The notes beneath the pieces were generated by a model, which saw only the letters and a list, made by a program, of their open reading frames with translations, had not been told where the DNA came from and searched no databases. Both the position numbers and the translations under genes were made by a program. Below, one piece after another: positions 1 to 64,000 of a stretch of DNA of 64,000 bases. The stretch spans positions 124,001-188,000 of the forward strand of contig JALHRQ010000004.1 in NCBI GenBank assembly GCA_022841375.1, given 5' to 3'. Origin of the DNA: Burkholderiales bacterium (GTDB taxonomy: Bacteria; Pseudomonadota; Gammaproteobacteria; Burkholderiales; SG8-41). Numbering within the stretch: the first letter of the stretch is position 1; each line of letters starts with the position of its first letter.

Positions 1-375
1 ACCGGCGGCGTGGGCGTGGATGTGGTGTACGACTCGATCGGTAAGACTTCGCTGCGTGACAGCTTCCGCGCTGCGCGCACCCGCGGACTGATCATCAACT
101 ACGGCAACGTTTCCGGTTCGGTGAAGGATCTTGATCCGATTGAATTGGGTGAAGCCGGTTCGTTGTTTCTGACGCGACCGCGACTGGCCGATCATTTGCG
201 CGATGCCGGAGAAATCCGGCGTCGCGCCGATGACATTTTCGGCGCGCTGATCGAGGGTTCCCTGAAAATCCGTATTGCCGGGCGTTTCACGCTGGACAAC
301 GTTGAAGAGGCGCATGCAGCCTATGAAGAACGTCGCATGGTCGGCAAGCCGGTGCTGGATATTAGCGGCAGTTAA
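1..375 (+). CDS. Zinc-type NADPH:quinone oxidoreductase, C-terminal part (partial)
   Basis: The reading frame is open from the first base and ends at a stop at 373-375, so only the last ~124 residues are present. The fragment carries the second half of a Rossmann fold (VGVDVVYDSIGKT, then RGLIINYGNVSG) and the usual end of quinone oxidoreductases (FTLDNVEEAHAAYEERRMVGKPVLDI). Family knowledge: these medium-chain dehydrogenase-like enzymes reduce quinones or enones with NADPH in the cytoplasm. The start, the cofactor-binding motif and any zinc-binding residues lie outside the window, so the exact subfamily is not resolved. Confidence 0.85.
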   Translation, partial: TGGVGVDVVYDSIGKTSLRDSFRAARTRGLIINYGNVSGSVKDLDPIELGEAGSLFLTRPRLADHLRDAGEIRRRADDIFGALIEGSLKIRIAGRFTLDNVEEAHAAYEERRMVGKPVLDISGS

Positions 376-501
376 TTTCCCGGGAGGATTGTTTGATCCC
401 TGAACTGCGATCAAGCATCATCGCATCGTAGTCGCGCCATCGTCGTCGCGCATTACCTTTCTGTAATGGGCCGATCATCGGTAATGTGGAGCAAAACTTA
501 A

Positions 502-963
502 ATGTATGAGAACTGGCCGGCCAATTTGATGGTGGTAGCAAGCGCAGTCACTGCTGTCGCGCTGTGTGTATTGCTTCATTACGAAGGCCTGTTGCTGACG
601 TCGCGCGGCTTGCAGCGCATCGGCGGGCAGCAGCGCGTCAAGGTGTTGTATTGCATTTTTTCGTTGCTGATACTCCACTTGATCGAAATCTGGGTGTTCG
701 GCGTCACGATCTGGCTGTTGCTGCGCTGGCCCGAATTCGGACATATTGTTTCCAGCGGATCGGTGCAGCCGGGGGCGCTGGGTTTGCTGGATTCGGTCTA
801 TGTGTCGACAGTCACCTACACCACGGTCGGTTTCGGCGATGTGGTGCCGGTCGGCCCTATACGCTTCATGGCGGGCATGGAATCCCTGACCGGGTTCGTA
901 ATGTTCGGCTGGACCGCATCATTCATCTACCTCGAAATGGAGCGGTTCTGGCGCGGAAGATAG
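502..963 (+). CDS. Small potassium channel (Ion_trans_2 pore domain)
   Basis: A 153-residue membrane protein. Hydrophobic segments lie at about 8-28 and 50-75, followed by a pore helix, the K+ selectivity filter TTVGFGD at residues 107-113, and a last membrane helix at about 120-145. The filter is canonical for K+ selectivity. The protein lacks a cytoplasmic RCK/TrkA-N domain, so gating cannot be predicted. It starts at ATG 502 after an AT-containing leader and is a single gene between the oxidoreductase and a MATE exporter. A role in potassium efflux or membrane-potential control is inferred from family only. Confidence 0.88.
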   Translation: MYENWPANLMVVASAVTAVALCVLLHYEGLLLTSRGLQRIGGQQRVKVLYCIFSLLILHLIEIWVFGVTIWLLLRWPEFGHIVSSGSVQPGALGLLDSVYVSTVTYTTVGFGDVVPVGPIRFMAGMESLTGFVMFGWTASFIYLEMERFWRGR

Positions 964-1058
964 GGGGCGCTCGTCCCCCCCGTGCGTATTGGAGGTTTCT
1001 GACGCAAGAGGCATACCGGCTACGGGGTGTGGCTGGCGCAGTTTAGAATGCGATCCTC

Positions 1059-2384
1059 GTGACGCCCGCCGCGACATCCAGTACCGCAGTCAGCCATCGT
1101 CAGGTCTGGGCGATGGCTGCGCCGATCATCCTCGCCAATATTTCCATACCCTTGCTGGGTGCGGTGAATACCGCCGTGGTCGGGCACCTCCCCGAACCCT
1201 ATTACATTGGCGCCGTTGCCATCGGCGCGATGCTGTTCAACTTCATCTATCACCTGTTCAACTGCTTGCGCATGGGCACCACCGGCCCGACCGCGCAGGC
1301 GCGCGGTGCCGGCAATATGGCCGAAGTCAGGGCCATACTCAACCGTGCCTTGCTGCTGGCAGGGGCCATCGGAGCCGCGTTGCTGGCCCTGCAATTGCCG
1401 ATCCTCGAACTGGCAATGTGGCTGATCAAGGGCAGCCGGGAGGTGGAGCATTACGCCCGGGAATATTTTCTGATCAGGGTCTGGGCGCTGCCGGCCGTGC
1501 TTGGTACCTATGCCGTTATCGGTTGGTTATACGGCATGCGCGATGCGCGTACTCCGCTGACCATCCTGTTCGTCACCAACGGTTCCAACATCGTGCTCAG
1601 TCTGCTGTTTGTTTTTGGATTGGGCTGGGGAGTGCCGGGTGTCGCTGTTGCGTCACTGATTTCAGAGTACGCAGGGTTGATCGTGGGGCTGTTTTGTGTC
1701 CATCGCACATTGAGCCGGCTTCCGGATGACGGGCTGCGCAGCCGCCTGCTCGATCCCGTGCAGTTGTTACGCATGGTATCGATCAACGGCGATATCGTGC
1801 TGCGCACATTTTGTGTGGTTTCCGTGCTCGCCATATTCATGGCCAAAAGTGCAGAACTCGGCGACTTGCCGCTGGCCGCCAATCAAGTGCTGCACAATTT
1901 TTTGATGTTTACGTCGTTTGGCCTGGACGGTTTTGCGCATGCTGCGGAAGCGATTCTCGGCGAAGCCGTCGGCCGGCGCGACCGCAATGCCTTTCGCCGC
2001 GGGATGCGCGTGGTTTTTCTTTGGGCCGGGCTGGTCGGACTGCTCAATGTGTTGATGTACATGGCTGCTGGTCACGGCATCGTCGCGCTGCTGACGGGGA
2101 TCCCCGAAGTGCGCGCAGCGGCGGCAACCTATTTGTGGTGGCCCACGCTGATGCCGTTGATCGCGGTCTGGGCCTACACCTACGACGGTGTTTATCTCGC
2201 CGCGACACGCACCCGCATCATGCGCAACACCGTAATCGCCTCGTTCATCAGTTTTCTGGTCGTACTCCATTGGGCAATGCCGGCATTCGGCAATGCCGGC
2301 TTGTGGGCTGCAGTTGCAACCTTTTTGGGGCTGCGCGGGCTGTTGCTGCATCTGTTTTTGCAACGTGTTGTGCGGGCAATTTGA
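1059..2384 (+). CDS. MATE-family efflux transporter, DinF-like
   Basis: A 441-residue integral membrane protein with about 12 hydrophobic helices, the usual length for DinF-subfamily MATE exporters. The N-terminal motif region (WAMAAPIILANISIPLLGAVNTAVVGHL) is followed by GAMLFNFIYHLFNCLRMGTTG, which resembles the MATE repeat start. The likely start is GTG at 1059, giving MTPAATSS. Upstream in-frame extension is not supported by a good ribosome site. Family role: proton- or sodium-coupled export of cationic or toxic organic compounds across the inner membrane. The substrate is unknown. Confidence 0.88.
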   Translation: MTPAATSSTAVSHRQVWAMAAPIILANISIPLLGAVNTAVVGHLPEPYYIGAVAIGAMLFNFIYHLFNCLRMGTTGPTAQARGAGNMAEVRAILNRALLLAGAIGAALLALQLPILELAMWLIKGSREVEHYAREYFLIRVWALPAVLGTYAVIGWLYGMRDARTPLTILFVTNGSNIVLSLLFVFGLGWGVPGVAVASLISEYAGLIVGLFCVHRTLSRLPDDGLRSRLLDPVQLLRMVSINGDIVLRTFCVVSVLAIFMAKSAELGDLPLAANQVLHNFLMFTSFGLDGFAHAAEAILGEAVGRRDRNAFRRGMRVVFLWAGLVGLLNVLMYMAAGHGIVALLTGIPEVRAAAATYLWWPTLMPLIAVWAYTYDGVYLAATRTRIMRNTVIASFISFLVVLHWAMPAFGNAGLWAAVATFLGLRGLLLHLFLQRVVRAI

Positions 2385-2739
2385 TGATCCTGTAATTTCG
2401 GAAAAGCCTCCGGACACGACCTAATTTTTTAAATTAATCTTAAACGGGGCCGGCTGGAGAAATCATCAACGGCAATTAGTTGTTTATAATCATAATGTTA
2501 ATGTATTTTTTCGCATTCATGTCGACATCGGTTCTGAATTAAACTTCTCAAAATGTTAAGTTTGTCCTGACTCTGAGGTATACCTAGAATTTCGCCATTA
2601 CATCAGTGGGTTAGGCGAATTTGTAGGATAACCGGATGGAATGGAGTGCGTTGCCCAATGTGTTGCGGCGCGTGCAAACAGATAACAAAAACCAGCAACC
2701 GGAACGATCGATTCCGGTGCAACAACAGGGAAAACCGAC
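2385..2739. other. AT-rich intergenic region with a possible promoter
   Basis: No supported gene. The stretch is visibly richer in A+T than its flanks. It contains TATAAT at 2485-2490, a good -10 match, but no convincing -35 at the right distance. It may drive the hydrolase gene starting at 2740. A short ORF on the minus strand here extends into the hydrolase gene and is not supported. Confidence 0.4.
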
Positions 2740-3747
2740 ATGCCGATTTTTATTCTGAGCGCCCGCGGTATCAGCAAGGGTGAATTCGTACCTGAACCCG
2801 GCCGGCCTCATTATCTGGAAATTCCCGATGGCCAGATGATTTCGGCCGACGAGAAATACCGGCATAAGTCGCTGGACTGGCTGGATCGCGTGCAGTCCGT
2901 CGCCGATGGTCGCGCCGGTCGCCGCATTGGTGAAGCCGGTGATGTGCTGATCCTGGTACATGGTTACAACAACACACTGGACGAAATCCGTCAGCGTCAC
3001 GAAACGTTGCAGGCCGATCTTGCGGCCGAAGGCTGGCGCGGGCTGGTGGTGTCATTTGACTGGCCGGCAGGCAGGAATCCACTGAATAACCTGGGAGACC
3101 GTTCCGATGCCGCTGAAACGGCACACTATCTGGTCAGCGGCGGCATTGGCCTGATCATCAAGGGGCAGGCGCGTGGCTGCCAGACCAACATTCACCTGCT
3201 GGGGCATTCAACCGGCGCGTTCGTGATCATGGATGCGTTTATTGCCGCCGACAAACGCGGCGAGTTCTACCGCAATGACTGGCGCATCGGGCAAGTGGCG
3301 TTTGTCGCAGGCGATGTGTCGGCGAGCAGCCTCAGCGCCGATTCGCAATGGGCCGAACCGATGTTCCGCCGCATCATGCGCCTGACCAATTACCAGAACG
3401 GTTTCGATGATGTGCTGGGGGTGTCGAATGCCAAGCGACTGGGTGCTTCACCGCGCGCCGGTCGTGTCGGACTGTCTGAACGCGCGCATCCCAAGGCAGT
3501 CAACGTCGATTGCAGCGGGTATTTCAATGCGCTTGATCCAGAATCCCAGTCGAGCAAGGTCGGCTGGTGGAATCACTCATGGCATTTCGGCAACCGCGTG
3601 TTTGCCCGCGATCTGGCGATGACGCTCGAAGGCCGCATCGACCGCAACTATCTGCCGACCCGCCAAAAGCATGGCGAGAATCTGGTGCTGCAGGATGCGC
3701 CGCGGCCCGTGCACGAGGCCAAGTGGCTGGCGATGAACCGGAACTGA
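2740..3747 (+). CDS. DUF900-type alpha/beta hydrolase
   Basis: A 335-residue protein with an alpha/beta-hydrolase core. The oxyanion-loop strand VLILVHGYNNT is at about 69-79, and the nucleophile elbow GHSTG at 155-159 puts Ser157 as the catalytic residue. This arrangement (HGYN followed by a GHSTG elbow) is typical of DUF900 proteins, whose substrates are mostly unknown. No signal peptide is obvious; the N-terminus MPIFILSARG looks cytoplasmic. It stands alone between an AT-rich gap and convergent genes. Esterase or lipase-like activity is inference. Confidence 0.75.
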   Translation: MPIFILSARGISKGEFVPEPGRPHYLEIPDGQMISADEKYRHKSLDWLDRVQSVADGRAGRRIGEAGDVLILVHGYNNTLDEIRQRHETLQADLAAEGWRGLVVSFDWPAGRNPLNNLGDRSDAAETAHYLVSGGIGLIIKGQARGCQTNIHLLGHSTGAFVIMDAFIAADKRGEFYRNDWRIGQVAFVAGDVSASSLSADSQWAEPMFRRIMRLTNYQNGFDDVLGVSNAKRLGASPRAGRVGLSERAHPKAVNVDCSGYFNALDPESQSSKVGWWNHSWHFGNRVFARDLAMTLEGRIDRNYLPTRQKHGENLVLQDAPRPVHEAKWLAMNRN

Positions 3748-3767
3748 GCGGCGTCAATCGACTCTGA

Positions 3768-3929
3768 TCAGGGAACCGCAGGCAGCGTGGTGTCTGCGCG
3801 ACCCTTGAGGTAGCTTTCTTTCAGCTTTTTCATCGCTTCAAGATAGTCTTCCATCGTCGACTGGTTGTTTTCATACTTCTCAGCGATTTTCTGATACGCG
3901 GCGATGTAGGCTTGCTCGGTCATGCTCAT
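3768..3929 (-). CDS. Small hypothetical protein, 53 aa
   Basis: Start ATG at 3929 (MSMTEQAYIAAYQK). A longer in-frame extension upstream overlaps the ylqF gene in another frame and has low-complexity arginine-rich translation, so it is rejected. The product is acidic and basic mixed, predicted almost fully helical (AYIAAYQKIAEKYENNQ and MEDYLEAMKKLKESYLKG), with no cysteines or membrane segment. It lies just downstream of ylqF on the same strand and could be cotranscribed. I do not recognise a family. Confidence 0.55.
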   Translation of the reverse strand: MSMTEQAYIAAYQKIAEKYENNQSTMEDYLEAMKKLKESYLKGRADTTLPAVP

Positions 3930-4017
3930 GGTGATTTTCAATTCTTGGTGGTGTTGGTTCACTATACGCCGCCCGGGTTGCATGCGTATGCCTGAATTCA
4001 TTCGCAGCCCGTCGTTG

Positions 4018-4926
4018 CTACTCGCCGTCTGTCGAATCCGGGAGTGCATCTGCGTTGCTGATATTGGCTGCGGGCCGTGTTGCCCGTGACGCCGGCGTCT
4101 CCAGGCTGATCCGTCCCAGCGCCCCGCTGCGGTAATCATTGAGCAGCGTGATTGCCGCTTTTTCGAGATCAAATTCGCCGCCCTTGATGCGGAAACCGCG
4201 TCTGGACGCGACGGCTTCGATGACGCCGGTGCCGTCGATGCCTTGTCCGTCGGCCGGCGTGGCGTAACGCGCTGCCAGTGCTTTCGGATAACGTGCGATC
4301 AGCGTCTCGGCAAGGAAGGTTGCCACTTCGGATTCGATATACGCGTTGGTGCCGATGATGTGGCTGGCGGCGAGCATGCGGCCGTCATCGGGATGGTCGA
4401 TCTTCGGCCACATCAGGCCCGGCGTGTCGGTCATGCTCACGGTGGGCGACAGTTCGTAACGGGCGAGCGATTTGGTGACCGCAGGCTCATCACCGACCTT
4501 GGCGGTACGCTGTTTGAGCAGCGCGTTGATCAGCGTCGATTTGCCGACGTTGGGCACACCCATCACCAGCATGCGCAGCGGCTTGAGGTTTTCATTGCGG
4601 TGCGGCGCCAATTTTTTGGCGGCGGCGATGATCTTCTGGGCGTCGCCGGGTTTTTTGGCCGACAGCGCAATGGCGTGGGTATTTTTCTGCGCATTGAAAT
4701 ACGCCACCCACTGCGGCGTGGCGTTGGCATCGGCGGCGTCGACCTTGTTCAGTACCTTGAGGCAGGGGCGCTGGCGGTGCAGGCGCAGCGATTCGATCAG
4801 CGGATTGGCGCTGGCCATCGGGCAGCGCGCGTCGAGAATTTCGACCACCACGTCATGATCGGCCATCGCTTTTTTGATTTTTTCGACAGCGACGGCCATG
4901 TGGCCGGGAAACCAGTTGATGCTCAT
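4018..4926 (-). CDS. ylqF: Ribosome biogenesis GTPase YlqF/RbgA
   Basis: A 302-residue circularly permuted GTPase. Motifs appear in the order G4 NKVD (60-63), G5 SAK (89-91), G1 GVPNVGKS (123-130), G3 DTPG (167-170), the hallmark of the YlqF/YawG class. The N-terminus MSINWFPGHM is the family signature and fixes the start at 4926 rather than further upstream. Family role: GTP-dependent maturation of the large ribosomal subunit in the cytoplasm. It starts one base after the stop of the upstream DUF1653 gene, so the two form an operon. Confidence 0.93.
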   Translation of the reverse strand: MSINWFPGHMAVAVEKIKKAMADHDVVVEILDARCPMASANPLIESLRLHRQRPCLKVLNKVDAADANATPQWVAYFNAQKNTHAIALSAKKPGDAQKIIAAAKKLAPHRNENLKPLRMLVMGVPNVGKSTLINALLKQRTAKVGDEPAVTKSLARYELSPTVSMTDTPGLMWPKIDHPDDGRMLAASHIIGTNAYIESEVATFLAETLIARYPKALAARYATPADGQGIDGTGVIEAVASRRGFRIKGGEFDLEKAAITLLNDYRSGALGRISLETPASRATRPAANISNADALPDSTDGE

Positions 4927-4927
4927 G

Positions 4928-5158
4928 TCAGATCCGCGCGAAACGCGGCTGTGTGTGGCCGTCGATGACAACGTCTTCTGCAAACATCGTCGCCGGCCGC
5001 ACCCACAGACCGCCTTCGCCATAAAGCGGGCGATACACCACCATCGCTTCCAGCGTCTCCGAATGTTGGGCGATGCCGATCACTTCGTATTCGTTGCCCT
5101 TGTAATGGCGATAACGGCCGGGCGGGATATGCGGGATAACAACAGTGGTGAGGGTCAT
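4928..5158 (-). CDS. DUF1653 domain protein
   Basis: A 76-residue protein with the DUF1653 pattern: PGRYRHYKGNEYEVIGIAQHSET, then AMVVYRPLYGEGGLWVRPATMF. It is a compact beta-rich fold of unknown function, often found as a short stand-alone protein. It sits directly upstream of ylqF with 1 nt between stop and start, so translation is probably coupled. The upstream gap to the divergent MFS gene (5159-5262) is AT-rich and likely holds promoters for both. Confidence 0.8.
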   Translation of the reverse strand: MTLTTVVIPHIPPGRYRHYKGNEYEVIGIAQHSETLEAMVVYRPLYGEGGLWVRPATMFAEDVVIDGHTQPRFARI

Positions 5159-5262
5159 GATGTTCCTGTGCGGCGCGTTGCCGGACCGCTAAAGACCACA
5201 TTATAAACCATTGTTTATATTGAAAAATCGGGCGGCTGCTAATCAGTTATATTGCGTGCTCA

Positions 5263-6417
5263 ATGAATTCTGTTTCCGCGCTCCGCATTGCACTGGCCGG
5301 CATGGCTGCGCTGGCGGTGGCTATGGGCATCGGCCGTTTCGCTTTTACGCCCATCCTGCCGATGATGCAGGTTGATTTCGGTCTCTCCATCATTCACGGC
5401 AGTTGGCTGGCCTCGGGCAACTATCTCGGTTATCTGCTCGGCGCGCTCGCGGCGACAGCATGGCCCATACGCAGCAAAAGCGTACTGGCTGTTTCGCTGC
5501 TCGCGGTTGCCGCGACGACCGTTGCCATGGGCTTCACTGAAAATTTTACGGCCTGGGCGTTACTGCGGTTCGCAGCAGGGGTGGCCAGTGCGCTGATGTT
5601 CATCGCGGTATCCACGCGCTGCATGGCTGCACTGGCTGAACGCGGCCGTCCGCGGCTCACCGGCCTGGTATATGCCGGGGTCGGCAGCGGGGTTGCCGCC
5701 GCCGGTTTGCTGTGTCTGCTGTTGATGCAGTATGACGTCGGCTCGGCATGGGCCTGGCGTATCGCCGGGCTGGTGGCGCTGTCGGCGGCAGTGATCGTAC
5801 TGCCGGTGCTTGGTGCGATCGTATTGCCGCCGGCGCCTGCACCGACACGTGGCCCGCGCGGCGGAATCAGCCGTCATGCCGGACTGCTGGTGCTGTGTTA
5901 CGGCATTTCGGGGTTCGGCTATATCATTCCTGCGACTTTTTTGCCGGTGATGGCGAAGGCGGTGGTACCGGACGCTGCGCTGTTCGGCTGGTCGTGGCCG
6001 GTGTTTGGCGCAGCAGCGGTCGCATCCACTTTTATAGCTGCGGCCCGCGCTGCGGCGATCGGTCACCGCAGCGTGTGGATCGCCAGCCATGTGCTGATGG
6101 CCGCCGGGGTGCTGCTGCCGGTGCTGCTGCCGGGTCTGGCAGCAGTGATCGGTTCAGCGCTGCTGGTGGGCGGCACGTTTGTGGTGACGACGATGACCAG
6201 TCTGCAGGTCGCGCAGGAAGTGTCGCACGGCCATGCGGCGCGGCTGGTGGCGGCAATGACCGCGGCTTTTGCTCTGGGGCAGATCATTGGCCCGGTGGTT
6301 GCGGGCCTGCTCTTCGATGCCGGTTACGGATTTTCGGGGGGATTGATACTGGCCGGCCTGCTGCTGATGTTGTCGGCAGTGCTGTTATGGCGCGCTGCGC
6401 CGGGAAGGACGATCTGA
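5263..6417 (+). CDS. YbfB/YjiJ-family MFS transporter
   Basis: A 384-residue, 12-helix membrane protein. The opening ALAVAMGIGRFAFTPILPMM and GSWLASGNYLGYLLGAL are characteristic of the YbfB/YjiJ MFS subfamily. The length fits a complete transporter. It begins downstream of an AT-rich divergent promoter region and ends one base before the EamA-type exporter gene, so the two are cotranscribed. The substrate is unknown for most of the family. Confidence 0.87.
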   Translation: MNSVSALRIALAGMAALAVAMGIGRFAFTPILPMMQVDFGLSIIHGSWLASGNYLGYLLGALAATAWPIRSKSVLAVSLLAVAATTVAMGFTENFTAWALLRFAAGVASALMFIAVSTRCMAALAERGRPRLTGLVYAGVGSGVAAAGLLCLLLMQYDVGSAWAWRIAGLVALSAAVIVLPVLGAIVLPPAPAPTRGPRGGISRHAGLLVLCYGISGFGYIIPATFLPVMAKAVVPDAALFGWSWPVFGAAAVASTFIAAARAAAIGHRSVWIASHVLMAAGVLLPVLLPGLAAVIGSALLVGGTFVVTTMTSLQVAQEVSHGHAARLVAAMTAAFALGQIIGPVVAGLLFDAGYGFSGGLILAGLLLMLSAVLLWRAAPGRTI

Positions 6418-6418
6418 A

Positions 6419-7270
6419 ATGCCGCCGATGCTGCGCAGTCTTGCGCTGATGACGCTGGGTATCCTGCTGCTGACTGCGAACGATGCGACCAGCAAGTATC
6501 TGGTGCAGTCGCACCCGGTCGGCCAGGTGATCGGCCTGCGCCAGGCAGCGACGCTGCTGGTACTGGTCCCGTACATGATGTTTTTCAGCCGCTGGAACCT
6601 GCTGCGCGTGGTCGATCTGCGCGGTCAGTTGCTGCGCGGCGTTTTGTTCATCATCGGATCCGTACTGATCGTCTGGAGTCTCGCCGAACTGCCGCTGGCG
6701 ACCGCGATTACCATGCTGTACATCAGCCCGATTATCATGGTGATCCTGTCGGTGCCGCTGCTCGGCGAGCGCATCAGCCGTCATCGCTGGATTGCGGTGA
6801 TCGGCGGTTTTGCCGGCGTGCTGATCATCATGCGTCCCGGCGGATCGACTTTTCAGTGGGCGTTGATGCTGCCGCTGCTGGCTGCCATGGTCAACGCATT
6901 ACGTGATGTGATCACGCGCCGGCTGGCGCGCACCGAAACTTCCATTGCCATCCTGTTCTGGTCGAACATCATCCTGATGGTCGGCGGCTTTGCCACATTG
7001 CCGATGGGCTGGGCGCCGGTGAGTACGCACGATGCGTTCTGGTTCATTGCAGCGGGCATTTTCAACGGCACGGCACACTTCTGCATCATTGACGCGCTGC
7101 GTACCGGTGAGGCCTCGGCACTGGCGCCTATCCGCTACACCGCGCTGCTGTGGGCGGCTCTGCTCGGCTTCCTGGTCTGGGGGGAAGTGCCGGAACTGTG
7201 GCTGCTGGCCGGGGCGGCGGTGATCGTCGGCAGCAGCCTCTACATGATTCGCGGTGAACACCGGCGCTGA
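6419..7270 (+). CDS. DMT-superfamily (EamA) transporter
   Basis: A 283-residue protein with two EamA repeats and about 10 membrane helices. The end of repeat one is visible as ATAITMLYISPIIMVILSVPLLGERISRHRW, and repeat two ends with ALAPIRYTALLWAALLGFLVWGEVPELW. This is the standard drug/metabolite exporter pattern. Only one base separates it from the preceding MFS gene, so both are likely made from one message. The substrate cannot be inferred. Confidence 0.87.
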   Translation: MPPMLRSLALMTLGILLLTANDATSKYLVQSHPVGQVIGLRQAATLLVLVPYMMFFSRWNLLRVVDLRGQLLRGVLFIIGSVLIVWSLAELPLATAITMLYISPIIMVILSVPLLGERISRHRWIAVIGGFAGVLIIMRPGGSTFQWALMLPLLAAMVNALRDVITRRLARTETSIAILFWSNIILMVGGFATLPMGWAPVSTHDAFWFIAAGIFNGTAHFCIIDALRTGEASALAPIRYTALLWAALLGFLVWGEVPELWLLAGAAVIVGSSLYMIRGEHRR

Positions 7271-7363
7271 TCCTGATTTGAGCCGGCTTTGATTGCCGTG
7301 TTCCCTGTGCACGGTTATTCTGTATCGGCAGTTCGGCGTTTAACCATTACCAGGAGAACTTGC

Positions 7364-7825
7364 ATGGAAATTCAAGCAGGCACTGCCGCGCCCGATTTCA
7401 CACTCGGTGCGCACAATTCCGACCAGAAGGTGACGTTGTCCGGTTTCAAGGGGCGAGCGGTCGTGGTGGCGTTCATGCCTTTTGCCTTCACCGGGGGATG
7501 AACCAATCAAGTCCGTGGGTTCCGTGAGAACTACGAAGAATTCAAGAAGCTGAATGTCGAGATCCTGCAATTGAGCATCGATCCGGTGCCGAGTCTGAAG
7601 GGGTGGGCCGATGTCCTGGGCGGAGTGCCGTTCCCGCTGCTGTCGGATTTCTGGCCGCATGGCGCGGCAGGCAAGGCCTACGGCATTTTCAACGAGGAGC
7701 GCGGCATGGACAAGCGCGCAGCCTACGTGGTTGACGCCAAAGGCATCATCCGTTACGCCAAGGTCTATCCGCAGGGCACGATCCCGACCAGCGAAGAACT
7801 GCTCGCCGAACTGCGCAAACTGTAA
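7364..7825 (+). CDS. Peroxiredoxin-like selenoprotein, in-frame UGA at the peroxidatic residue
   Basis: Read through the TGA at 7499-7501, the frame gives a continuous 153-residue AhpC/TSA-redoxin protein: APDFTLGAHNSD, VVVAFMPFAFTGG-U-TNQVRGFRENYEEF, then a complete C-terminal half ending in SEELLAELRKL. In AhpE/Prx relatives this position is the peroxidatic Cys (FAFTGxCT), so UGA replaces exactly that residue (U46). No cysteine occurs anywhere else, which fits a one-Cys-type selenoperoxiredoxin. Homology continues smoothly after the UGA with no frame change, and a SECIS-like hairpin follows. The start ATG 7364 has an AGGAG site 9 nt upstream, and an intrinsic terminator follows. A nonsense pseudogene is the alternative. 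Confidence 0.85.
7514..7535 (+). promoter_or_regulatory. Candidate bacterial SECIS hairpin of the peroxiredoxin gene
   Basis: Bases 7514-7516 pair with 7533-7535, G7517 bulges, and 7518-7522 (GGUUC) pair with 7528-7532 (GAACU), leaving the loop CGUGA. The loop has G as its second base and lies 22 nt after the UGA, within the spacing known for bacterial SECIS elements. Folding was done by eye. An alternative stem pairs GAACC at 7500-7504 with GGUUC at 7518-7522. Confidence 0.65.
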
Positions 7826-7860
7826 GCAGCGAATAACAACCTGGAGCAAGGCGTTATCGG

Positions 7861-7900
7861 GCCGGCAGGCCAACCTTGGTGTTTACCTGCCGGCTTTTTC
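7861..7900 (+). terminator. Intrinsic terminator after the peroxiredoxin gene
   Basis: A perfect 9-bp stem, GCCGGCAGG (7861-7869) with CCTGCCGGC (7886-7894), is followed directly by TTTTTC. It ends the selenoperoxiredoxin transcript 36 nt after the stop codon, which supports that the gene is a complete unit rather than a decaying fragment. Confidence 0.88.
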
Positions 7901-7992
7901 ATGCCCGTTGCCACGGGGCTAAGGGCTGGCCCGCATTTTGCTGCATCATTACCTAATTCATATCACCTTGATCACTATCAGGAGCCATCGTC

Positions 7993-8775
7993 ATGTTAAA
8001 GGGGAAATCTGCAGTGATTACCGGTTCCACCAGCGGTATCGGACTGGCCGTAGCCGGTGCGCTCGCGGCGCGCGGCGTCAATATCCTGCTCAACGGTTTC
8101 GGTGATGCGGCAGATATCAGAATGCTGTGTGCAAGACTGGCCCGGGACCACGGTGTCAGAGTCGAACATCACGGCGCCGACATGAGCAAGCCGGCCGAGA
8201 TTGCAGAAATGATGGAGCATGCGGTTGCGGTCCTCGGTGCCGTCGATATTCTGGTCAATAACGCCGGTATCCAGTTCGTGTCTCCGATCGAGGAGTTCCC
8301 GCCGGAAAAATGGGACGCCATCATCGCCATCAACCTCGTCGCACTGTTCCACACCATCCGTCATGCCGTGCCCGGCATGAAAAAACGCAAATGGGGCCGC
8401 ATCATCAACATCGCCTCCGCGCATTCAGTGGTGGCGTCGCCATTCAAGTCGGCCTATGTCGCCGCCAAACACGGTGTCGCCGGGTTGACCAGGACCGTCG
8501 CGCTGGAGACTGCGACATTCGGCATCACCTGCAACGCGATCTGTCCCGGTTATGTGCTGACGCCGCTGGTTGAGAAGCAGATCCCGGATACCGCGAAAGC
8601 GCGCGGCATCACCGAAGCGCAGGTGGTCAGCGATGTGCTGCTCGCAGCGCAACCGACCAAGCAGTTTGTCACGGTGGAACAGGTGGCCGCTCTGGCGTGT
8701 TTTCTCGCCGGCGACGACGCGGCGTCGATCACCGGTACGCTGCAGGCGATCGACGGCGGATGGACGGCGCAGTGA
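7993..8775 (+). CDS. bdhA: 3-hydroxybutyrate dehydrogenase (SDR family)
   Basis: A 260-residue short-chain dehydrogenase. The NAD-binding motif TGSTSGIG is near residue 10, NNAG is in the middle, and the catalytic YxxxK lies in AYVAAKHG. The stretches GIQFVSPIEEFPPEKWD and AICPGYVLTPLVEKQIPD are typical of NAD-dependent D-3-hydroxybutyrate dehydrogenase, which converts 3-hydroxybutyrate from polyhydroxybutyrate breakdown to acetoacetate. The start has a CAGGAG ribosome site 10 nt upstream. It is convergent with ubiT. Confidence 0.88.
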   Translation: MLKGKSAVITGSTSGIGLAVAGALAARGVNILLNGFGDAADIRMLCARLARDHGVRVEHHGADMSKPAEIAEMMEHAVAVLGAVDILVNNAGIQFVSPIEEFPPEKWDAIIAINLVALFHTIRHAVPGMKKRKWGRIINIASAHSVVASPFKSAYVAAKHGVAGLTRTVALETATFGITCNAICPGYVLTPLVEKQIPDTAKARGITEAQVVSDVLLAAQPTKQFVTVEQVAALACFLAGDDAASITGTLQAIDGGWTAQ

Positions 8776-8893
8776 ACTGAGCAGGTGTTCGCTTGTTGCT
8801 CAATCCGCGGCGTGGATGACTTCGCGCAGTTGTTCCAGTTGCCACGCATGCGCAAGCATGGTGCGGGTGCACCGCAGGGGTGCGCGGGGCGGG

Positions 8894-9394
8894 TCAGCCT
8901 ATGCGCTGTGCAGGGTCCGTCGAACCGGACCACGGTCTGCGTATCGTCGCTTGCAACAGCCGGAACACGGCCCCCGGTGCGGGCAACCGGATGCGCAATG
9001 CGGCGGGATCCAGGGCGTCCAGCGTGTTTTTGACCAGCAGGCCCAGTTCAGTGTCGCCTTCCATTGCCAGCCGCCGTGCGAAGAACAGTGTGTCTGGATC
9101 CTCGCGTCGCATGGCAAGTTGGAGGAAATCCTTGCTGGAGGCTGTCAGTGTTACGTCGGCCTCGTTTCCAGCGCAGGGAATGAAGCCGTCGGGGACGCTG
9201 CGGAAGAGCAGTGTGAGCCCGAGGTCGCTGACCCGCAGTCGGATTTTCCGACCGGCAAGTTCCGGGAGCGCGTTGGCATTGAGATGCTCCCCCAGCCACA
9301 ACGTGAGCAATGCGGCGAATGCAGTTGACGCAGGGTAATGCGGCAACCGGGTGATGACTGCATGCAATGCAGCGGTTAACTCGGACTGTGACAT
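8894..9394 (-). CDS. ubiT: UbiT, SCP2-domain factor for O2-independent ubiquinone synthesis
   Basis: A 166-residue protein with an SCP2-like lipid-binding fold (GRKIRLRVSDLGLTLLFRSVPDGF, then ADVTLTASSKDFLQLAMRREDPDTLFFARRLAMEGDTELG). It matches the UbiT (YhbT) type and lies 58 nt downstream of ubiV on the same strand. Family knowledge: UbiT binds the prenylated quinone intermediate and is required, with UbiU and UbiV, for ubiquinone synthesis without oxygen. Its place at the end of ubiU-ubiV-ubiT strongly supports the name. Confidence 0.88.
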   Translation of the reverse strand: MSQSELTAALHAVITRLPHYPASTAFAALLTLWLGEHLNANALPELAGRKIRLRVSDLGLTLLFRSVPDGFIPCAGNEADVTLTASSKDFLQLAMRREDPDTLFFARRLAMEGDTELGLLVKNTLDALDPAALRIRLPAPGAVFRLLQATIRRPWSGSTDPAQRIG

Positions 9395-9452
9395 GGTGTG
9401 ACTTTCCGGTTTTGTGTTCTGTGAAGTGCTGGCTGAGGGATCAGGTCCTGCC

Positions 9453-10340
9453 TTACATGCCGATCTGCTCCAGGCCCGGGCGGCCGTGCCAGTAGCCGTT
9501 GCAGGACAGTCCGGGAGTCAGCTGTTCCATTTTCGCGGCAGCTTGTTCGGTACTGATGGCGTGTGTCAGGCATTGACTGAACAGGGCGACGATGTCAGTC
9601 GTATGGGTTGACTGTGGACTGATGCGCAGCACGTCAACGCCGGCGTGCGCCAGTGCGTCAATGTCGGCCACCAGGTTCTGGCATTGTGCAGACTGCGTCT
9701 GGATGCCGTTGAGCGAGAGGAATGGTTGTCCTTCCCGCGTACTGAGGTTCAGGCCGTCCGGGTAATCAATGCAACGGAATTCGCAGCAATCCTTCTGGAG
9801 ATTGTGATGGCGAGCGGTGAAGCAGCGGGCAGAGAAGGCCAGCGGCAGCCGCCCGTAGCCGAAATATTCGGTCTCGATGTCTGGGGGACGCAGCTGCTGC
9901 ATGGTAACGAGTGCTGCGCGCGACATTTCCAGTGGTACCACCCAGCGTTTTGCGCCCAGTCCGGCCATCAGGGAAAGTGTCTGAGGGTTAAATATGTTCA
10001 GGTGCGGGCTGGCGACAAAAGGCCTGCCGGTCATCAGCGAGACCGCCCCCATGTCGTTGGCTTCGACGAGGAAACGGCCGTTGCCGGCAATACGGCGCAA
10101 TGTCTTCAGGTCGGATTCGGACTCGATCAATGCCTGGGTGGACAGCACAACTTCCTTGCCTGCTGCTGCGAGCTGTTCGGCAATCTCAAGCCAGTCCTGC
10201 AGCCGCAGTTCATGGCGCCGGGAGCACACCACCTCGCCGAGATACACGATATCCACCGGCGCAGCGGCTATCGATGCGTAGAATTCGAGGACTTTCGTCC
10301 GCGGCCAGTAGTAAAGCAGAGGACCCAGGGAGAGTTTCAT
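9453..10340 (-). CDS. ubiV: UbiV, U32 protein of O2-independent ubiquinone hydroxylation
   Basis: A 295-residue U32-family protein starting [14 protein letters not shown] at 10340; a longer upstream extension overlaps ubiU and is rejected. The four cysteines expected for the UbiV 4Fe-4S cluster are present: Cys39 in GEVVCSRR, then a C-x12-C-x3-C set within [18 protein letters not shown], the same spacing as the E. coli protein. UbiU and UbiV together hydroxylate the ubiquinone ring anaerobically using prephenate as oxygen donor. It starts 10 nt after the ubiU stop, so the genes are cotranscribed. Confidence 0.93.
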
Positions 10341-10350
10341 TGGAAGTGAA

Positions 10351-11364
10351 TTATTTCCATGGCCGGTGATAGGCGCCGAGGGTCTGGCACTGTCCTTCCG
10401 AAACGCGGCGCAGTGCCAAATCCCATTCGGAACGTACCTTGTAGCGCGCTGGTGTATTACGGCAGTGGTCAATGGCCTGACGCCATACCCGCGTGACCTG
10501 GGCCACGTAGGCCGGACTGCGCTGGCGACCTTCGATTTTGATCGCGGAAACGCCGATATCCAGTAATTGCGGCAGCAGTTCCAGCGTGTTCAGGCTTGCC
10601 GGTTCCTCGATCGCATAGTAGATGTCACCGGCAACGTCGAAGCGGCCTTTGCACAGCGTCGGGTAAGCGGCATTTTCCTGTGATCCATAGCGGTCGATCA
10701 GGATGCCGTTCAGGCGCGATTCACGGCCCTGCGGGGTTTCTTCCCAGCGCACAGCCTTGGCTGGTGAACACACGCCGGTCGTGTTGGGTGATTCACCGGT
10801 AACGTAGGACGATAGTGCGCAGCGTCCCTCGACCATTACGCAAAGGCTGCCGAAGCCGAAGACTTCGATTTCGACGGGGGTGTTGGCCACCAGTGTCTTG
10901 ACCTGGGGCAGGGAAAGTACGCGCGGCAGGACTGCGCGCTGTACGTTGAATTGACGATGGTAGAAGTTGATCGCTTCATAATTCGTGGCCGAACCCTGCA
11001 CCGAAAGATGCAGGCGCAAATCGGGGTGATGATCGGCCGCATAACGCATCAGTCCCGGGTCAGCAGCGATTATGGCATCAATGCCGACAGAGGCCGCTGT
11101 GTCGACCGCATTCGTCCAGCGCGCCCAGCCATCCGGTTGCGGATAGGTGTTGATGGCAAGAAGCACTTTGGCGCCACGGGCATGTGCGTAACGCACACCC
11201 TGCTCGGCCGCCGGGCGGTCGAAATTGAGGCCGGTGAAGTTGCGGGCATTGGTGGCGTCGCGCAGGCCGATATAAACGCAGTTTGCACCATTGTCGACAG
11301 CAGCCTTCAGGGCCGTCAGGCTGCCGGCGGGGCAAACCAACTCAATAGGTGCGGGTTGCGACAT
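10351..11364 (-). CDS. ubiU: UbiU, U32 protein of O2-independent ubiquinone hydroxylation
   Basis: A 337-residue U32 protein ([28 protein letters not shown]). Cys175, Cys182, Cys199 and Cys238 reproduce the 7-17-39 residue spacing of the E. coli UbiU iron-sulfur ligands. The start at 11364 ([10 protein letters not shown]) is chosen because the upstream extension is not homologous. It is the first gene of ubiU-ubiV-ubiT. An FNR-type box lies 111 nt upstream with a -10-like element at class II spacing, indicating induction when oxygen is low. Confidence 0.94.
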
Positions 11365-11446
11365 GTGTGGGAGCGTTGTGCGCTTTTGTACCGGTAGTGC
11401 GCGGCGCCCCAAGGAGTTCGTGGTCGCGGACCGCAAGATGCTCGGC

Positions 11447-11488
11447 AATATGCCGCAGCACAAAGCGGCCGGACTTGACCTACATCAA
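11447..11488 (-). promoter_or_regulatory. FNR-type box and -10 element upstream of ubiU
   Basis: TTGAC-CTAC-ATCAA lies at 11475-11488, one mismatch from the FNR consensus TTGAT-N4-ATCAA. Read toward ubiU (minus strand), the hexamer CATATT at 11447-11452 falls exactly where a -10 would sit if the box were centred at -41.5. The predicted transcript start is near 11440. Regulation of ubiUV by Fnr is known in E. coli; its operation here is inferred. Confidence 0.68.
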
Positions 11489-11520
11489 TGTTCGGAGCGG
11501 TGTGCCTTGGGGTGGAGCGG

Positions 11521-11862
11521 TCAGTGCAGGGGAATGACGTTGGAGACACCCGGGGAGGGTGCTCGCGGAGGCAGGATGTTGAGCAGGATTACCCGGCGAC
11601 CCAGCGTGACCACGCTGCCGCGGATGCGGTTGTCGCCGGTATCACTGAATTCGAAATCGTAGGCCCGTTGCAGCAGCAGGCGGCCATCGGCGTTGCGTGC
11701 GGGTTTGATGCTGGCCAGGTCGACCGTGTCATCAAGGAACTGCAGGTCTTCTGCTTCGCAGGCGGCGCGCGCCGCAGCCACCGCCGCTTCGCGCGCCTGC
11801 ATGCTGTCCCACCACAGCCAGCCGGTCGCGAGCAGCGCGGCCAGGGCAAAGAGTTCAATCAT
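11521..11862 (-). CDS. DUF3301 membrane-anchored protein
   Basis: A 113-residue protein with one N-terminal membrane helix (MIELFALAALLATGWLWWDS), a helical AREAAVAAARAACEAEDLQFLDDTV segment and a beta-rich end. This is the DUF3301 pattern, of unknown function and common in gammaproteobacteria and betaproteobacteria. Its start codon overlaps the stop of the upstream secreted SGNH-like gene by one base, so the two are translationally coupled. No function is proposed. Confidence 0.78.
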   Translation of the reverse strand: MIELFALAALLATGWLWWDSMQAREAAVAAARAACEAEDLQFLDDTVDLASIKPARNADGRLLLQRAYDFEFSDTGDNRIRGSVVTLGRRVILLNILPPRAPSPGVSNVIPLH

Positions 11863-12683
11863 CAGCGGCCGCCGTAATACTCCTGCACGGTTTCCCAGGC
11901 GACTTCCTGCAGGAACTTTGCCGTTTCAGGATCAATGCCGAAGGTGTAGCTGAGGCCGGCGGGCGATTTGTTGTACAGCGCCGCGTAAATCGTGCAGGCC
12001 GACAGATAGGTACCGAGTCTGCTCGGATGCCGTTTGTCGGCGACGTAGAGTTGGATGCCGGGCTTTTTGGCGATGGCTTTGGCAAAGGCCAGTCCCGCGG
12101 GGATCACCAGCGCGTCGTTTTTGTTGCCGGCGATGGTGTACTCCTCGGCAAGCTGCTGCGTCATCTCCGGCTTGTCGGCATAGGCCCAGGTCATGAACAG
12201 GATGGGCTTTGCGCCATGCTTGCGCACCGTCCTGCTGTGTTTCTCGGCGTACTCATGGAACATTGCTTTGAGCTGCGGATGCACCGGGCACTGGCTGCAG
12301 TCGTTCATCAACACGACGTCAAAGGGTTTGTCGAACTTGTTGAAGCGGATCTCGTTGTCGCCGACGAAGGAATAAGAGGCCACTGCACCTGGACGGAAAT
12401 ACGATTCCATGTCATGCCAGTTGAATCCCGATCCGCTGATGGTGATTGAGGTGCTGCGGTACTGGCCACGGTTCTGCGGGTCGGCGACATTGATCAGCCC
12501 CAGCAGTTTGGTGTGCATGCTGTCGTTGTAGTAGTAAAAGCTGTTGCCGACAAAAAGGCTGGTCCGCGTCTGTTCATAACCGGTGTTTTTGATTTTCGGC
12601 GCGGTTTGCGCGGCGGCGGCAGTGGCGCAGAACAGCGCGACGACGGTTAGCGCTACGCCGGTGCAGCGAGTGAAATTGAGCAT
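11862..12683 (-). CDS. Secreted SGNH/GDSL-like hydrolase (DUF4886-like)
   Basis: Start at 12683 (MLNFTRCTG) after a GGGAG site. A signal peptide ends near AAAAAQTAPK. The mature part begins with RTSLFVGNSFYYYNDSMH, an SGNH block I-like GNS motif. Later it has DVVLMNDCSQCP and a C-terminal DKRHPSRLGTYLSACTIYAALY, where Asp and His fit the catalytic dyad of this fold. Predicted to be a periplasmic or secreted esterase-like enzyme of about 273 residues. The substrate is unknown, and assignment rests on motifs only. Confidence 0.65.
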   Translation of the reverse strand: MLNFTRCTGVALTVVALFCATAAAAQTAPKIKNTGYEQTRTSLFVGNSFYYYNDSMHTKLLGLINVADPQNRGQYRSTSITISGSGFNWHDMESYFRPGAVASYSFVGDNEIRFNKFDKPFDVVLMNDCSQCPVHPQLKAMFHEYAEKHSRTVRKHGAKPILFMTWAYADKPEMTQQLAEEYTIAGNKNDALVIPAGLAFAKAIAKKPGIQLYVADKRHPSRLGTYLSACTIYAALYNKSPAGLSYTFGIDPETAKFLQEVAWETVQEYYGGR

Positions 12684-12874
12684 GGTGTTCTCCCGGGGCA
12701 TGGTGGTGTTCGTTGTTTTTTTAATGTTGCGTCCGCCACGTTACCAGAGTTGGCGGCACCATCGGGAACAGGGTTATTTGCGGCGCATCAATGCGCTGCA
12801 CCACTGTATTTTCGCGATGTGGACGGTGACGGAATCGCGCGTGAACTGGGGTAGACTGACCGCCATTCCCCCGT

Positions 12875-12906
12875 CGCGCCCCGAAGGAAGTCCCCTTGGG
12901 GGACAG
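12875..12906. repeat. Dispersed repeat copy (CGCCCCGAAGGAAGTCC type)
   Basis: This stretch shares its core CGCCCCGAAGGAAGTCC, followed by a G-rich arm, with the reverse complement of part of the palindromic element at 46071-46169. Here it lies just upstream of the ribosome site of the gene at 12928 and can form a short hairpin. Confidence 0.6.
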
Positions 12907-12927
12907 AACGGGTTCCTCGGAGGTTGC

Positions 12928-13965
12928 ATGATTGAACTGAAATCGCGTCGCCATACCGTCGACGATCTGGGCAGCGCCATTGATCTTTGCTACGCCAAGG
13001 GCTGGACCGACGGTCTGCCGGTGATCCCGCCGACCGCGGAACGCATCACTGCGATGCTGGAAGCCGCCCATCTGAAACCCGAACAGCAACTGTCATTCAT
13101 CGAGAACCGCCAGGTCTCGGTGACTGCTGAAAAAGTCGCGATCAACGCGGTGATGGCCGGCTGCAAACCCGAATACATGCCGGTGATCGTCGCCACGGTC
13201 GAAGCGCTGGCCGATCCGCTCTACGGTTACCACGGCCCTGCCACCAGCACCGGCGGCTCGGCGGTATTCATGCTGGTCAACGGCCCCATCGCCAAGCAGT
13301 TGGGCATGAACAGCGGCGACAACGTGTTTGGCCAGGGCTGGCGCGCCAATGCCACCATCGGCCGTGCAATCCGGCTGATGATGCAAAACGTGATTGGCAC
13401 CACGCCCGGCGTGCTCGACCGCTCGAGCCTCGGCCACCCCGGCAAATACACCTTCTGCATCGCCGAGAACGAAGAAGACAGTCCGTGGCCGGCTTTCCAC
13501 ACCACGCGCGGTTTCAAACCAGAACAAAATGCAGTAACGATTTTCGCGGCACTCGGTGTGCACCAGTATTCGAACGGCCTCAGCGCAACGCCCGAAGGCG
13601 TGCTCACCACCACCTGCGCGCAGATGCGCTTCTCCGCCGGCACCAACCGCCAGCCGCAATACGCGATGGTGTTTGCCGGTGAACACCAGGAAGTGATGAA
13701 GAAGGGCGGCTGGTCGCGAGAGGATGTGCAGAAATACGTGTTCGAGAATACGCAGATGAAGCAGGCCGACATGCAGCGCGCCAACATCCGCCCGGGCCCG
13801 ATCACCGCCGAAACCGAAGCCACGATTCAGCCGCTGGTGCACACCCCGCAGGACCTGCTGGTGATCGCCGCCGGCGGCAAGGCAGGGGTGCAGTCCTGCT
13901 ATATCCCGGGCTGGGGCAGCAAGAACGGTTCGCAGAGTGTGACGCGGGAAATCAAGGTTGTTTAA
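12928..13965 (+). CDS. Conserved protein linked to the UGSC selenoprotein; function unknown
   Basis: A 345-residue soluble protein starting at ATG 12928 after GGAGG. The in-frame extension upstream runs through a repeat and is rejected. Distinctive stretches are CYAKGWTDGLPVIPPTAERI at the N-terminus, ATSTGGSAVFMLVNGPIAKQLG in the middle and DLLVIAAGGKAGVQSCYIPG near the end. It lies 195 nt upstream of the UGSC gene on the same strand, with only repeat sequence between them. I infer a functional link from this pairing. I do not recognise an enzymatic motif and propose no reaction. Confidence 0.7.
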   Translation: MIELKSRRHTVDDLGSAIDLCYAKGWTDGLPVIPPTAERITAMLEAAHLKPEQQLSFIENRQVSVTAEKVAINAVMAGCKPEYMPVIVATVEALADPLYGYHGPATSTGGSAVFMLVNGPIAKQLGMNSGDNVFGQGWRANATIGRAIRLMMQNVIGTTPGVLDRSSLGHPGKYTFCIAENEEDSPWPAFHTTRGFKPEQNAVTIFAALGVHQYSNGLSATPEGVLTTTCAQMRFSAGTNRQPQYAMVFAGEHQEVMKKGGWSREDVQKYVFENTQMKQADMQRANIRPGPITAETEATIQPLVHTPQDLLVIAAGGKAGVQSCYIPGWGSKNGSQSVTREIKVV

Positions 13966-13980
13966 AACCGAAAACCTTTT

Positions 13981-14014
13981 TAGCCACAGAGGGCACAGAG
14001 AGCACAGAGAAAAC
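13981..14014 (+). repeat. CACAGAG-type dispersed repeat, copy A
   Basis: Begins tagccacagagggcacagag and continues with a third CACAGAG unit. Related copies occur at 50674-50695 (inverted), 55105-55137 and 55186-55212 (inverted). All are intergenic or at a gene end. Confidence 0.8.
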
Positions 14015-14028
14015 CAACCTCCTGATCT

Positions 14029-14116
14029 CGTCACTCCGGCGCAAGCCGGAGTCCAGCGGCAGTGCCGACGAGACCACTGGATTCCGGATCGTGCTCCGCA
14101 CGTCCGGAATGACGAG
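14029..14116. repeat. REPIN/MITE-like palindromic repeat, copy A
   Basis: About 88 bp made of two facing hairpins with GTCACTCCGG at the left end and CCGGAATGACG at the right, and internal GTCCAG/CTGGATTCC arms. A second copy lies at 50570-50656. No coding capacity is evident. Confidence 0.82.
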
Positions 14117-14160
14117 TTTTTTTAAGTAATTGTTTTTATTGATATTTTAAGGAGATCTCC

Positions 14161-14700
14161 ATGAGCATCCAGATCTACGATCCCACCACCGAAGTCAGCA
14201 GCCGCAAGATCAATTTTGTGCCGCGGCCGAAGTCGCTGAAAGGCCTGCGCATCGGCCTGGTCGACAACACCAAGCACAACTCCGACCAGCTGTTGATGCG
14301 CATCGCGAGCATTCTTGAAAAGGAACACGGCGCGAAGTCGCACGTGATCCGCAAAAAGAAAAGCGCCGGTTCCGCACCCAGCCCGGAAATGATCGCCGAG
14401 TACAAGCAGAACTGCGACATCATCGTCGCAGGCGTCGGCGACTGAGGGTCATGCAGCTCGGGCAGTGTGCTCGACAGCATAGTGTTTGAACAGAACGGGG
14501 TTCCGTCGGCGTCCATCGTGACCCACGTGTTCACGGTGACCGGCAAAGCCATGGCGCGCACCTGGGGCGTGCCGGACCTGAAATTCCTGGTGATGCCGCA
14601 TCCGATCGCCAACCTGACGCCGGAGCAGATGGACCAGCGCGCGGCCGACATTACGCCGCAGGTCGTCGATCTTTTGCTGAAAGGCCAGCAAGACATGTGA
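14161..14700 (+). CDS. UGSC-family selenoprotein, in-frame UGA at U95
   Basis: Reading through TGA at 14443-14445 gives 179 continuous residues with VAGVGD-U-GSCSSGSVLDSIVFEQNG in the middle. UGSC is the defining motif of a selenoprotein family first noted in marine metagenomes, where U and C (residues 95 and 98) form a CxxC-like redox pair. Sequence before (LRIGLVDNTKHNSDQLLMRI) and after (IPxx-like VMPHPIANLTPEQ) is intact and in one frame. The start ATG 14161 has AAGGAG upstream. A SECIS-like hairpin follows the UGA. The function of the family is unknown; a thiol/selenol redox role is inferred. A nonsense mutation is the alternative, but it would have to hit exactly the U position. Confidence 0.9.
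14451..14480 (+). promoter_or_regulatory. Candidate bacterial SECIS hairpin of the UGSC gene
   Basis: Lower stem AUGC (14451-14454) pairs with GCAU (14477-14480). After a small internal loop, UCGGGC (14458-14463) pairs with GCUCGA (14469-14474), capped by the loop AGUGU. The loop G is 19 nt after the UGA, within the spacing reported for bacterial SECIS elements. The hairpin was found by eye and not energy-scored. Confidence 0.7.
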
Positions 14701-14763
14701 TCTGGAAATTCTGAAAAGATCAATCTTGCGCGAATCAATTTTAGTTTTCACGAGGGGATCAAA

Positions 14764-15393
14764 TTGAGTGATCTTGGCCTTTTCGTTCGACATATGGCTG
14801 TTTTTTGGGCGATATCAATCTTTAGCAATATTGCGGTCGCTGGAGAGGTGCAATCGCCAGAGCGATTTTTGAGCAACAACTATGGTTGGACCATCGCAGG
14901 TATTGATGGTGAGCGTGGCGTATCCGACAGCTATCGTAACTTTAATTGCTTTGATGACCGGACGGGGCAACCCAAGACTGAGCAGGAGAGCTTAAAAAGA
15001 CGCTGGGGTACTCAATGTCAGACCGTGCGTGTGAATCGCGAAGATTTGGGAGCCATGATCTATGTGACCTGGCTTAACCCCCGCTTTCCCAAACCGCAGA
15101 CCGCAGCTGGTGTTTTCGACTTTGCTGCGAGCGTGATGGCTGGTAGCCAGAAAGATCAGGGCTATGAAGTGAAATGCGGCGAGCCGGAACATTTAGAGCG
15201 CGCAGGCAAGAAGATTTCGGTTTACGACTGCGCCATGGTGCTTGGCTTCGGAACCTATTACGCCAGCTTCGTGCAGTTCCAGCACCGCGATTATGATTAC
15301 TTCATTCAGCTGCGTAACGCTTCTTCAAGACCGATTCCCGATGTGCCCAATAAAACGGCCCGGAAAATTGCGGCGTTGCTGACATTCGAATGA
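14764..15393 (+). CDS. Hypothetical exported protein
   Basis: A 209-residue protein, unrecognised. The start is TTG 14764, preceded by GAGGGG; an ATG at 14794 is an alternative. An N-terminal hydrophobic stretch (MAVFWAISIFSNIAVAGEV) looks like a signal peptide. The mature part has cysteines at several places (NFNCFDDR, GTQCQTV, EVKCGEPE, VYDCAMV), possibly forming disulfides in the periplasm. Its base composition is visibly less GC-rich than its neighbours, which may mean later acquisition. It lies between the UGSC gene and a Bug gene on the same strand. Confidence 0.6.
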   Translation: MSDLGLFVRHMAVFWAISIFSNIAVAGEVQSPERFLSNNYGWTIAGIDGERGVSDSYRNFNCFDDRTGQPKTEQESLKRRWGTQCQTVRVNREDLGAMIYVTWLNPRFPKPQTAAGVFDFAASVMAGSQKDQGYEVKCGEPEHLERAGKKISVYDCAMVLGFGTYYASFVQFQHRDYDYFIQLRNASSRPIPDVPNKTARKIAALLTFE

Positions 15394-15516
15394 TCTTTGT
15401 CGTGTAGGTGTGCCGCAGATGAACTGCGGCTGTAACAAGGTTGGTCATTATCTTGGACTGTGGACGGCGATGCCGTCCGCCGCAGTTGATCGCAGGATTT
15501 TTCATAGGGGGAAACC

Positions 15517-16500
15517 ATGAAATATGCACGTTCAGCAGCCATCCTCGTCAGCGCGGTATTTGCCGCATCGACCGTAAGCGTCGCTGCACAGACCTGGTCA
15601 CCGCAAAAAAACGTTGAAATCGTCGTACCCAATCCGCCCGGCGGCAGTAACGACAAGACCGCGCGCAGCCTGGAACGCATTCTTATCACCAACAAGTTGC
15701 TGCCGGTGTCGCTGAGCATCCAGAACAAATCGGGCGGCGGCGGTTCCATTGCTTACACCTACGTGCAGCAGCGCAACGCCGATCCGCATTACCTGGTTGT
15801 TGCCGGACCGGCGATCCTCACCAATCACATCGTCGGCTCCAGTACATTGCGCCACTCCGACCTCACCGCGGTGGCGTCGCTGTTTGACGATTACACGGTG
15901 TTCGCGGTTGCCGCCAATTCGAATCTCAAAACCGGCAAGGATCTGATCGAGCGCCTGCGCAAGGATCCGAAGTCGGTGACTATCGGCTTCTCGCCGCTAC
16001 TCGGCAGTCACAACCACATCGCCGCCGGCGTATTGATGAAAACCATCGGCGGCAACGCGCGCGACCTGAAGGTGGTGGCGTTCAAGGGCTCATCCGACGC
16101 GGTGACCACGCTGCTCGGTGGCCACATTGACCTGGTGACCACGGCGGCGGGCAATGTCGCGCCGCATGTCGCCGCCGGCCGCATGCGCGTGTTGGGCATC
16201 ACCTCGGCGAAACGGTTCCCCGGCGCGTTTGCCGAGGTGCCGACGTGGAAGGAGCAGGGCGCGGACTTCACCTTCGGCGCATGGCGCTCGATCTTTGCAC
16301 CCAAGGGGCTGACGCCGCAGCAACTGGCGTATTGGGAAGGTGTGTTGCGCAAATCCACCGAAGCGGCTGAATGGAAAGAGGAACTGGAGAAAAACATCTG
16401 GTCGGATGTATTCACCGCCAGCGCGCAATTCACCAAGGATCTCGAGCAGGACTATGCCTCGATGAAGGCGGTGCTGGTCGATCTGGGTCTGGCGAAATAG
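15517..16500 (+). CDS. Bug-family (TTT) periplasmic substrate-binding protein
   Basis: A 327-residue TctC/Bug protein with a signal peptide ending near VSVAAQTW. The mature start WSPQKNVEIVVPNPPGGSNDKTAR is a variant of the usual ligand-loop motif (VPxPPGGxxD). It resembles the copy at 60082 more than the others: both have KNVEIVV-type strands and a WKEELEKN-x-W block near the end, so the two define a subfamily in this window. Bug proteins bind carboxylates in the periplasm for a TctAB transporter or for signalling. The ligand is unknown. Confidence 0.87.
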   Translation: MKYARSAAILVSAVFAASTVSVAAQTWSPQKNVEIVVPNPPGGSNDKTARSLERILITNKLLPVSLSIQNKSGGGGSIAYTYVQQRNADPHYLVVAGPAILTNHIVGSSTLRHSDLTAVASLFDDYTVFAVAANSNLKTGKDLIERLRKDPKSVTIGFSPLLGSHNHIAAGVLMKTIGGNARDLKVVAFKGSSDAVTTLLGGHIDLVTTAAGNVAPHVAAGRMRVLGITSAKRFPGAFAEVPTWKEQGADFTFGAWRSIFAPKGLTPQQLAYWEGVLRKSTEAAEWKEELEKNIWSDVFTASAQFTKDLEQDYASMKAVLVDLGLAK

Positions 16501-16549
16501 GCGAAATGGTTTTTACAGCTGTGGCTGCGTGTCCGACGGAGCTTGAGTC

Positions 16550-17350
16550 ATGACCGGGAGTCGTTTGCAGGACGATGCGGGATTGAATGAGACCGCGCCG
16601 CTGCCGTTTGCGGCGCCGTTTCGCCAACTCACGACAGATATGCCGTTCAACTGGGTGCGCAAGGGCTGGACGGACTTCACTCGTGCGCCGCGACAGAGTC
16701 TCGGTTATGGCGTCGTCATCGTGATTCTGTCGTGGATCGTCACCGGTATCGGTCTCAAGGTGGGCAGTTACTGGTCGGCGCTGATTCTGCTCTCCGGCTT
16801 TGTGTTTGTGGCACCGGTGCTGGCGATAGGGCTGTATTCGATCAGTCGCCAGCTCGATCGCGGGCAGCAACCCTCAATCGCGCGCTGCCTGACCGAGACA
16901 CGCAAGGCATTGGGCAATATGATGGTGTTTGCGCTGGCAATGCTGGTGTTGTTTCTGGTGTGGGCGCGTGCCGGGTCCATGGTGCATGTGTTTTTCCCGG
17001 ACAGTGGTGCGATGGATCTGTGGAAGCTGGTGCTGTTCCTCGCCATCGGTTCAGTGGTTGGTTCCATTTTTGCGCTGCTGACGTTCGTGTGCAGTGCTTT
17101 TTCCCTGCCGATGATCTGCGACCGCCAGGCAGATGCGGTGACCGCCATCGTCACCAGCGTCAATGCCGTGCTGCGCAACAAGCGGGTGATGGCGGTGTGG
17201 GCGCTGTTGATTGTGGCGCTGACCGCCATCGGGTTTGTGACCGCGCTGCTCGGTCTTGCGATCACCATTCCGGTGCTCGGCCACGCGACCTGGCATGCTT
17301 ATCGCGACACCATCGATGCCAGCGCCTGGCCGGTCAACGAACCCAGGTAA
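16550..17350 (+). CDS. DUF2189 inner-membrane protein
   Basis: A 266-residue protein with about six hydrophobic helices. NWVRKGWTDFTRAPRQSLGYGVVIVILSW, ARCLTETRKALGNMMVFALAMLV and FAxxxFSLPMICDRQADAVTAI are typical of DUF2189, whose members are integral membrane proteins of unknown function, sometimes annotated as cytochrome c oxidase subunit I-like. No metal ligands are evident. It is on the same strand as the flanking Bug genes but separated from them by ~50-70 nt. Confidence 0.8.
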   Translation: MTGSRLQDDAGLNETAPLPFAAPFRQLTTDMPFNWVRKGWTDFTRAPRQSLGYGVVIVILSWIVTGIGLKVGSYWSALILLSGFVFVAPVLAIGLYSISRQLDRGQQPSIARCLTETRKALGNMMVFALAMLVLFLVWARAGSMVHVFFPDSGAMDLWKLVLFLAIGSVVGSIFALLTFVCSAFSLPMICDRQADAVTAIVTSVNAVLRNKRVMAVWALLIVALTAIGFVTALLGLAITIPVLGHATWHAYRDTIDASAWPVNEPR

Positions 17351-17420
17351 TATGCCCGAACGTTGCTAACCGAGGCGGCCGGTTGCCGTGCAAAGTTTCA
17401 TCACTGTTCCGGAGATCACC

Positions 17421-18416
17421 ATGACGTTTTTTTCAAAAGGCGCTTGCGCCCGCCGCTGGCTGGGCCTCGCTGCTGCGGCACTGATGCTGGCCGCCGGTCC
17501 CGTTTTCGCCCAGCAATACCCGAGCAAACCGGTGCGCATGATCGTGCCGTATCCCCCGGGCGGCGCCACCGACGTCATTGGCCGCATCATGGCCCAGCGC
17601 CTTTCGGCAGCCATGGGCCAGCAGTTCATCATCGACAACCGCGGCGGTGCCGGCGGCAATATCGGTGCCGACGCCGTGGCCAAATCGCCGGCGGACGGAT
17701 ACACGCTGCTGGTGGGTGCGCTGACTTCGCATTCGATCATGGCGACGCTGGAAAAAGACACCATACGCTACAACCTCGAACGCGACCTGGTGCCGATCGC
17801 CGTGGTCGGCTCGGTGCCGTTGGTCTGGGTGGTGCATCCGTCGATGCCGATGAAAAACTTCAAGGAATTCATCGCCTATGCCAAGGCCAATCCGGGCAAG
17901 CTGAACTATGCTTCTTCGGGCGCCGGTGCGCCGCAGCGCATGTGCGCCGAACTGTTCAAGCGCACGGTCGGCGCCGACATGGTGCATGTGCCGTACAAAG
18001 GCAGCGGCCCGGCGATGGCCGATCTTGCCGGCGGCCACGTGCTGACGATGTGCGAAACCGTGCCGGCGGCGCTGCCGCTGATCAAGGCCGGCAAGTTGCG
18101 TCCGCTCGCAGTCACCACTGCAAGCCGCATTTCGATGCTGCCCGATGTGCCGACCGCTGCCGAGCAGGGCATGCGCGGCTACGAAGTGAGTTCCATGTTC
18201 GGCATCCTCGCGCCGGCCGGCACGCCGCGCCCGGTCATCGACCGCCTTAACGCTGAACTGGCGAAAATCCTCGCCAGTCGCGAAGTGCAGGAGCAGATGC
18301 TGCTGCAGGGCGCCTATGCCGTGCAGACCACGCCGGATCAGGCTGCAGCGCGGGTGAAGCAGGAAATCGCGATGTGGGCGAAGGTCATTCGCGAAGCCAA
18401 TATCAAACCGGATTGA
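17421..18416 (+). CDS. Bug-family (TTT) periplasmic substrate-binding protein
   Basis: A 331-residue classical Bug protein. The start at 17421 (MTFFSKGACARRW) follows GGAG; the signal peptide ends at FAQQYPS. The first ligand loop is VPYPPGGATDVIGR, then DNRGGAGGNIGAD and PADGYTLL, followed by the second lobe MVHVPYKGSGPAMADLAGGHV. Convergent with the Crp/Fnr-type gene, 22 nt away. No transporter membrane subunits adjoin it, so it is an orphan receptor. Confidence 0.9.
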   Translation: MTFFSKGACARRWLGLAAAALMLAAGPVFAQQYPSKPVRMIVPYPPGGATDVIGRIMAQRLSAAMGQQFIIDNRGGAGGNIGADAVAKSPADGYTLLVGALTSHSIMATLEKDTIRYNLERDLVPIAVVGSVPLVWVVHPSMPMKNFKEFIAYAKANPGKLNYASSGAGAPQRMCAELFKRTVGADMVHVPYKGSGPAMADLAGGHVLTMCETVPAALPLIKAGKLRPLAVTTASRISMLPDVPTAAEQGMRGYEVSSMFGILAPAGTPRPVIDRLNAELAKILASREVQEQMLLQGAYAVQTTPDQAAARVKQEIAMWAKVIREANIKPD

Positions 18417-18438
18417 TGGCCGTGCAGGATCGGCCACC

Positions 18439-19149
18439 TTACTTCCCGTGGCTGAGGCGGTAAATTTCCTTGACTACACCGTAGCAGTTGCACGCCGCTG
18501 CTTCCAGACGTACGGGATCGAGGATCTGGATGTTGCCGCGGGAGTAAGTAATCAGTTTGAGCTTCTGCAGTTTCATCGCGGCGCCGGTAATGCCGACCCG
18601 CCGTACGCCGAGCATGACCGACAAAAAAGCGTGGGTCAGGTGGAAGTTGCGGGATTTGACGCGGTCGCGGGTTGCCAGCAACCATCGGGCCAGGCGTGCG
18701 TCAACGGTATGGAACTGGTTGCAGGCGGCAGTTTGAGCAGCCTGGCTCATCAGCGCATTGTTAAACCGGAACATTTCGCGGAACCAGTGGCTGTTGGTTC
18801 CCAGTTCCTTGCGCAGGCGCGATGACTCGATGCGCAGTGCCGTGCCCTCTGCCTGAACCAGCGCGCGCAGATGTGAAACATGGATGCCCAGCGTTGTCGA
18901 TTCGCCGACAACGCCTTCATAACCGACAACGGCGACTTCGGCCGCTTTGTTCGGACCGACAACGGCCAGCAGTGAAATCACGCCGCTTTCCGGGAAATAG
19001 ACATGCCTTATCGGATCGCCGGGTTCATACAACACTTGCCGGGGCGTCAGCGGCACCGATTCGAGATGGCTTGACAAGCGCTGGTAATCCCCTTTGGGCA
19101 GGGCGGCGAGCAGGCGATTTCGGATATCCGGTCGAACTGGACGTTGCAT
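18439..19149 (-). CDS. Crp/Fnr-family transcriptional regulator (no Fe-S cysteines)
   Basis: About 236 residues: a cyclic-nucleotide-binding-like beta barrel (VLYEPGDPIRHVYFPESGVISLLAVVG), a dimer helix and a C-terminal winged helix (FLSVMLGVRRVGITGAAMKLQKLKLI). The N-terminus has no cysteine cluster, so it is not an oxygen-sensing FNR. The recognition helix VRRVGITGAA lacks the ESR pattern that reads TTGAT boxes, so it is unlikely to be the regulator of the FNR boxes in this window. The start could be ATG 19149 or the in-frame TTG 19170; neither has a strong ribosome site. Confidence 0.82.
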   Translation of the reverse strand: MQRPVRPDIRNRLLAALPKGDYQRLSSHLESVPLTPRQVLYEPGDPIRHVYFPESGVISLLAVVGPNKAAEVAVVGYEGVVGESTTLGIHVSHLRALVQAEGTALRIESSRLRKELGTNSHWFREMFRFNNALMSQAAQTAACNQFHTVDARLARWLLATRDRVKSRNFHLTHAFLSVMLGVRRVGITGAAMKLQKLKLITYSRGNIQILDPVRLEAAACNCYGVVKEIYRLSHGK

Positions 19150-19530
19150 GAGTTTGTGTTCTGTTGCCAAGCCTCGGTTTGCCGAGTTTTTTTGGTAATG
19201 ATTTAAACTGCAAACATTATAAAGATAATAATTAAAACAAGTACTTATGTCCGCTATCGAACATAAAAACGGCGCGTCTGTACGCTGAGATACATACCGG
19301 TCAGAGAGCGCTGGTGTAGCGATTTTTCAAAAGGCGTGATCACTTATCGCGCATCATTGCGCCCGGTGTAATTTAAGTTTGTCGAGACCCGGCGCTGTTG
19401 TTGCGGAAGCGCACGCGCACGTGGTTAATCCGCTGTGACATGGCCGCAACGCATCCCTGTTATGCTTCGGCCCGCGGCGCACTCTGCGCCTGTGCCGGCC
19501 CGGCGTTTACCGGCGGAAAGCAGTATCCCG
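19150..19530. other. Intergenic region between divergent regulator and methyltransferase genes
   Basis: Bases 19195-19270 are AT-rich, with a TATAAT on the minus strand (19216-19221) that may serve the regulator gene, though no -35 lies at a normal distance. The remainder up to the methyltransferase start shows no clear element. If the methyltransferase begins further upstream (GTG 19435 or ATG 19462), part of this stretch is coding. Confidence 0.35.
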
Positions 19531-20667
19531 ATGGAACATCCCCAGATTTTTTTACCCGAAGGCCAGGAACCGGCCTCCGCACGCTGGCATGCCGAAAACG
19601 GCGCACCTGCACCCAAACGCGTGGTCATTGCCGACGACACGATGACCGCCGATACCGCTTATCGCCTGGCGTCCGAAGGCGTCGGCCTGTTGTGGCGCAG
19701 CGATTTCCAGAATGCGCGTCAGCTGCTGCAGGCGTTGATGCGCCGTGTCGACAAACCGCGCAAGCCCAAACGCAAACAGGCGGCACCGGACACCACGCCC
19801 GGTGCCGCATTCCACCGCCATCGCCAGATCCAGGCACAGCGTGCGCATACCTTGTCCATGCTGCTGATTCCTTTTGATGCCGATTACACGATCCCGCTGG
19901 GCCGCGCGCCCGATGTGCATGAAGCCTGTAGCGAAGCCTGGGGGCCCGGTACCGAACCCTGCGTGGCTTCATTGCGCGAACTGCTGGGTCTGATCGGCGC
20001 GCACGAATGGCGCAAAAAAGGTGTTGAAGTCAAAGCGCTGAATGCCCGTATTCATCCGCATTACGGCGTGTTTGCGCCGATCCGCAGCGAATATGTCGGC
20101 CTGGTGGCCGGCGCACCGCTGCCGGCGGAGACGCTGGCGTTCGATATCGGCACCGGCACCGGCGTGCTTGCCGCGATTCTCGCCAAACGTGGTGTAGCCC
20201 GCGTGATTGCCACTGAAAATGACCCCCGCGCCATTACCTGCGCCCGCGACAACATCAAACGTCTGGGCATGGAAGAAAAGGTGGAAGTCATCGAGGCTGA
20301 TCTATTCCCCGAGGGTCGTGCACCGCTGATCGTGTGTAACCCCCCATGGATCCCGTCGACACCCAGCGCGCCGATCGAACGCGCGGTTTACGACCAGGGC
20401 AGCCGCATGCTCAAAGGTTTTATCACCGGTCTCGCCGCGCATCTTGAGCCGGGCGGCGAAGGCTGGTTGCTGCTGTCGGACATTGCCGAGCACCTGGGCC
20501 TGCGCACACGCGCGGAACTGTTGGGCATGATTGAAGCCGCCGGGCTGCAGGTCATCGATACCAAGAATTCACGCCCGCAGCACCCTAAGGCGCGCGATCC
20601 GAATGATCCGCTGCATGCAGCGCGGTCCGAGGAAATGACCACGCTGTGGCGGCTGGGCGTGCGCTGA
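19531..20667 (+). CDS. Class I SAM-dependent methyltransferase (PrmC/HemK-like NPPW motif)
   Basis: A protein of ~378 residues. The SAM-binding motif I is AFDIGTGTGVLAAILAKRG, and the substrate loop is VCNPPWIPSTP. The NPPW signature belongs to methyltransferases acting on a planar amide or exocyclic amine, such as HemK/RsmC types. The N-terminal ~170 residues (TADTAYRLASEGVGLLWRSDFQNARQLLQALMRR) are less familiar and may carry substrate specificity. The start at ATG 19531 (MEHPQIFLPEG) is preferred because residues before it look unconserved; 19435 or 19462 are possible. The target is unknown. Confidence 0.78.
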   Translation: MEHPQIFLPEGQEPASARWHAENGAPAPKRVVIADDTMTADTAYRLASEGVGLLWRSDFQNARQLLQALMRRVDKPRKPKRKQAAPDTTPGAAFHRHRQIQAQRAHTLSMLLIPFDADYTIPLGRAPDVHEACSEAWGPGTEPCVASLRELLGLIGAHEWRKKGVEVKALNARIHPHYGVFAPIRSEYVGLVAGAPLPAETLAFDIGTGTGVLAAILAKRGVARVIATENDPRAITCARDNIKRLGMEEKVEVIEADLFPEGRAPLIVCNPPWIPSTPSAPIERAVYDQGSRMLKGFITGLAAHLEPGGEGWLLLSDIAEHLGLRTRAELLGMIEAAGLQVIDTKNSRPQHPKARDPNDPLHAARSEEMTTLWRLGVR

Positions 20668-20698
20668 CGCAGCAGTTGTGAATTAATCCAAGGGCTGA

Positions 20699-21328
20699 TC
20701 AAGCCTCGCCGCTGGTGAATGCCGCGGCGGGCGGTGCGGTGGCCGCCACCGAGGGATGTTTGGAAAGACGGTCAAACCACGCGCATAATTTCGGGTGGCC
20801 TTCCCGCCACTGCAGATCCAGATTGCGGGTTTCCAGTCCGAGACCGCAGGCCAGCGTCAACTGCGCCAGATTCAGTGGCCCGTTCATCAGCGGGTGTTCG
20901 ATCTCGGCTTCCCATAACGCGGCCATGCGCCGGCTGCGCTGCGCTTCATGGGCGAGGAGTGCGGGTGAACGCTCGTTGCGCGGCCGCACCAGTTCGCGGA
21001 TCCACACGGCCAGCCCATCGGTCATGCTGCGCGCCAGCGCTTCAAGACGGCGCGCTTCCCATCCCGGTTCGCCCGCCGGCAGGTCAAACACCGGTTTGCC
21101 GTCGAGATGATCCAGGTAAGCGCAGATCAGCGCGGACTCCTCCAGTCCGACGCCATCGTCGCGGAGCAGATAAGGCACGCGACCTGAAGGATTGATGCGG
21201 TAGTAGGGACTGTCCGCGTGCCGAGTCTGCGCGGCGATGATTTCGACACGGTCTTGAAGTTTCTTTTCAAGAACTACAATGCGCACGATGCGCGCGTAAG
21301 GCGAGCCCGGCGTGATGTAAAGCTTCAT
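20699..21328 (-). CDS. Glutathione S-transferase family protein
   Basis: A 209-residue protein with a thioredoxin-like N-terminal domain (MKLYITPGSPYARIVRIVVLEKKLQD, Ser9-Pro10-Tyr11 at the GSH site) and cis-Pro and Glu-Ser motifs (GRVPYLLRDDGVGLEESALICAYLD). A helical C-terminal domain follows. Family role: conjugation or reduction with glutathione in the cytoplasm. It lies divergent to the ABC-F gene. The substrate is unknown. Confidence 0.87.
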   Translation of the reverse strand: MKLYITPGSPYARIVRIVVLEKKLQDRVEIIAAQTRHADSPYYRINPSGRVPYLLRDDGVGLEESALICAYLDHLDGKPVFDLPAGEPGWEARRLEALARSMTDGLAVWIRELVRPRNERSPALLAHEAQRSRRMAALWEAEIEHPLMNGPLNLAQLTLACGLGLETRNLDLQWREGHPKLCAWFDRLSKHPSVAATAPPAAAFTSGEA

Positions 21329-21462
21329 GTTCTGCGGGCCCTCATGGGTGATTCAATCTAATGGTGCCGTGCACCAAAAGTGCGGCATTGGAAGCGCAAT
21401 CTGCGTAGAATGCGCCCCTTCGTTTGTTTTGCTGTCTCTGAGCCACTTTATCGCATAACCCC

Positions 21463-23079
<1,617 letters not shown>

Positions 23080-23128
23080 TTCAGGGTTCCGGTTTATGCG
23101 GTTCCGGCACGGGAACCGTGGCTGCGCT

Positions 23129-23743
23129 TCAAGCCGTTGCTCGCAGTTCCCTCAATGCCGACGAAATCACCCGGATCGCGGAGCGCATCAACAGGCAGAC
23201 CAGTCCCAGCGCCACCGCAATGTCGGGCCATCCTGAACCCGTAAGCCAGACGCCGCCGGCGGCGATAAACACCGCAATGTTTGACGCGATATCGTTGCGT
23301 GAGCATTCCCATACCGAACTCATGTTCACGTCCTCATGGCGGTGCCGCCACAACAGGAACAGGCACAGCCCATTAGCGACTAGGCCGAGCAGGCTGAACA
23401 GGCCCATCACTTCGAAGACAGGCAAGGCTGGCACCGCCATTTTCCACGCAATCTGGCTGGCTACCACCAGTGCCGCGAGCAGGATCAGTCCGCCCTTGAA
23501 CAGTGCCACGCGGGCTTTGGTGGCAACGCCCTGCGACACGGCGTACAGGCTCAGCGCGTAGGTCAGCGCGTCGCCAAGATTGTCGAGGCTGTCCGCGAGC
23601 AGCGCGGTTGATTTTCCGTAATATGCTGCGGCGACGATCACCAGAAACATAAACGCATTGACAACCAGCACCGCGCGCAAGGTGCCTCGTTGCCGCTCGC
23701 GCAGGCGATCCAGGGAACAGTCGTTACCGCAACAGCTACTCAT
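23129..23743 (-). CDS. Cation diffusion facilitator-type metal transporter
   Basis: A 204-residue protein with about five or six membrane helices. The DSLDNLGDALTYALSLYAV helix and RHEDVNMSSVWECSRNDIASN segment carry the His/Asp pattern of CDF metal sites. The N-terminus MSSCCGNDCSLD has a Cys cluster that may bind a soft metal. It lacks the cytoplasmic C-terminal domain of full CDF proteins. Likely exports a divalent cation such as zinc; the metal is inferred. Convergent with the ABC-F gene. Confidence 0.82.
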   Translation of the reverse strand: MSSCCGNDCSLDRLRERQRGTLRAVLVVNAFMFLVIVAAAYYGKSTALLADSLDNLGDALTYALSLYAVSQGVATKARVALFKGGLILLAALVVASQIAWKMAVPALPVFEVMGLFSLLGLVANGLCLFLLWRHRHEDVNMSSVWECSRNDIASNIAVFIAAGGVWLTGSGWPDIAVALGLVCLLMRSAIRVISSALRELRATA

Positions 23744-23967
23744 GGGAAGTTTGTGAACCGGTATGTTTTAGCGGTTTATCGCTGGTTGCATGAATCTTAT
23801 CGGCCTTATGCCTGCGGAACCTTGAGCCTGATCAGAGTCACAAAAGTCTGTGTTGCCGCGTGGGGATGGGCCGTGAGCGTATTCGCCCCGATAAAATTCA
23901 ATAAAAACAATAACTTGTTTGTGTCGGGAAGCAAGAGACTTGCGCGTACAGCTGGCTTTTGTGCTGT

Positions 23968-24270
23968 TTAATGATCGGTTGGTCCACCAGCTTTGCGGGA
24001 TGCGATTAACGCGACAATCGAAAGCGTGAGCAGCAGCGGGTAAAACAGCAGCAGGTCGACGCGGATATTGCATTCGCCCGTGCACAGCAAACGCAGCTTC
24101 ATCGCTAGTTCGTACGGAAAATAGGCGAGCCAGGCGAGGGCGGTGAGCAGGATCACGCCGCGTCGCCGACGGAAAAACAGCACTGCAAAGACAATAGCCG
24201 GGATAAGTGCCAGCCAGGGCCAGGCGATAAATATTCCGAGCAGTTTTCCGGGGTCCATAGCCGGTGTCAT
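23968..24270 (-). CDS. Small hypothetical membrane protein
   Basis: A 100-residue protein with three hydrophobic segments: LLGIFIAWPWLALIPAIVFAVLF, GVILLTALAWLAYFPYELAMKL, and LLLFYPLLLTLSIVALIAS. Two cysteines (LLCTGECNIR) lie in the loop between segments two and three, likely on the outside. Start ATG 24270, with an in-frame ATG at 24258 as alternative. Unrecognised family. It follows the disrupted GGDEF gene on the same strand. Confidence 0.6.
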   Translation of the reverse strand: MTPAMDPGKLLGIFIAWPWLALIPAIVFAVLFFRRRRGVILLTALAWLAYFPYELAMKLRLLCTGECNIRVDLLLFYPLLLTLSIVALIASRKAGGPTDH

Positions 24271-24350
24271 CCCAACGTTGAGTTTTAAAGGGTACTGAAA
24301 AAATACTCAGCTTTTCAGGTGTGGGCACCCGGAACACCCGGCGAGTTAAG

Positions 24351-25955
24351 CTAGTTGACGCTGATGCTGACCCGGTCGCGACCGGTGTTTTTGGATTGGA
24401 GGCGGCATCGGCTGCCTGTATCAGTTTATCAGCATCTTCGGCGTGATCCGGAAACAATGCGACGCCGATTGAGGCGGTGATCCTGCCCAGCGGCACACCC
24501 TGAAATATCAAGTTCAAGTTCCTGACCAGTTTACGGATGTGATCGGCTCGCAGGCGAGCGTCGACGAGCGTTGCATCGGGCAGGATCAACAGGAATTCTT
24601 CGCCGCCATAACGGCAGACCATATCACTGCCGCGGACGTTCTGTTCGAGCAGTCGGGCCAGCTCGGTCAATACATAATCACCGGCGGCATGGCCAAAGTC
24701 ATCGTTGATGCGCTTGAAGTGATCGATGTCGAGCATGATGGCGGCCAATGCAGTGGAACCGCGCCGGGCCCGCTCGAACTCCCTGTGCAGAAACTCCATC
24801 AGATAACGCCGGTTGTTGAGTCCCGTCAGCGGATCCGTGACGACCTGTTCGTTAAGCAGTTTCAGTACCTGCTGCAGTTTGTTATCGCGATCCTGCAGCG
24901 CCTGGGTCATTTTGTCGAAAGATGCGCCGATCAGACCCAGTTCTCCGCTGTCATCAGACATTCCGGTTCGTGCATCGAGGTCGCCTGAGTGAACGCGACG
25001 AGCTGCTTTCAACAGTATTTCGACTTTTCGCAGTATATATATTCCGGCGCCGAACCAAGCGCTGATCAACAGCAATATCGTAGCCACTGCAGTGCCGATC
25101 AGGTTGCGCACCAAAGCCCGGTTTGCCTCGGCAAAAACCACGTCCATGGGCATGCTGACCAGTACCTTCATGGGGATCACGCCTTCCGGATTGTCAGTAA
25201 CGGTTTCGTAGGCCCACAGCCTGTACATGCCATCGGTTGCTGGCATTTCGAATACACCGTTTCTGCCGGAGCGCATCCTGTCCAGCACTTGCGGCTGCTG
25301 CATTTTTTTACCGAGAACGCTTGCCTCAAGGGGGGCGCGCGAGAACCGTGCCATCGCGGTCGATGACGGTGACAAAAGTTTGATCCGGAAAATGGTTGTC
25401 TGCAGCTATTTGATTCAGCTTGTCCAGATCAACGGCGACGAAGGCAACGGCGCTGACAACGCCTGTTTCATCTAAAACGGGATAACCGAAATTGATGCCC
25501 TGCTTATGGGTTACGCGGCCGATCTGGTAATCGCCAATCGCGAATTTTCCGGTTTTAAGGGCCATGCTGAAATACAGCCGGTCGGGTGATTAGACCTTGC
25601 CCTGCCACGGGATGGCATTGCAGATCAATAAGCCGTCGGCGCCGAAAATACCCATCGAATGACAGAGGTTGGAACTCCTGGTCAGCAGTTCCGCCAGAAA
25701 TGCGTTACAGCTTTTTTGATCGTACTGCACGCTGGCCGGATTCAGTGAAATGGCCGCAAGTGTCTGTTTAGCGCTTTCGATGATTTGCTGTTGCCGTTGC
25801 GCTGCCTGCAAGGCCAGTCGCCGCATATTATCGACTGCCTGCAATTGTGCGCGTGCGCGTTCGTCCCAAGTGCTGTAAATGGTGAGCGCCAATGCCGGCA
25901 GGGCGGCAAGGATGACCAGAAGAACGATTCGGCCACGGGTGCTTAACGCTTTCAA
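24351..25955 (-). pseudogene. Disrupted dCACHE-HAMP-GGDEF diguanylate cyclase gene
   Basis: Three pieces make one sensor cyclase. Piece one (from 25955) has a membrane anchor and the start of a periplasmic sensor, ending at TAA 25590-25592. Piece two (DRLYFSMALKTGKFAIGDYQIGR) continues in the same frame to a shift in a run of six C at about 25335. Piece three holds the second membrane helix, HAMP and GGDEF (DPLTGLNNRRYLMEF, signature GGEEF). A further shift near 24405 separates it from its natural end (KNTGRDRVSISVN, stop 24351-24353). GGDEF is catalytically complete, so loss may be recent, or these are sequence errors. It is 18 nt downstream of the EAL gene and probably in the kai operon. 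Confidence 0.82.
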
Positions 25956-25973
25956 GTGGTAATCCGGTACGCT

Positions 25974-28475
25974 TTAATTATTGCCGCAGGTGCCAGGCGG
26001 GTTGATCAATCCATCAATTGAGCGCACAGCCAGGAATTGTGTTTCGAAGATGTCAGCCGGTACCGGTTTGCTGAACAAAAACCCCTGCATTTCGTCACAT
26101 GCCAGCAAGCGCAGCAGCCGCGACTGCTCCTCGGTTTCGACACCTTCTGCCACTACTTTCAGGTCCATTGAATGTGCCAGGTTGATGATCGTCGACACCA
26201 GCGCCAACCGCCTCGGCCCTGCGGTCATGTCGTTCACGAAGGAGCGGTCGATCTTCAGTGAGTCGACGGGTAATCTTGAGAGGTAACTCAATGACGAAAA
26301 TCCGGTTCCGAAGTCGTCGATGGCGATCGTCACACCCAGGTTGCGGATCGCCTGCAGGCTGGTGATGTTGTGTTCAATGTCTTTCATGATCAGGCTTTCG
26401 GTGATTTCCAGTTCAAGCCCCGCTGCCGCATGCTCGTTGATCTTGATGACCTCGCTGATTTCTGCAATGAAGCCATGATTGCTCAATTGCAGTGGTGACA
26501 CGTTCACTGCAATGCGCACCGCGGGGAAGCCTGCGTTGCGCCAGCGCAGGTAGTCGGCGACGGCTTTCCTGAGCGCCCAGCGACCAACCTCATAGATCAA
26601 TCCGGTTTCCTCCAGGATCGGGATGAATCTCCCCGGCGGCACCAGTCCGCTAGCCGGATCATTCCAGCGAATCAATGCTTCTGCACTGGTCATTTTTCCG
26701 CTGGTAATATTGACCTTGGGCTGGTAATGCAGCACAAATTCTTCGTTTTCGAGTGCGCGACGAAGCTGGTTTTCCAGGGCAAGTTTTCCGGCCACTGCCG
26801 CAGTCATTTTTTGCGTATGAAACAGGAATCGTTCGCCACTGGATTTGGCGTTTTTGAGTGCGGCCTCGGCGTTCTTAAGCAGCATTTCGGCATTGCTGCC
26901 GTCATCCGGGAACTGCGCAGCGCCGACCTTGGTGGCAATACGGAACTCGGCGTCATTGAGGCGGAAGATGTGCTCGAGAGAGGCGGCCATTTTTTTCTCG
27001 ACCAGCCTTGCCAGATTGCCAGTCGACTTGACTACCGGCATCACTACGGCGAAATGATCTGCATCAAACCGGGCCAGGATGTCGGCATTTCCGACGTTGC
27101 GCATCAGCCATTGCGCGGCCTGCCGCAGAAGCTCATCGCCGGCGGGTCGACCGAGGCTGTCATTGATATTCCTGAACCGGTCCAGATCGATCAGGAACAC
27201 GGCCATTCGGTGTCCGCCGGCGACTGCGTTGTCGATGTGCTGCGTCACCCGTTCCAGAAACAGGTTGCGATTGGCGAGTCCTGTGAGCGGTTCGTAAAAG
27301 GCGAGGTAATTGAGCCGTTCCTGCTTGTCGATGAAATCAAGCGCGAAAGTGACATCCTTCATCAGTTCTTCCAGCAGTTTGACTTCTGCTTCATGAAAAA
27401 AACCGGTATCCCCGGAGTACAGCGCAACGACGCCGATAACCTCGTTCATGACGAACAGCGGAAAAACAGCCATCGAGCGAATCCCGGATTCAATGTACTG
27501 GCTGCTAAACAGGACACGGGGATCGTTTATGGAATCGTTGGACAGAATGATCTGCTTTTCCCTGATCGAACGAGCAATCATGGTTTTGGGTGCGTCTTCG
27601 CTGGATGCCAGGATTTTTTTGATGGAACCGATCAGTGCTGCGGTTTTTCCTGTCGAGGCGACCGGGACTATTTTTGTCGTGTCCCGGTCCACCAGGGCAA
27701 GCAGCGCCATGCGGAAACCGCCTTCTTCCACCGCAATCCGGCAGGTCTCCTGGTACAGTTTTTCACGATCACGTACATGAACGATCATCGTATTGATGCT
27801 GCTGAGCATCGCGTAAACCCGGTTCAGGCGTTTGATGCTGCCTTGGTTTTCCTGAAGTTTCCGGTGATTTTCGCGAAATTCGGACTCACTCGCCTGTAAT
27901 GCTTCTTCCGAAAGTTTGCGTGCCGTGATGTTCAGGTGCATGGCCACGGCGCCATGCGGCATGTCATCGACCACCGGTGTCACTGTCATCAGGAACCAGC
28001 GCTGCTCCTCAGGTGAGTGACAGGGATATTCGACCGAGTAGCTTCTGGCGCCGCCTTCTAGTACCGACCGGATGCCGGCGCAGACCTGAGGAGCCTCATC
28101 TGAATCGGCTCCCCGTGCCGCGTCGCAGATCTGAAGGTAATTGAGGCCGACCCCGTATTCCGGTTCCAACAGTTCGTTTGCAGTGGCGAATTGCCGCCAG
28201 GCTTCGTTTACCGAGAGGATGATCCCCTGGCTGTCGAGCAGGGCAATGTGTGCCGGCAGCGCGTTGAGGATGGCCGCCTGCTTCATGGCCTCGGCGTTGC
28301 GTAACTGGTCCTGGGCACGGCGCAGGACGAACAACTTTCCGAAACGATTGGTTACCGTATCCACTTCGCCCGCCGTCAGTACTTCCAGGCGTTCCTCGGT
28401 ATCGTGCAGCAGTTCGATCAAGGCGTCGACTTCGCGGTTTGCGTCCTCCGGAGACGGTGTTTTGTTTCCGCTCAT
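25974..28475 (-). CDS. PAS-GAF-GGDEF(degenerate)-EAL c-di-GMP phosphodiesterase
   Basis: An 833-residue cytoplasmic protein: helical start, PAS (~65-185), GAF (~225-390), GGDEF fold (~395-555) and EAL (~570-815). The GGDEF signature is changed to FDADHF, so cyclase activity should be lost. EAL is intact (AEALIRW, DDFGTGFSS, AVNVSPLQL, and late EGVE), predicting c-di-GMP hydrolysis with the GGDEF-like domain perhaps sensing GTP. Its start overlaps the kaiB stop by 4 nt, so it is translationally coupled to kaiB, tying clock-like proteins to c-di-GMP turnover. Confidence 0.9.
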   Translation of the reverse strand: MSGNKTPSPEDANREVDALIELLHDTEERLEVLTAGEVDTVTNRFGKLFVLRRAQDQLRNAEAMKQAAILNALPAHIALLDSQGIILSVNEAWRQFATANELLEPEYGVGLNYLQICDAARGADSDEAPQVCAGIRSVLEGGARSYSVEYPCHSPEEQRWFLMTVTPVVDDMPHGAVAMHLNITARKLSEEALQASESEFRENHRKLQENQGSIKRLNRVYAMLSSINTMIVHVRDREKLYQETCRIAVEEGGFRMALLALVDRDTTKIVPVASTGKTAALIGSIKKILASSEDAPKTMIARSIREKQIILSNDSINDPRVLFSSQYIESGIRSMAVFPLFVMNEVIGVVALYSGDTGFFHEAEVKLLEELMKDVTFALDFIDKQERLNYLAFYEPLTGLANRNLFLERVTQHIDNAVAGGHRMAVFLIDLDRFRNINDSLGRPAGDELLRQAAQWLMRNVGNADILARFDADHFAVVMPVVKSTGNLARLVEKKMAASLEHIFRLNDAEFRIATKVGAAQFPDDGSNAEMLLKNAEAALKNAKSSGERFLFHTQKMTAAVAGKLALENQLRRALENEEFVLHYQPKVNITSGKMTSAEALIRWNDPASGLVPPGRFIPILEETGLIYEVGRWALRKAVADYLRWRNAGFPAVRIAVNVSPLQLSNHGFIAEISEVIKINEHAAAGLELEITESLIMKDIEHNITSLQAIRNLGVTIAIDDFGTGFSSLSYLSRLPVDSLKIDRSFVNDMTAGPRRLALVSTIINLAHSMDLKVVAEGVETEEQSRLLRLLACDEMQGFLFSKPVPADIFETQFLAVRSIDGLINPPGTCGNN

Positions 28476-28762
28476 GCGATGGCCGCCTCCAGTCCCAGCA
28501 CCTGCAATACAGTCTCTGTTTGGCTTAGCGTGCCGACAATTTTCTGCACGGGGAGGGGGGCGAGCTTGACCAGGGTCGGTGTCATGAAAACGCCATCTGC
28601 CAGCGCGCGCTTGGGATTCCGAAATACATCAATCACGTCGATTTTGTGGCGGCCCGGCAGATGCGTGCGGCAAAGCGCCGCCAGATTGGCGATGGCTTGC
28701 GCAGAGTTGTGCGTATTCCCGGCGACATACAGGCGGAAGCTGAAGGAGGTGTTTCGGGTCAT
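28472..28762 (-). CDS. kaiB: KaiB-like protein
   Basis: A 96-residue thioredoxin-like KaiB protein: FSFRLYVAGNTHNSAQAIANLAALCRTHL, then HKIDVIDVFRNPKRALADGVFMTPTLVKLAPLPVQKIVGTL. In cyanobacteria KaiB binds KaiC and switches fold during the phosphorylation cycle. KaiA is absent here, as in nearly all non-cyanobacteria, so a timer or stress role rather than a true circadian clock is expected. It lies 6 nt after the kaiC stop and overlaps the EAL gene start. Confidence 0.9.
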   Translation of the reverse strand: MTRNTSFSFRLYVAGNTHNSAQAIANLAALCRTHLPGRHKIDVIDVFRNPKRALADGVFMTPTLVKLAPLPVQKIVGTLSQTETVLQVLGLEAAIA

Positions 28763-28768
28763 GGCGGT

Positions 28769-30505
28769 TTACTTCCGTCCCGGCTTCACCGTATCAGCCC
28801 CGCGCAGTTCACCGATCCGGGTGTGGCCCCGCGACAACTCTCCCTTGTCGCTTTGTGTGGTGCGGACCAGCAACGCCTTCTCGACCTGCTTGGCCACGAG
28901 TTCCACCTGTAGTGATTTCAGGCGCACCTCGAGCTCCGCCTCTTCGGCATCGAGTCGCACCCGATTGAGTGTGGCTACAGTTTCTGCGGTTTCGTGCGCG
29001 ACCCGCTCGGCACGTTCCTTTTCCCAGCGCAGCGTGCCCATCAACACCTCGCCGCCGGCGGTGTAGGTGTCGGCGAGGGTGACGCCGGTATCGCTGAGGA
29101 TGAGCTCCCGCACCTGATTCGAATGCGCCGTGCCGCGCGACTTGACGATCGACAGCCCTCGGTTGCGTTCACCGGCCTGCATCAGGTAATTGAGGTGGAT
29201 CCAGGTGTCGGCGAGCGACGAGATCTGCAGTGGTGAACCGTTCTCCACCTGTCCGGACATCTCGTCGAGCAGGCTGGTGCAGACCAGGGTGGTACCGTCC
29301 CCCTTTGACCAGTCGATCAGACGGTCGGCGACGCTTTGTGCGGTCAGATCATTGCCGGACTTGGACCATGCAGACACCGGGTCGATTACCACGCATCGTG
29401 CGCGGTGTTCTTCAGCAAGGGCCTTGATGCGCACCAGGTAGGTTTCGGCACTGCCGGTGATGACGCGGGCCGAGATCATGCGCAGGCGTCCGTTTTTCAA
29501 GTGCCGGTCGAGCCGGATACCGACCGAGGCCAGGTTGCGGATCACCTCGGTACTGTTCGAATCGAAACAGACGAACAGGGTGCGTTCGCCGCGTCGGCAG
29601 GCGGCTTCCGCAAATGCCCCGCTCAAGGTCGTCTTGGCGGTGCCCGAGAAGCCGGTGATCAGCACGCTGGCGCCGCGGTAGTAACCGCCACCCAGCATGG
29701 TATCGAGTCGCGCCACGCCGCTGGACACCCGCTCGTCGTTCACCTTGAATTCGACGCGGCTCAGCGTATGCGCGATGGCCACTTCAAATCCGCGATTGCC
29801 GATCAGGAATGGCGATTCATTCTCGTCGAAGCTGGTGCCGCGATACTTCTGCACACGCATGCTGCGTTGCGACACCCCCAATGCCACGCTATGGTTGAGG
29901 ATCACCGCACAGTCCACCATGAATTGCATGAAGCCGAAGGGCTGCGGGTTGACGGAGTGAGTCTCGTCTCCGCCCGATTTCAGGGTGATGATGCCGGTCA
30001 GTTCGCGCTTTAACAGCCACTCGTGCAGCCGGTACATTTCGCGCTGTTTTGCCAGCGCGTCCGGCAGCAGTGCCAGCACTACGTCCAGCGCGTCGAACAC
30101 GATGCGCCGCGCCCCCATCGATTTGATCTGGGCGTCCAGCGCTGCCAGCATCCCGCCGAGATCGAAATCCCCCGACCGCACCAGGTCGGGCAGGGGCTGC
30201 GCATCCATGAAATACAGCTTCTTCTTGCGTTGCAAGTCCGTGAGGTTCCAGCCAAAACTTGCGGCGTTGGCCAGAATCCGCTTCGACGTCTCTTCAAACG
30301 CGACAAAGATCGCGGATTCCTTGCGAGTCCGTGCACCATGTGCCAGGAATTGCAGCGCGAGTATGGTCTTGCCCGATCCGGGGCCGCCCACCAGCAGCGT
30401 CGTTCGACCGCGCGGCAAACCGCCGCCGGTGATTTCGTCCAGGCCGGCGATGCCCGTCGACGCTTTGCGTGCAGCTTTTGTACGCAGTGGACTGCTGGAT
30501 TTCAT
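28769..30505 (-). CDS. kaiC: KaiC-like double-RecA ATPase
   Basis: A 578-residue protein with two KaiC domains. CI has Walker A GGPGSGKT (40-47) and the catalytic pair Glu71-Glu72 (AFEETSKR). CII has GFSGTAKTT (~285-293), but the pair that acts as base in autophosphorylation reads Asp315-Ser316 (CFDSNS). The S431/T432 phosphosite equivalents are Ser429-Ser430 (QISSLADT). A charged helical tail (~495-565, ERAERVAHETAETVATLNRV) replaces the cyanobacterial A-loop end. The first gene of a kaiC-kaiB-EAL operon. ATPase is likely; autokinase is uncertain. Confidence 0.92.
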   Translation of the reverse strand: MKSSSPLRTKAARKASTGIAGLDEITGGGLPRGRTTLLVGGPGSGKTILALQFLAHGARTRKESAIFVAFEETSKRILANAASFGWNLTDLQRKKKLYFMDAQPLPDLVRSGDFDLGGMLAALDAQIKSMGARRIVFDALDVVLALLPDALAKQREMYRLHEWLLKRELTGIITLKSGGDETHSVNPQPFGFMQFMVDCAVILNHSVALGVSQRSMRVQKYRGTSFDENESPFLIGNRGFEVAIAHTLSRVEFKVNDERVSSGVARLDTMLGGGYYRGASVLITGFSGTAKTTLSGAFAEAACRRGERTLFVCFDSNSTEVIRNLASVGIRLDRHLKNGRLRMISARVITGSAETYLVRIKALAEEHRARCVVIDPVSAWSKSGNDLTAQSVADRLIDWSKGDGTTLVCTSLLDEMSGQVENGSPLQISSLADTWIHLNYLMQAGERNRGLSIVKSRGTAHSNQVRELILSDTGVTLADTYTAGGEVLMGTLRWEKERAERVAHETAETVATLNRVRLDAEEAELEVRLKSLQVELVAKQVEKALLVRTTQSDKGELSRGHTRIGELRGADTVKPGRK

Positions 30506-30832
30506 TTTCGATCCTTGTGAATTGCGCTCAAACCGGTGGAATTGCTACTGGTGGTATCAGGAAAACCCTTGGAAGACCGTTGATGAGGCCGGTCTTGGCT
30601 GGCACCGGGCCGGAATGACTAAGCCAAGTGATCTGAAATATTCCGACTCGCGTCAACTGGTCAGGAGGTGGAATGGGCTGACTTGGTAATTCAATGAATA
30701 AACTTGCCTGAAACTGCGGTGAAATCGGTCTGAAATGAGTATAGGCTTCTTCAATCTCGACTGTGTGTATGTACGGTGTCGTACAGTGCGGTGGCGTACC
30801 GTAAATCAAGTCACGGCGCAGTAGCATTTCAC
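30506..30832. promoter_or_regulatory. Divergent control region between kaiC and the RsbRD-like gene
   Basis: No supported gene. An inverted repeat TACGGT (30772-30777) and ACCGTA (30798-30803) with a 20-nt spacer, and a related GTAC core between them, lies 30-60 nt before the RsbRD-like start and may be an operator. No FNR-type box was found here. Confidence 0.4.
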
Positions 30833-31498
30833 ATGCTCTACGAATTCCTCAACTCAAATCGCGATGAATTGATTCGGCGTTGCCGGGACAAGTTGGAGAA
30901 GCGCGACACTCCGCCAGTGATACGAGCAACACTCGACAACGGTGTGCCCTTATTCCTGCGGCAACTTTCCGATATCCTTTTTGACGAAACCCAAACCACC
31001 GACCGTCCCGTTGCCGGTGAAGGTGTCAATGTGGGTGCTATCGTGGTCGGCGGTGCCGCTAAACTGAACGGCGAAGACATGCTGCGTGCCGGATACAGTG
31101 TCGATCAGGTTGTCCACGGTTACGGCGATGTGTGCCAGTCGATTACCGAAATGGTGATTGAGCAGAAGGTGGGGATTTCTTCTGACGAATTTCGCACACT
31201 CAACCGTTGTCTGGATGATGCCATTGCTGATGCCGTCAAGGCTTATGGGGGTGCGCACCAGAGTGAACTCAATGAGCAGGCGGAGATCCTGCACGACAGC
31301 CTGGATGATTTCGTGAAACAACAGTGGCGACTGATCGAGACGGCGATCCAGGCATTTGCCTCGATCAAGACCGGAAATATCGGTTTGAACGGTGCAACGG
31401 GCACATTGCTGCTTCACTCACTCCAGGAGTTGCGCGTACTTGCTGAGCGCGCCGTTCCCGAGATACGCCTGGCTTCGGCCAAGACCACGCTTTCCTGA
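30833..31498 (+). CDS. RsbRD N-terminal-like sensor protein
   Basis: About 221 residues, starting at ATG 30833 (MLYEFLNSNRDELIRRCRDKLEKRD). The helical globin-like N-terminal domain with NRDELIRRCRDKL matches the RsbRD N-terminal (RsbT co-antagonist) fold often seen in histidine kinases. Here no kinase domain follows; the C-terminus is helical (LDDFVKQQWRLIETAIQAFASI). A free-standing sensor of this type may act on a partner kinase. An in-frame upstream start at 30776 is possible. It is divergent to kaiC. Confidence 0.62.
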   Translation: MLYEFLNSNRDELIRRCRDKLEKRDTPPVIRATLDNGVPLFLRQLSDILFDETQTTDRPVAGEGVNVGAIVVGGAAKLNGEDMLRAGYSVDQVVHGYGDVCQSITEMVIEQKVGISSDEFRTLNRCLDDAIADAVKAYGGAHQSELNEQAEILHDSLDDFVKQQWRLIETAIQAFASIKTGNIGLNGATGTLLLHSLQELRVLAERAVPEIRLASAKTTLS

Positions 31499-31581
31499 GT
31501 CAAGGCCTTGAAATCCTTTGCCGCGAAGCGGTGAAGGCTGATTTAAAGAAAACCCCGGACTTGTTTATTGCTTTCATGGCT

Positions 31582-32298
31582 TTATTTTGCACCGGCTTTT
31601 TGTAGTATTTCCACCATCGTTTTGTATCCGCGCCCCTGCGCCAGCCTGAGGGGCGTGTTGCCGTTGCGATCTGCGAGTTGCAGGTTGGCACCGGCACTGA
31701 CCAGCGCACGCAGCGTTTCAGTGTGACGCGGGCCCCCGTCCCCCAACACGATGGATTCAATCAATGCGGTCCAGTGCAGGTTATTGACGTGGTCCAATGG
31801 TGCGCCGGCGGCAATCAGTTGTTTGACGACGCCGGTATGGCCCAGGTGTGCAGCCGCGATCAGCGCAGTGCCGTCGTAACGGCTGGTGGTGAGTTTCGCG
31901 CTGGCGCCGGCGGCGAGCAGGGCGCGCAAGGCGTCTTCATTGTTGGCGACCGCGGCGATGGTGACGGCGTCGTAGCGGTCTTTTTCCAGCAGGCCAAGGT
32001 TGGCGCCGGCTTTGGCGAGCACGCGGATGGCATCGACTTTGCCGGCATGCGTTGCGACATGGAGTGGCGTGCGTCCGTAGGGATCGCGGGCGTTGAGGTC
32101 GGCTTTGGCGCTGATCAGGCGTTCGATTTCGGCAATGTCGCCTTTGTGCGCGGCGACATGCAGGCCGCTATAGCGCGCAACTTCGGAGGCGGTGGGCGGA
32201 ACTTGGGCGGTGGCCATGGTTGGGGCCAGCAGGGCGAATGAGCAGAGGGTGACGCGCAGGATTTGGGTGAGTGACTTGAATGGATGGTTACGGTTCAT
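31582..32298 (-). CDS. Exported ankyrin-repeat protein
   Basis: Start ATG 32298 (MNRNHPFKSL), giving 238 residues with a signal peptide ending near ATAQVPPTAS. Five or six ankyrin repeats follow, for example YGRTPLHVATHAGKVDAIRVLAKAGANL and DGTALIAAAHLGHTGVVKQLIAAGA. Ankyrin repeats mediate protein-protein binding; in the periplasm the partner is unknown. A longer in-frame N-terminus runs through the repeat at 32343-32378 and is rejected. Confidence 0.82.
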   Translation of the reverse strand: MNRNHPFKSLTQILRVTLCSFALLAPTMATAQVPPTASEVARYSGLHVAAHKGDIAEIERLISAKADLNARDPYGRTPLHVATHAGKVDAIRVLAKAGANLGLLEKDRYDAVTIAAVANNEDALRALLAAGASAKLTTSRYDGTALIAAAHLGHTGVVKQLIAAGAPLDHVNNLHWTALIESIVLGDGGPRHTETLRALVSAGANLQLADRNGNTPLRLAQGRGYKTMVEILQKAGAK

Positions 32299-32342
32299 GG
32301 TTTTGCTCTCGATGCGTTGCGCTTTAAGTGAAACGGCGGTTG

Positions 32343-32378
32343 CCCTCTCCCTAACCCTCCCCCGCAAGCGGGGGAGGG
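32343..32378. repeat. CCCTCTCCC-type hairpin repeat, copy 1
   Basis: CCCTCCCCCGC (32355-32365) pairs perfectly with GCGGGGGAGGG (32368-32378), preceded by CCCTCTCCCTAA. A second member with the same layout lies at 62828-62863. No T-tract follows, so its termination role is uncertain. Confidence 0.75.
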
Positions 32379-32408
32379 GATTAAACAACGGAGAATCGAG
32401 GTGGTGGA

Positions 32409-32900
32409 TTACTTCAACTGGTCCTTGACCTGTTCCAGCGCGGCGACGGCGCATTGTTCGTCGAGGTGGCCGCCGGGGGCGCCGCCGATGCCGACGGCAC
32501 CGATGACGTCATTGCCGGCACGCACCGGAACGCCGCCGCCGAGCAGCAGGAAGCCGGGGATGTGCACGAGGTTGGCGGCGGCGGGATTCTTCTGCGCGCC
32601 TTCCATCATCGCCAGCGTGTTGTTGCGGGCGGAGGCGGAGGTGAAGGCTTTTTGCTGGCTGGCGGCGAGGGTGTGCGGGCCGGCGTTGTCGGCGCGTTGC
32701 ACGGCGCGAACAAGGCCGGCGCGGTCAACGACGGTGGCGGTCACGGCGTAACCTTTGGCGCTGCAGGCGGCGACGCTGGCGGCGGCGATCTGGTTGGCCA
32801 GTTCCAGCGAAATGTTCTTTTCAGTGCGCACGGCTTGGGCGTTGGCAATGGATGCGGTGACGAGCAGGGCGGCGATGGACAGTTGGGCGATGGTGCGCAT
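32409..32900 (-). CDS. Exported GlcG/HbpS-type heme-binding-like protein
   Basis: Start ATG 32900 with AGGAG ribosome site, 163 residues. The signal peptide ends at ANAQAV. The body shows the GlcG/HbpS pattern: LANQIAAASVAACSAKGYAVTATVVDRAGL, RADNAGPHTLAASQQKAFTSAS, then GGVPVRAGNDVIGAVGIGGAPGGHLDEQCA. Family members bind heme or degradation products, or are uncharacterised. Ligand binding here is not shown by the sequence. Confidence 0.83.
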   Translation of the reverse strand: MRTIAQLSIAALLVTASIANAQAVRTEKNISLELANQIAAASVAACSAKGYAVTATVVDRAGLVRAVQRADNAGPHTLAASQQKAFTSASARNNTLAMMEGAQKNPAAANLVHIPGFLLLGGGVPVRAGNDVIGAVGIGGAPGGHLDEQCAVAALEQVKDQLK

Positions 32901-33130
32901 GTGAGTTCTCCTGTTAAGTGTTGCGGTTGGCTGTTGCAACCGTGGATGCACTGTAGGAAAACGCTGCGCGCGGGAACATCCGCAGCGCTACGCCCGGGCC
33001 TCCGTACTATTACGGAGAAGCGATTACGGAGAGGCGGCGCGGCGGGTTTCGGGGATGATGCTAAAAGTTATTATTAAACAATAACTTATGTAATTACTGC
33101 GCTAGGAAATGAATACCGGCTACGTCGGTG

Positions 33131-33754
33131 TCAGACGGCGTCTTCGACCAGTGCAGCGTAGCGGCGGATCAGTTGCGCCAATGATTCGGCATCAAGTTTC
33201 GCGAACAGGTTGGCGCGATGGGTTTCGACAGTGCGCGGCGAGACGTCCAGCGCGCGGCCGATTTCCTTGTTGGTCAGCCCGGCGACGATCAGGCCGAGCA
33301 CTTCGCGTTCACGTTCGGAAAGCTGAGCGTAACGGTCACGCGCATCGCGGTCTTCGCGATTGTGCTGGCGCGATTTGACATGACTCTGCACGGCACCCTG
33401 CAGTGCATCCAGCAAGGCCTGGTCATCGACGGGCTTTTCAAGAAATTCAGCAGCGCCGGATTTGAAGGCGCGGCGGCACATATCGACGGTGCCGTGGCCG
33501 GTGAGCATGATTACCGGTTGATCGACGCCTTCGGCAATCAGCTGGTCGAGTACGGTCAGGCCGCTGATGCCGGGCATGCGTACATCGAGCACGATGGCGC
33601 CAATGCCGGCGCGGTCGAATTGTGCGATGAACTCCTGCGGGCGGGCCCAGCGGTGCACACGCAGGCCGACGGTGCCGATCAGCAGCGCGAGGCTGTCACG
33701 CACCGCGGCATCGTCGTCGATCAAATGGATCACCGGTGACAGCGAATCGCTCAT
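33131..33754 (-). CDS. FixJ/NarL-type response regulator
   Basis: A 207-residue protein starting at 33754 (MSDSLSPVIHLIDDDAAVRDSL). Receiver domain: acidic pocket Asp13-15, phosphoacceptor Asp57 (IVLDVRMPG), Lys in FLEKPVDD. C-terminal LuxR-type helix-turn-helix: LSEREREVLGLIVAGLTNKEIGRALDVSPRTVETHRANLF. Its ATG overlaps the sensor-kinase stop (ATGA), so it forms a two-component pair with that gene. The adjacent secreted GlcG-like and ankyrin genes are possible but unproven targets. Confidence 0.9.
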   Translation of the reverse strand: MSDSLSPVIHLIDDDAAVRDSLALLIGTVGLRVHRWARPQEFIAQFDRAGIGAIVLDVRMPGISGLTVLDQLIAEGVDQPVIMLTGHGTVDMCRRAFKSGAAEFLEKPVDDQALLDALQGAVQSHVKSRQHNREDRDARDRYAQLSEREREVLGLIVAGLTNKEIGRALDVSPRTVETHRANLFAKLDAESLAQLIRRYAALVEDAV

Positions 33755-35209
33755 GCGGGCTCCGCGAGAGGCAGGCTCAATCGGAACAAGGCGCCACGCT
33801 GCGCGGCATTGGTGGCGGTCAGCGTGCCCCCCATGTCGGTGGCCAGCGATTCGCACAGACTCAGGCCAAGACCGAGCCCTCCGTCGCGTGTGGTGAAAAA
33901 GGGTTCGAAGATGCGCGGCAATATATCGGCCGTGATGCCAGGGCCGCTGTCGCAGATCGTCAATACGCCCAGTTTGTGTTCGGGCTGCATGGCGATGGTC
34001 AATGCACGTTCACTGGGCGGCACTTGCGCCAATGCCTGCAGCGCATTGGTCAGCAGATTGTGGATGATCTGTTCCAGCGCCACCGGATCGGCCTTTACGC
34101 TGAGCGCATCGCCGGACAAGGCGAACTGGATGCCGAGGCGCTTGCATTCCGGCTCGAGCAGATACAGCGCATTGCGTACCGTTCCCTGCAGATCGACAGC
34201 CTGCAGGCTGCCGCCGACTTCGGGCCGTTCCACCACGCGGCGCATGCGGCCCACCACGTCGGAGGCGCGGCGCGCCTGTTCGACAGCGCGGGCCATCGCA
34301 TCACGCGCGGTGCTGAGCTCCGGCGGATCATCATCGAGCAGCCGTTTTGCGGCTTGGGTATTGGCGAGAATTGCGGTTAATGGCTGGTTGAGTTCGTGCG
34401 CCATGCCGGCGGCGAGTTCACCCAGCGTATTCAGGCGGGCAACCTGGCCGAGACGCAGCAATTCCTGGGCGCGGCGGCGTTCGGAGCGCTGGCGCACCAG
34501 CGCGAGCAGGGCGGACAATGTGACGGCAACAAACGCAGCCCATGCCACCAGCTTCAGCCAGGGCAGATCGCCCCAACCGGCACTCCGTGTGGCGATGACG
34601 TCGAAAGGTTGGCTGTCGGCGGCGAGGCGTTTGCGAAATTCAAAATTCCATAAACCTGCGGCGCCGCTGCCCGCTTGCACGATGTAACGCTGGTTGAGGT
34701 ATTCCAAGGTCACCCGCACCGGACTGGCATCCGGTGTCATCGGCCATTCTTCCCACGGCACCATGCCGCGCATATCGATCTGCACCGCGTAGCTGGCGGG
34801 TGATGCAGCCTGCACAAGGCGATAGCGGCCGCTGGTGAAATCGACGCCGCCGATCGCGGCAGCGGTTGCTGCGGCGGGATTCGGTTTCACCGGCCTGCAT
34901 TGCGGTATCGGGCCATGCTGTATTTTCAGCGCGCTGGCCGACTTCGAGAATCTGCGGATAGACCGCGGCAATACGCGGACCGGGCGCGGCGGCGTTGCCG
35001 TCGATGGCGGGTTGCAGCAGTGCCAGCATGGCCATCACCGCATCCTGCTGTGCCGTGCGCTGACTCAGCAGGCGGTGGATGATGCGGGCGTCGGTTTCGA
35101 AGGCGTCATGCAGGCGGTTCAATTCCATGCGCACCAGACCGATAGCGCCGGCCGCGGTGAGTACGATGCCAGCCAGGGTGACAGCCAGCGTGGTGCGGCG
35201 ATCAGTCAT
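33751..35209 (-). pseudogene. Sensor histidine kinase gene with a frameshift
   Basis: The N-terminal part (MTDRRTTLAVTLAGIVLTAAGAIGLV, a membrane helix and periplasmic sensor) ends its frame near 34880-34900. The continuation (KPNPAAATAAAIGGVDFTSGRYRLVQA), second membrane helix and kinase core lie in a different frame to the stop at 33751. The core is complete: H-box AAGMAHELNQPLTAI, N-box NLLTNAL, G1 DSGPGI, G2 GGLGLGLS, as in FixL/DctB-type kinases. A single indel explains all. The response regulator downstream is intact, so either the kinase is newly lost or this is a sequence error. Confidence 0.8.
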
Positions 35210-35222
35210 GATGATTTCACGT

Positions 35223-36047
35223 TCAGCGGCCCGGACGGGCGGCTTCGTATAACGGCATCACTGTCGGTAGCAACGCTTCAATCTGCTGGATACGACGCGT
35301 TTCCGCCGGGTGGGTGCTGAGAAACTCCGGCGGTCTGCCGCCATTGTTGCCGGAGAGCATTTTTTTCCACAAGGTAACGCCGGCGCGAGGGTCGTAACCG
35401 GCGCGCGCCGAGAGCTCAAGACCGATGCGGTCCGCTTCGGATTCGTCGTTGCGGCTGAAGCGGGTGGCGATCAGCGCTTCATAGGCGGAGCCGGCGAGAT
35501 TGGCTGAGCCGTCACCCACCCCGAGCAGCGCAGCGCCAATGCCGATGGCGGCCTGTGCGGCCATTGCCTGCGACACTTGTTCGCGCGAGTGCTCGCGCAG
35601 CGCATGGGCGATTTCATGGCCCATCACCACGGCGATTTCATCGTCGCTGAGTTTCAGGTTCTGGATCAGTCCGGAGTAAAACATGATCTTGCCACCAGGC
35701 ATGCAGAAGGCGTTGAGTTCCTTGCTGGTGATGGTGTTGACTTCCCATTTCCAGCCGGGGGCATCGGCGCGGAACACACGGGTCTGCGGCGTGATGCGCG
35801 TGGCGATGGCGCGCACGCGCCGGGTCAGCGCGGCGTCGGTATTGAGTACACCTTTTTTGACGGATTCGGCCTGCAGCTGGTTGTAGGCTTTGGCCGCCAT
35901 CTGGTTAAGTTCTTCCGATGACACCAGCAGCAATTGCTGGCGGTCGGCGCCGACTACGCCGCCCGAGGTCGTGGACTGGCAACTGGCGGTGGCGCTGAGT
36001 GCGGCAACGGTAACTGCGGCAGCGATGAGTTTGTAGATCGGGAGCAT
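35223..36047 (-). CDS. M48-family metalloprotease, putative lipoprotein
   Basis: A 274-residue protein. The export signal ends at SATASC, with Cys23 a possible lipidation site, though the -3 residue is unusual. The zinc motif HEIAH is at 144-148, and the third ligand is in the NDESEADRIGLELSARAGY segment (Glu). FLSTHPAETRRI is the usual M48 C-terminal mark. Homologous to LoiP/YcaL/BepA-type periplasmic proteases that maintain the outer membrane. It is 13 nt upstream of the kinase gene on the same strand and divergent from the MshEN gene. Confidence 0.88.
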   Translation of the reverse strand: MLPIYKLIAAAVTVAALSATASCQSTTSGGVVGADRQQLLLVSSEELNQMAAKAYNQLQAESVKKGVLNTDAALTRRVRAIATRITPQTRVFRADAPGWKWEVNTITSKELNAFCMPGGKIMFYSGLIQNLKLSDDEIAVVMGHEIAHALREHSREQVSQAMAAQAAIGIGAALLGVGDGSANLAGSAYEALIATRFSRNDESEADRIGLELSARAGYDPRAGVTLWKKMLSGNNGGRPPEFLSTHPAETRRIQQIEALLPTVMPLYEAARPGR

Positions 36048-36365
36048 GTTTTTCGTTATTGCGGAAGCGTCAGCGATTCTACCGCGCTCTAGCCGGGGTC
36101 ATGCAGTGGTCCCGCACGTTGGGTATGCCGCTCTGCCGTGGTTACGAGGTCATAAATGCGTATTTCATGAAGGTTTTGGAGCCCTTATGTCCGGGAATTT
36201 GATGAAAATCAATACGGATGGAATCTGACTGTCTGATGATCCGGTTGCGGGTCTTGAGAACGCTCAAAATTCCCCTGCAGACTCCAGTGGTAACGGCAGG
36301 CAGCGCTTTCCGGCGTGGGGCTGCAGAGGGGGGATTTGCGGAACGCTGCAATCAGGAGAAGTGTC
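36048..36365. other. Intergenic region upstream of the MshEN/cyclase operon
   Basis: No gene. It holds the FNR-type promoter described separately at 36199-36247 and a short AT-rich stretch. From the predicted start (~36247) the leader would be ~120 nt, ending in AGGAGA just before ATG 36366. Nothing else was recognised. Confidence 0.6.
36199..36247 (+). promoter_or_regulatory. Consensus FNR box with class II promoter geometry
   Basis: TTGAT-GAAA-ATCAA at 36199-36212 is a perfect match to the FNR consensus. The hexamer GATGAT at 36235-36240 lies exactly at -12 to -7 if the box is centred at -41.5, predicting a start near 36247. This would give oxygen-controlled expression of the two plus-strand genes that follow. 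Confidence 0.8.
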
Positions 36366-37487
36366 ATGACCGAAAATGCAATCAATCTGGAGTTCTCGAG
36401 TTATCTCGATGAGGTTGTTAAAGTCGCTGCCCATGCGAGTGAACCGTGCCGTGTTGTCAATGCGGATGGCTTTGAAATAAAAGGTGTTTTTGTTTCGTAT
36501 GATCCTTCCGCCTCGTGCATTGAAGTTCGGGCAGAAGGTGAGAAAAACCTCCGAAAAATTCCCATGGACCGCATACGCATGCTGAAGCTGACGCGCCCCG
36601 TGAGGCCGGGTGGTGTTGATCAGCATTTGCTGGTGCGTGGTCTCGCGGTCCACGCCGTCGGCAAGCGTTTGCCCTTCAGTATTACCTATCGCGACGGACG
36701 CACCTTGTCCGGCGAACTCCTGGGTTACGGCTTCGTGCCCGGTGGATTGGGCATTTATCTTGCGGGAGAGGGAGAGGAAGCAGTCCGCTGTTTTTTTCCT
36801 GACTGTGCGATCGAGGATGTTGCGATCGGTCTGCCGATCGGTCGTGTTCTGCTCGAACACGGTCATCTGACAGAGTCGGACCTTGAGAAGGCGCTTGCAG
36901 CTCAGCGTTCCCTGCGCTCGCAGCGCGTTGGACAGATTCTTTCCGAGCAGCGCCTGATTTCCCGCGAAGCGCTTGAGGAGGCATTGCGCAAGCAACAGGG
37001 TGTACCGCATGTGAAAATTGGAGCAGTGCTGGTCGAAATGGGTGCAATCAACGAAGAGCAGTTGCACAAAGCCCTGGAAGAACAGAAACGACGTCACGGC
37101 AAGCAGCTTGGCGGAATTCTTGTCGACATGGGCGTTCTGGATAACAAGGTTGTGAAGGAGGCGCTTGCGCACAAGCTCGGGGTGCCGCATGTTGACCTGA
37201 CCCGGTTTTCCATTGACCGGAACATCATGGATGCACTTCCCGCGTCGCTCATACTGAAACACACTGTCATACCGTTGTATCGGACAGACAAGGCATTGAT
37301 TGTCGCCATGACCAATCCTTTTGATGCCCGGGTTATTACTGCTTTGGGATTTGCGTCGCAATTGAAAATCGTCCCTGTCCTCGCAAACGTTCAGGAAATT
37401 CAGCATGCCTTGGAAAAAAACCGGCCCGACGGGGTTGTCCTCTGGCAGCACGCGCACGAGGGTGACCACCTCAAACACGCTCGCTGA
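36366..37487 (+). CDS. Tandem MshEN-type (GspE N-terminal) repeat protein
   Basis: Start ATG 36366 after AGGAGA; 373 residues. The first ~145 residues form two similar beta-rich units (GFEIKGVFVSYDPSASCIEV and GRTLSGELLGYGFVPGGLGIYL). Then come four G-x-x-L repeats: LPIGRVLLEHGHLTESDLEKAL, QRVGQILSEQRLISREALEEAL, VKIGAVLVEMGAINEEQLHKAL and KQLGGILVDMGVLDNKVVKEAL, followed by a GspE N-terminal-like end. Such repeats bind c-di-GMP in MshE-type ATPases; no ATPase is attached here. It is probably a c-di-GMP receptor or adaptor, cotranscribed with the cyclase 27 nt downstream. Confidence 0.75.
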   Translation: MTENAINLEFSSYLDEVVKVAAHASEPCRVVNADGFEIKGVFVSYDPSASCIEVRAEGEKNLRKIPMDRIRMLKLTRPVRPGGVDQHLLVRGLAVHAVGKRLPFSITYRDGRTLSGELLGYGFVPGGLGIYLAGEGEEAVRCFFPDCAIEDVAIGLPIGRVLLEHGHLTESDLEKALAAQRSLRSQRVGQILSEQRLISREALEEALRKQQGVPHVKIGAVLVEMGAINEEQLHKALEEQKRRHGKQLGGILVDMGVLDNKVVKEALAHKLGVPHVDLTRFSIDRNIMDALPASLILKHTVIPLYRTDKALIVAMTNPFDARVITALGFASQLKIVPVLANVQEIQHALEKNRPDGVVLWQHAHEGDHLKHAR

Positions 37488-37514
37488 CCATGATTTAACG
37501 ACTTAAGAGAAATA

Positions 37515-38909
37515 ATGAAATTACCGGCAAATGAACCCTCCAGCCTGCCCTGGTTTCGGGAAGAGCTCAGAAACAAAATGGCTGCACTTGAGCAGGAGAT
37601 TGCCGGCCATCGCCATACCCTCGATCTTCTGCGCCAGACCGAATGGGCTTACGGGCGCTTCGTCCCGTCGAAGATGCTCGGATTGCTGGATGTGCAAAGC
37701 ATTCTCGATCTACGACTGGGTGATCAGACTGAAAAACACATGACCGTATTGTTTACAGATATCCGGGGGTTCAGTCAGTTGTCAGAGTCGATGTCGCCCC
37801 AGCAAACGTTTGCCTTCATCAATTCTTTTTTTGGGGAAATGGAGCCTGTCATCAGCCAGCACGGCGGCATTGTCGACAAGTACATTGGAGACGCCATTAT
37901 GGCTATCTTTCCATCAGGCGCAGACGCAGGCTTGCGCTGTGCCATTGCCATGCTGGAGCAGCTCGGCCGTTACAACGCAGGGCGCGTGCGTGCGGGCTAC
38001 GGGCCGATTGATATCGGTATCGGATTGAATGCCGGGTTGGTCATGCTAGGGGTCATTGGCGGTACTCAGCGCATGGAGGGGACGGTCGTCAGCGATGCAG
38101 TGAATCTGACTTCTAGAATAGAGGACACCACGAAAATTTACCGCACCCCGCTTCTGGTCAGCGAGACGTTACTGAGCGATCTCAACGATCCGTCGATCTA
38201 CCGGATCCGCTTTCTCGACCGCATTCGTGTCAAGGGAAAAACCCGGCCGCAGTCGGTTTATGAGGTGTTTGATGGCGATTCCGAGCAGACGGGCGCAGGC
38301 AAGGAACGGACGCGCAGCCGGTTTGAGCAAGCCGTTGCGTATTACCATCTCAAGGACGTACAGAAAGCGATTCCATTGCTGGAGACCTGCGTTCAGGAAG
38401 TGCCGGATGATTACCCGGCACGTCTTTACCTTGATCGATGCCGGGAATTTCTGAAGAGCGGCAGGCATGAGGGCACCGGGGAAATTAGTGCCAACCTCGA
38501 ATGGAGTGATGAACTGGTCCTCGGGGTTCCCGAGATTGATGAAGAGCATCAGCAACTGGTTGCCAACATGAACAGTCTGGGCCATGCAATCAAAAACGGC
38601 GAGCTTACGGCTGTTGGCCAGACCCTGGCGTTTCTGGAGGAATATGCCCGGTTTCATTTCGATAATGAAGAAAACGCGATGCAGGCCGCCGGATACCCCA
38701 TGCTGGACAGTCATATCAAGGAGCATCGCAGTTTTTCAGCCCGGCTGGCTAATTTGAAGCGCGACATTACGAGCGGCCTTCATGATTCGCGCTACCTGGC
38801 CTTTCAGGTACAGTTATTCCTCATCGACTGGCTGGCCAATCATATTGTCAGGACTGACAGACATCTCGCCAACTTTTTGCACTACCGCGCCCATGAGGTT
38901 GCCACCTAG
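37515..38909 (+). CDS. Class III adenylate cyclase fused to bacteriohemerythrin
   Basis: 464 residues. A short coiled coil (~15-45) precedes the class III cyclase domain: FTDIRGF (80-86, Asp82) and the second metal Asp126 in DKYIGDAIMAIF, with Lys122 at the adenine-selecting position, and later AVNLTSRIED, the Asn-Arg pair. Catalysis of cAMP formation is therefore likely. A TPR-like linker (~275-320) leads to a C-terminal hemerythrin domain (WSDELVLGVPEIDEEHQQL, ARFHFDNEENAMQAAGYP, HIKEH, NHIVRTD) with the diiron His/Glu/Asp ligands. O2 binding probably controls cAMP output. It is under the FNR-type promoter with the MshEN gene. Confidence 0.9.
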   Translation: MKLPANEPSSLPWFREELRNKMAALEQEIAGHRHTLDLLRQTEWAYGRFVPSKMLGLLDVQSILDLRLGDQTEKHMTVLFTDIRGFSQLSESMSPQQTFAFINSFFGEMEPVISQHGGIVDKYIGDAIMAIFPSGADAGLRCAIAMLEQLGRYNAGRVRAGYGPIDIGIGLNAGLVMLGVIGGTQRMEGTVVSDAVNLTSRIEDTTKIYRTPLLVSETLLSDLNDPSIYRIRFLDRIRVKGKTRPQSVYEVFDGDSEQTGAGKERTRSRFEQAVAYYHLKDVQKAIPLLETCVQEVPDDYPARLYLDRCREFLKSGRHEGTGEISANLEWSDELVLGVPEIDEEHQQLVANMNSLGHAIKNGELTAVGQTLAFLEEYARFHFDNEENAMQAAGYPMLDSHIKEHRSFSARLANLKRDITSGLHDSRYLAFQVQLFLIDWLANHIVRTDRHLANFLHYRAHEVAT

Positions 38910-39017
38910 AGACTGTTGCCGGATGCATGCGGCGCAGAGTTATTAAAACTTAATAAAAACAATGGCTTGCGTTATTTTTTGCTGAGCTGCAATGTGGTGG
39001 CCGCCGTTGGGCGTGGG

Positions 39018-42000
39018 TTATGTTGGCAGCTGGTAATGCTTTTCACGGAACAGGCGCAAGCAGACGCTGGCGATTTGCGGATCGTAGAGACTGCCCGAAC
39101 CGCGTTCAATTTCAGCCAGGGCCTTGTCGATGCCGAGTGCCACCCGATAAGGCCGATGCGAGCCCATCGATTCGACCACATCGGCGATGGCCACAATACG
39201 GGCCTCCAGAATGATCTGGTCGCCTTTCAGGCCATTGGGATAACCACTGCCATCCAGACGCTCATGATGCTGGAGCGCGATTTGCGCGACAGGCCACGGG
39301 AACTCGATGTCTTTCAGTACATCGTAGCCCGCCTGGGAATGTGACTTGATCAGTTCAAACTCATTTGGCGAGAGCCGGCTGGGCTTGACGAGGATCTCCG
39401 ACGGGATGCATACCTTGCCGACATCATGCAGATAACCACCGACCCTCACGCCTTCCAGGCGCGCGGCGTCCAGCCCGAGCTCCCTGCCGATTGCGACGGC
39501 AATTTCGGCAACCCGCTTTTCGTGGCCTACGGTATAGGCGTCGCGCATTTCACTTAGTGTGGTGGCCAAAGTCACCATCTGCAAGAAGGCGTGCTCCAGC
39601 TGTTTGGCGTAGCGCCTGATCTGGTCTTCGGCGACTTTCCGGTCCGTGATGTCCTGCATCAGTCCGATCAGCGCCGGCTGCTGCTGGTATTTTGCCTTCG
39701 CCAGGCTGACGCCTACTTCAATGGGGTTGCCGTCGCGACGCAGTGCAGTGAATGTAAAGTGGGTGCTGCGTGCTTCATTGTCCAGCAGGTCGCGCAATTG
39801 CTGCTCCGCCATTCTCTGGTCTTTGGCAGCGACAATCGACAGCGGCGACTGGTCCACCAATCCGTCGCCGACCGGGTAACCGAGGATCTGTTCCATGCGG
39901 GGATTGACGTAGACGAAGCGGTCGTCCCTGATGATGAAAGTTCCGGCGATCGACTGTTCGACCATGGTGCGGAAGCGTTGCTCGGAGTCGAGCAGCGTAG
40001 TCTCCGCAGCACGGGCTTTATCGGCTGCGGCAAACTTGTCGAGCGCAAAGCTGATTGTGGAGGCCATTTTTTCGAGCAGGTCGCGGAGCTCTTTGTTGTG
40101 CCAGCCGCCAGCTTGCCTGGAGTAAAACGACAGTGCGCCCACTGTCTGGCCGCCACGGCTGATCGGCAGCGCCGCCGAGGACAGCCAGCCGTACGGCGAT
40201 CCGTGATGCTGCCAGGGGGCGGTGATCGTGGATGTCCGGAAATCATCAAGCCACACGCTGCGGTTTTCACGCGTTGCGGTGCCGGTGGGGCCGCGGCCGG
40301 AGGGGTCTTCGGCATGCACGGTGATGCGAATGCCGTCCAGGTATTCGAGGCCCTGGCCATCCGAGGCCGCCGGCACGATATTGCCCGCTGCGTCGGTGAT
40401 GCCGACCCAGGCCATGTCCACCCCGGCGCGTTTTACCACGAGTTGGCAAACCCTGCGCAACAAGTCTTCAAGGGTCTCGCAATGAATTACCGCGTCGTTA
40501 CATTCGCTCAACCCGGCATAAAGGCTGGTCAGTTGCTGGATATCGAGCAGGCGCTGTTTATCATTGGTCACGTCTTCATAAACGCCCAGCACGCCGAATA
40601 CCCGCCCGCCTTTTTCGCGCAGGGGCATCTTGGAGACGCGCAGCCAGATCGTGCTTCCGTCGGCGGCGGTTTGCGGCTCCTCGTACCTGAGCTTCGGTGT
40701 TCCCGAATCCATGACCTGCTGGTCGTCGGTGCGGTAGAGTTCGGCCCTGTCGCGCCAGGGCAACTGGAAATCGTCCTTGCCGACCATATCCTCCGGACTG
40801 GCGATGCCGGCGTCCCGGGAAAAAAGGCTGTTGCAGCCCAGATAACGCAGTTCAGCATCTTTCCAGAAAATGCGGATGGGCACGTTTTCCACAATCGACT
40901 GGAGCAGTTCCCGGGATGAGATCAGTGCCTGCTCGGCGCACTTGCGCTCGGTGATGTCGGCATGGGTGCCGATCATGCGCAGGGGCTTGCCGCTGGCGTC
41001 ACGGTTGACCACGATGCCGCGGTCGCAAATCCATTTGTAGTTGCCGTCCTTGCACAGGATGCGGTGTTCGCAGTCGTAGTTTGGCAGCTTGCCGTCGAGA
41101 TAAGCCCGTATCATGTCCAAGACGCCCTGGAGGTCATCCGGATGTACGAGCTTCGACCACTCGTCCAGATGGCTGCTGATCTCGTTTTCGGAAAAGCCCA
41201 GCATCTCCTTCCAGCGTTTTGAGAAAAACACCGTGTTGTCGGCGAGATTCCAGTCCCAGACGCCGAGGTCAGAGCCTTCAAGGGCGAATTTCCAGCGGTA
41301 TTCGCTTTCGTTGAGCTGATGATCTTTTTCCCGCAGGTTGGCCGTCAGTCTTTCGGCGATGCGTTTGGCGTTGAGGTTGGTAAGGGCCAGCGAATTCAGC
41401 AGCCAGAACAACAGGCCGCTGATGACGAAGCCGCCCGCCAGAGTCAGCCATGCCTGTAGGTAGCCGAGTTCGGACTTAATGGGCGTGTGGTCCAGGGCCA
41501 TCAGCCATTGATGGCCGTTGAAATCGATGATGCGGTGCTGATGAAAAGGGTGATCCACATGGCGCGAGAGTTTGGAGCTGGTGCTGTACAGCAGGGCCTC
41601 GGGTTTGAAATCGGTGCCATCGTAGATCGTCAGTTGCAGATTCGTGCCCAGCTGGTTTTTCCATTCCTGCAGCGCGTTGATCATCAGATCGTTTATGCGG
41701 AATGGACTGTAAGTCCAGCCGATCAGCGCCCGCTGCCGCTGCTTGACCGTATCCGTTGCCAGGCCTTGGCGGTAGACCGGCGCATACATCAATGCGCCTG
41801 CCTGTGTTGTCCCTTCGGTTTCCTGAACCAGTTTGACCTTGCCCGACAGCGCTGTGTTGCCGGTATCACGTGCCTGGATCATCGCTGCACGGCGCACCGG
41901 CTCCGAAAACATGTCGTAGCCGAACGCGAGCAGATTGTGGTCGCTGAAAGGTTCAAGGTAAATGGCGGATGAGTAGACGTCGCGGTCGCCGGCAGGGGTG

Positions 42001-42371
42001 ACCATGTAGGCCGGAAATCCTTCGGCACGGATGCGCGCGATGTGGGTATCGAGTTCCTGTTTCGGAATGAGCTGTGAAAAACCGATGCCCTGGACGCCGG
42101 GCACGATGTCATCCGGGCGCAGGGTATCGATGTAGGCTTTCCATTCGGCACGGCTGACGCCGGCCGATGCTGCGAAAAGTCCGGCGCCGCCACGCAGGAT
42201 CAGTTCATGGGATGCCAGGCGTTCGCGGGTTTTCAGCTGGATCTGATCGGCGGCATGGGCGAGTTTGTCGCCTTCTTCGGACATGAGGACCATGCGGACG
42301 AAATTGGCGGCTGCCAGGCTGAGGATCAGTCCGGCGACGAGCAGGATCCAAGCGACAGCTATTTTTCCCAA
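39018..42371 (-). CDS. CHASE-PAS-GAF-PAS-HD-GYP c-di-GMP phosphodiesterase
   Basis: 1117 residues. Two membrane helices (~1-30 and ~305-330) flank a periplasmic CHASE domain (GVQGIGFSQLIPKQELDTH, FGYDMFSEPVRRAAM). Inside are PAS-PAC (~350-475), PAS (~485-610), GAF (~625-790), PAS (~805-930) and an HD-GYP hydrolase with LHDVGK and HHERLDGSGYPNGL, complete for c-di-GMP breakdown to GMP/pGpG. An FNR-type box with -10 element lies just upstream. It is a transmembrane sensor with likely oxygen-controlled transcription, convergent with the cyclase-hemerythrin gene. Confidence 0.92.
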   Translation of the reverse strand: MGKIAVAWILLVAGLILSLAAANFVRMVLMSEEGDKLAHAADQIQLKTRERLASHELILRGGAGLFAASAGVSRAEWKAYIDTLRPDDIVPGVQGIGFSQLIPKQELDTHIARIRAEGFPAYMVTPAGDRDVYSSAIYLEPFSDHNLLAFGYDMFSEPVRRAAMIQARDTGNTALSGKVKLVQETEGTTQAGALMYAPVYRQGLATDTVKQRQRALIGWTYSPFRINDLMINALQEWKNQLGTNLQLTIYDGTDFKPEALLYSTSSKLSRHVDHPFHQHRIIDFNGHQWLMALDHTPIKSELGYLQAWLTLAGGFVISGLLFWLLNSLALTNLNAKRIAERLTANLREKDHQLNESEYRWKFALEGSDLGVWDWNLADNTVFFSKRWKEMLGFSENEISSHLDEWSKLVHPDDLQGVLDMIRAYLDGKLPNYDCEHRILCKDGNYKWICDRGIVVNRDASGKPLRMIGTHADITERKCAEQALISSRELLQSIVENVPIRIFWKDAELRYLGCNSLFSRDAGIASPEDMVGKDDFQLPWRDRAELYRTDDQQVMDSGTPKLRYEEPQTAADGSTIWLRVSKMPLREKGGRVFGVLGVYEDVTNDKQRLLDIQQLTSLYAGLSECNDAVIHCETLEDLLRRVCQLVVKRAGVDMAWVGITDAAGNIVPAASDGQGLEYLDGIRITVHAEDPSGRGPTGTATRENRSVWLDDFRTSTITAPWQHHGSPYGWLSSAALPISRGGQTVGALSFYSRQAGGWHNKELRDLLEKMASTISFALDKFAAADKARAAETTLLDSEQRFRTMVEQSIAGTFIIRDDRFVYVNPRMEQILGYPVGDGLVDQSPLSIVAAKDQRMAEQQLRDLLDNEARSTHFTFTALRRDGNPIEVGVSLAKAKYQQQPALIGLMQDITDRKVAEDQIRRYAKQLEHAFLQMVTLATTLSEMRDAYTVGHEKRVAEIAVAIGRELGLDAARLEGVRVGGYLHDVGKVCIPSEILVKPSRLSPNEFELIKSHSQAGYDVLKDIEFPWPVAQIALQHHERLDGSGYPNGLKGDQIILEARIVAIADVVESMGSHRPYRVALGIDKALAEIERGSGSLYDPQIASVCLRLFREKHYQLPT

Positions 42372-42700
42372 CGTATCTACCCCGATGTTAGAAAAGCAAT
42401 AATACTAGACACTAGTGGCCGGGATGTGATGCAGATCAAAGCATTGCTAATGTTGAAGCGTGGACTGCGTACCCTCATGCAGAGCGACTGCTGGAGAGGT
42501 CAGGGGGTCGTTGCCGACGGGCTGTTGCGGCCGTTCGGTGATTACCGTTCGTCCAGTCCCGCATGTGTTGCGCGCCCACGCTGAACGGGTGGGCGCCAGA
42601 ATACGACTGGCATCTGTCAAGACTGAGTTGCCAATATTTCGGGATGACGCGGTGGCCCGAGAATTCGGGCGCGATTTATTACAAGTCCGTGCGGTCGCGA
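42372..42700. other. Intergenic region upstream of the HD-GYP gene
   Basis: No supported gene. Its proximal part holds the FNR-type promoter at 42399-42439. The rest, up to the PPK2 stop, has no recognised element; a short plus-strand ORF here has no family support. Confidence 0.5.
42399..42439 (-). promoter_or_regulatory. FNR-type box and -10 upstream of the HD-GYP gene
   Basis: GTGAT-GCAG-ATCAA at 42426-42439 is one mismatch from TTGAT-N4-ATCAA. Read toward the gene (minus strand), TATTAT at 42399-42404 is a 5/6 match to a -10, within one base of class II spacing. The predicted start is near 42390, giving a leader of about 20 nt before ATG 42371. Confidence 0.65.
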
Positions 42701-43558
42701 TTAATGCCGCTTGCGGGCTTTTTTCTGCGTGTCGAGTTGCGCACGGTAGGTGGCAAGTCCTGCGCGTCCGGCCTTGCCCATCTCTTCCAGTTTTTTATCC
42801 CAGTTCTTGCGGTGGTCGCGTAGTGCGCCGACGATTGATTCGGCGACGACCAGGTTGCGATACCACTTTGAATTCGCCGGCACGATAGTCCATGGGGCAT
42901 GTGCTGCTGCTGTTTTGGAGATCGCGTCTTCGTAAGCGGCGGTGTATTGGTCCCAGTAGTCGCGCTCTCTCCAGTCGTTCGGATTGAGTTTCCACGCCGT
43001 CTCAGCCTCTTTTTCGCGTTCGAGCAGGCGTTCTTCCTGCTCGTCCTTGCTGATATGCAGAAAATATTTGAGTACGATAGTGCCGTGTTCGGCCAGCAGC
43101 TCCTCAAAATCCCGGATATGGCCGTAACGCTGCTGCCAGAGTTCTTTCGGCGCGAGGTTGTGCACGCGCACCACCAGCACATCCTCGTAATGCGAGCGGT
43201 TGAAAATGGCAAACTCGCCACGGCGCGGCGCATTTTTGTGGATCCGCCACAGGAAATCATGCTCGCGTTCCTCGGTGGTCGGTACGCCGAAGGAGGTGAC
43301 GCTGACGCCCCGCGGATTGAGGCAGCCGACGACATGTTTGATGGTGCCGTCTTTGCCTGCGCTGTCACGCCCCTGCAGCACCACCAGCACGCTGTGCACC
43401 TTGGCGCCCCATAGCGCATCCTGCAGATCGAACAGTTCCTTGCCCAATATGGCGAAACGTTTCTCCGCCTTGGCTTTGGTCATGCCCTTCGGAGGCTCAG
43501 CGGAGATGTCGTTGAGATGGACTTTGCTGTTGGGGGTGTCGATCAGGGTTTTGGCCAT
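42701..43558 (-). CDS. Polyphosphate kinase 2 family protein (class III-like)
   Basis: A 285-residue PPK2 protein: Walker A GRDSAGKDGTIKH, Walker B/lid FNRSHYEDVLVVRVH and C-terminal DPNDWRERDYWDQY-type block. The FNRSHYEDVLV form is typical of class III PPK2 enzymes, which use polyphosphate to phosphorylate AMP and ADP. Assignment of donor/acceptor is by family only. It is separated from the Bug gene upstream by a terminator, so it is transcribed from its own promoter. Confidence 0.9.
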   Translation of the reverse strand: MAKTLIDTPNSKVHLNDISAEPPKGMTKAKAEKRFAILGKELFDLQDALWGAKVHSVLVVLQGRDSAGKDGTIKHVVGCLNPRGVSVTSFGVPTTEEREHDFLWRIHKNAPRRGEFAIFNRSHYEDVLVVRVHNLAPKELWQQRYGHIRDFEELLAEHGTIVLKYFLHISKDEQEERLLEREKEAETAWKLNPNDWRERDYWDQYTAAYEDAISKTAAAHAPWTIVPANSKWYRNLVVAESIVGALRDHRKNWDKKLEEMGKAGRAGLATYRAQLDTQKKARKRH

Positions 43559-43628
43559 GTTTTTCTCGATATTTCACGGGAATGCAATCCTTTGCCCACC
43601 TTACGCTTGCTGGCAGCATGAGTCGAAC

Positions 43629-43652
43629 AAAAAAGGGCCATCGGCCCTTTTT
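43629..43652 (-). terminator. Intrinsic terminator after the Bug gene at 43671
   Basis: On the minus strand the hairpin GGGCC-GAT-GGCCC is followed by TTTTTTG. An AAAAA/TTTTT flank on both sides makes it potentially bidirectional. It separates the 43.7-46 kb operon from ppk2. Confidence 0.85.
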
Positions 43653-43670
43653 GTCGGCATTTCACTATTC

Positions 43671-44660
43671 TTATTCCAGCTTGATCCCCGCTGACTTGAT
43701 CACCTTCGCCGACAGCGCCAGGTCATCCTTGATGAACTTGCCGAACTCTTCCGGCGACTGGGTGCGGATGTCGAAGCCGATGGATTCCAGTCGGCCTTTC
43801 AGGTCGGGTGAATTTAGCGCGGCGATGATGTCCTTGTTCAGTGTGTTGATAATTGGACGCGGGGTGCCGGCGCGCCCGACAACACTGAACCAGGTGCCGG
43901 ATTCGTAACCCTTGACGCCAGCCTCGCCGGTGGATGGGATGTCCGGGAAGTTGGGATGGCGTTTTTCCGCGGCGAAGGCGAGGACCTTGAGTTTGCCGGC
44001 CTTGGAGAACGGCAGCACGGTGGCGATGCCGGTGATGACGAAGCTGACCTGGCCGCCGACCACTGCTGCGGCTGCGGGGCCTGAGCCCTTGAACGGCACA
44101 TGCAGCAGTTTGACGCCGGAGAGGTATTCAAGCAGCGCGCCGCCGAGGTGGTTGGTTGAGGCGGTGCCCGGCGTGCTGTAGCTGATGCTGCCTGGTTTGG
44201 CCCGGGCCAGCGCGAGCAGTTCCGGGAAGCTGTTGGCCGGCACCGATGGATGCGTGGCGATGACAAAGGGCACGTACACCGTCTGGGTGATCGGCGCAAA
44301 GTCGCGCAGCGTGTTGTAAGGCAGCTTGTCGACGACATTGGGATTGATCGACAGCGTGGTCGCGGTGGCGAGCAGCATCGTATAACCGTCGGGTGCGGCC
44401 TTGGCCATCAGTTCGGCGCCAATGATGGTGCTGGCGCCGCCGCGGTTGTCGGTGACGACCTGGTGTCCGTATTTCTCGGAGAGTTTGCCGGCAATGCCGC
44501 GGGCGACGATGTCGGTGGTGCCGCCGGGCGGGTAGGGCACGATGAACCGCACGGGCCGATTCGGGTAGCTGTCGGCGGCAATGACCGGCGCGGTGGTCAG
44601 TGCAAGCAGCGCGGCCACAGCCGCCAACAGGGCGGTAAAGCGCAGGGGGTTCAGCATCAT
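43671..44660 (-). CDS. Bug-family (TTT) periplasmic substrate-binding protein
   Basis: A 329-residue Bug protein starting at 44660 (MMLNPLRFTALL) after GGAG; the signal peptide ends at PVIAADSYP. The ligand loops are VPYPPGGTTDIVAR and DNRGGASTIIGAE, and the second lobe has LLHVPFKGSGPAAAAVVGGQV. It follows the ModA-like gene by 10 nt, so the GST, ModA-like and Bug genes form an operon ended by the terminator at 43629. A longer in-frame N-terminus overlaps the ModA-like gene and is rejected. Confidence 0.9.
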   Translation of the reverse strand: MMLNPLRFTALLAAVAALLALTTAPVIAADSYPNRPVRFIVPYPPGGTTDIVARGIAGKLSEKYGHQVVTDNRGGASTIIGAELMAKAAPDGYTMLLATATTLSINPNVVDKLPYNTLRDFAPITQTVYVPFVIATHPSVPANSFPELLALARAKPGSISYSTPGTASTNHLGGALLEYLSGVKLLHVPFKGSGPAAAAVVGGQVSFVITGIATVLPFSKAGKLKVLAFAAEKRHPNFPDIPSTGEAGVKGYESGTWFSVVGRAGTPRPIINTLNKDIIAALNSPDLKGRLESIGFDIRTQSPEEFGKFIKDDLALSAKVIKSAGIKLE

Positions 44661-44670
44661 TGCGGGCTCC

Positions 44671-45372
44671 TCACGGCTTTTGATTTTGGGTGACGTGTTC
44701 CAGACCTTTTTCGCGGAACAAAGGCGTGTGCGCCGGGCTGGCGAAAAAGTCGGCCATGGCCTGCGCTGCAGCGGCCTGTGTAGTGCTGCTGAACAGCGCG
44801 ATCGCTGTCTCGAAAGACTTTTGCACGGCTTCAGGCACCGGGCCGACGCAATCCAGTCCCGGCACGGCCAACAGTTCCGGGATCTGCTGCAGCGCGATGT
44901 CGGCTTCGCCGTCGACCACAACCTTGCCGATATAGCCGCCGGGGCGGGTCACGGTTTTGGCTTTCATCTCGGCGGTGATGCCGAGTTTTTCGATCAGTGT
45001 CGGGATGTACATGCCGCTGGCGCCGTGCACCGTATGGGCGATGGCGCTTGCGGCGAGCAGGGTCTTGCGGAAGGCGTCGACCGAGCTGATGTCCGGGTGC
45101 GGCGTGCCGCTGCGCACGCCGACGCCGACGACGGCCCGGGCAAATCCACGCCGGGTGGCGCCGTTGATAAAGCCGGCTTCGGCGAGTTCTTTGACAGCAC
45201 CGTTACCGAGCACGAGGACGTCGCCGCTTTCGCCGCCGCGGATGCGCGCGACCATGGCCTTGGCGGAGTCGGCGCTGATGGCGACGGTGTTGCCGCTGCT
45301 TTGTTCATAGGCAGGGATCAGCGCGTTGAGCACCGGCAGCGTGCTGTTGGAGGTCAGGATCCTGATTTGCAT
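44671..45372 (-). CDS. ModA-like extracellular solute-binding domain protein without signal peptide
   Basis: A 233-residue protein with the type II periplasmic-binding fold of ModA (MQIRILTSNSTLPVLNALIPAYEQSSG, then GDVLVLGNGAVKELAEAGF, ADIALQQIPELLAVPGLDCVGPVP). The N-terminus enters the fold directly and has no signal peptide, so it is predicted cytoplasmic. Cytoplasmic ModA-like proteins are common in betaproteobacterial catabolic operons; their role is unknown. It lies between GST and Bug genes with 8-10 nt gaps. Confidence 0.8.
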   Translation of the reverse strand: MQIRILTSNSTLPVLNALIPAYEQSSGNTVAISADSAKAMVARIRGGESGDVLVLGNGAVKELAEAGFINGATRRGFARAVVGVGVRSGTPHPDISSVDAFRKTLLAASAIAHTVHGASGMYIPTLIEKLGITAEMKAKTVTRPGGYIGKVVVDGEADIALQQIPELLAVPGLDCVGPVPEAVQKSFETAIALFSSTTQAAAAQAMADFFASPAHTPLFREKGLEHVTQNQKP

Positions 45373-45380
45373 GGCGGCTT

Positions 45381-46037
45381 TCAGTTCAATGGTTGGGCAG
45401 TGCGGGCGAATTCAGCTTCGACTGCTTTTTCGTGGGCCAGCACTTTCTGCAGGCTGGGGCGTTGCTGCAGGCGCTCGACAAAGGCCATGCAGTGGGGGAA
45501 GGGCGACAGGTCGAGTTTGAAGGTGATCGCGCGGCGGAAACACCAGAAAAAATAGGCGTCGGGCGCGGTGAAGTGGTCAAAAAAGAATTCGCGGCCGGCG
45601 AGCAGGCCTTCGGCGATTCTGAAATCCTCAAACAGCATCTTGTTGCCGACGCGTTTGACGGCTTCGGCCGTGCCCGGCATGTCGCAGTAGTTTTCCGGAC
45701 GCGCGTTCGGCGTCAGGTGCGGATGGATGGTTGAAGCAAACCACGCCATCAGCGAGATCGCCTTGATCTCCTGCTTCGGGTCCTGCGGCAGTAACTTTGT
45801 CTGCGGAAAAGTGCGGTTGATGAAAATCTGGATGGCAACATTTTCGGTCAGCGGTTCGCTGTCAATGACCAGTACCGGAACCTTGTGTTTGGGGTTGAGT
45901 TTGAGATATTCCGGAGTTTTCAGTGCGCCGGAGCGCGAATTCATGTCGTGCACCGTGAAGTCCGCACCGGCTTCGGTCAGCGTGACATAGGGCACCAGCG
46001 CGCAGGTCTTGGGTGCGTAATAGAGTTCGAGTTTCAC
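45381..46037 (-). CDS. Glutathione S-transferase family protein
   Basis: A 218-residue GST: MKLELYYAPKTCALVPYVTLTEAGADF (beta-class type start with Cys12), NPKHKVPVLVIDSEPLTENVAIQIFI at the GSH site, and a helical C-terminal domain. The first gene of a GST/ModA-like/Bug operon. Beta-class GSTs use Cys at this position. The substrate is not known. Confidence 0.87.
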   Translation of the reverse strand: MKLELYYAPKTCALVPYVTLTEAGADFTVHDMNSRSGALKTPEYLKLNPKHKVPVLVIDSEPLTENVAIQIFINRTFPQTKLLPQDPKQEIKAISLMAWFASTIHPHLTPNARPENYCDMPGTAEAVKRVGNKMLFEDFRIAEGLLAGREFFFDHFTAPDAYFFWCFRRAITFKLDLSPFPHCMAFVERLQQRPSLQKVLAHEKAVEAEFARTAQPLN

Positions 46038-46070
46038 TAAGGACTCTCCAATCCGTTACTTGAAGTTGTG

Positions 46071-46169
46071 GCCCGGATGAAGGCCGCAAGCCGCAATCCA
46101 GGGGATGTGCATTCCCTGAACTGCGCTTTCCCCCGAGAGGACTTCCTTCGGGGCGCGCTTCATCCGGGC
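46071..46169. repeat. Palindromic element with 12-bp terminal inverted repeats
   Basis: GCCCGGATGAAG (46071-46082) and CTTCATCCGGGC (46158-46169) flank ~75 bp. The interior contains the reverse complement of the sequence at 12875-12906. It lies between the GST and thiolase-like genes. It looks like a small non-autonomous MITE or REP-type element. Confidence 0.78.
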
Positions 46170-46189
46170 TACGGGTTACAACGTGCTCA

Positions 46190-47347
46190 TTACAGCGTGT
46201 TCTCAGAACCAAAGATCACAGTACATTGGCTGGACATCACGCCACCATTGCCATGGGCGAGCGAGACATCACAACCCTTGACCTGACGCTCACCGCATTC
46301 ACCACGCACCTGGCGTATCGCTTCGATCATCACCAGCAGGCCGTACATGCCGGGGTGGCAGTACGACAGGCCGCCGCCGGAAGTATTGACTGCGAGCTTG
46401 CCGCCGGGGGCGATGCCGCCGTTGGCGACAAAACGGCCGCCTTCGCCTTTGGGCACAAAACCGAGATCCTCGAGGAACAGGATCGGCGTGATGGTGAAGG
46501 CGTCATACAGCGACAGCATCTTGACGTCTTTCGGCGTGACGCCGGCCATCTTGAAGGCCTGCGGGCCGGACACCGATGCGCCGGTGACGGTGAAGTCGGG
46601 CATGCTGGAAATGTTGGCGTGCGACAGCGTTTCGCCGACGCCCAGCACATAGACCGGTTTTTTCTTCAGCGTTTTCGCGCGCGCCGCCGAGGTCAGTACG
46701 ATGGCGCCGCCGCCGTCGACCACGAGGCAGCAGTCGCGCACCGTGAACGGGTAAGACACCATGCGCGCGTTGAGCGCCTGCTCAATGGTCAGCGGTTCCT
46801 TTTCCCAGGCCTTGGGATTCATCAGCGCCCATTTGCGCGCAGCCACGGCGACTTCAGCCAGGTGTTCGCGGGTGGTGCCGTACTGATGGAAGTGGCGTGC
46901 TGCCGCCATGGCGTAGGCGCTGATCGGCAGAATGGGCCGGTACGGCGTTTCGTAAGGATTGAACTCGCGCGGGCTGGCCGCGGCTCGCGATACGGAGCGC
47001 TGGGTGCTGCCGTAGGCGATCACGGCGACTTCGCACAGGCCCAGCTGGATGGCCATTTGCGCGTGGGCGAGGTGGGTCATGAACGATGAGCCGCCGATCT
47101 GCGTGCCGTCGAATACCTTGGGCTTGATGCACAGGTATTCGGCGAGCTGCATCGGGCCCATGCGCACCTGGGTGGCTGCGACGAACAAGCCGTCGACGTC
47201 TTTCAGCGTGAGGCCGCAGTCGTCGAGGGCGCGCATCGTGGCCTGCGCCATCAGGTCGACGGGGGTGGTGTGCTGGGCCACCTGGCCAAGATCGGATTCG
47301 GCTGCGCCGACCACTGCAATGCTGCCGCGTTTGAGCGTGTTGGTCAT
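46190..47347 (-). CDS. Thiolase-family protein (SCP-x/lipid-transfer type) lacking the usual Cys
   Basis: A 385-residue thiolase-fold protein: VVGAAESDLG at the start, SLAHGNGGVMSSQ near the end. The position of the nucleophilic Cys reads IGGSSFMTHLAHAQ, i.e. Ser-Ser, as in many SCP-x-like acetyl-CoA acetyltransferase homologues of unknown activity. Such proteins normally work with a DUF35/OB-fold partner, and its start overlaps the stop of exactly that gene by 4 nt. A role in acyl-CoA chain cleavage is inferred but not certain given the missing Cys. Confidence 0.85.
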   Translation of the reverse strand: MTNTLKRGSIAVVGAAESDLGQVAQHTTPVDLMAQATMRALDDCGLTLKDVDGLFVAATQVRMGPMQLAEYLCIKPKVFDGTQIGGSSFMTHLAHAQMAIQLGLCEVAVIAYGSTQRSVSRAAASPREFNPYETPYRPILPISAYAMAAARHFHQYGTTREHLAEVAVAARKWALMNPKAWEKEPLTIEQALNARMVSYPFTVRDCCLVVDGGGAIVLTSAARAKTLKKKPVYVLGVGETLSHANISSMPDFTVTGASVSGPQAFKMAGVTPKDVKMLSLYDAFTITPILFLEDLGFVPKGEGGRFVANGGIAPGGKLAVNTSGGGLSYCHPGMYGLLVMIEAIRQVRGECGERQVKGCDVSLAHGNGGVMSSQCTVIFGSENTL

Positions 47348-47733
47348 TTGCCGTCTCCCGCGGGGGTGAACACCGGAAAGGGCAGGGTCTTCTCGTCACC
47401 CGGATTGACTTTGACCTTGACCCGCATGCCGATCTTGACGTCCATCGCATCGATGCCTTCGACGCGGCTCATCAGGCGATAGCCTTCGTCCATGTCGATC
47501 ATCGCCACGTTCAGCGTCGGTTCGCCCTTGTAGTGCACGGCGGTGGTGGTGTAGACGGTACCGAGTCCCTTGGAGACGCGCCACTCGATGTTGGTGCTGC
47601 CGGTTTCCGGCGCAATCGCGCGCGGATAAAAAAACGGCTTGTTGCTGTCCTTGCAGACCTGGTAGGCGAGCTCGCCTTTTTTCAGGTGCTCGATATAAGT
47701 GCCGAGCGGAGACTGCTTCATCAGATCAGACAT
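47344..47733 (-). CDS. DUF35-type OB-fold protein, zinc ribbon eroded
   Basis: A 129-residue protein: an N-terminal helical part, ELAYQVCKDSNKPFFYPRAIAP where a C-x2-C zinc ribbon is expected but only one Cys remains, then the OB fold (GTVYTTTAVHYKGEPTLNVAMIDMDEGYRLMSRV). Partner to the thiolase-like protein, with 4-nt overlap. In related pairs the OB-fold protein stabilises the thiolase and may bind acyl-CoA. The loss of the ribbon is unusual but known in homologues. Confidence 0.83.
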   Translation of the reverse strand: MSDLMKQSPLGTYIEHLKKGELAYQVCKDSNKPFFYPRAIAPETGSTNIEWRVSKGLGTVYTTTAVHYKGEPTLNVAMIDMDEGYRLMSRVEGIDAMDVKIGMRVKVKVNPGDEKTLPFPVFTPAGDGK

Positions 47734-47768
47734 GAGATGCTTCCTTTCTTCAATTGAATAACCGGCTG

Positions 47769-48731
47769 CTAATCAACTTTCATTCCCGAGGCCTTGACGA
47801 CCTTGGCCCATTTTTCGATTTCAAGATTCAGTTTGCGTCCGAACTCCTCCGGCGGCATGCCCACCGGTTCCGCGCCGCCCGCAGCAAGCAGGCTGCTGAT
47901 TTTCAGGTCGCGCAGCAGCGTCGATATTTCCTTGTACAGGCGATCGATCGCGGGCTTCGGCGTGCCGGCCGGCGCGAAAAGACCGTGCCAGCCTTCGGAT
48001 TCATAACCCTTCAGTCCGGCTTCGCTGATGGTGGGAATTTCAGGCAGCAGCACCGAGCGTTTGCTGTTGGTGACCGCAAGCACGCGCAGGCGGCCTTGCT
48101 GCACATGCGGCATCGCACCCGGTGCGCTGATGAACGACAACTGCACGTGGCCGCTGATCAGATCGATCACCGCCGGTGCGGCGCCCTTGTATGGCACATG
48201 GAGGATTTTGACATTGGCCATGCTCTTGAACAGTTCGCCCGCCAGATGCGTCGGTGCGCCGTTGCCGGTCGAGGCGTAACTCAGCGCGTCAGGCTTGGCC
48301 TTGGCCAGTGCGATCAAATCCTTTACTGATTTAACCGGCAGTGATGGATGAACTACAAGGATGCTGGTGATGATCGCGACCATCGACACCGGCGCGAAGT
48401 CCTTGCGGATGTCGTAGGGCAGGTTAGGCACCAGGCTGACGTTGATGGCGTTGCCGGTCGTGCACAGCAGCAGCGTATGACCGTCAGCCGGCGATTTGGC
48501 GACGATGTCGGAGCCGAGTACGCCGCCGGCGCCGCCGCGGTTGTCGATCAGGATGCGCTGACCCAGGGCGTCGCCGAGACGCGGTGACAATGTACGCGCG
48601 GTAATGTCGACCGGACCGCCTGCCGGGAAGGGCACCACCAGGCGTACCGGTTTGGTCGGGTAATCCGCGGCAACGGTGATGCCGCTGCACAACAGGAGAG
48701 CCGCGAGTAGCGCGCGTGTAATGATGTTCAT
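47769..48731 (-). CDS. Bug-family (TTT) periplasmic substrate-binding protein
   Basis: A 320-residue Bug protein from ATG 48731 (MNIITRALLAALLL); signal ends GITVAADYP. Ligand loops VPFPAGGPVDITAR and DNRGGAGGVLGSD; lobe two ILHVPYKGAAPAVIDLISGHV. It lies 35 nt upstream of the DUF35/thiolase pair and 23 nt downstream of another Bug gene, all on the minus strand, so two receptors and the thiolase pair are likely one transcript. Confidence 0.9.
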   Translation of the reverse strand: MNIITRALLAALLLCSGITVAADYPTKPVRLVVPFPAGGPVDITARTLSPRLGDALGQRILIDNRGGAGGVLGSDIVAKSPADGHTLLLCTTGNAINVSLVPNLPYDIRKDFAPVSMVAIITSILVVHPSLPVKSVKDLIALAKAKPDALSYASTGNGAPTHLAGELFKSMANVKILHVPYKGAAPAVIDLISGHVQLSFISAPGAMPHVQQGRLRVLAVTNSKRSVLLPEIPTISEAGLKGYESEGWHGLFAPAGTPKPAIDRLYKEISTLLRDLKISSLLAAGGAEPVGMPPEEFGRKLNLEIEKWAKVVKASGMKVD

Positions 48732-48754
48732 GGTTGTTCCTCGATTGCCCGGGT

Positions 48755-49717
48755 TCAGTCGGCTTTGGCGCCCGACGTTTTCACTACTTTGCCCCATTTG
48801 GCGACTTCCTGTTTCAGATAGGCGCCGAACTGCTCCGGCGTGGTGCCGACGGCTTCCACGCCGTCACCGGCAAGGCGCTGCGTGACATCGGGCATTTTCA
48901 TGATGCGGTTCATTTCGGCATTGAGCCGGCCAATCAGTTCTTTGGAGGTCGCTGCCGGCGCAAATGCGCCATACCAGCCGCTGGCTTCATAGCCGGGTAC
49001 GCTTTCGGCAATGGTCGGCAGTTCCGGCACGGCAGCCGAGCGTTTGCTGCTGGTGACCGCCACTGCGCGCAACCGGCCAGCCTTGACCTGCGGCATTGCC
49101 GACAGCATGTTGTTGAACATCAGCGTGACCTGACCCGAGAGCAGGTCGGTGGTGGCCGGCGCGGCGCCCTTGTACGGGATATGCACCAGCTTTGTGCCGG
49201 TCATTGAATTGAACAGTTCACCGGCGAGGTGGGGCATGCCGCCGGTGCTGGCCGAGGCGAAGTTGATCTGGCCGGGACTGCGGCGGTCGAGCGCGATCAG
49301 GTCCTTGACGGTTTTGACCGGCAGCGTCGGGTGCACGACGAGGATGAACGGCGCTGCGGCAACCTGCGCGACGGGTGCGAGATCTTTTTCGACGTCGTAA
49401 GTCATTTTCTGGAACAGGCTGGGCGTGACGGCATAGGTCACCGGCACCATCAGCAGCGTGTAACCGTCAGGCGCGGCGCGTGCGGTGAATTCGGCACCGA
49501 TCATGCCGCTGGCGCCGGGACGATTGTCGACGATGACTTGCTGACCCCAGCTCTGGGTCAGCTTCTGCGACACGATGCGGGCGAGCACATCGGTCGGACC
49601 GCCCGGCGGATAACCGACGACCATGCGCACGGTTTTGGTCGGAAAGGTCTGCGCGATGGCGGCGCCGCAGAATGCCGCGAGGGCGAGACCGGCGATCAGT
49701 TTGCCAAGGGGTTTCAT
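48755..49717 (-). CDS. Bug-family (TTT) periplasmic substrate-binding protein
   Basis: A 320-residue Bug protein; signal peptide ends GAAIAQTFP. Ligand loops VGYPPGGPTDVLAR and DNRPGASGMIGAE; lobe two LVHIPYKGAAPATTDLLSGQV. Its start overlaps the stop of the upstream alpha/beta-hydrolase by 4 nt, tying receptor and hydrolase together, and suggests that the ligand or a derivative is an ester or acyl compound. Confidence 0.9.
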   Translation of the reverse strand: MKPLGKLIAGLALAAFCGAAIAQTFPTKTVRMVVGYPPGGPTDVLARIVSQKLTQSWGQQVIVDNRPGASGMIGAEFTARAAPDGYTLLMVPVTYAVTPSLFQKMTYDVEKDLAPVAQVAAAPFILVVHPTLPVKTVKDLIALDRRSPGQINFASASTGGMPHLAGELFNSMTGTKLVHIPYKGAAPATTDLLSGQVTLMFNNMLSAMPQVKAGRLRAVAVTSSKRSAAVPELPTIAESVPGYEASGWYGAFAPAATSKELIGRLNAEMNRIMKMPDVTQRLAGDGVEAVGTTPEQFGAYLKQEVAKWGKVVKTSGAKAD

Positions 49718-50520
49718 TTTTTGCTCTGTTCAGCGAGAAACTTCAGCGATGCTTCGGCGCAGCGGTCCGGGTAAGCGCCGGCGGCATGCCAGGCATCGCC
49801 TTCCATGACGATCAGTTGCGCCGACTTCACGCCGGATACCCACGCTTTGACGCCGTCGACCGAACGCAGGCCGCTGCCGGTGGTGGTAATGATCAGCGTC
49901 GGGCAGGTGATGCGTTTGACGTCTTCACGGATGTCGAGCTTGGGCACCCAGCGCAGATAACTCTGCAACGTCGACAGTGGCGTTTTGCCCTGCAGGTGGT
50001 GGATCCACCAGTCAACTTCGGCTTTCGAAGCCTTGGTGCCGAGGCGGCCCTGCATGGTGTGCGCGGCCCAGTCGACCACGCCCTTGGTGTTGATGTGTTC
50101 GACCCACTGGTCAATGCCGGCAGCGGGCAGAATCGGCGGCGTGACGCCGATCAGCGTCTGCACCAGCAGCGGCCGGTTGGCGGCCAGCGCCAGTGACATC
50201 GAGCCTCCACTCTTGGCGCCGATCACGTGCACCTTGCTGCAGCCGATGTGATGGATCAGTGCTTCGATGTCATCGAGCAGTTCGTCCATCGACCATTCAT
50301 GTTCGGCAGTCATCGGCGTCGAACGGCCGAAGCCGCGCAGGTCGAGGCGCACCACGCGGTAGTAGCGCGCGAAATGCGGCACCCAGGCGCGCCACGCTTC
50401 ACCCGATTCGGCGAGGCCATGCACGAACAGCACGGTCTCGGCCTTTTTCCAGGGATCGGTGAAGTCGTCGATGGTGTAGAAGATGTTGCAGCCGTCGGGG
50501 CGTTTGAGAATATATTCCAC
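49714..50520 (-). CDS. Alpha/beta hydrolase
   Basis: A 268-residue hydrolase: oxyanion FVHGLAESGEAWRAWVPHFA, nucleophile elbow GAKSGG in KVHVIGAKSGGSMSLAL (Ser in G-x-S-x-G), then acidic and His residues in the C-terminal third (MEGDAWHAAGAYPD). No signal peptide, so cytoplasmic. The stop overlaps the Bug gene start. Substrate unknown; likely an ester or lactone formed by the transported carboxylate pathway. Confidence 0.85.
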   Translation of the reverse strand: MEYILKRPDGCNIFYTIDDFTDPWKKAETVLFVHGLAESGEAWRAWVPHFARYYRVVRLDLRGFGRSTPMTAEHEWSMDELLDDIEALIHHIGCSKVHVIGAKSGGSMSLALAANRPLLVQTLIGVTPPILPAAGIDQWVEHINTKGVVDWAAHTMQGRLGTKASKAEVDWWIHHLQGKTPLSTLQSYLRWVPKLDIREDVKRITCPTLIITTTGSGLRSVDGVKAWVSGVKSAQLIVMEGDAWHAAGAYPDRCAEASLKFLAEQSKK

Positions 50521-50569
50521 TCGAGTGCCTTATAAAAATATCAATAAAAACATTTAGTTATGTAATTCC

Positions 50570-50656
50570 GTCATTCCGGTCGCGCAAGGCGCGATCCGGA
50601 ATCCAGTGGTCCTGCCAGCTCTGCTGCTGGATTCCGGCTTTCGCCGGAATGACGAG
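50570..50656. repeat. REPIN/MITE-like palindromic repeat, copy B
   Basis: 87 bp with CGTCATTCCGG at the left and CCGGAATGACG at the right and two hairpin arms meeting in the middle. Same family as 14029-14116, in the opposite orientation relative to its neighbouring CACAGAG repeat. Confidence 0.83.
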
Positions 50657-50673
50657 TCATCTACAGAGGCTTT

Positions 50674-50695
50674 CCTCTGTGCCCTCTGTGGCTAA
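50674..50695 (-). repeat. CACAGAG-type dispersed repeat, copy B
   Basis: Inverted copy of the motif at 13981-14014. It covers the final codons and stop of the AMP-ligase gene, so the repeat supplies the gene's end. Confidence 0.75.
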
Positions 50696-52314
50696 GCTTT
50701 TTTCGTTTCTTCCAAACCAAAATCGATCAGCGCCTGCGCGCGCAATTTGTTCTTCTGCACTTTTGAACTGCCGGTCATGCCGATTTTTTCGAAGTCTTCA
50801 ACAATTTTCAGGTAACGCGGCACGCGGAAATTGGCGAGGCGTTCCTTGCTCCAGGCCATCAGTTCTTCCGGTGTAGCGGTTTCGCCTTCGCGCAGAATCA
50901 CGTACGCCGCCGGCACTTCGACCAGTCGCGGGTCGGGCACGCCGATGACCTGCGCTTGTTTTATTTTCGGATGTTTGTGCAGCACGTCTTCGACTTCCGC
51001 CGGCGCGACGTTTTCGCCGCCGACACGGAACACATCCTTGATGCGGGTGATGAAACGCAGGCGGCCCTCGTCGTCCATCATGCCAAGGTCGCCGGTATGC
51101 AGCCAGCCGTCGGCAGTGATGGCCTTCGCGGTCTGCTCGGGCATCTTGTAATAGCCCTTCATCACGCTCCAGCCACGGACCTGGATTTCACCGGTCTTGC
51201 CAGCCGGTTGCACGGCATTGGTTTCCGGATCTACCAGTCTGACTTCGACATCGTCGAGAATATGCGCCCAGCCGTTGATGCGTTTTTCCAGATCATCGTC
51301 GTAACGCGACATGCAGACGTTGGGCGAGGCTTCCGACAGGCCGTAGGCCTGCACCAGTCCCTTCATGCCCATGCGTTCGACGACCTTGCGCGACACTTCG
51401 GGTCCGCAGGACACCCAGCCGTGGCGCAACTTCAGCGGATACTTGTCGAAGTCCGGGTGATTGAGCAGCATCAGGAACATGGTGTCGTTGCCCGAGGTGT
51501 GCGTGCATTCCTCGCCCCACATCGCCACCAGCGCCTCGCCGGCGTCGAAATGCGGCGACGAGACCAGGCAGGCGCCGGTGGTCAGCGCGGCGAGCAGCGA
51601 CAGCGTGGTGCCGGCGACGTGGTAGTACGGGCGGGCGCTGTAGTAGCGGTCTTTCGCCTTCAGGTGAAAACGCGCGGCAACACAGGCGGCATTGCGCAAC
51701 ATGTTGTCGTGCGACAGCATCACGCCCTTGGGGTAAGACGTGGTGCCCGAGGTGAACTGCATCAGCAACACGTCGTCGGGGTGTACGTCCGGGAGCTGGC
51801 GCTCGTCGAATGCCGCCCCTTTGGCCAGCAGGGCGGCAAAGCCGATCGCTCCGGTGGGCACATCGTTGCCGAGCACCACCACGGTGTGCAGCAGCGGCAG
51901 CGCGGGGTCGGGCAGCTTCTTGTCGACGGCGGGGCAGATGCCGCGCAGCATGGTGATGAAGTCGATTTTGAGAAAACGGTCGGCGATGAACAGCAGCTTC
52001 ACGTCGGCCTGCTTCAGGCAATACAGCGTCTCGTCGGACTTGAAGCGGGTATTGACCGGCACGGTCACCGCACCGATGCTCGCCGCGGCATAAAAGAACA
52101 CCACCCACTCCAGCGAATTGCCCATGCATACCGCGACATGGTCGCCGCGGTTGATGCCCAGTGCGCGCAGACCCAGCGCCGTTTCGCGTACGTTGTCGCG
52201 CAGTTCGGCGTAAGTCAGCCGGCGACCGGCGATGACCAGTGCCTCGTCCTGCGCGTGTGCGGTGGCGACGGTGGCCAGCGCTTCAGGCAGCGTTTGTTTG
52301 TTCCAGGTGGTCAT
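50692..52314 (-). CDS. Acyl-CoA synthetase (AMP-forming)
   Basis: A 540-residue ANL-superfamily ligase starting at 52314 (MTTWNKQTLPEAL). P-loop FTSGTTSYPKG, A5-like AYGLSEASPN, A7 LHTGDLG, A8 hinge RIKDVFRVGGENVAPAEVE, catalytic Lys region GSSKVQKNKLR. It activates a carboxylic acid to acyl-CoA through acyl-AMP. Acid length is not deducible. Cotranscribed downstream of enoyl-CoA hydratase (13 nt), it likely begins a CoA-ester degradation branch. Confidence 0.9.
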   Translation of the reverse strand: MTTWNKQTLPEALATVATAHAQDEALVIAGRRLTYAELRDNVRETALGLRALGINRGDHVAVCMGNSLEWVVFFYAAASIGAVTVPVNTRFKSDETLYCLKQADVKLLFIADRFLKIDFITMLRGICPAVDKKLPDPALPLLHTVVVLGNDVPTGAIGFAALLAKGAAFDERQLPDVHPDDVLLMQFTSGTTSYPKGVMLSHDNMLRNAACVAARFHLKAKDRYYSARPYYHVAGTTLSLLAALTTGACLVSSPHFDAGEALVAMWGEECTHTSGNDTMFLMLLNHPDFDKYPLKLRHGWVSCGPEVSRKVVERMGMKGLVQAYGLSEASPNVCMSRYDDDLEKRINGWAHILDDVEVRLVDPETNAVQPAGKTGEIQVRGWSVMKGYYKMPEQTAKAITADGWLHTGDLGMMDDEGRLRFITRIKDVFRVGGENVAPAEVEDVLHKHPKIKQAQVIGVPDPRLVEVPAAYVILREGETATPEELMAWSKERLANFRVPRYLKIVEDFEKIGMTGSSKVQKNKLRAQALIDFGLEETKKA

Positions 52315-52327
52315 TGCGTGGCGCTGC

Positions 52328-53098
52328 TTATTTGCCCTTGAACTGCGGTTTGCGCTTTTCCTTGAACGCGGTGACGCCTTCGACATGGTCGTGGGTCATG
52401 CGCGCGCCGCCGATCGCCAGTACTTCCAGCTCGAGCAGCTGTTCGAGGGTCGGCACGTACATAAACTGGAACATGCGTTTGGCCAGCGTCAGCGCATAGG
52501 TGGCGGAGCCGGCAATCTCGCGCGCCAGCGCCAGCGACGCGGCTTCCAGCTGGTCATCAGGAACGACTTTGCTGATCAAGCCCATGTCCTTGGCTTCTGC
52601 TGCAGGCAGCTTGCGCGCGCTGTAGACGATTTCCTTGGCACGGGCGAGGCCCAGGTGCTGGGTCAGAAAGAAAATTGCGCCGCCGTCTGGCGGAATCCCG
52701 ACATTTTTGAATGCCATCAGCAGATAGGCTGTTTCGCTGGCGATAATCAGATCGCTGGCCAGTGCGAGGCTGGCGCCGATGCCGGCGGCCGGCCCGCGCA
52801 CTGCGGCGATCACCGGTTTTTCGAGGTGATGCAGCGCGAGGATCATGCGGTGATGACCCTTGGAGCGCTTGCGGCCGCTGACCACATCAAAGTTGCTCAT
52901 CGAGCCGACGTCACCGCCGGCGCAGAACGCGCGCCCGGCGCCGGTCAGCAGTACTACGCGCACGCTGTCGTCGTTGTTCAGCGCGGTGAAAGCATCTGCG
53001 AGTTCCTGATACATCTCGCCCGACAGCGCATTCAGCTTGTCGGCGCGGTCGAGCAGGACAGTGGCGATGCCTTCATCGTGGGTAATTTTGATGCTCAT
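52328..53098 (-). CDS. Enoyl-CoA hydratase/isomerase (PaaG-like)
   Basis: A 256-residue crotonase-fold protein. The oxyanion loop FCAGGDVGSM and VRGPAAGIGASLALASDLII are standard. The active-site segment GIPPDGGAIFFL has Asp in place of the hydratase Glu pattern, as in PaaG-type isomerases. It may thus isomerise or hydrate an enoyl-CoA intermediate. It is between a Bug gene and the AMP-ligase, same strand, with gaps of 10-13 nt. Confidence 0.87.
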   Translation of the reverse strand: MSIKITHDEGIATVLLDRADKLNALSGEMYQELADAFTALNNDDSVRVVLLTGAGRAFCAGGDVGSMSNFDVVSGRKRSKGHHRMILALHHLEKPVIAAVRGPAAGIGASLALASDLIIASETAYLLMAFKNVGIPPDGGAIFFLTQHLGLARAKEIVYSARKLPAAEAKDMGLISKVVPDDQLEAASLALAREIAGSATYALTLAKRMFQFMYVPTLEQLLELEVLAIGGARMTHDHVEGVTAFKEKRKPQFKGK

Positions 53099-53108
53099 CG
53101 ATATTCCT

Positions 53109-54068
53109 CTAGAAGGACTTGATGCCGGCGCGGTCGAGGACTTTTTTCCATTTCACGACTTCGTCACGCAGGTGAGCAACGAACTCGGCCGTGGTGCTGC
53201 CCACCGGGTCGGAGCCGTCGCGTTTCAGCTGTTCGGCGAACTCCGGCGACTTGATGATGCGGGCAACAGTATCTGCAGTTTTGGCCACGGCTTCCTTGGG
53301 CATGCGCGCCGGACCGGTCAGCCCGTTCCACGCCACGGCCTGGAAACCTTTGAGTCCCTGCTCATCCAGCGTCGGTACTTCAGGCAGCGCTGCGGTGCGG
53401 GCAATACTGGTGACGCCCAGCACGCGCAGCCGGCCGGATTTGATCAACGGCATCACTGAAGTCAGACCGTTGAAAGCCATGTCGACATGGCCCCCAACCA
53501 GATCCGCCAGTGCCGGCGCATTGCCCTTGTACGGCACGTGCATGATTTTCAGGCCGGCCATGGTGTTGAGCAGTTCGCCCGAGAGGTGCGGAACGCCGCC
53601 GCTGCCGGACGAGCCGAAATTCATCTGGCTGGGCCGGGCTTTCGCCAGCGCGATCAGTTCCTTGAGGTTTTTTGCCGGCACGCCCGGATGCACCACCAGT
53701 CCCATCGGCGTGGTGTTGATCAGTGTGATCGGTTCGAAATCCTTTGCAGGGTCGTACGGCAACCTGGTCATCACACTGGGTACCACGGTGAAGGGCGCCG
53801 GGGTCACCAGCAGCGTGTGGCCGTCGGGCGCGGACTTGGCGACGATGTCGGTTCCGATGGTGGTGTTGCCGCCCGGGCGGTTGTCAACGATGACTTGCTG
53901 GCCCCAGGCCTCGGTGAGTTTGGGCGCGAGCACGCGGGCAATCACATCGGTGCTGCCGCCAGCGGCAAAGGGCACGATCAGGCGGATCGTCTTGCTGGGA
54001 TAGTTCTGGGCCTGCGCCAGACCAGTGGCGGTTAAAAATATAAATAAAAACAAATACTTGCTATTCAC
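53109..54068 (-). CDS. Bug-family (TTT) periplasmic substrate-binding protein
   Basis: A 319-residue Bug protein with signal peptide ending GLAQAQNYP. Ligand loops VPFAAGGSTDVIAR (with AA in place of PP/PA) and DNRPGGNTTIGTD; lobe two IMHVPYKGNAPALADLVGGHV. Same strand as nitronate monooxygenase upstream (18 nt) and enoyl-CoA hydratase downstream (10 nt), so part of one operon. Confidence 0.9.
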   Translation of the reverse strand: MNSKYLFLFIFLTATGLAQAQNYPSKTIRLIVPFAAGGSTDVIARVLAPKLTEAWGQQVIVDNRPGGNTTIGTDIVAKSAPDGHTLLVTPAPFTVVPSVMTRLPYDPAKDFEPITLINTTPMGLVVHPGVPAKNLKELIALAKARPSQMNFGSSGSGGVPHLSGELLNTMAGLKIMHVPYKGNAPALADLVGGHVDMAFNGLTSVMPLIKSGRLRVLGVTSIARTAALPEVPTLDEQGLKGFQAVAWNGLTGPARMPKEAVAKTADTVARIIKSPEFAEQLKRDGSDPVGSTTAEFVAHLRDEVVKWKKVLDRAGIKSF

Positions 54069-54086
54069 AACTCCTCCTTGAAACGT

Positions 54087-55082
54087 CTACGCGGGACGGT
54101 AGAGTTTATTAAGCCTGCCCATCGCGATGCGGGCTTCGGCTTCAATGCGATCAACGATCGCGGCCAGCGGTTCGATTTTATCGGCGAACACCACCCCCTG
54201 CCCGCAGGACAGCATGGCTTTTTCAACATCGCCGGTTTCGTAGGCTTTGCGGCCGACGCCGCCCATGATGTGGGGCAGGATCGCTTCGGTGTTGACGGGC
54301 TGCGCCTGTTCAAGCTGCTGAATCATTGCGACATGCCCTGTTTTCAGCGCGCGCTGGGTGTTGCGCATGGTTTGCAGCAACAGTGTGGTGTCGGTTTCTG
54401 CTGCGGCGACCAGGCGTTCCTTATATCGATGGTGCGCCCAGATTTCCTCGGACACCAGGAAGCGCGTGCCCATCGCAATACCGTCGGCGCCCAGCGCCAG
54501 CGCGGCCACGAGTTGTTCGCCGGTACCGATGCCGCCGGCAACGATCAGCGGAATCTTGACCGCACGTGCGGCCGCTGCGGCAGCGACAATGGTGCCGACC
54601 GGCTCAACGCCGGGGTGGCCGCCGGCTTCGGCGCCGATGACGATGACCGCATCAGCGCCCAGCGATTCGGCTTTTTTCACATAACGCATCACCCCCGGCA
54701 CCTTGTGCACAACGATGATGCCGGCATCTTTCAGCCGCCGCATATAAGCCCCGGGGTTGTTGCCCGCAGTCTCGACAAACTTGACGCCTTCCTCGATCAC
54801 CGCATCAATCAACGGCGTCACCCGGTCGGTACCGTCGCGGCTGGTGCGAATCATGATGTTGACGCCGAAGGGTTTGCCTTCGCTCAATTCGCGGCAGCGG
54901 CGAATGCCGGCGCGGAGTGCATCAACATTGGGGAAGCTCGCCGCCGTCATGAAACCAATAAGTCCGGCGCGCGCCACGGCAGCGACGTAGACCGGATCGG
55001 CCAGCCACATCAGGCCGCTGGCGATGATCGGCAGGCGAATGCCGTAGAGGTCGGTGATGCGGGTTTTGAAAGGTATGTTCAT
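54087..55082 (-). CDS. Nitronate monooxygenase family FMN enzyme
   Basis: A 331-residue NMO/2-nitropropane dioxygenase-like TIM barrel. Start at 55082 (MNIPFKTRITDLYG); the in-frame extension is made of the CACAGAG repeat and is rejected. FMN-site features: GAEAGGHPG (His), IVAGGIGTGEQLVAALALGADGIAMGTRFL. Related proteins also act as enoyl reductases or quinone reductases. Location with acyl-CoA genes suggests a redox step on the same substrate, but the reaction is not identified. Confidence 0.88.
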   Translation of the reverse strand: MNIPFKTRITDLYGIRLPIIASGLMWLADPVYVAAVARAGLIGFMTAASFPNVDALRAGIRRCRELSEGKPFGVNIMIRTSRDGTDRVTPLIDAVIEEGVKFVETAGNNPGAYMRRLKDAGIIVVHKVPGVMRYVKKAESLGADAVIVIGAEAGGHPGVEPVGTIVAAAAAARAVKIPLIVAGGIGTGEQLVAALALGADGIAMGTRFLVSEEIWAHHRYKERLVAAAETDTTLLLQTMRNTQRALKTGHVAMIQQLEQAQPVNTEAILPHIMGGVGRKAYETGDVEKAMLSCGQGVVFADKIEPLAAIVDRIEAEARIAMGRLNKLYRPA

Positions 55083-55104
55083 AAATTCAAAGTCAAAAGC
55101 TTTT

Positions 55105-55137
55105 GGCCACAGAGGCCACAGAGGCCACAGAGAAAAC
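55105..55137 (+). repeat. CACAGAG-type dispersed repeat, copy C (three tandem units)
   Basis: Three consecutive copies of the 9-mer GGCCACAGA, then GAAAAC, matching the tail of copy A. It lies just upstream of the nitronate monooxygenase start. Confidence 0.78.
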
Positions 55138-55185
55138 AAAAACATGAGCAATAGGTCAATGCGTTCGGATTTATAGGTTTTGCAG

Positions 55186-55212
55186 TTCTCTGTGCTCTCT
55201 GTGGCTGGGTTT
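55186..55212 (-). repeat. CACAGAG-type dispersed repeat, copy D
   Basis: Inverted copy (ttctctgtgctctctgtggc) 50 bp from copy C, so C and D could form a large hairpin in the gap between two minus-strand genes. Confidence 0.75.
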
Positions 55213-55218
55213 AAGGTT

Positions 55219-57339
55219 TTAGCTCTTCAGCACAATCAACGCATCGGCAGCAACAACGCCTGAGGCATTGACGAACAGCGGATTGATATCGATCTCGGCG
55301 ATGCGGTCGGCATGGTCTGCCGCCAGCAGTGACAGCCGCGCAATGGCGTCGGCCAGCGCATCGATGTTGCACGGCGGCCTGCCGCGATAACCCTGCAGCA
55401 GTTTGACGCCCTTGATCTCGTGGATCATGGTTTTTGCGGTTTCGACATCAAAGGGCGCGAAGCGGTGGGTCACGTCGTGCATGATTTCGGTGAACACGCC
55501 GCCGAGGCCGAAGGCGATCACCGGTCCGAAATGCGGGTCGTTGACGACGCCAAGAATGACTTCTTCGCCGCTGGCCATTTGCTGCACCAGGATGCCGGCG
55601 ATGCGCGCATCGGGTTTGTATTGTTTCGCCGCCGCCAGCACTTCGCGCGCCGCCTGTTTCAGGCCGTCGAGACTGGTGATATTGAGGCGGATCACCCCGG
55701 CTTCGGTCTTGTGCGGGATGTCGGCGGACTCTATCTTTACTGCCAGCGGGAACGGCAGCGGCGTGGCGGTAAGTTTTTCGACGGCGTCCGGCGCCAACAG
55801 TTGTTCCCCGGTCACCGGGATGCCGTAAATCTGCAAAAACGCTTTCGAGGCGTGTTCGCCCAGCGTGCCGGAACCCGACAGGTCGAGTTTTTGCGGGGCA
55901 ATGGCGCGTTTGCCGCTACGGGCGCGGGTTTCTTTGAACACGCGGCGCTTGTTTGCGAACTCAGCCAGTGCGGCGAGTGCGTCAACGGTACGGCCCGGCG
56001 CCAATATGCAGGGCACGCCGTTTTGCTCCAGGTAATCCATCGCGGCGCGGTTGTCGTCCGGCGAGGTTGGCCAGTTCAGCAGCAGCGGTTTGTCCACGCC
56101 CTTGAGCATTTCGACCAGACCTTCGGCCCAGACCTGTGCCACGGTGCCGCGCGGCGAACGCGCAACGATGGAATCGATGTTGGGGTCGGCAAGGACTTCG
56201 CGCATGGTTTTGGTGTATGAGGCAAAGTTGTCGTTGTAACCCTGGGCGGTGGTGTCGATCGGATTTTCAATCGATGCGTAGGCGACGACGATGCCGCGCA
56301 GCGTCTCGCGCGTCTTGTCGGTCAGCCGCGGCAGCGTCAGGCCGCGCGCGGTGCAGCGGTCGGCCAGCAGCACGCCGGCGCCGCCGGACAGCGTCATCAC
56401 GCCGACGCCGTTGCCGCGCGGCAGTTTTTTGCCGCGGAATGCCTTGCAGTAATCGACCAGGTCGTCGACGTCCTGCACTTCGATGAAGCCACCTTCGCGG
56501 AAAGCAGTGCGGAACAGTTCGTAGCCGGCGGTCAGTCGTGCGGTGTGCGAGGTGGCGGCCTTGCTGCCGACATCGGTGTTGCCGACTTTCCAGATCAGGA
56601 TGGGTTTGCCGAGTTCCAGCGCGCGTGCGCCGAGCCGGCGCAGGCGCAGGCCTTCGGTGGTGCCTTCAAGGAAGGCGGTGAGAATTTCGACGTCCGGGCG
56701 TTCGATCAGGTATTCCATCCAGTCGAGTGCGGTGAGGTCGGCTTCGTTACCAGTGGAAACCACATGGTTGAAGCCGAGTCCGTAATAACAGGCGACGGCG
56801 ACAACGCCGAAACCGAAGCCGCCGGATTGCGTAACCATTGCGATCGGCCCGGCCTTGAGCGTTTTCAGTTGCAGCGTGCCGCCAAAGCCCAGACGGAAAT
56901 TCGCGTCGAGATTGAGCACGCCCAGGCAGTTCGGGCCGACCACGCGCACGCCGCTGGACTTGATCGCGGCGAGCAGTTTGCCATTGAGTTCCTTGCCGGC
57001 TTCACCGGCTTCGCTGAATCCCGCAGACAGAATTACCGCGAACGGAATGCCGGCCTTGCCGCAATGTTCGATCGCGCCCGGCACCAGCGCGCCGGACACG
57101 GCGATCAGCGCAACGTCGCAGGGTTGCGGTACTGATAGCACGTCGGGATAACACTTGAGGCCCTTGATCTCCGGATATTTCGGATTGACCGGATAGACCT
57201 GGCCCTTATAACCGTATTCGGTGAGCAGCTTGATTGGCTGGCCACCGATACGCGTGAGATCGGTGGAAGCGCCGATCACCGCAACGCCGCGGGGGTCGAG
57301 CAAGCGGGAGAGATCGGGGGCGGAGGGCAGGGATGTCAT
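55219..57339 (-). CDS. ADP-forming acyl-CoA synthetase (fused subunits)
   Basis: A 706-residue acetate-CoA ligase-type protein. The N-terminal CoA-binding Rossmann domain (LDPRGVAVIGASTDLTRIG) is followed by succinyl-CoA-ligase-like domains (VTQSGGFGFGV, STGNEADLTALDWMEYL) and a C-terminal ATP-grasp (~490-700). It reversibly makes an acyl-CoA with ATP to ADP + Pi in the cytoplasm. This gives a second way to activate acids alongside the AMP-forming enzyme at 50.7 kb. Neighbours are Bug genes. Confidence 0.9.
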   Translation of the reverse strand: MTSLPSAPDLSRLLDPRGVAVIGASTDLTRIGGQPIKLLTEYGYKGQVYPVNPKYPEIKGLKCYPDVLSVPQPCDVALIAVSGALVPGAIEHCGKAGIPFAVILSAGFSEAGEAGKELNGKLLAAIKSSGVRVVGPNCLGVLNLDANFRLGFGGTLQLKTLKAGPIAMVTQSGGFGFGVVAVACYYGLGFNHVVSTGNEADLTALDWMEYLIERPDVEILTAFLEGTTEGLRLRRLGARALELGKPILIWKVGNTDVGSKAATSHTARLTAGYELFRTAFREGGFIEVQDVDDLVDYCKAFRGKKLPRGNGVGVMTLSGGAGVLLADRCTARGLTLPRLTDKTRETLRGIVVAYASIENPIDTTAQGYNDNFASYTKTMREVLADPNIDSIVARSPRGTVAQVWAEGLVEMLKGVDKPLLLNWPTSPDDNRAAMDYLEQNGVPCILAPGRTVDALAALAEFANKRRVFKETRARSGKRAIAPQKLDLSGSGTLGEHASKAFLQIYGIPVTGEQLLAPDAVEKLTATPLPFPLAVKIESADIPHKTEAGVIRLNITSLDGLKQAAREVLAAAKQYKPDARIAGILVQQMASGEEVILGVVNDPHFGPVIAFGLGGVFTEIMHDVTHRFAPFDVETAKTMIHEIKGVKLLQGYRGRPPCNIDALADAIARLSLLAADHADRIAEIDINPLFVNASGVVAADALIVLKS

Positions 57340-57366
57340 GGATTATTGGTTTACGTCAAAGTCAGA

Positions 57367-57464
57367 ATTAACAGGATGAACAGGGTTTACAGGAGCAATG
57401 CAGGATCAATCGCGCAAGAAAAATTCCTGGTTTTTATCCTGCTCCTCCTGTCCATCCTGTTAAT
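57367..57464. repeat. Inverted repeat, ATTAACAGGATG type
   Basis: Arms ATTAACAGGATGAACAGG (57367-57384) and its complement with one mismatch (57447-57464), 62 bp apart, in the gap between the ADP-forming ligase and a Bug gene. It may form a stem after transcription. Confidence 0.8.
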
Positions 57465-57471
57465 GAATTTT

Positions 57472-58437
57472 TTAATCCGTGCGCATGTTGGCGGCTTTCA
57501 CCAGGGTCGCCCATTTGCTGATTTCGCTGCGCACGAAGGCGGTGAATTCCTCCGGGGTGTTGCCCACCGGCTCGGCACCCTGGCCGGACAGGCGTTCGAC
57601 AACATCCGGTGCGCGCAGCGCCTTGACCGCCTCGGTGTGCAGGCGGGTGATGATCGGTTTTGCAACGGCTGCGGGGGCGAGCAGGCCATACCAGCCACTG
57701 GCGCTGTACCCGGGCAGGGTTTCGGCGATGGTCGGCAACTCCGGCAGCAGTGCGGATCGTTTGGCGCCGGTAACCGCGATGCCCTTCACCCGCCCGGATT
57801 TGATATGCGGGGTGATGATCAGGCTGTTTTCGTAGGTCAGGTCGACTTCGCCGGAGACCAGCGCAGTCAGTGCCGGTGAACCGCCCTTGTACGGCACATG
57901 GGTGATGCTGACCTTGCCCATGTACTTGAGCAGTTCGCCGGCGAGGTGGGTGATCGTGCCGTTGCCGGATGAACCGTAATTGAGACTGCCCGGTTTGGCG
58001 CGTGCCAGCGCCAGCAGTTCCTTGACGTTTTTTGCCGGGACCGAAGGATGGGTGACGAGGATGCTGGTGACGGTAACGCTTTGTGTAATGGGGGCCAGAT
58101 CGCGCAGCGTGTCGTAGCCGCGGTTCGGATTCAGGCTCATCGCCACGGCAATGCCGCCGATGGTGCCCATCAGGATGGTGTAACCGTCGGGTGCGGCCTT
58201 GGCAACCTGTTCAGTGGCAATCATGCCGCCGGCACCGCCGCGGTTGTCGACCATCACCTGTTGGCCTAGGCTTTCGGACATTTTCGGCGCCATCTGCCGC
58301 GCGACGATGTCGGTCGGTCCGCCGGCGGGAAAGCCGACAACCAGACGGATGGCGCGAGCCGGATATTGTTGTTGCGCCGTCGCCGGCAGCACCAGTGATG
58401 CGAGCAGCAGCGGCAGCAAGGCCAGTTTTTTGTTCAT
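57472..58437 (-). CDS. Bug-family (TTT) periplasmic substrate-binding protein
   Basis: A 321-residue Bug protein with signal peptide ending PATAQQQYP. Ligand loops VGFPAGGPTDIVAR and DNRGGAGGMIATE; lobe two ITHVPYKGGSPALTALVSGEV. It lies 35 nt downstream of the GST gene and 132 nt upstream of the ADP-forming ligase, all minus strand. Confidence 0.9.
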   Translation of the reverse strand: MNKKLALLPLLLASLVLPATAQQQYPARAIRLVVGFPAGGPTDIVARQMAPKMSESLGQQVMVDNRGGAGGMIATEQVAKAAPDGYTILMGTIGGIAVAMSLNPNRGYDTLRDLAPITQSVTVTSILVTHPSVPAKNVKELLALARAKPGSLNYGSSGNGTITHLAGELLKYMGKVSITHVPYKGGSPALTALVSGEVDLTYENSLIITPHIKSGRVKGIAVTGAKRSALLPELPTIAETLPGYSASGWYGLLAPAAVAKPIITRLHTEAVKALRAPDVVERLSGQGAEPVGNTPEEFTAFVRSEISKWATLVKAANMRTD

Positions 58438-58472
58438 GGTGATTTCCTCGCGATGCTTGTTGTTATGGCGGC

Positions 58473-59087
58473 TTATTGTTCGATGTGCGCAGTATTGACC
58501 ATTGAGGGTCGTTGCGCGAAGGCATCGAACCAGCGTGCAATGCGGTCATTGCCGCGCCGCCAGCCCAGATTTGCAAAACGGAAATCGGCGTAACTCAGCG
58601 CGCAGGCAATGGCGATATGGCCGATGCCGACCGCATCAGTTGCCAGCGCCTCGGCGTCTCGGTCGAGCGCGGCGACGGCGTTGCGCACTTTGATTTCGAA
58701 AGCCGCCAGCGTTTCCGGCGACTGCTGAACCTGCGGGCGCAGCATTTCGTTGCGCCACAGCATCAGGTTGTCGAGCAGGTTGTTGCCCAGCGCGTGGCGG
58801 CGCAGGGCAGTCCACCGCGCCGGTCCCGATGCCGGAAACAGCCTGCGACCGTCATGCAGGCTGTCGAGGTATTCGCAGATCACCGTCGAGTCATACAGCG
58901 CACTGCCGTCATCGACAAGTAGCGTCGGGATCTTGCCGGTGGGATTGATTTTCAGCAGGTCGGCGTTGGGCTGGGTCATCGCTACCAGCGTACGCACGCA
59001 TTCGATGCGTCCGACCACTCCGCACTCATGCGCGAACGCCATGACTTTGCGTACAAAGGGCGAGCGTGACGACCAGTACAGCTTCAT
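58473..59087 (-). CDS. Glutathione S-transferase family protein
   Basis: A 204-residue GST: MKLYWSSRSPFVRKVMAFAHECG (Ser9-Pro10 at the GSH site), NPTGKIPTLLVDDGSALYDSTVICEYLD, and a helical domain. Start at 59087, overlapping by 4 nt the stop of the alpha/beta hydrolase upstream, so the two are coupled. A longer in-frame start overlaps the hydrolase gene and is rejected. Substrate unknown. Confidence 0.88.
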   Translation of the reverse strand: MKLYWSSRSPFVRKVMAFAHECGVVGRIECVRTLVAMTQPNADLLKINPTGKIPTLLVDDGSALYDSTVICEYLDSLHDGRRLFPASGPARWTALRRHALGNNLLDNLMLWRNEMLRPQVQQSPETLAAFEIKVRNAVAALDRDAEALATDAVGIGHIAIACALSYADFRFANLGWRRGNDRIARWFDAFAQRPSMVNTAHIEQ

Positions 59088-59869
59088 GCACCGAGTTGTT
59101 TCATGTAGGCGACGATGGCGTCGGCGACTGCCGCGGGTTGCTCCGGCAGCAACGCGTGCGCAGCATTGTCGATTTTGGCGATGGTCACACGATCCGCACC
59201 CCATTGGTCGCGGTAGGTGTAGATGCTGTCCGGCGGCGACAGCGGATCTTTCAGCGACAGCACGTCGAGTACCGGTGCCGTGCCTGCGGTCCACCATTCC
59301 GGTTTGGGCGTCGCTTCAGTGGCTTCGCGTTCGGCATGCATCACCTCTTCGTCCCAGCCACCGAGCCAGACGCTTGCGTCATTGCCGGGCGCGAAGAATA
59401 CATGCTGCAAATGCTTGAGCCTGATTTCTTCCGGCAGATCCATCTGGTGGCATTTGTTGATGGAGTCGCGCAGATCCTGCGCCAGCGGCCAGGTGTGGGT
59501 GGCGGCCAGCAGTACAACGGCGCGTACCAGCTTCGGGTGGTCGGCGGCCATGGTGCGCGCGACAAAGTTGCCAAAGGCATGGCCGGCAACAACGGTGGGT
59601 CCGCCGCCATCGTGTTCGATCACCATCGCGATGTCATTGGCGAAATCGTGCAGTGTGATGCCGTGCAGCGGTCCCTGGCTGCCGCCGATGCCGCGCGGTT
59701 CCGGACACAATACGCGGTAACCGGCTGCGGCAATGCGTTCGGCAATGACCGCGAAGTCAGCGGCGCCGCGGCCGAGGGAGGGCATCATCACCACGCGCGG
59801 CCCTGTTCCGTAAGCGTGAGCTACGATACGGACTGTGCCGCGTTCGATGGTAAAAGTGGACGGGGTCAT
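59084..59869 (-). CDS. Alpha/beta hydrolase
   Basis: A 261-residue alpha/beta hydrolase: GRGAADFAVIAERIAAAGYRVLCPEPRGIGGS, nucleophile region VVAGHAFGNFVARTMA, where the elbow is GHAFG with Ala in the usual Ser position, and terminal NAAHALLPEQ with the catalytic His region. The missing nucleophile Ser is notable: the protein may be a lyase-like or non-catalytic member, or may use another residue. It is coupled to the downstream GST. Confidence 0.82.
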   Translation of the reverse strand: MTPSTFTIERGTVRIVAHAYGTGPRVVMMPSLGRGAADFAVIAERIAAAGYRVLCPEPRGIGGSQGPLHGITLHDFANDIAMVIEHDGGGPTVVAGHAFGNFVARTMAADHPKLVRAVVLLAATHTWPLAQDLRDSINKCHQMDLPEEIRLKHLQHVFFAPGNDASVWLGGWDEEVMHAEREATEATPKPEWWTAGTAPVLDVLSLKDPLSPPDSIYTYRDQWGADRVTIAKIDNAAHALLPEQPAAVADAIVAYMKQLGA

Positions 59870-60081
59870 GGGGGGATACGCCGAATTTTTGAATACGGAA
59901 TTCTACTCCGCAGCGCCCCGGGACTCCCGGGCTCTTCCAGCATATGGAGAGCGGATAACAATGTAATGCCCGAGGCTTCGATCCAGCTGTTCCGTAAATT
60001 GGACTTTAGCGTAGATCCGTTTGGACCCGGGCTTCTCTTTATAATGCCACCGGGTTTCTGCAACCAATGACAGGAGGAGCC

Positions 60082-61086
60082 ATGGCGGACAAAAACGACT
60101 GCACTGCGGCGGGGATGCGCGGGCTTTGTTATGCGGCGGCAATTTTGGGGATTTTGACCGGCACGGTTTTCGCGCAAGAGTGGAAGCCCGAGCGCAACGT
60201 CGAAATTGTCGTGTCTTCGGGCGCCGGCGGCGCGGCCGACCGTTCGGCGCGGGTAATCCAGAAATACCTGCAATCAGTGCCGGGCATACCCAGCGTCAGC
60301 GTCAACAACAAGCCGGGCGGCGGCGGCACACTGGCCTGGAGTTCGCTGAACCAGCATCCGGGCGATGCCCATTACCTTTCCACGCTCAATACTGCGCTGG
60401 TCACCAACCAGGTCATGGGCCTGAGCACGTTGCGTTATCAGGACATCACGCCGCTGAACATCGTCATGCATGAATATGTCGCGGTGTGGGTGCGCACGGG
60501 ATCGGCCATCCAGAACGGCAAGGACCTGGCAGCAAAACTGAAGGCCGATCCGGCGGCGATCAGTTTCGGCATCTCGCCGGCGCGCGGCAACCAGAATCAC
60601 ATCGTGCTGGGCATGGTCGCGCGCGCCGCCGGGATTGATCCCAAAGCATTAAAGATCGTTGTTTATTCCTCCGGCGGTGCCGGCACCACTGCGGCGCTCG
60701 GCGGCCATGTCGAAGTCTGGGCGGGCACCGTGGGCAATGCGTTGCCGCTGGTGCAGGAGGGGCGTATTCGCGTGCTGGGCATCAGTTCACCGCAGCGCCA
60801 GTCGGGCGCTTTTGCTGCAGTGCCGACTTTCAAGGAGCAGGGTATCGATGCGGTTTATTCGGCATGGCGCGGGTTTCTTGCGCCCAAGGGCCTGACCGCC
60901 GCGCAGACTGGTTACTGGGATCGCGTGTTTTCGCGCATGGTCGACGATCCTGACTGGAAGGAAGAACTGGAGAAAAATGCCTGGGGCCGCGATTTCAAGG
61001 GTGCTGCAGAGACCCGCAAGTTCCTCGAGGCCGAGCATGTGCTGCTCGAAAAAATGATGGCCGACCTCGGTATCGTTAAACGTTAA
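60082..61086 (+). CDS. Bug-family (TTT) periplasmic substrate-binding protein
   Basis: A 334-residue Bug-type protein. The start at 60082 (MADKNDCTAAG) has an AGGAGG site 6 nt upstream; an ATG at 60067 is worse placed. The signal peptide is long and ends near TVFAQEW. The mature start WKPERNVEIVVSSGAGGAADRSAR has GAGG instead of the usual PPGG, and the WKEELEKNAWG end matches the gene at 15517, so these two form a divergent Bug subfamily. It heads a plus-strand group with CocE-type hydrolase. Confidence 0.87.
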   Translation: MADKNDCTAAGMRGLCYAAAILGILTGTVFAQEWKPERNVEIVVSSGAGGAADRSARVIQKYLQSVPGIPSVSVNNKPGGGGTLAWSSLNQHPGDAHYLSTLNTALVTNQVMGLSTLRYQDITPLNIVMHEYVAVWVRTGSAIQNGKDLAAKLKADPAAISFGISPARGNQNHIVLGMVARAAGIDPKALKIVVYSSGGAGTTAALGGHVEVWAGTVGNALPLVQEGRIRVLGISSPQRQSGAFAAVPTFKEQGIDAVYSAWRGFLAPKGLTAAQTGYWDRVFSRMVDDPDWKEELEKNAWGRDFKGAAETRKFLEAEHVLLEKMMADLGIVKR

Positions 61087-61116
61087 AAAAACAAATCTCA
61101 CCGGATGGAGCGCAGC

Positions 61117-62817
61117 ATGACCGCACAAGCCGCAAAGATGTCGCAGCCTCAGGACTGGAAACTGATCGTTGAGAAGGATGTACCCATCAAGCTGCGGGAT
61201 GGCGCGATCATCTACTGTGATGTGCTGCGCCCGGACTGCAAGGAAAAAGTACCGGTGCTGATGAATATCGGCCCCTACCAGAAAGACAAACTGTGGCGAC
61301 CGCCGGCGGATCTTGAGGAGCAAGCAAATCCCTACATGAACTGGGAGACCGCTAATCCGCTGTGGTGGTGCCCGCGTGGTTATGCGCTGATCCGCGTCGA
61401 CTCCCGCGGTTCGGGCAAGTCGCCCGGCCAGTCAGATCCCAATTCCTACCAGGAAGCGGTTGATTTTTATGATGCCATCGAATGGGCGGCCAAACTGCCC
61501 TGGTGTTCCGGCAACGTCGGCACGCTGGGCGTGTCCTACCACGCCAACTGCCAGTGGCGCGTCGCCAACCTGCAACCGCCGTCGCTGAAAGCGATCCTGC
61601 CGTGGGAAGGCCGCGCCGATCTCTACCGCGACCAGGCCTATCACGGCGGCATTTTTGCAATGGGCTTCATCTCAAGCTGGCACAACACGCAAACCGCGCA
61701 TCATTTGCTCGGTCGGCCTCGCGAATACAATCCCAATGCCTTCCGCAACGACATGCTGTGGAACTGGATGAGCAACAACCTCGATTCCGACTACTGGCGC
61801 ATGCGCAGCGCGCAGTGGGAAAAAGTCACTGTGCCGGTGTTCAGTGCCGGCAACTGGGGCGGCTTCTCGCTGCATCTGCGTGGCAACATCGAAGGTTTCG
61901 TCAACGCCGCAGCCAAACACAAGAAGTTGCGCGTGCATACCGGTTCTCATTTTCATCCCTTCCACGCCGAGGAAGGGCGTATCGACCAGTTGCGCTGGTT
62001 CGATTACTGGCTGAAAGGCATCAACACCGGCATCATGGATGAGCCCCCGGTGAAAATTGAAGTGCGTACCGGCGGCAGCACCAAGCCTTATCCGTTCCGT
62101 TTTGAAAACGAATGGCCGCTGAAACGCACACAGTGGACCAAAATGCACTTGAACATTGAGCGCGCGCAAGGCACCGACATCGACAGCGTGGAAGGCGGGC
62201 TGTCGACTAAGGCTGCGGCGAAAGAAGCCAAAATCACTTATTCCGCCAGTGGTGTGACCAAGGCCGGCGTGGCGTCATCATCGACCGCGCTGATGCTGGC
62301 CGCGCAGAACAAGATGGGCGTGGCCTTCGAAACCCCGCCGTTGACCGAAGACACCGAAGTCACCGGTCCGCTGATGCTCAACCTGTGGGTGTCGAGTTCG
62401 AGCGAAGACATGGACATCATGGTGACGTTGCGCAACATCGATGCCGACGGCAAGGATGTCTGTGAAGTCGGCCAGCAGGGGCAGTCAGTGCCGGCAGTGA
62501 CCAAGGGCTGGTTGCGTGCGTCGCACCGCAAACTCGACCCGGCGCGTTCACTGCCGTACCGGCCGTTTCATGCGCATACCGAGCGGCAGTGGCTGTCACC
62601 CGGGGAAGTCGTCGAATGCCAGGTCGAGATCTGGCCGACCTGCATGGTATTCAGGAAGGGCCACAAGATCCGCATCGACATCCAGTCTCGCGACGGCGCC
62701 GGCAGCCAGATGTACGGCCACTATCACGCCGACTACAATCTGGGTGCTGAAAACACCATCTACTCGGGCGGCGACAGACCGTCGTATCTGCTGCTGCCGA
62801 TCATTCCGGCTAAATAA
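61117..62817 (+). CDS. CocE/NonD-family hydrolase
   Basis: A 566-residue serine hydrolase of the X-Pro dipeptidyl-peptidase/cocaine-esterase type. Start ATG 61117 (GGAG 7 nt upstream) rather than 61105. Early KLRDGAIIYCDVLRPD, then RGSGKSPGQ, nucleophile segment GTLGVSYHANCQW (Ser in GVSYH), His/Asp in the SHFHPFHAEEGRID part, and a C-terminal jelly-roll (VTGPLMLNLWVSSSSEDMDIMVTL). It cleaves esters or amides; the substrate is unknown. Next to a Bug gene 30 nt upstream, it is plausibly linked to that ligand. Confidence 0.9.
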   Translation: MTAQAAKMSQPQDWKLIVEKDVPIKLRDGAIIYCDVLRPDCKEKVPVLMNIGPYQKDKLWRPPADLEEQANPYMNWETANPLWWCPRGYALIRVDSRGSGKSPGQSDPNSYQEAVDFYDAIEWAAKLPWCSGNVGTLGVSYHANCQWRVANLQPPSLKAILPWEGRADLYRDQAYHGGIFAMGFISSWHNTQTAHHLLGRPREYNPNAFRNDMLWNWMSNNLDSDYWRMRSAQWEKVTVPVFSAGNWGGFSLHLRGNIEGFVNAAAKHKKLRVHTGSHFHPFHAEEGRIDQLRWFDYWLKGINTGIMDEPPVKIEVRTGGSTKPYPFRFENEWPLKRTQWTKMHLNIERAQGTDIDSVEGGLSTKAAAKEAKITYSASGVTKAGVASSSTALMLAAQNKMGVAFETPPLTEDTEVTGPLMLNLWVSSSSEDMDIMVTLRNIDADGKDVCEVGQQGQSVPAVTKGWLRASHRKLDPARSLPYRPFHAHTERQWLSPGEVVECQVEIWPTCMVFRKGHKIRIDIQSRDGAGSQMYGHYHADYNLGAENTIYSGGDRPSYLLLPIIPAK

Positions 62818-62827
62818 TTCACAATCA

Positions 62828-62863
62828 CCCTCTCCCCAGCCCTCTCCCGCCAGCGGGAGAGGG
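62828..62863. repeat. CCCTCTCCC-type hairpin repeat, copy 2
   Basis: CCCTCTCCCGC (62840-62850) pairs with GCGGGAGAGGG (62853-62863), preceded by CCCTCTCCCCAG, in the same arrangement as copy 1 at 32343-32378. Confidence 0.78.
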
Positions 62864-62892
62864 GGCTAACACCATAACGGAGTTTGCAAGGC

Positions 62893-63753
62893 ATGCCTTA
62901 CACCAGCATCAACGGAATCAAGATCAATTATGAAATCGTCGGCAAGGGCACACCGCTGCTGATGTTCGCGCCGGGCGGGTTCGGCTCGACCATCGCACGC
63001 TGGACCGCGGCCGGCGGCAAGCGCGAGTGGAAGGAGATGGACGGCCTCGCCACGCTGGGCAAACATTTCAAGGCGATAGCCTATGACCGCCGCGAGGCGG
63101 GTTTTTCCGGCGGACGCATTGAAGCGCTGACCTGGGATCATTACGTGCTGGAAGCGAAAGCGATGCTGGAGTTCGCCGGCGAAAAAAAAGCGCTGATTCT
63201 CGGCAGTTGCATGGGGGCGGCGCTGGCCACGGCTTTTGCCGAGCGCCATCCTGAAATGTGTCTGGGCTTGTGTCTGCACTGGCCGGTGGGCGGATACCGC
63301 TGGCTTCTGAAAGGGCAGACCTATTTTCAACGCCACATGGATTTCGTGCGTGCGCACGGTTTTGCCGCGGTGGTGACGCGCGCCCCCGAAAAACGCAGTT
63401 TCTGGGAAGATGCCGAGATCGGGCCCTGGGGACCGCCGACGGTGCATGATGCGGAATTCGCCGCGGCCTACGTCAAGCAGGATATGGATCGTTATTTCGG
63501 AATCTGCGGACAGACCCGCGATGCCTTGTTCAACGACACCCAGTTTTCGGGAGCTGGTCCCGCCGCGCTGATGAAAATGGACATTCCGACGCTCATCCTG
63601 TCCGGCAATGATTCATCACACGCGCATTCGGCTTCGTGGGCGACCAAAGAGCTGATGCCCGATGCCGAATTATGGGATGTGCTGCCGCCCCACCAGAATG
63701 GCCGGAACACCCTGGAACAGTTACTCAGGTTCAAGACCAGGCTCGGTCTGTAA
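62893..63753 (+). CDS. Alpha/beta hydrolase
   Basis: A 286-residue alpha/beta hydrolase starting at ATG 62893 (MPYTSINGIKINYEIVGKG), GGAG 10 nt before. Oxyanion region LLMFAPGGFGSTIARW; acid elbow LILGSCMGAALATAF has Cys in the nucleophile position (GSCMG), as in dienelactone hydrolase-like proteins. DRREAGFSGGR and a terminal SHAHSASWATKELM with His follow. No signal peptide. In a group with Bug and CocE genes; substrate unknown. Confidence 0.87.
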   Translation: MPYTSINGIKINYEIVGKGTPLLMFAPGGFGSTIARWTAAGGKREWKEMDGLATLGKHFKAIAYDRREAGFSGGRIEALTWDHYVLEAKAMLEFAGEKKALILGSCMGAALATAFAERHPEMCLGLCLHWPVGGYRWLLKGQTYFQRHMDFVRAHGFAAVVTRAPEKRSFWEDAEIGPWGPPTVHDAEFAAAYVKQDMDRYFGICGQTRDALFNDTQFSGAGPAALMKMDIPTLILSGNDSSHAHSASWATKELMPDAELWDVLPPHQNGRNTLEQLLRFKTRLGL

Positions 63754-63780
63754 TTCAATAACATTAACGAGGAGAAAACA

Positions 63781-64000
63781 TGAAAAAATGCAAATCCGCG
63801 ATGGCCATGGCATTGCTGCTGGCCAGTGGAAGCGTCATTGCCGCACAGGCCAAAAGCGGTTCCGATTTTCCGAGTCGCCCGATCCGCATCGTCGTCGGCT
63901 TCACGCCCGGCGGCCAGCCCGACATCTTTTCGCGGCTGATCAGCGTCAAGCTGGGCGAAGCGCTGGGCCAGACCATCATTGTCGACAACCGTCCCGGTGC
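63781..64000 (+). CDS. Bug-family (TTT) periplasmic substrate-binding protein, 5' part (cut by window end)
   Basis: Start ATG 63781 after GAGGAG. A signal peptide (MKKCKSAMAMALLLASGSVIAAQA) leads into FPSRPIRIVVGFTPGGQPDIFSRL and IIVDNRPG, the first ligand loops of a Bug protein. About 73 residues are visible; the rest lies beyond the window. Plus strand, 27 nt after the alpha/beta-hydrolase. Confidence 0.9.

What the first reader, a model, noticed from the sequence alone, without database searches (positions are those of the whole stretch)
7364..7825. Peroxiredoxin with UGA exactly at the peroxidatic residue and no other Cys
Seen: in-frame TGA at codon 46 in the context FAFTGG-U-TNQ; the protein is otherwise intact, Cys-free, has a good ribosome site and a strong terminator. 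A hairpin with loop CGUGA follows 22 nt after the UGA. Established: AhpE/Prx relatives have Cys at this position, and selenoprotein redoxins are known. Inference: a one-Cys-type selenoperoxiredoxin, not a pseudogene.
Basis: partly seen in the sequence, partly recalled or inferred. Interest (0 to 1): 0.85.

Follow-up and report, generated by a model that had tools for sequence, protein, structure and literature searches.

The report
AhpE-type selenocysteine peroxiredoxin in betaproteobacteria
By sequence, this gene encodes a peroxide-destroying enzyme whose catalytic cysteine is replaced by selenocysteine, read from a UGA codon that its close relatives share, which suggests that some environmental bacteria use selenium for peroxide defence.

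Summary
Confirmed. Window 7364-7825 is an AhpE-type one-cysteine peroxiredoxin with in-frame TGA at codon 46, aligned with the peroxidatic Cys of M. tuberculosis AhpE, and no Cys elsewhere. The genome carries selA, selB, tRNA-Sec and a selD that itself holds a TGA. At least 27 of 399 sampled genomes of the order carry the gene, each with TGA (25 full-length at the same codon, two partial); all 27 have SelB (105 of 399 overall). Of 61 related named loci, 59 show TGA and two, actinobacterial, Cys.

Folding alone does not support it; comparison does: codons +6 to +10 show no synonymous change in 53 distinct sequences, and a diverged subfamily keeps the loop on another stem. The loop recurs in a second selenoprotein gene, though not in a third.

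Best reading: a genuine one-Sec peroxiredoxin (PxxxTxxU). Selenocysteine peroxiredoxins are known; the word AhpE is absent from six selenoprotein papers searched by term. The setting, several redox selenoproteins with no Sec formate dehydrogenase found, interests more than the gene alone. Activity and selenium content are untested.

The parts
7364..7825 (+). AhpE-type selenocysteine peroxiredoxin gene, 153 residues read through TGA
7499..7501 (+). Sec-encoding TGA, codon 46, at the peroxidatic position
7518..7532 (+). bacterial SECIS core: GGUUC stem, CGUGA loop (7523-7527), GAACU stem; 21 nt from UGA to loop
7352..7356 (+). AGGAG ribosome-binding site, 7 nt before ATG
7861..7899 (+). intrinsic terminator, 9-bp stem, 16-nt loop, T5
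   Evidence: the scan did not list it

Best explanation
The gene makes a cytosolic one-Sec peroxiredoxin of the AhpE subfamily. SelB with Sec-tRNA binds the CGUGA hairpin just downstream and inserts selenocysteine at UGA 46. The selenolate of U46, held by P39, T43 and R118 as in other peroxiredoxins, reduces a peroxide and becomes a selenenic acid; as there is no resolving Cys in the chain, an outside thiol (glutathione or a glutaredoxin/thioredoxin, perhaps fed by the TrxR-like protein encoded in the sel cluster) regenerates it. Shown by sequence: the TGA at the catalytic position, its conservation, the hairpin, the Sec machinery, the predicted fold. Inferred: actual Sec insertion, peroxidase activity, the reductant.
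For: AhpE alignment with U46 on the peroxidatic Cys; predicted fold pLDDT 93.5, the first 12 PDB matches all M. tuberculosis AhpE, TM (query) 0.93-0.94, 41-42% identity. P39, T43, U46 and R118 invariant in 25 orthologues. TGA in each of the at least 27 genomes with the gene, of 399 searched, and in 59 of 61 named loci. SelB in 27 of 27 versus 105 of 399 overall, hypergeometric 1.4e-17 with no correction for kinship. selA, selB, tRNA-Sec (75.9 bits, gathering score 47) and selD in the genome. SECIS: the five-codon windows starting at +6 and +7 have zero synonymous variation, the lowest of 147 windows in 53 sequences; in the 8 sequences of the second subfamily those starting at +6, +7 and +8 are the lowest of 149; the 5-bp hairpin is kept in 53 of 53; 5 of 6 pairs changed on both sides between subfamilies. 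The same CGUG loop on a covarying stem in a TlpA-like selenoprotein gene, loop in 15 of 15.
Against: The hairpin core is weak (-5.0 kcal/mol for 25 nt; the published model asks for -7.5 or less, passage in PMC13188914) and the window RNA has a competing fold; its upper stem is kept in 49 of 53, its lower stem fully in only 10 of 53. Within subfamily A the hairpin stem hardly varies, so the covariation rests essentially on one split between two subfamilies, with a codon shift between them and an alignment that I anchored on the loop; the outermost of the six pairs fails in 5 of 9 cores. A third selenoprotein gene of the same genomes lacks the loop. No protein, activity or selenium data. Kinship inflates the co-occurrence figure.
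Confidence: 0.93

Rival explanations
1. Pseudogene or sequencing error: TGA is a nonsense mutation in a dead gene.
For: Only that TGA is a normal stop in this genome (the gene just upstream ends in TGA).
Against: TGA in each of at least 27 genomes with the gene and in 59 of 61 named loci; differences from relatives after the TGA fall mainly on third positions, e.g. 10/7/39 by codon position against L036.
Confidence: 0.01
2. A selenoprotein, but not a peroxidase: the Sec serves another redox reaction, such as reducing a disulfide or sensing peroxide.
For: No biochemical data exist here; other AhpC/TSA-fold proteins are thiol-disulfide oxidoreductases.
Against: Those carry UxxC or CxxC (PMC9312934 table passage); here the motif is PxxxTxxU with a conserved Arg and no second conserved Cys, and the nearest fold is a known peroxidase.
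Confidence: 0.05
3. UGA is read by a generally reassigned code or leaky read-through, not as Sec.
For: None beyond the open frame.
Against: TGA ends the gene just upstream; full Sec machinery present; in the four other TGA genes seen, the TGA stands where a catalytic Cys is expected (by eye from motifs recalled, not aligned with Cys homologues).
Confidence: 0.01

Closest known systems
Mycobacterium tuberculosis AhpE (one-Cys peroxiredoxin; PDB 1xxu, 4x0x)
   Same: Subfamily, length, fold (TM 0.93-0.94), PxxxTxxC/U motif, Arg, no resolving Cys
   Different: Cys instead of Sec; reduced by mycothiol/mycoredoxin-1 (PMC4360819, passages), whereas a proteobacterium would use glutathione or thioredoxin (inference)
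Eubacterium acidaminophilum PrxU and the catalogued selenoprotein peroxiredoxins (COG1225/PF00578, TxxU; PMC9312934, PMC13188914, passages)
   Same: Sec at the peroxidatic position, PxxxTxxU motif
   Different: Scores 90.6 bits against the NCBIfam PrxU cut-off of 270; nearest relatives are AhpE; lineage in one order of betaproteobacteria
Prx-SUH thiol peroxidase (NCBIfam NF045827)
   Same: Peroxiredoxin whose name points to a selenocysteine form (not checked)
   Different: 36.5 bits against cut-off 298
Actinobacterial Cys AhpE (Flavimobilis marinus, L123; L124)
   Same: 43% identity, Cys in the U46 column
   Different: FSGIC instead of FTGGU; Cys form

Membership tests
AhpC/TSA peroxiredoxins, AhpE subfamily | AhpC-TSA domain over the curated cut-off | tested here: met
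   PF00578 113.8 bits, cut-off 26
AhpC/TSA peroxiredoxins, AhpE subfamily | Catalytic Pro-Thr-Cys(Sec)-Arg set | tested here: met
   P39, T43, U46, R118 invariant in 25 sequences; aligned with AhpE. Roles of the residues recalled; an R116A AhpE entry is seen
AhpC/TSA peroxiredoxins, AhpE subfamily | One-Cys type: no resolving Cys | tested here: met
   No Cys in the window protein; no second invariant Cys in 25 orthologues; of 61 distinct proteins 40 have no Cys, 18 one, 3 two
AhpC/TSA peroxiredoxins, AhpE subfamily | AhpE fold | tested here: met
   Predicted model; first 12 PDB matches are all AhpE, 41-42% identity, rmsd 1.3-1.4
AhpC/TSA peroxiredoxins, AhpE subfamily | Peroxidase activity | not testable with these tools
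   -
Bacterial selenoproteins | In-frame UGA aligned with Cys of homologues | tested here: met
Bacterial selenoproteins | Sec machinery (selA, selB, selC, selD) in the genome | tested here: met
Bacterial selenoproteins | bSECIS: loop 3-9 nt, stem 4-16 bp, G in the first two loop positions, 16-37 nt from UGA (rule read in PMC13188914) | tested here: met
   loop CGUGA (5 nt, G second), 5 bp, 21 nt; 24 nt in subfamily B
Bacterial selenoproteins | bSECIS free energy -7.5 kcal/mol or less (same rule) | tested here: inconclusive
   25-nt core -5.0; 55 nt -8.9 but in a competing fold
Bacterial selenoproteins | Selenium in the protein | not testable with these tools
   -
Known Sec peroxiredoxins, PxxxTxxU | PxxxTxxU motif | tested here: met
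   P39-FAF-T43-GG-U46; motif stated in PMC13188914
NCBIfam PrxU equivalog NF040737 | Score over cut-off 270 | tested here: not met
   90.6 bits

The most novel reading that the evidence does not exclude
These betaproteobacteria keep the Sec system for a peroxide-defence set and not for formate dehydrogenase: cytosolic AhpE-U, an exported pair TlpA-U plus Prx-U, a UxxC Prx-like protein and a Sec-containing SelD, with a TrxR-like reductase built into the selA-selB-selC cluster as electron source, and with a C-[CGUGM]-G hairpin, shared by at least two of these genes, as a signal that their SelB reads.
Probability: 0.45. Interest if true: 0.65.

Novelty: new member of a known kind. Interest (0 to 1): 0.52.

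Why it matters
It adds an AhpE-type branch to the selenocysteine peroxiredoxins, in lineages that appear almost only as metagenome assemblies. An early survey (PMC1794560, passage) described formate dehydrogenase as the only selenoprotein of Sec-using alpha- and betaproteobacteria and pseudomonads. Because Cys AhpE is well studied, a natural Sec form with no other Cys is a clean model for asking what selenium buys a peroxidase. The hairpin, seen with one loop on three different stems, gives a testable recognition motif for a SelB other than that of E. coli. Read with the standard code, the gene is cut short at residue 45.

Tried and rejected
Thermodynamic proof of the SECIS: the window RNA alone does not fold better than shuffles, so this line gave nothing; comparison was used instead. 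The competing lowest-energy fold was tested: upper stem kept in 49 of 53, lower stem fully in 10 of 53. Rfam on the window at gathering thresholds gave no match. A Cys orthologue in the order: the best listed full-length hit without a stop, G158 (37% identity, DWSPVC), is not of the FTGG type; the match list was capped, so weaker ones were not seen. The phylum sample (398 genomes, E 1e-24, profile A1) gave only the own genome and G158, so I did not pursue wider spread; at that strict cut-off distant relatives may be missed. Sec formate dehydrogenase: none of nine PF00384 matches in the own genome has an in-frame TGA, but only the matched parts were judged and no other FdhA test was run. Paper searches: Burkholderiales selenoproteins in MAGs, 0 papers; AhpE with selenoprotein, peroxiredoxin and selenocysteine, 3 papers, judged off the subject from titles and openings of abstracts only. 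The common-loop idea does not extend to the exported Prx gene: none of its 15 sites has CGUG[AC] in the 55 nt after the TGA; nor is it seen in the first 55 nt after the TGA of SelD or of the C2 Prx-like gene of the own genome (by eye).

Left out of the codon statistics: L057 (C-terminal fragment), L113 and L122 (pieces of one MAG, overlapping at the TGA), the partial hits of G131 and G301, and the Cys forms L123 and L124. The 82 sequences include the same gene reached by two searches, hence the count of 61 distinct ones.

Full report
Observation. The frame 7364-7825 is open except for one TGA at codon 46 (7499-7501), reads FAFTGG-U-TNQ, contains no Cys, and has a ribosome site and a terminator. 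As described, except that the loop CGUGA starts 21, not 22, nt after the UGA.

What the protein is. Pfam AhpC-TSA 113.8 bits. Closest solved relatives are M. tuberculosis AhpE entries (phmmer 2.4e-34), U46 standing on the peroxidatic Cys. AlphaFold2 from 25 orthologues gave pLDDT 93.5, pTM 0.90; the first 12 PDB hits are AhpE chains. It falls far below the NCBIfam cut-offs for PrxU and Prx-SUH.

Is the TGA selenocysteine? The assembly (4.08 Mb, 66 contigs) has SelB (421.5 bits), SelA (577.2 bits), tRNA-Sec (75.9 bits; ARAGORN anticodon tca) and SelD (419.3 bits), whose own gene has a TGA. Of 399 genomes sampled from the order, at least 27 carry the gene: 25 full length with TGA at the same codon, one in two contig pieces (G131) and one partial (G301), each of these two with one TGA in the match. 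The match list was capped, so weaker fragments may be missed. All 27 have SelB, against 105 of 399 overall; kinship makes the p-value of 1.4e-17 too strong, but four families of the order (f1, f3, f6, f13) are involved. Among named GTDB contigs, 61 loci: TGA in 57 by script and in L113 and L122 by direct reading (pieces of one MAG), so 59 of 61; the other two, L123 and L124, are actinobacterial Cys forms (FSGIC). One of the two peptide patterns of that scan was written with Cys, so it was not biased towards TGA. Of the 61 titles 56 begin with MAG; most name betaproteobacteria or Burkholderiales, one (L116) an alphaproteobacterium.

The SECIS. Energy alone is no support. Comparison is. The 82 coding sequences recovered collapse to 61 distinct ones, in subfamily A (53) and B (8). 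In A, codons +6 GGG, +7 TTC, +8 CGT and +10 AAC are each 53 of 53, and +9 is GAG in 35 and GCG in 18, while codons before and well after vary freely; the five-codon windows starting at +6 and +7 have zero synonymous variation, the lowest of 147; in B those starting at +6, +7 and +8 are the lowest of 149. GGG is 132 of 749 Gly codons in the A genes, 53 of them being this one position. B has the hairpin one codon further on with another stem, CUUCAAC-CGUGC-GUUGAAG in 7 of 8. Across the nine distinct cores, five of six pairs change on both sides and 90.7% of cells pair, against 65.8% in shuffles; the outermost pair fails in five of nine. This is essentially one evolutionary event, and I anchored the alignment on the loop. 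In an unrelated gene of the same genomes, the TlpA-like selenoprotein, the loop CGUGC is at the same place in 15 of 15; the stem is GCCYUC/GARGGC in 14 and GUCUUC/GAAGAC in L158, a both-sided change (stems read by eye). So C-[CGUGM..]-G looks like one signal of this lineage; the exported Prx gene does not have it (0 of 15).

Setting. The gene stands between an EamA-type transporter and an SDR gene (names by eye, not searched) with its own terminator. Four more TGA genes were seen in the genome: SelD; a TlpA/ResA-like WASWUTTC protein and an exported Prx (FTDTU) on C19; a Prx-like YRGDWURYC protein on C2 (export judged by eye). The C19 pair, TGA in both genes, is in 15 of the 27 genomes, side by side in 14 and on two contigs in G055. 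selA-selB is followed by a TrxR-like gene in 7 of 9 AhpE-U genomes looked at and in none of 7 other SelB genomes; yaeQ is in this place in 3 of the 9; tRNA-Sec was found by ARAGORN in 8 of the 9 stretches. These 16 genomes were picked by me, not at random. None of nine molybdopterin-enzyme (PF00384) matches has an in-frame TGA. By contrast PMC1794560 (passages) describes fdhA as the only selenoprotein of Sec-using alpha- and betaproteobacteria and pseudomonads.

Mechanism. Shown: position, conservation, predicted fold, machinery, hairpin. Inferred from AhpE (passages of PMC4360819: sulfenic acid, reduced by mycoredoxin-1 or mycothiol): U46 selenolate attacks peroxide, the selenenic acid is reduced by an outside thiol. 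Which thiol is unknown; the TrxR-like gene is a guess from gene order.

Novelty. Selenocysteine peroxiredoxins with TxxU or PxxxTxxU are known (PMC13188914, PMC9312934, PMC1088965, PMC1794560; passages found by term). The word AhpE has 0 occurrences in the main text of six selenoprotein papers where I looked for it: PMC1794560, PMC5029168, PMC13188914, PMC1088965, PMC9312934 and PMC12013277. Generic Prx entries may already hold such sequences, and supplements were not read. Hence a new member of a known kind, well supported.

Noticed in passing
G000:C19:21750-22922 (L030:4751-5926): Pair of exported selenoprotein genes, TlpA/ResA-like WASWUTTC and Prx FTDTU; TGA in both in 15 of 27 genomes, side by side in 14 of these 15.
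   Followed up: partly
L028:6709-11910 (G000:C3): selA-selB-TrxR-like-yaeQ-selC cluster; the TrxR-like gene follows selB in 7 of 9 AhpE-U genomes and in 0 of 7 other SelB genomes examined.
   Followed up: partly
L137:6259-6726 (G355): A diverged Prx (30% identity) with an in-frame TGA lies directly after selB.
   Followed up: no
L025 / G000:C15:11228-12157: SelD gene with TGA at GGGUGC near its start; a later in-frame TGA near the C-terminus may be its real stop.
   Followed up: no
L064, L075, L084, L087, L094, L106, L110, L112, L117: Nine MAG records titled Bordetella parapertussis carry the gene with 45-96% identity; the titles look like mislabels of environmental betaproteobacteria (inference).
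   Followed up: no
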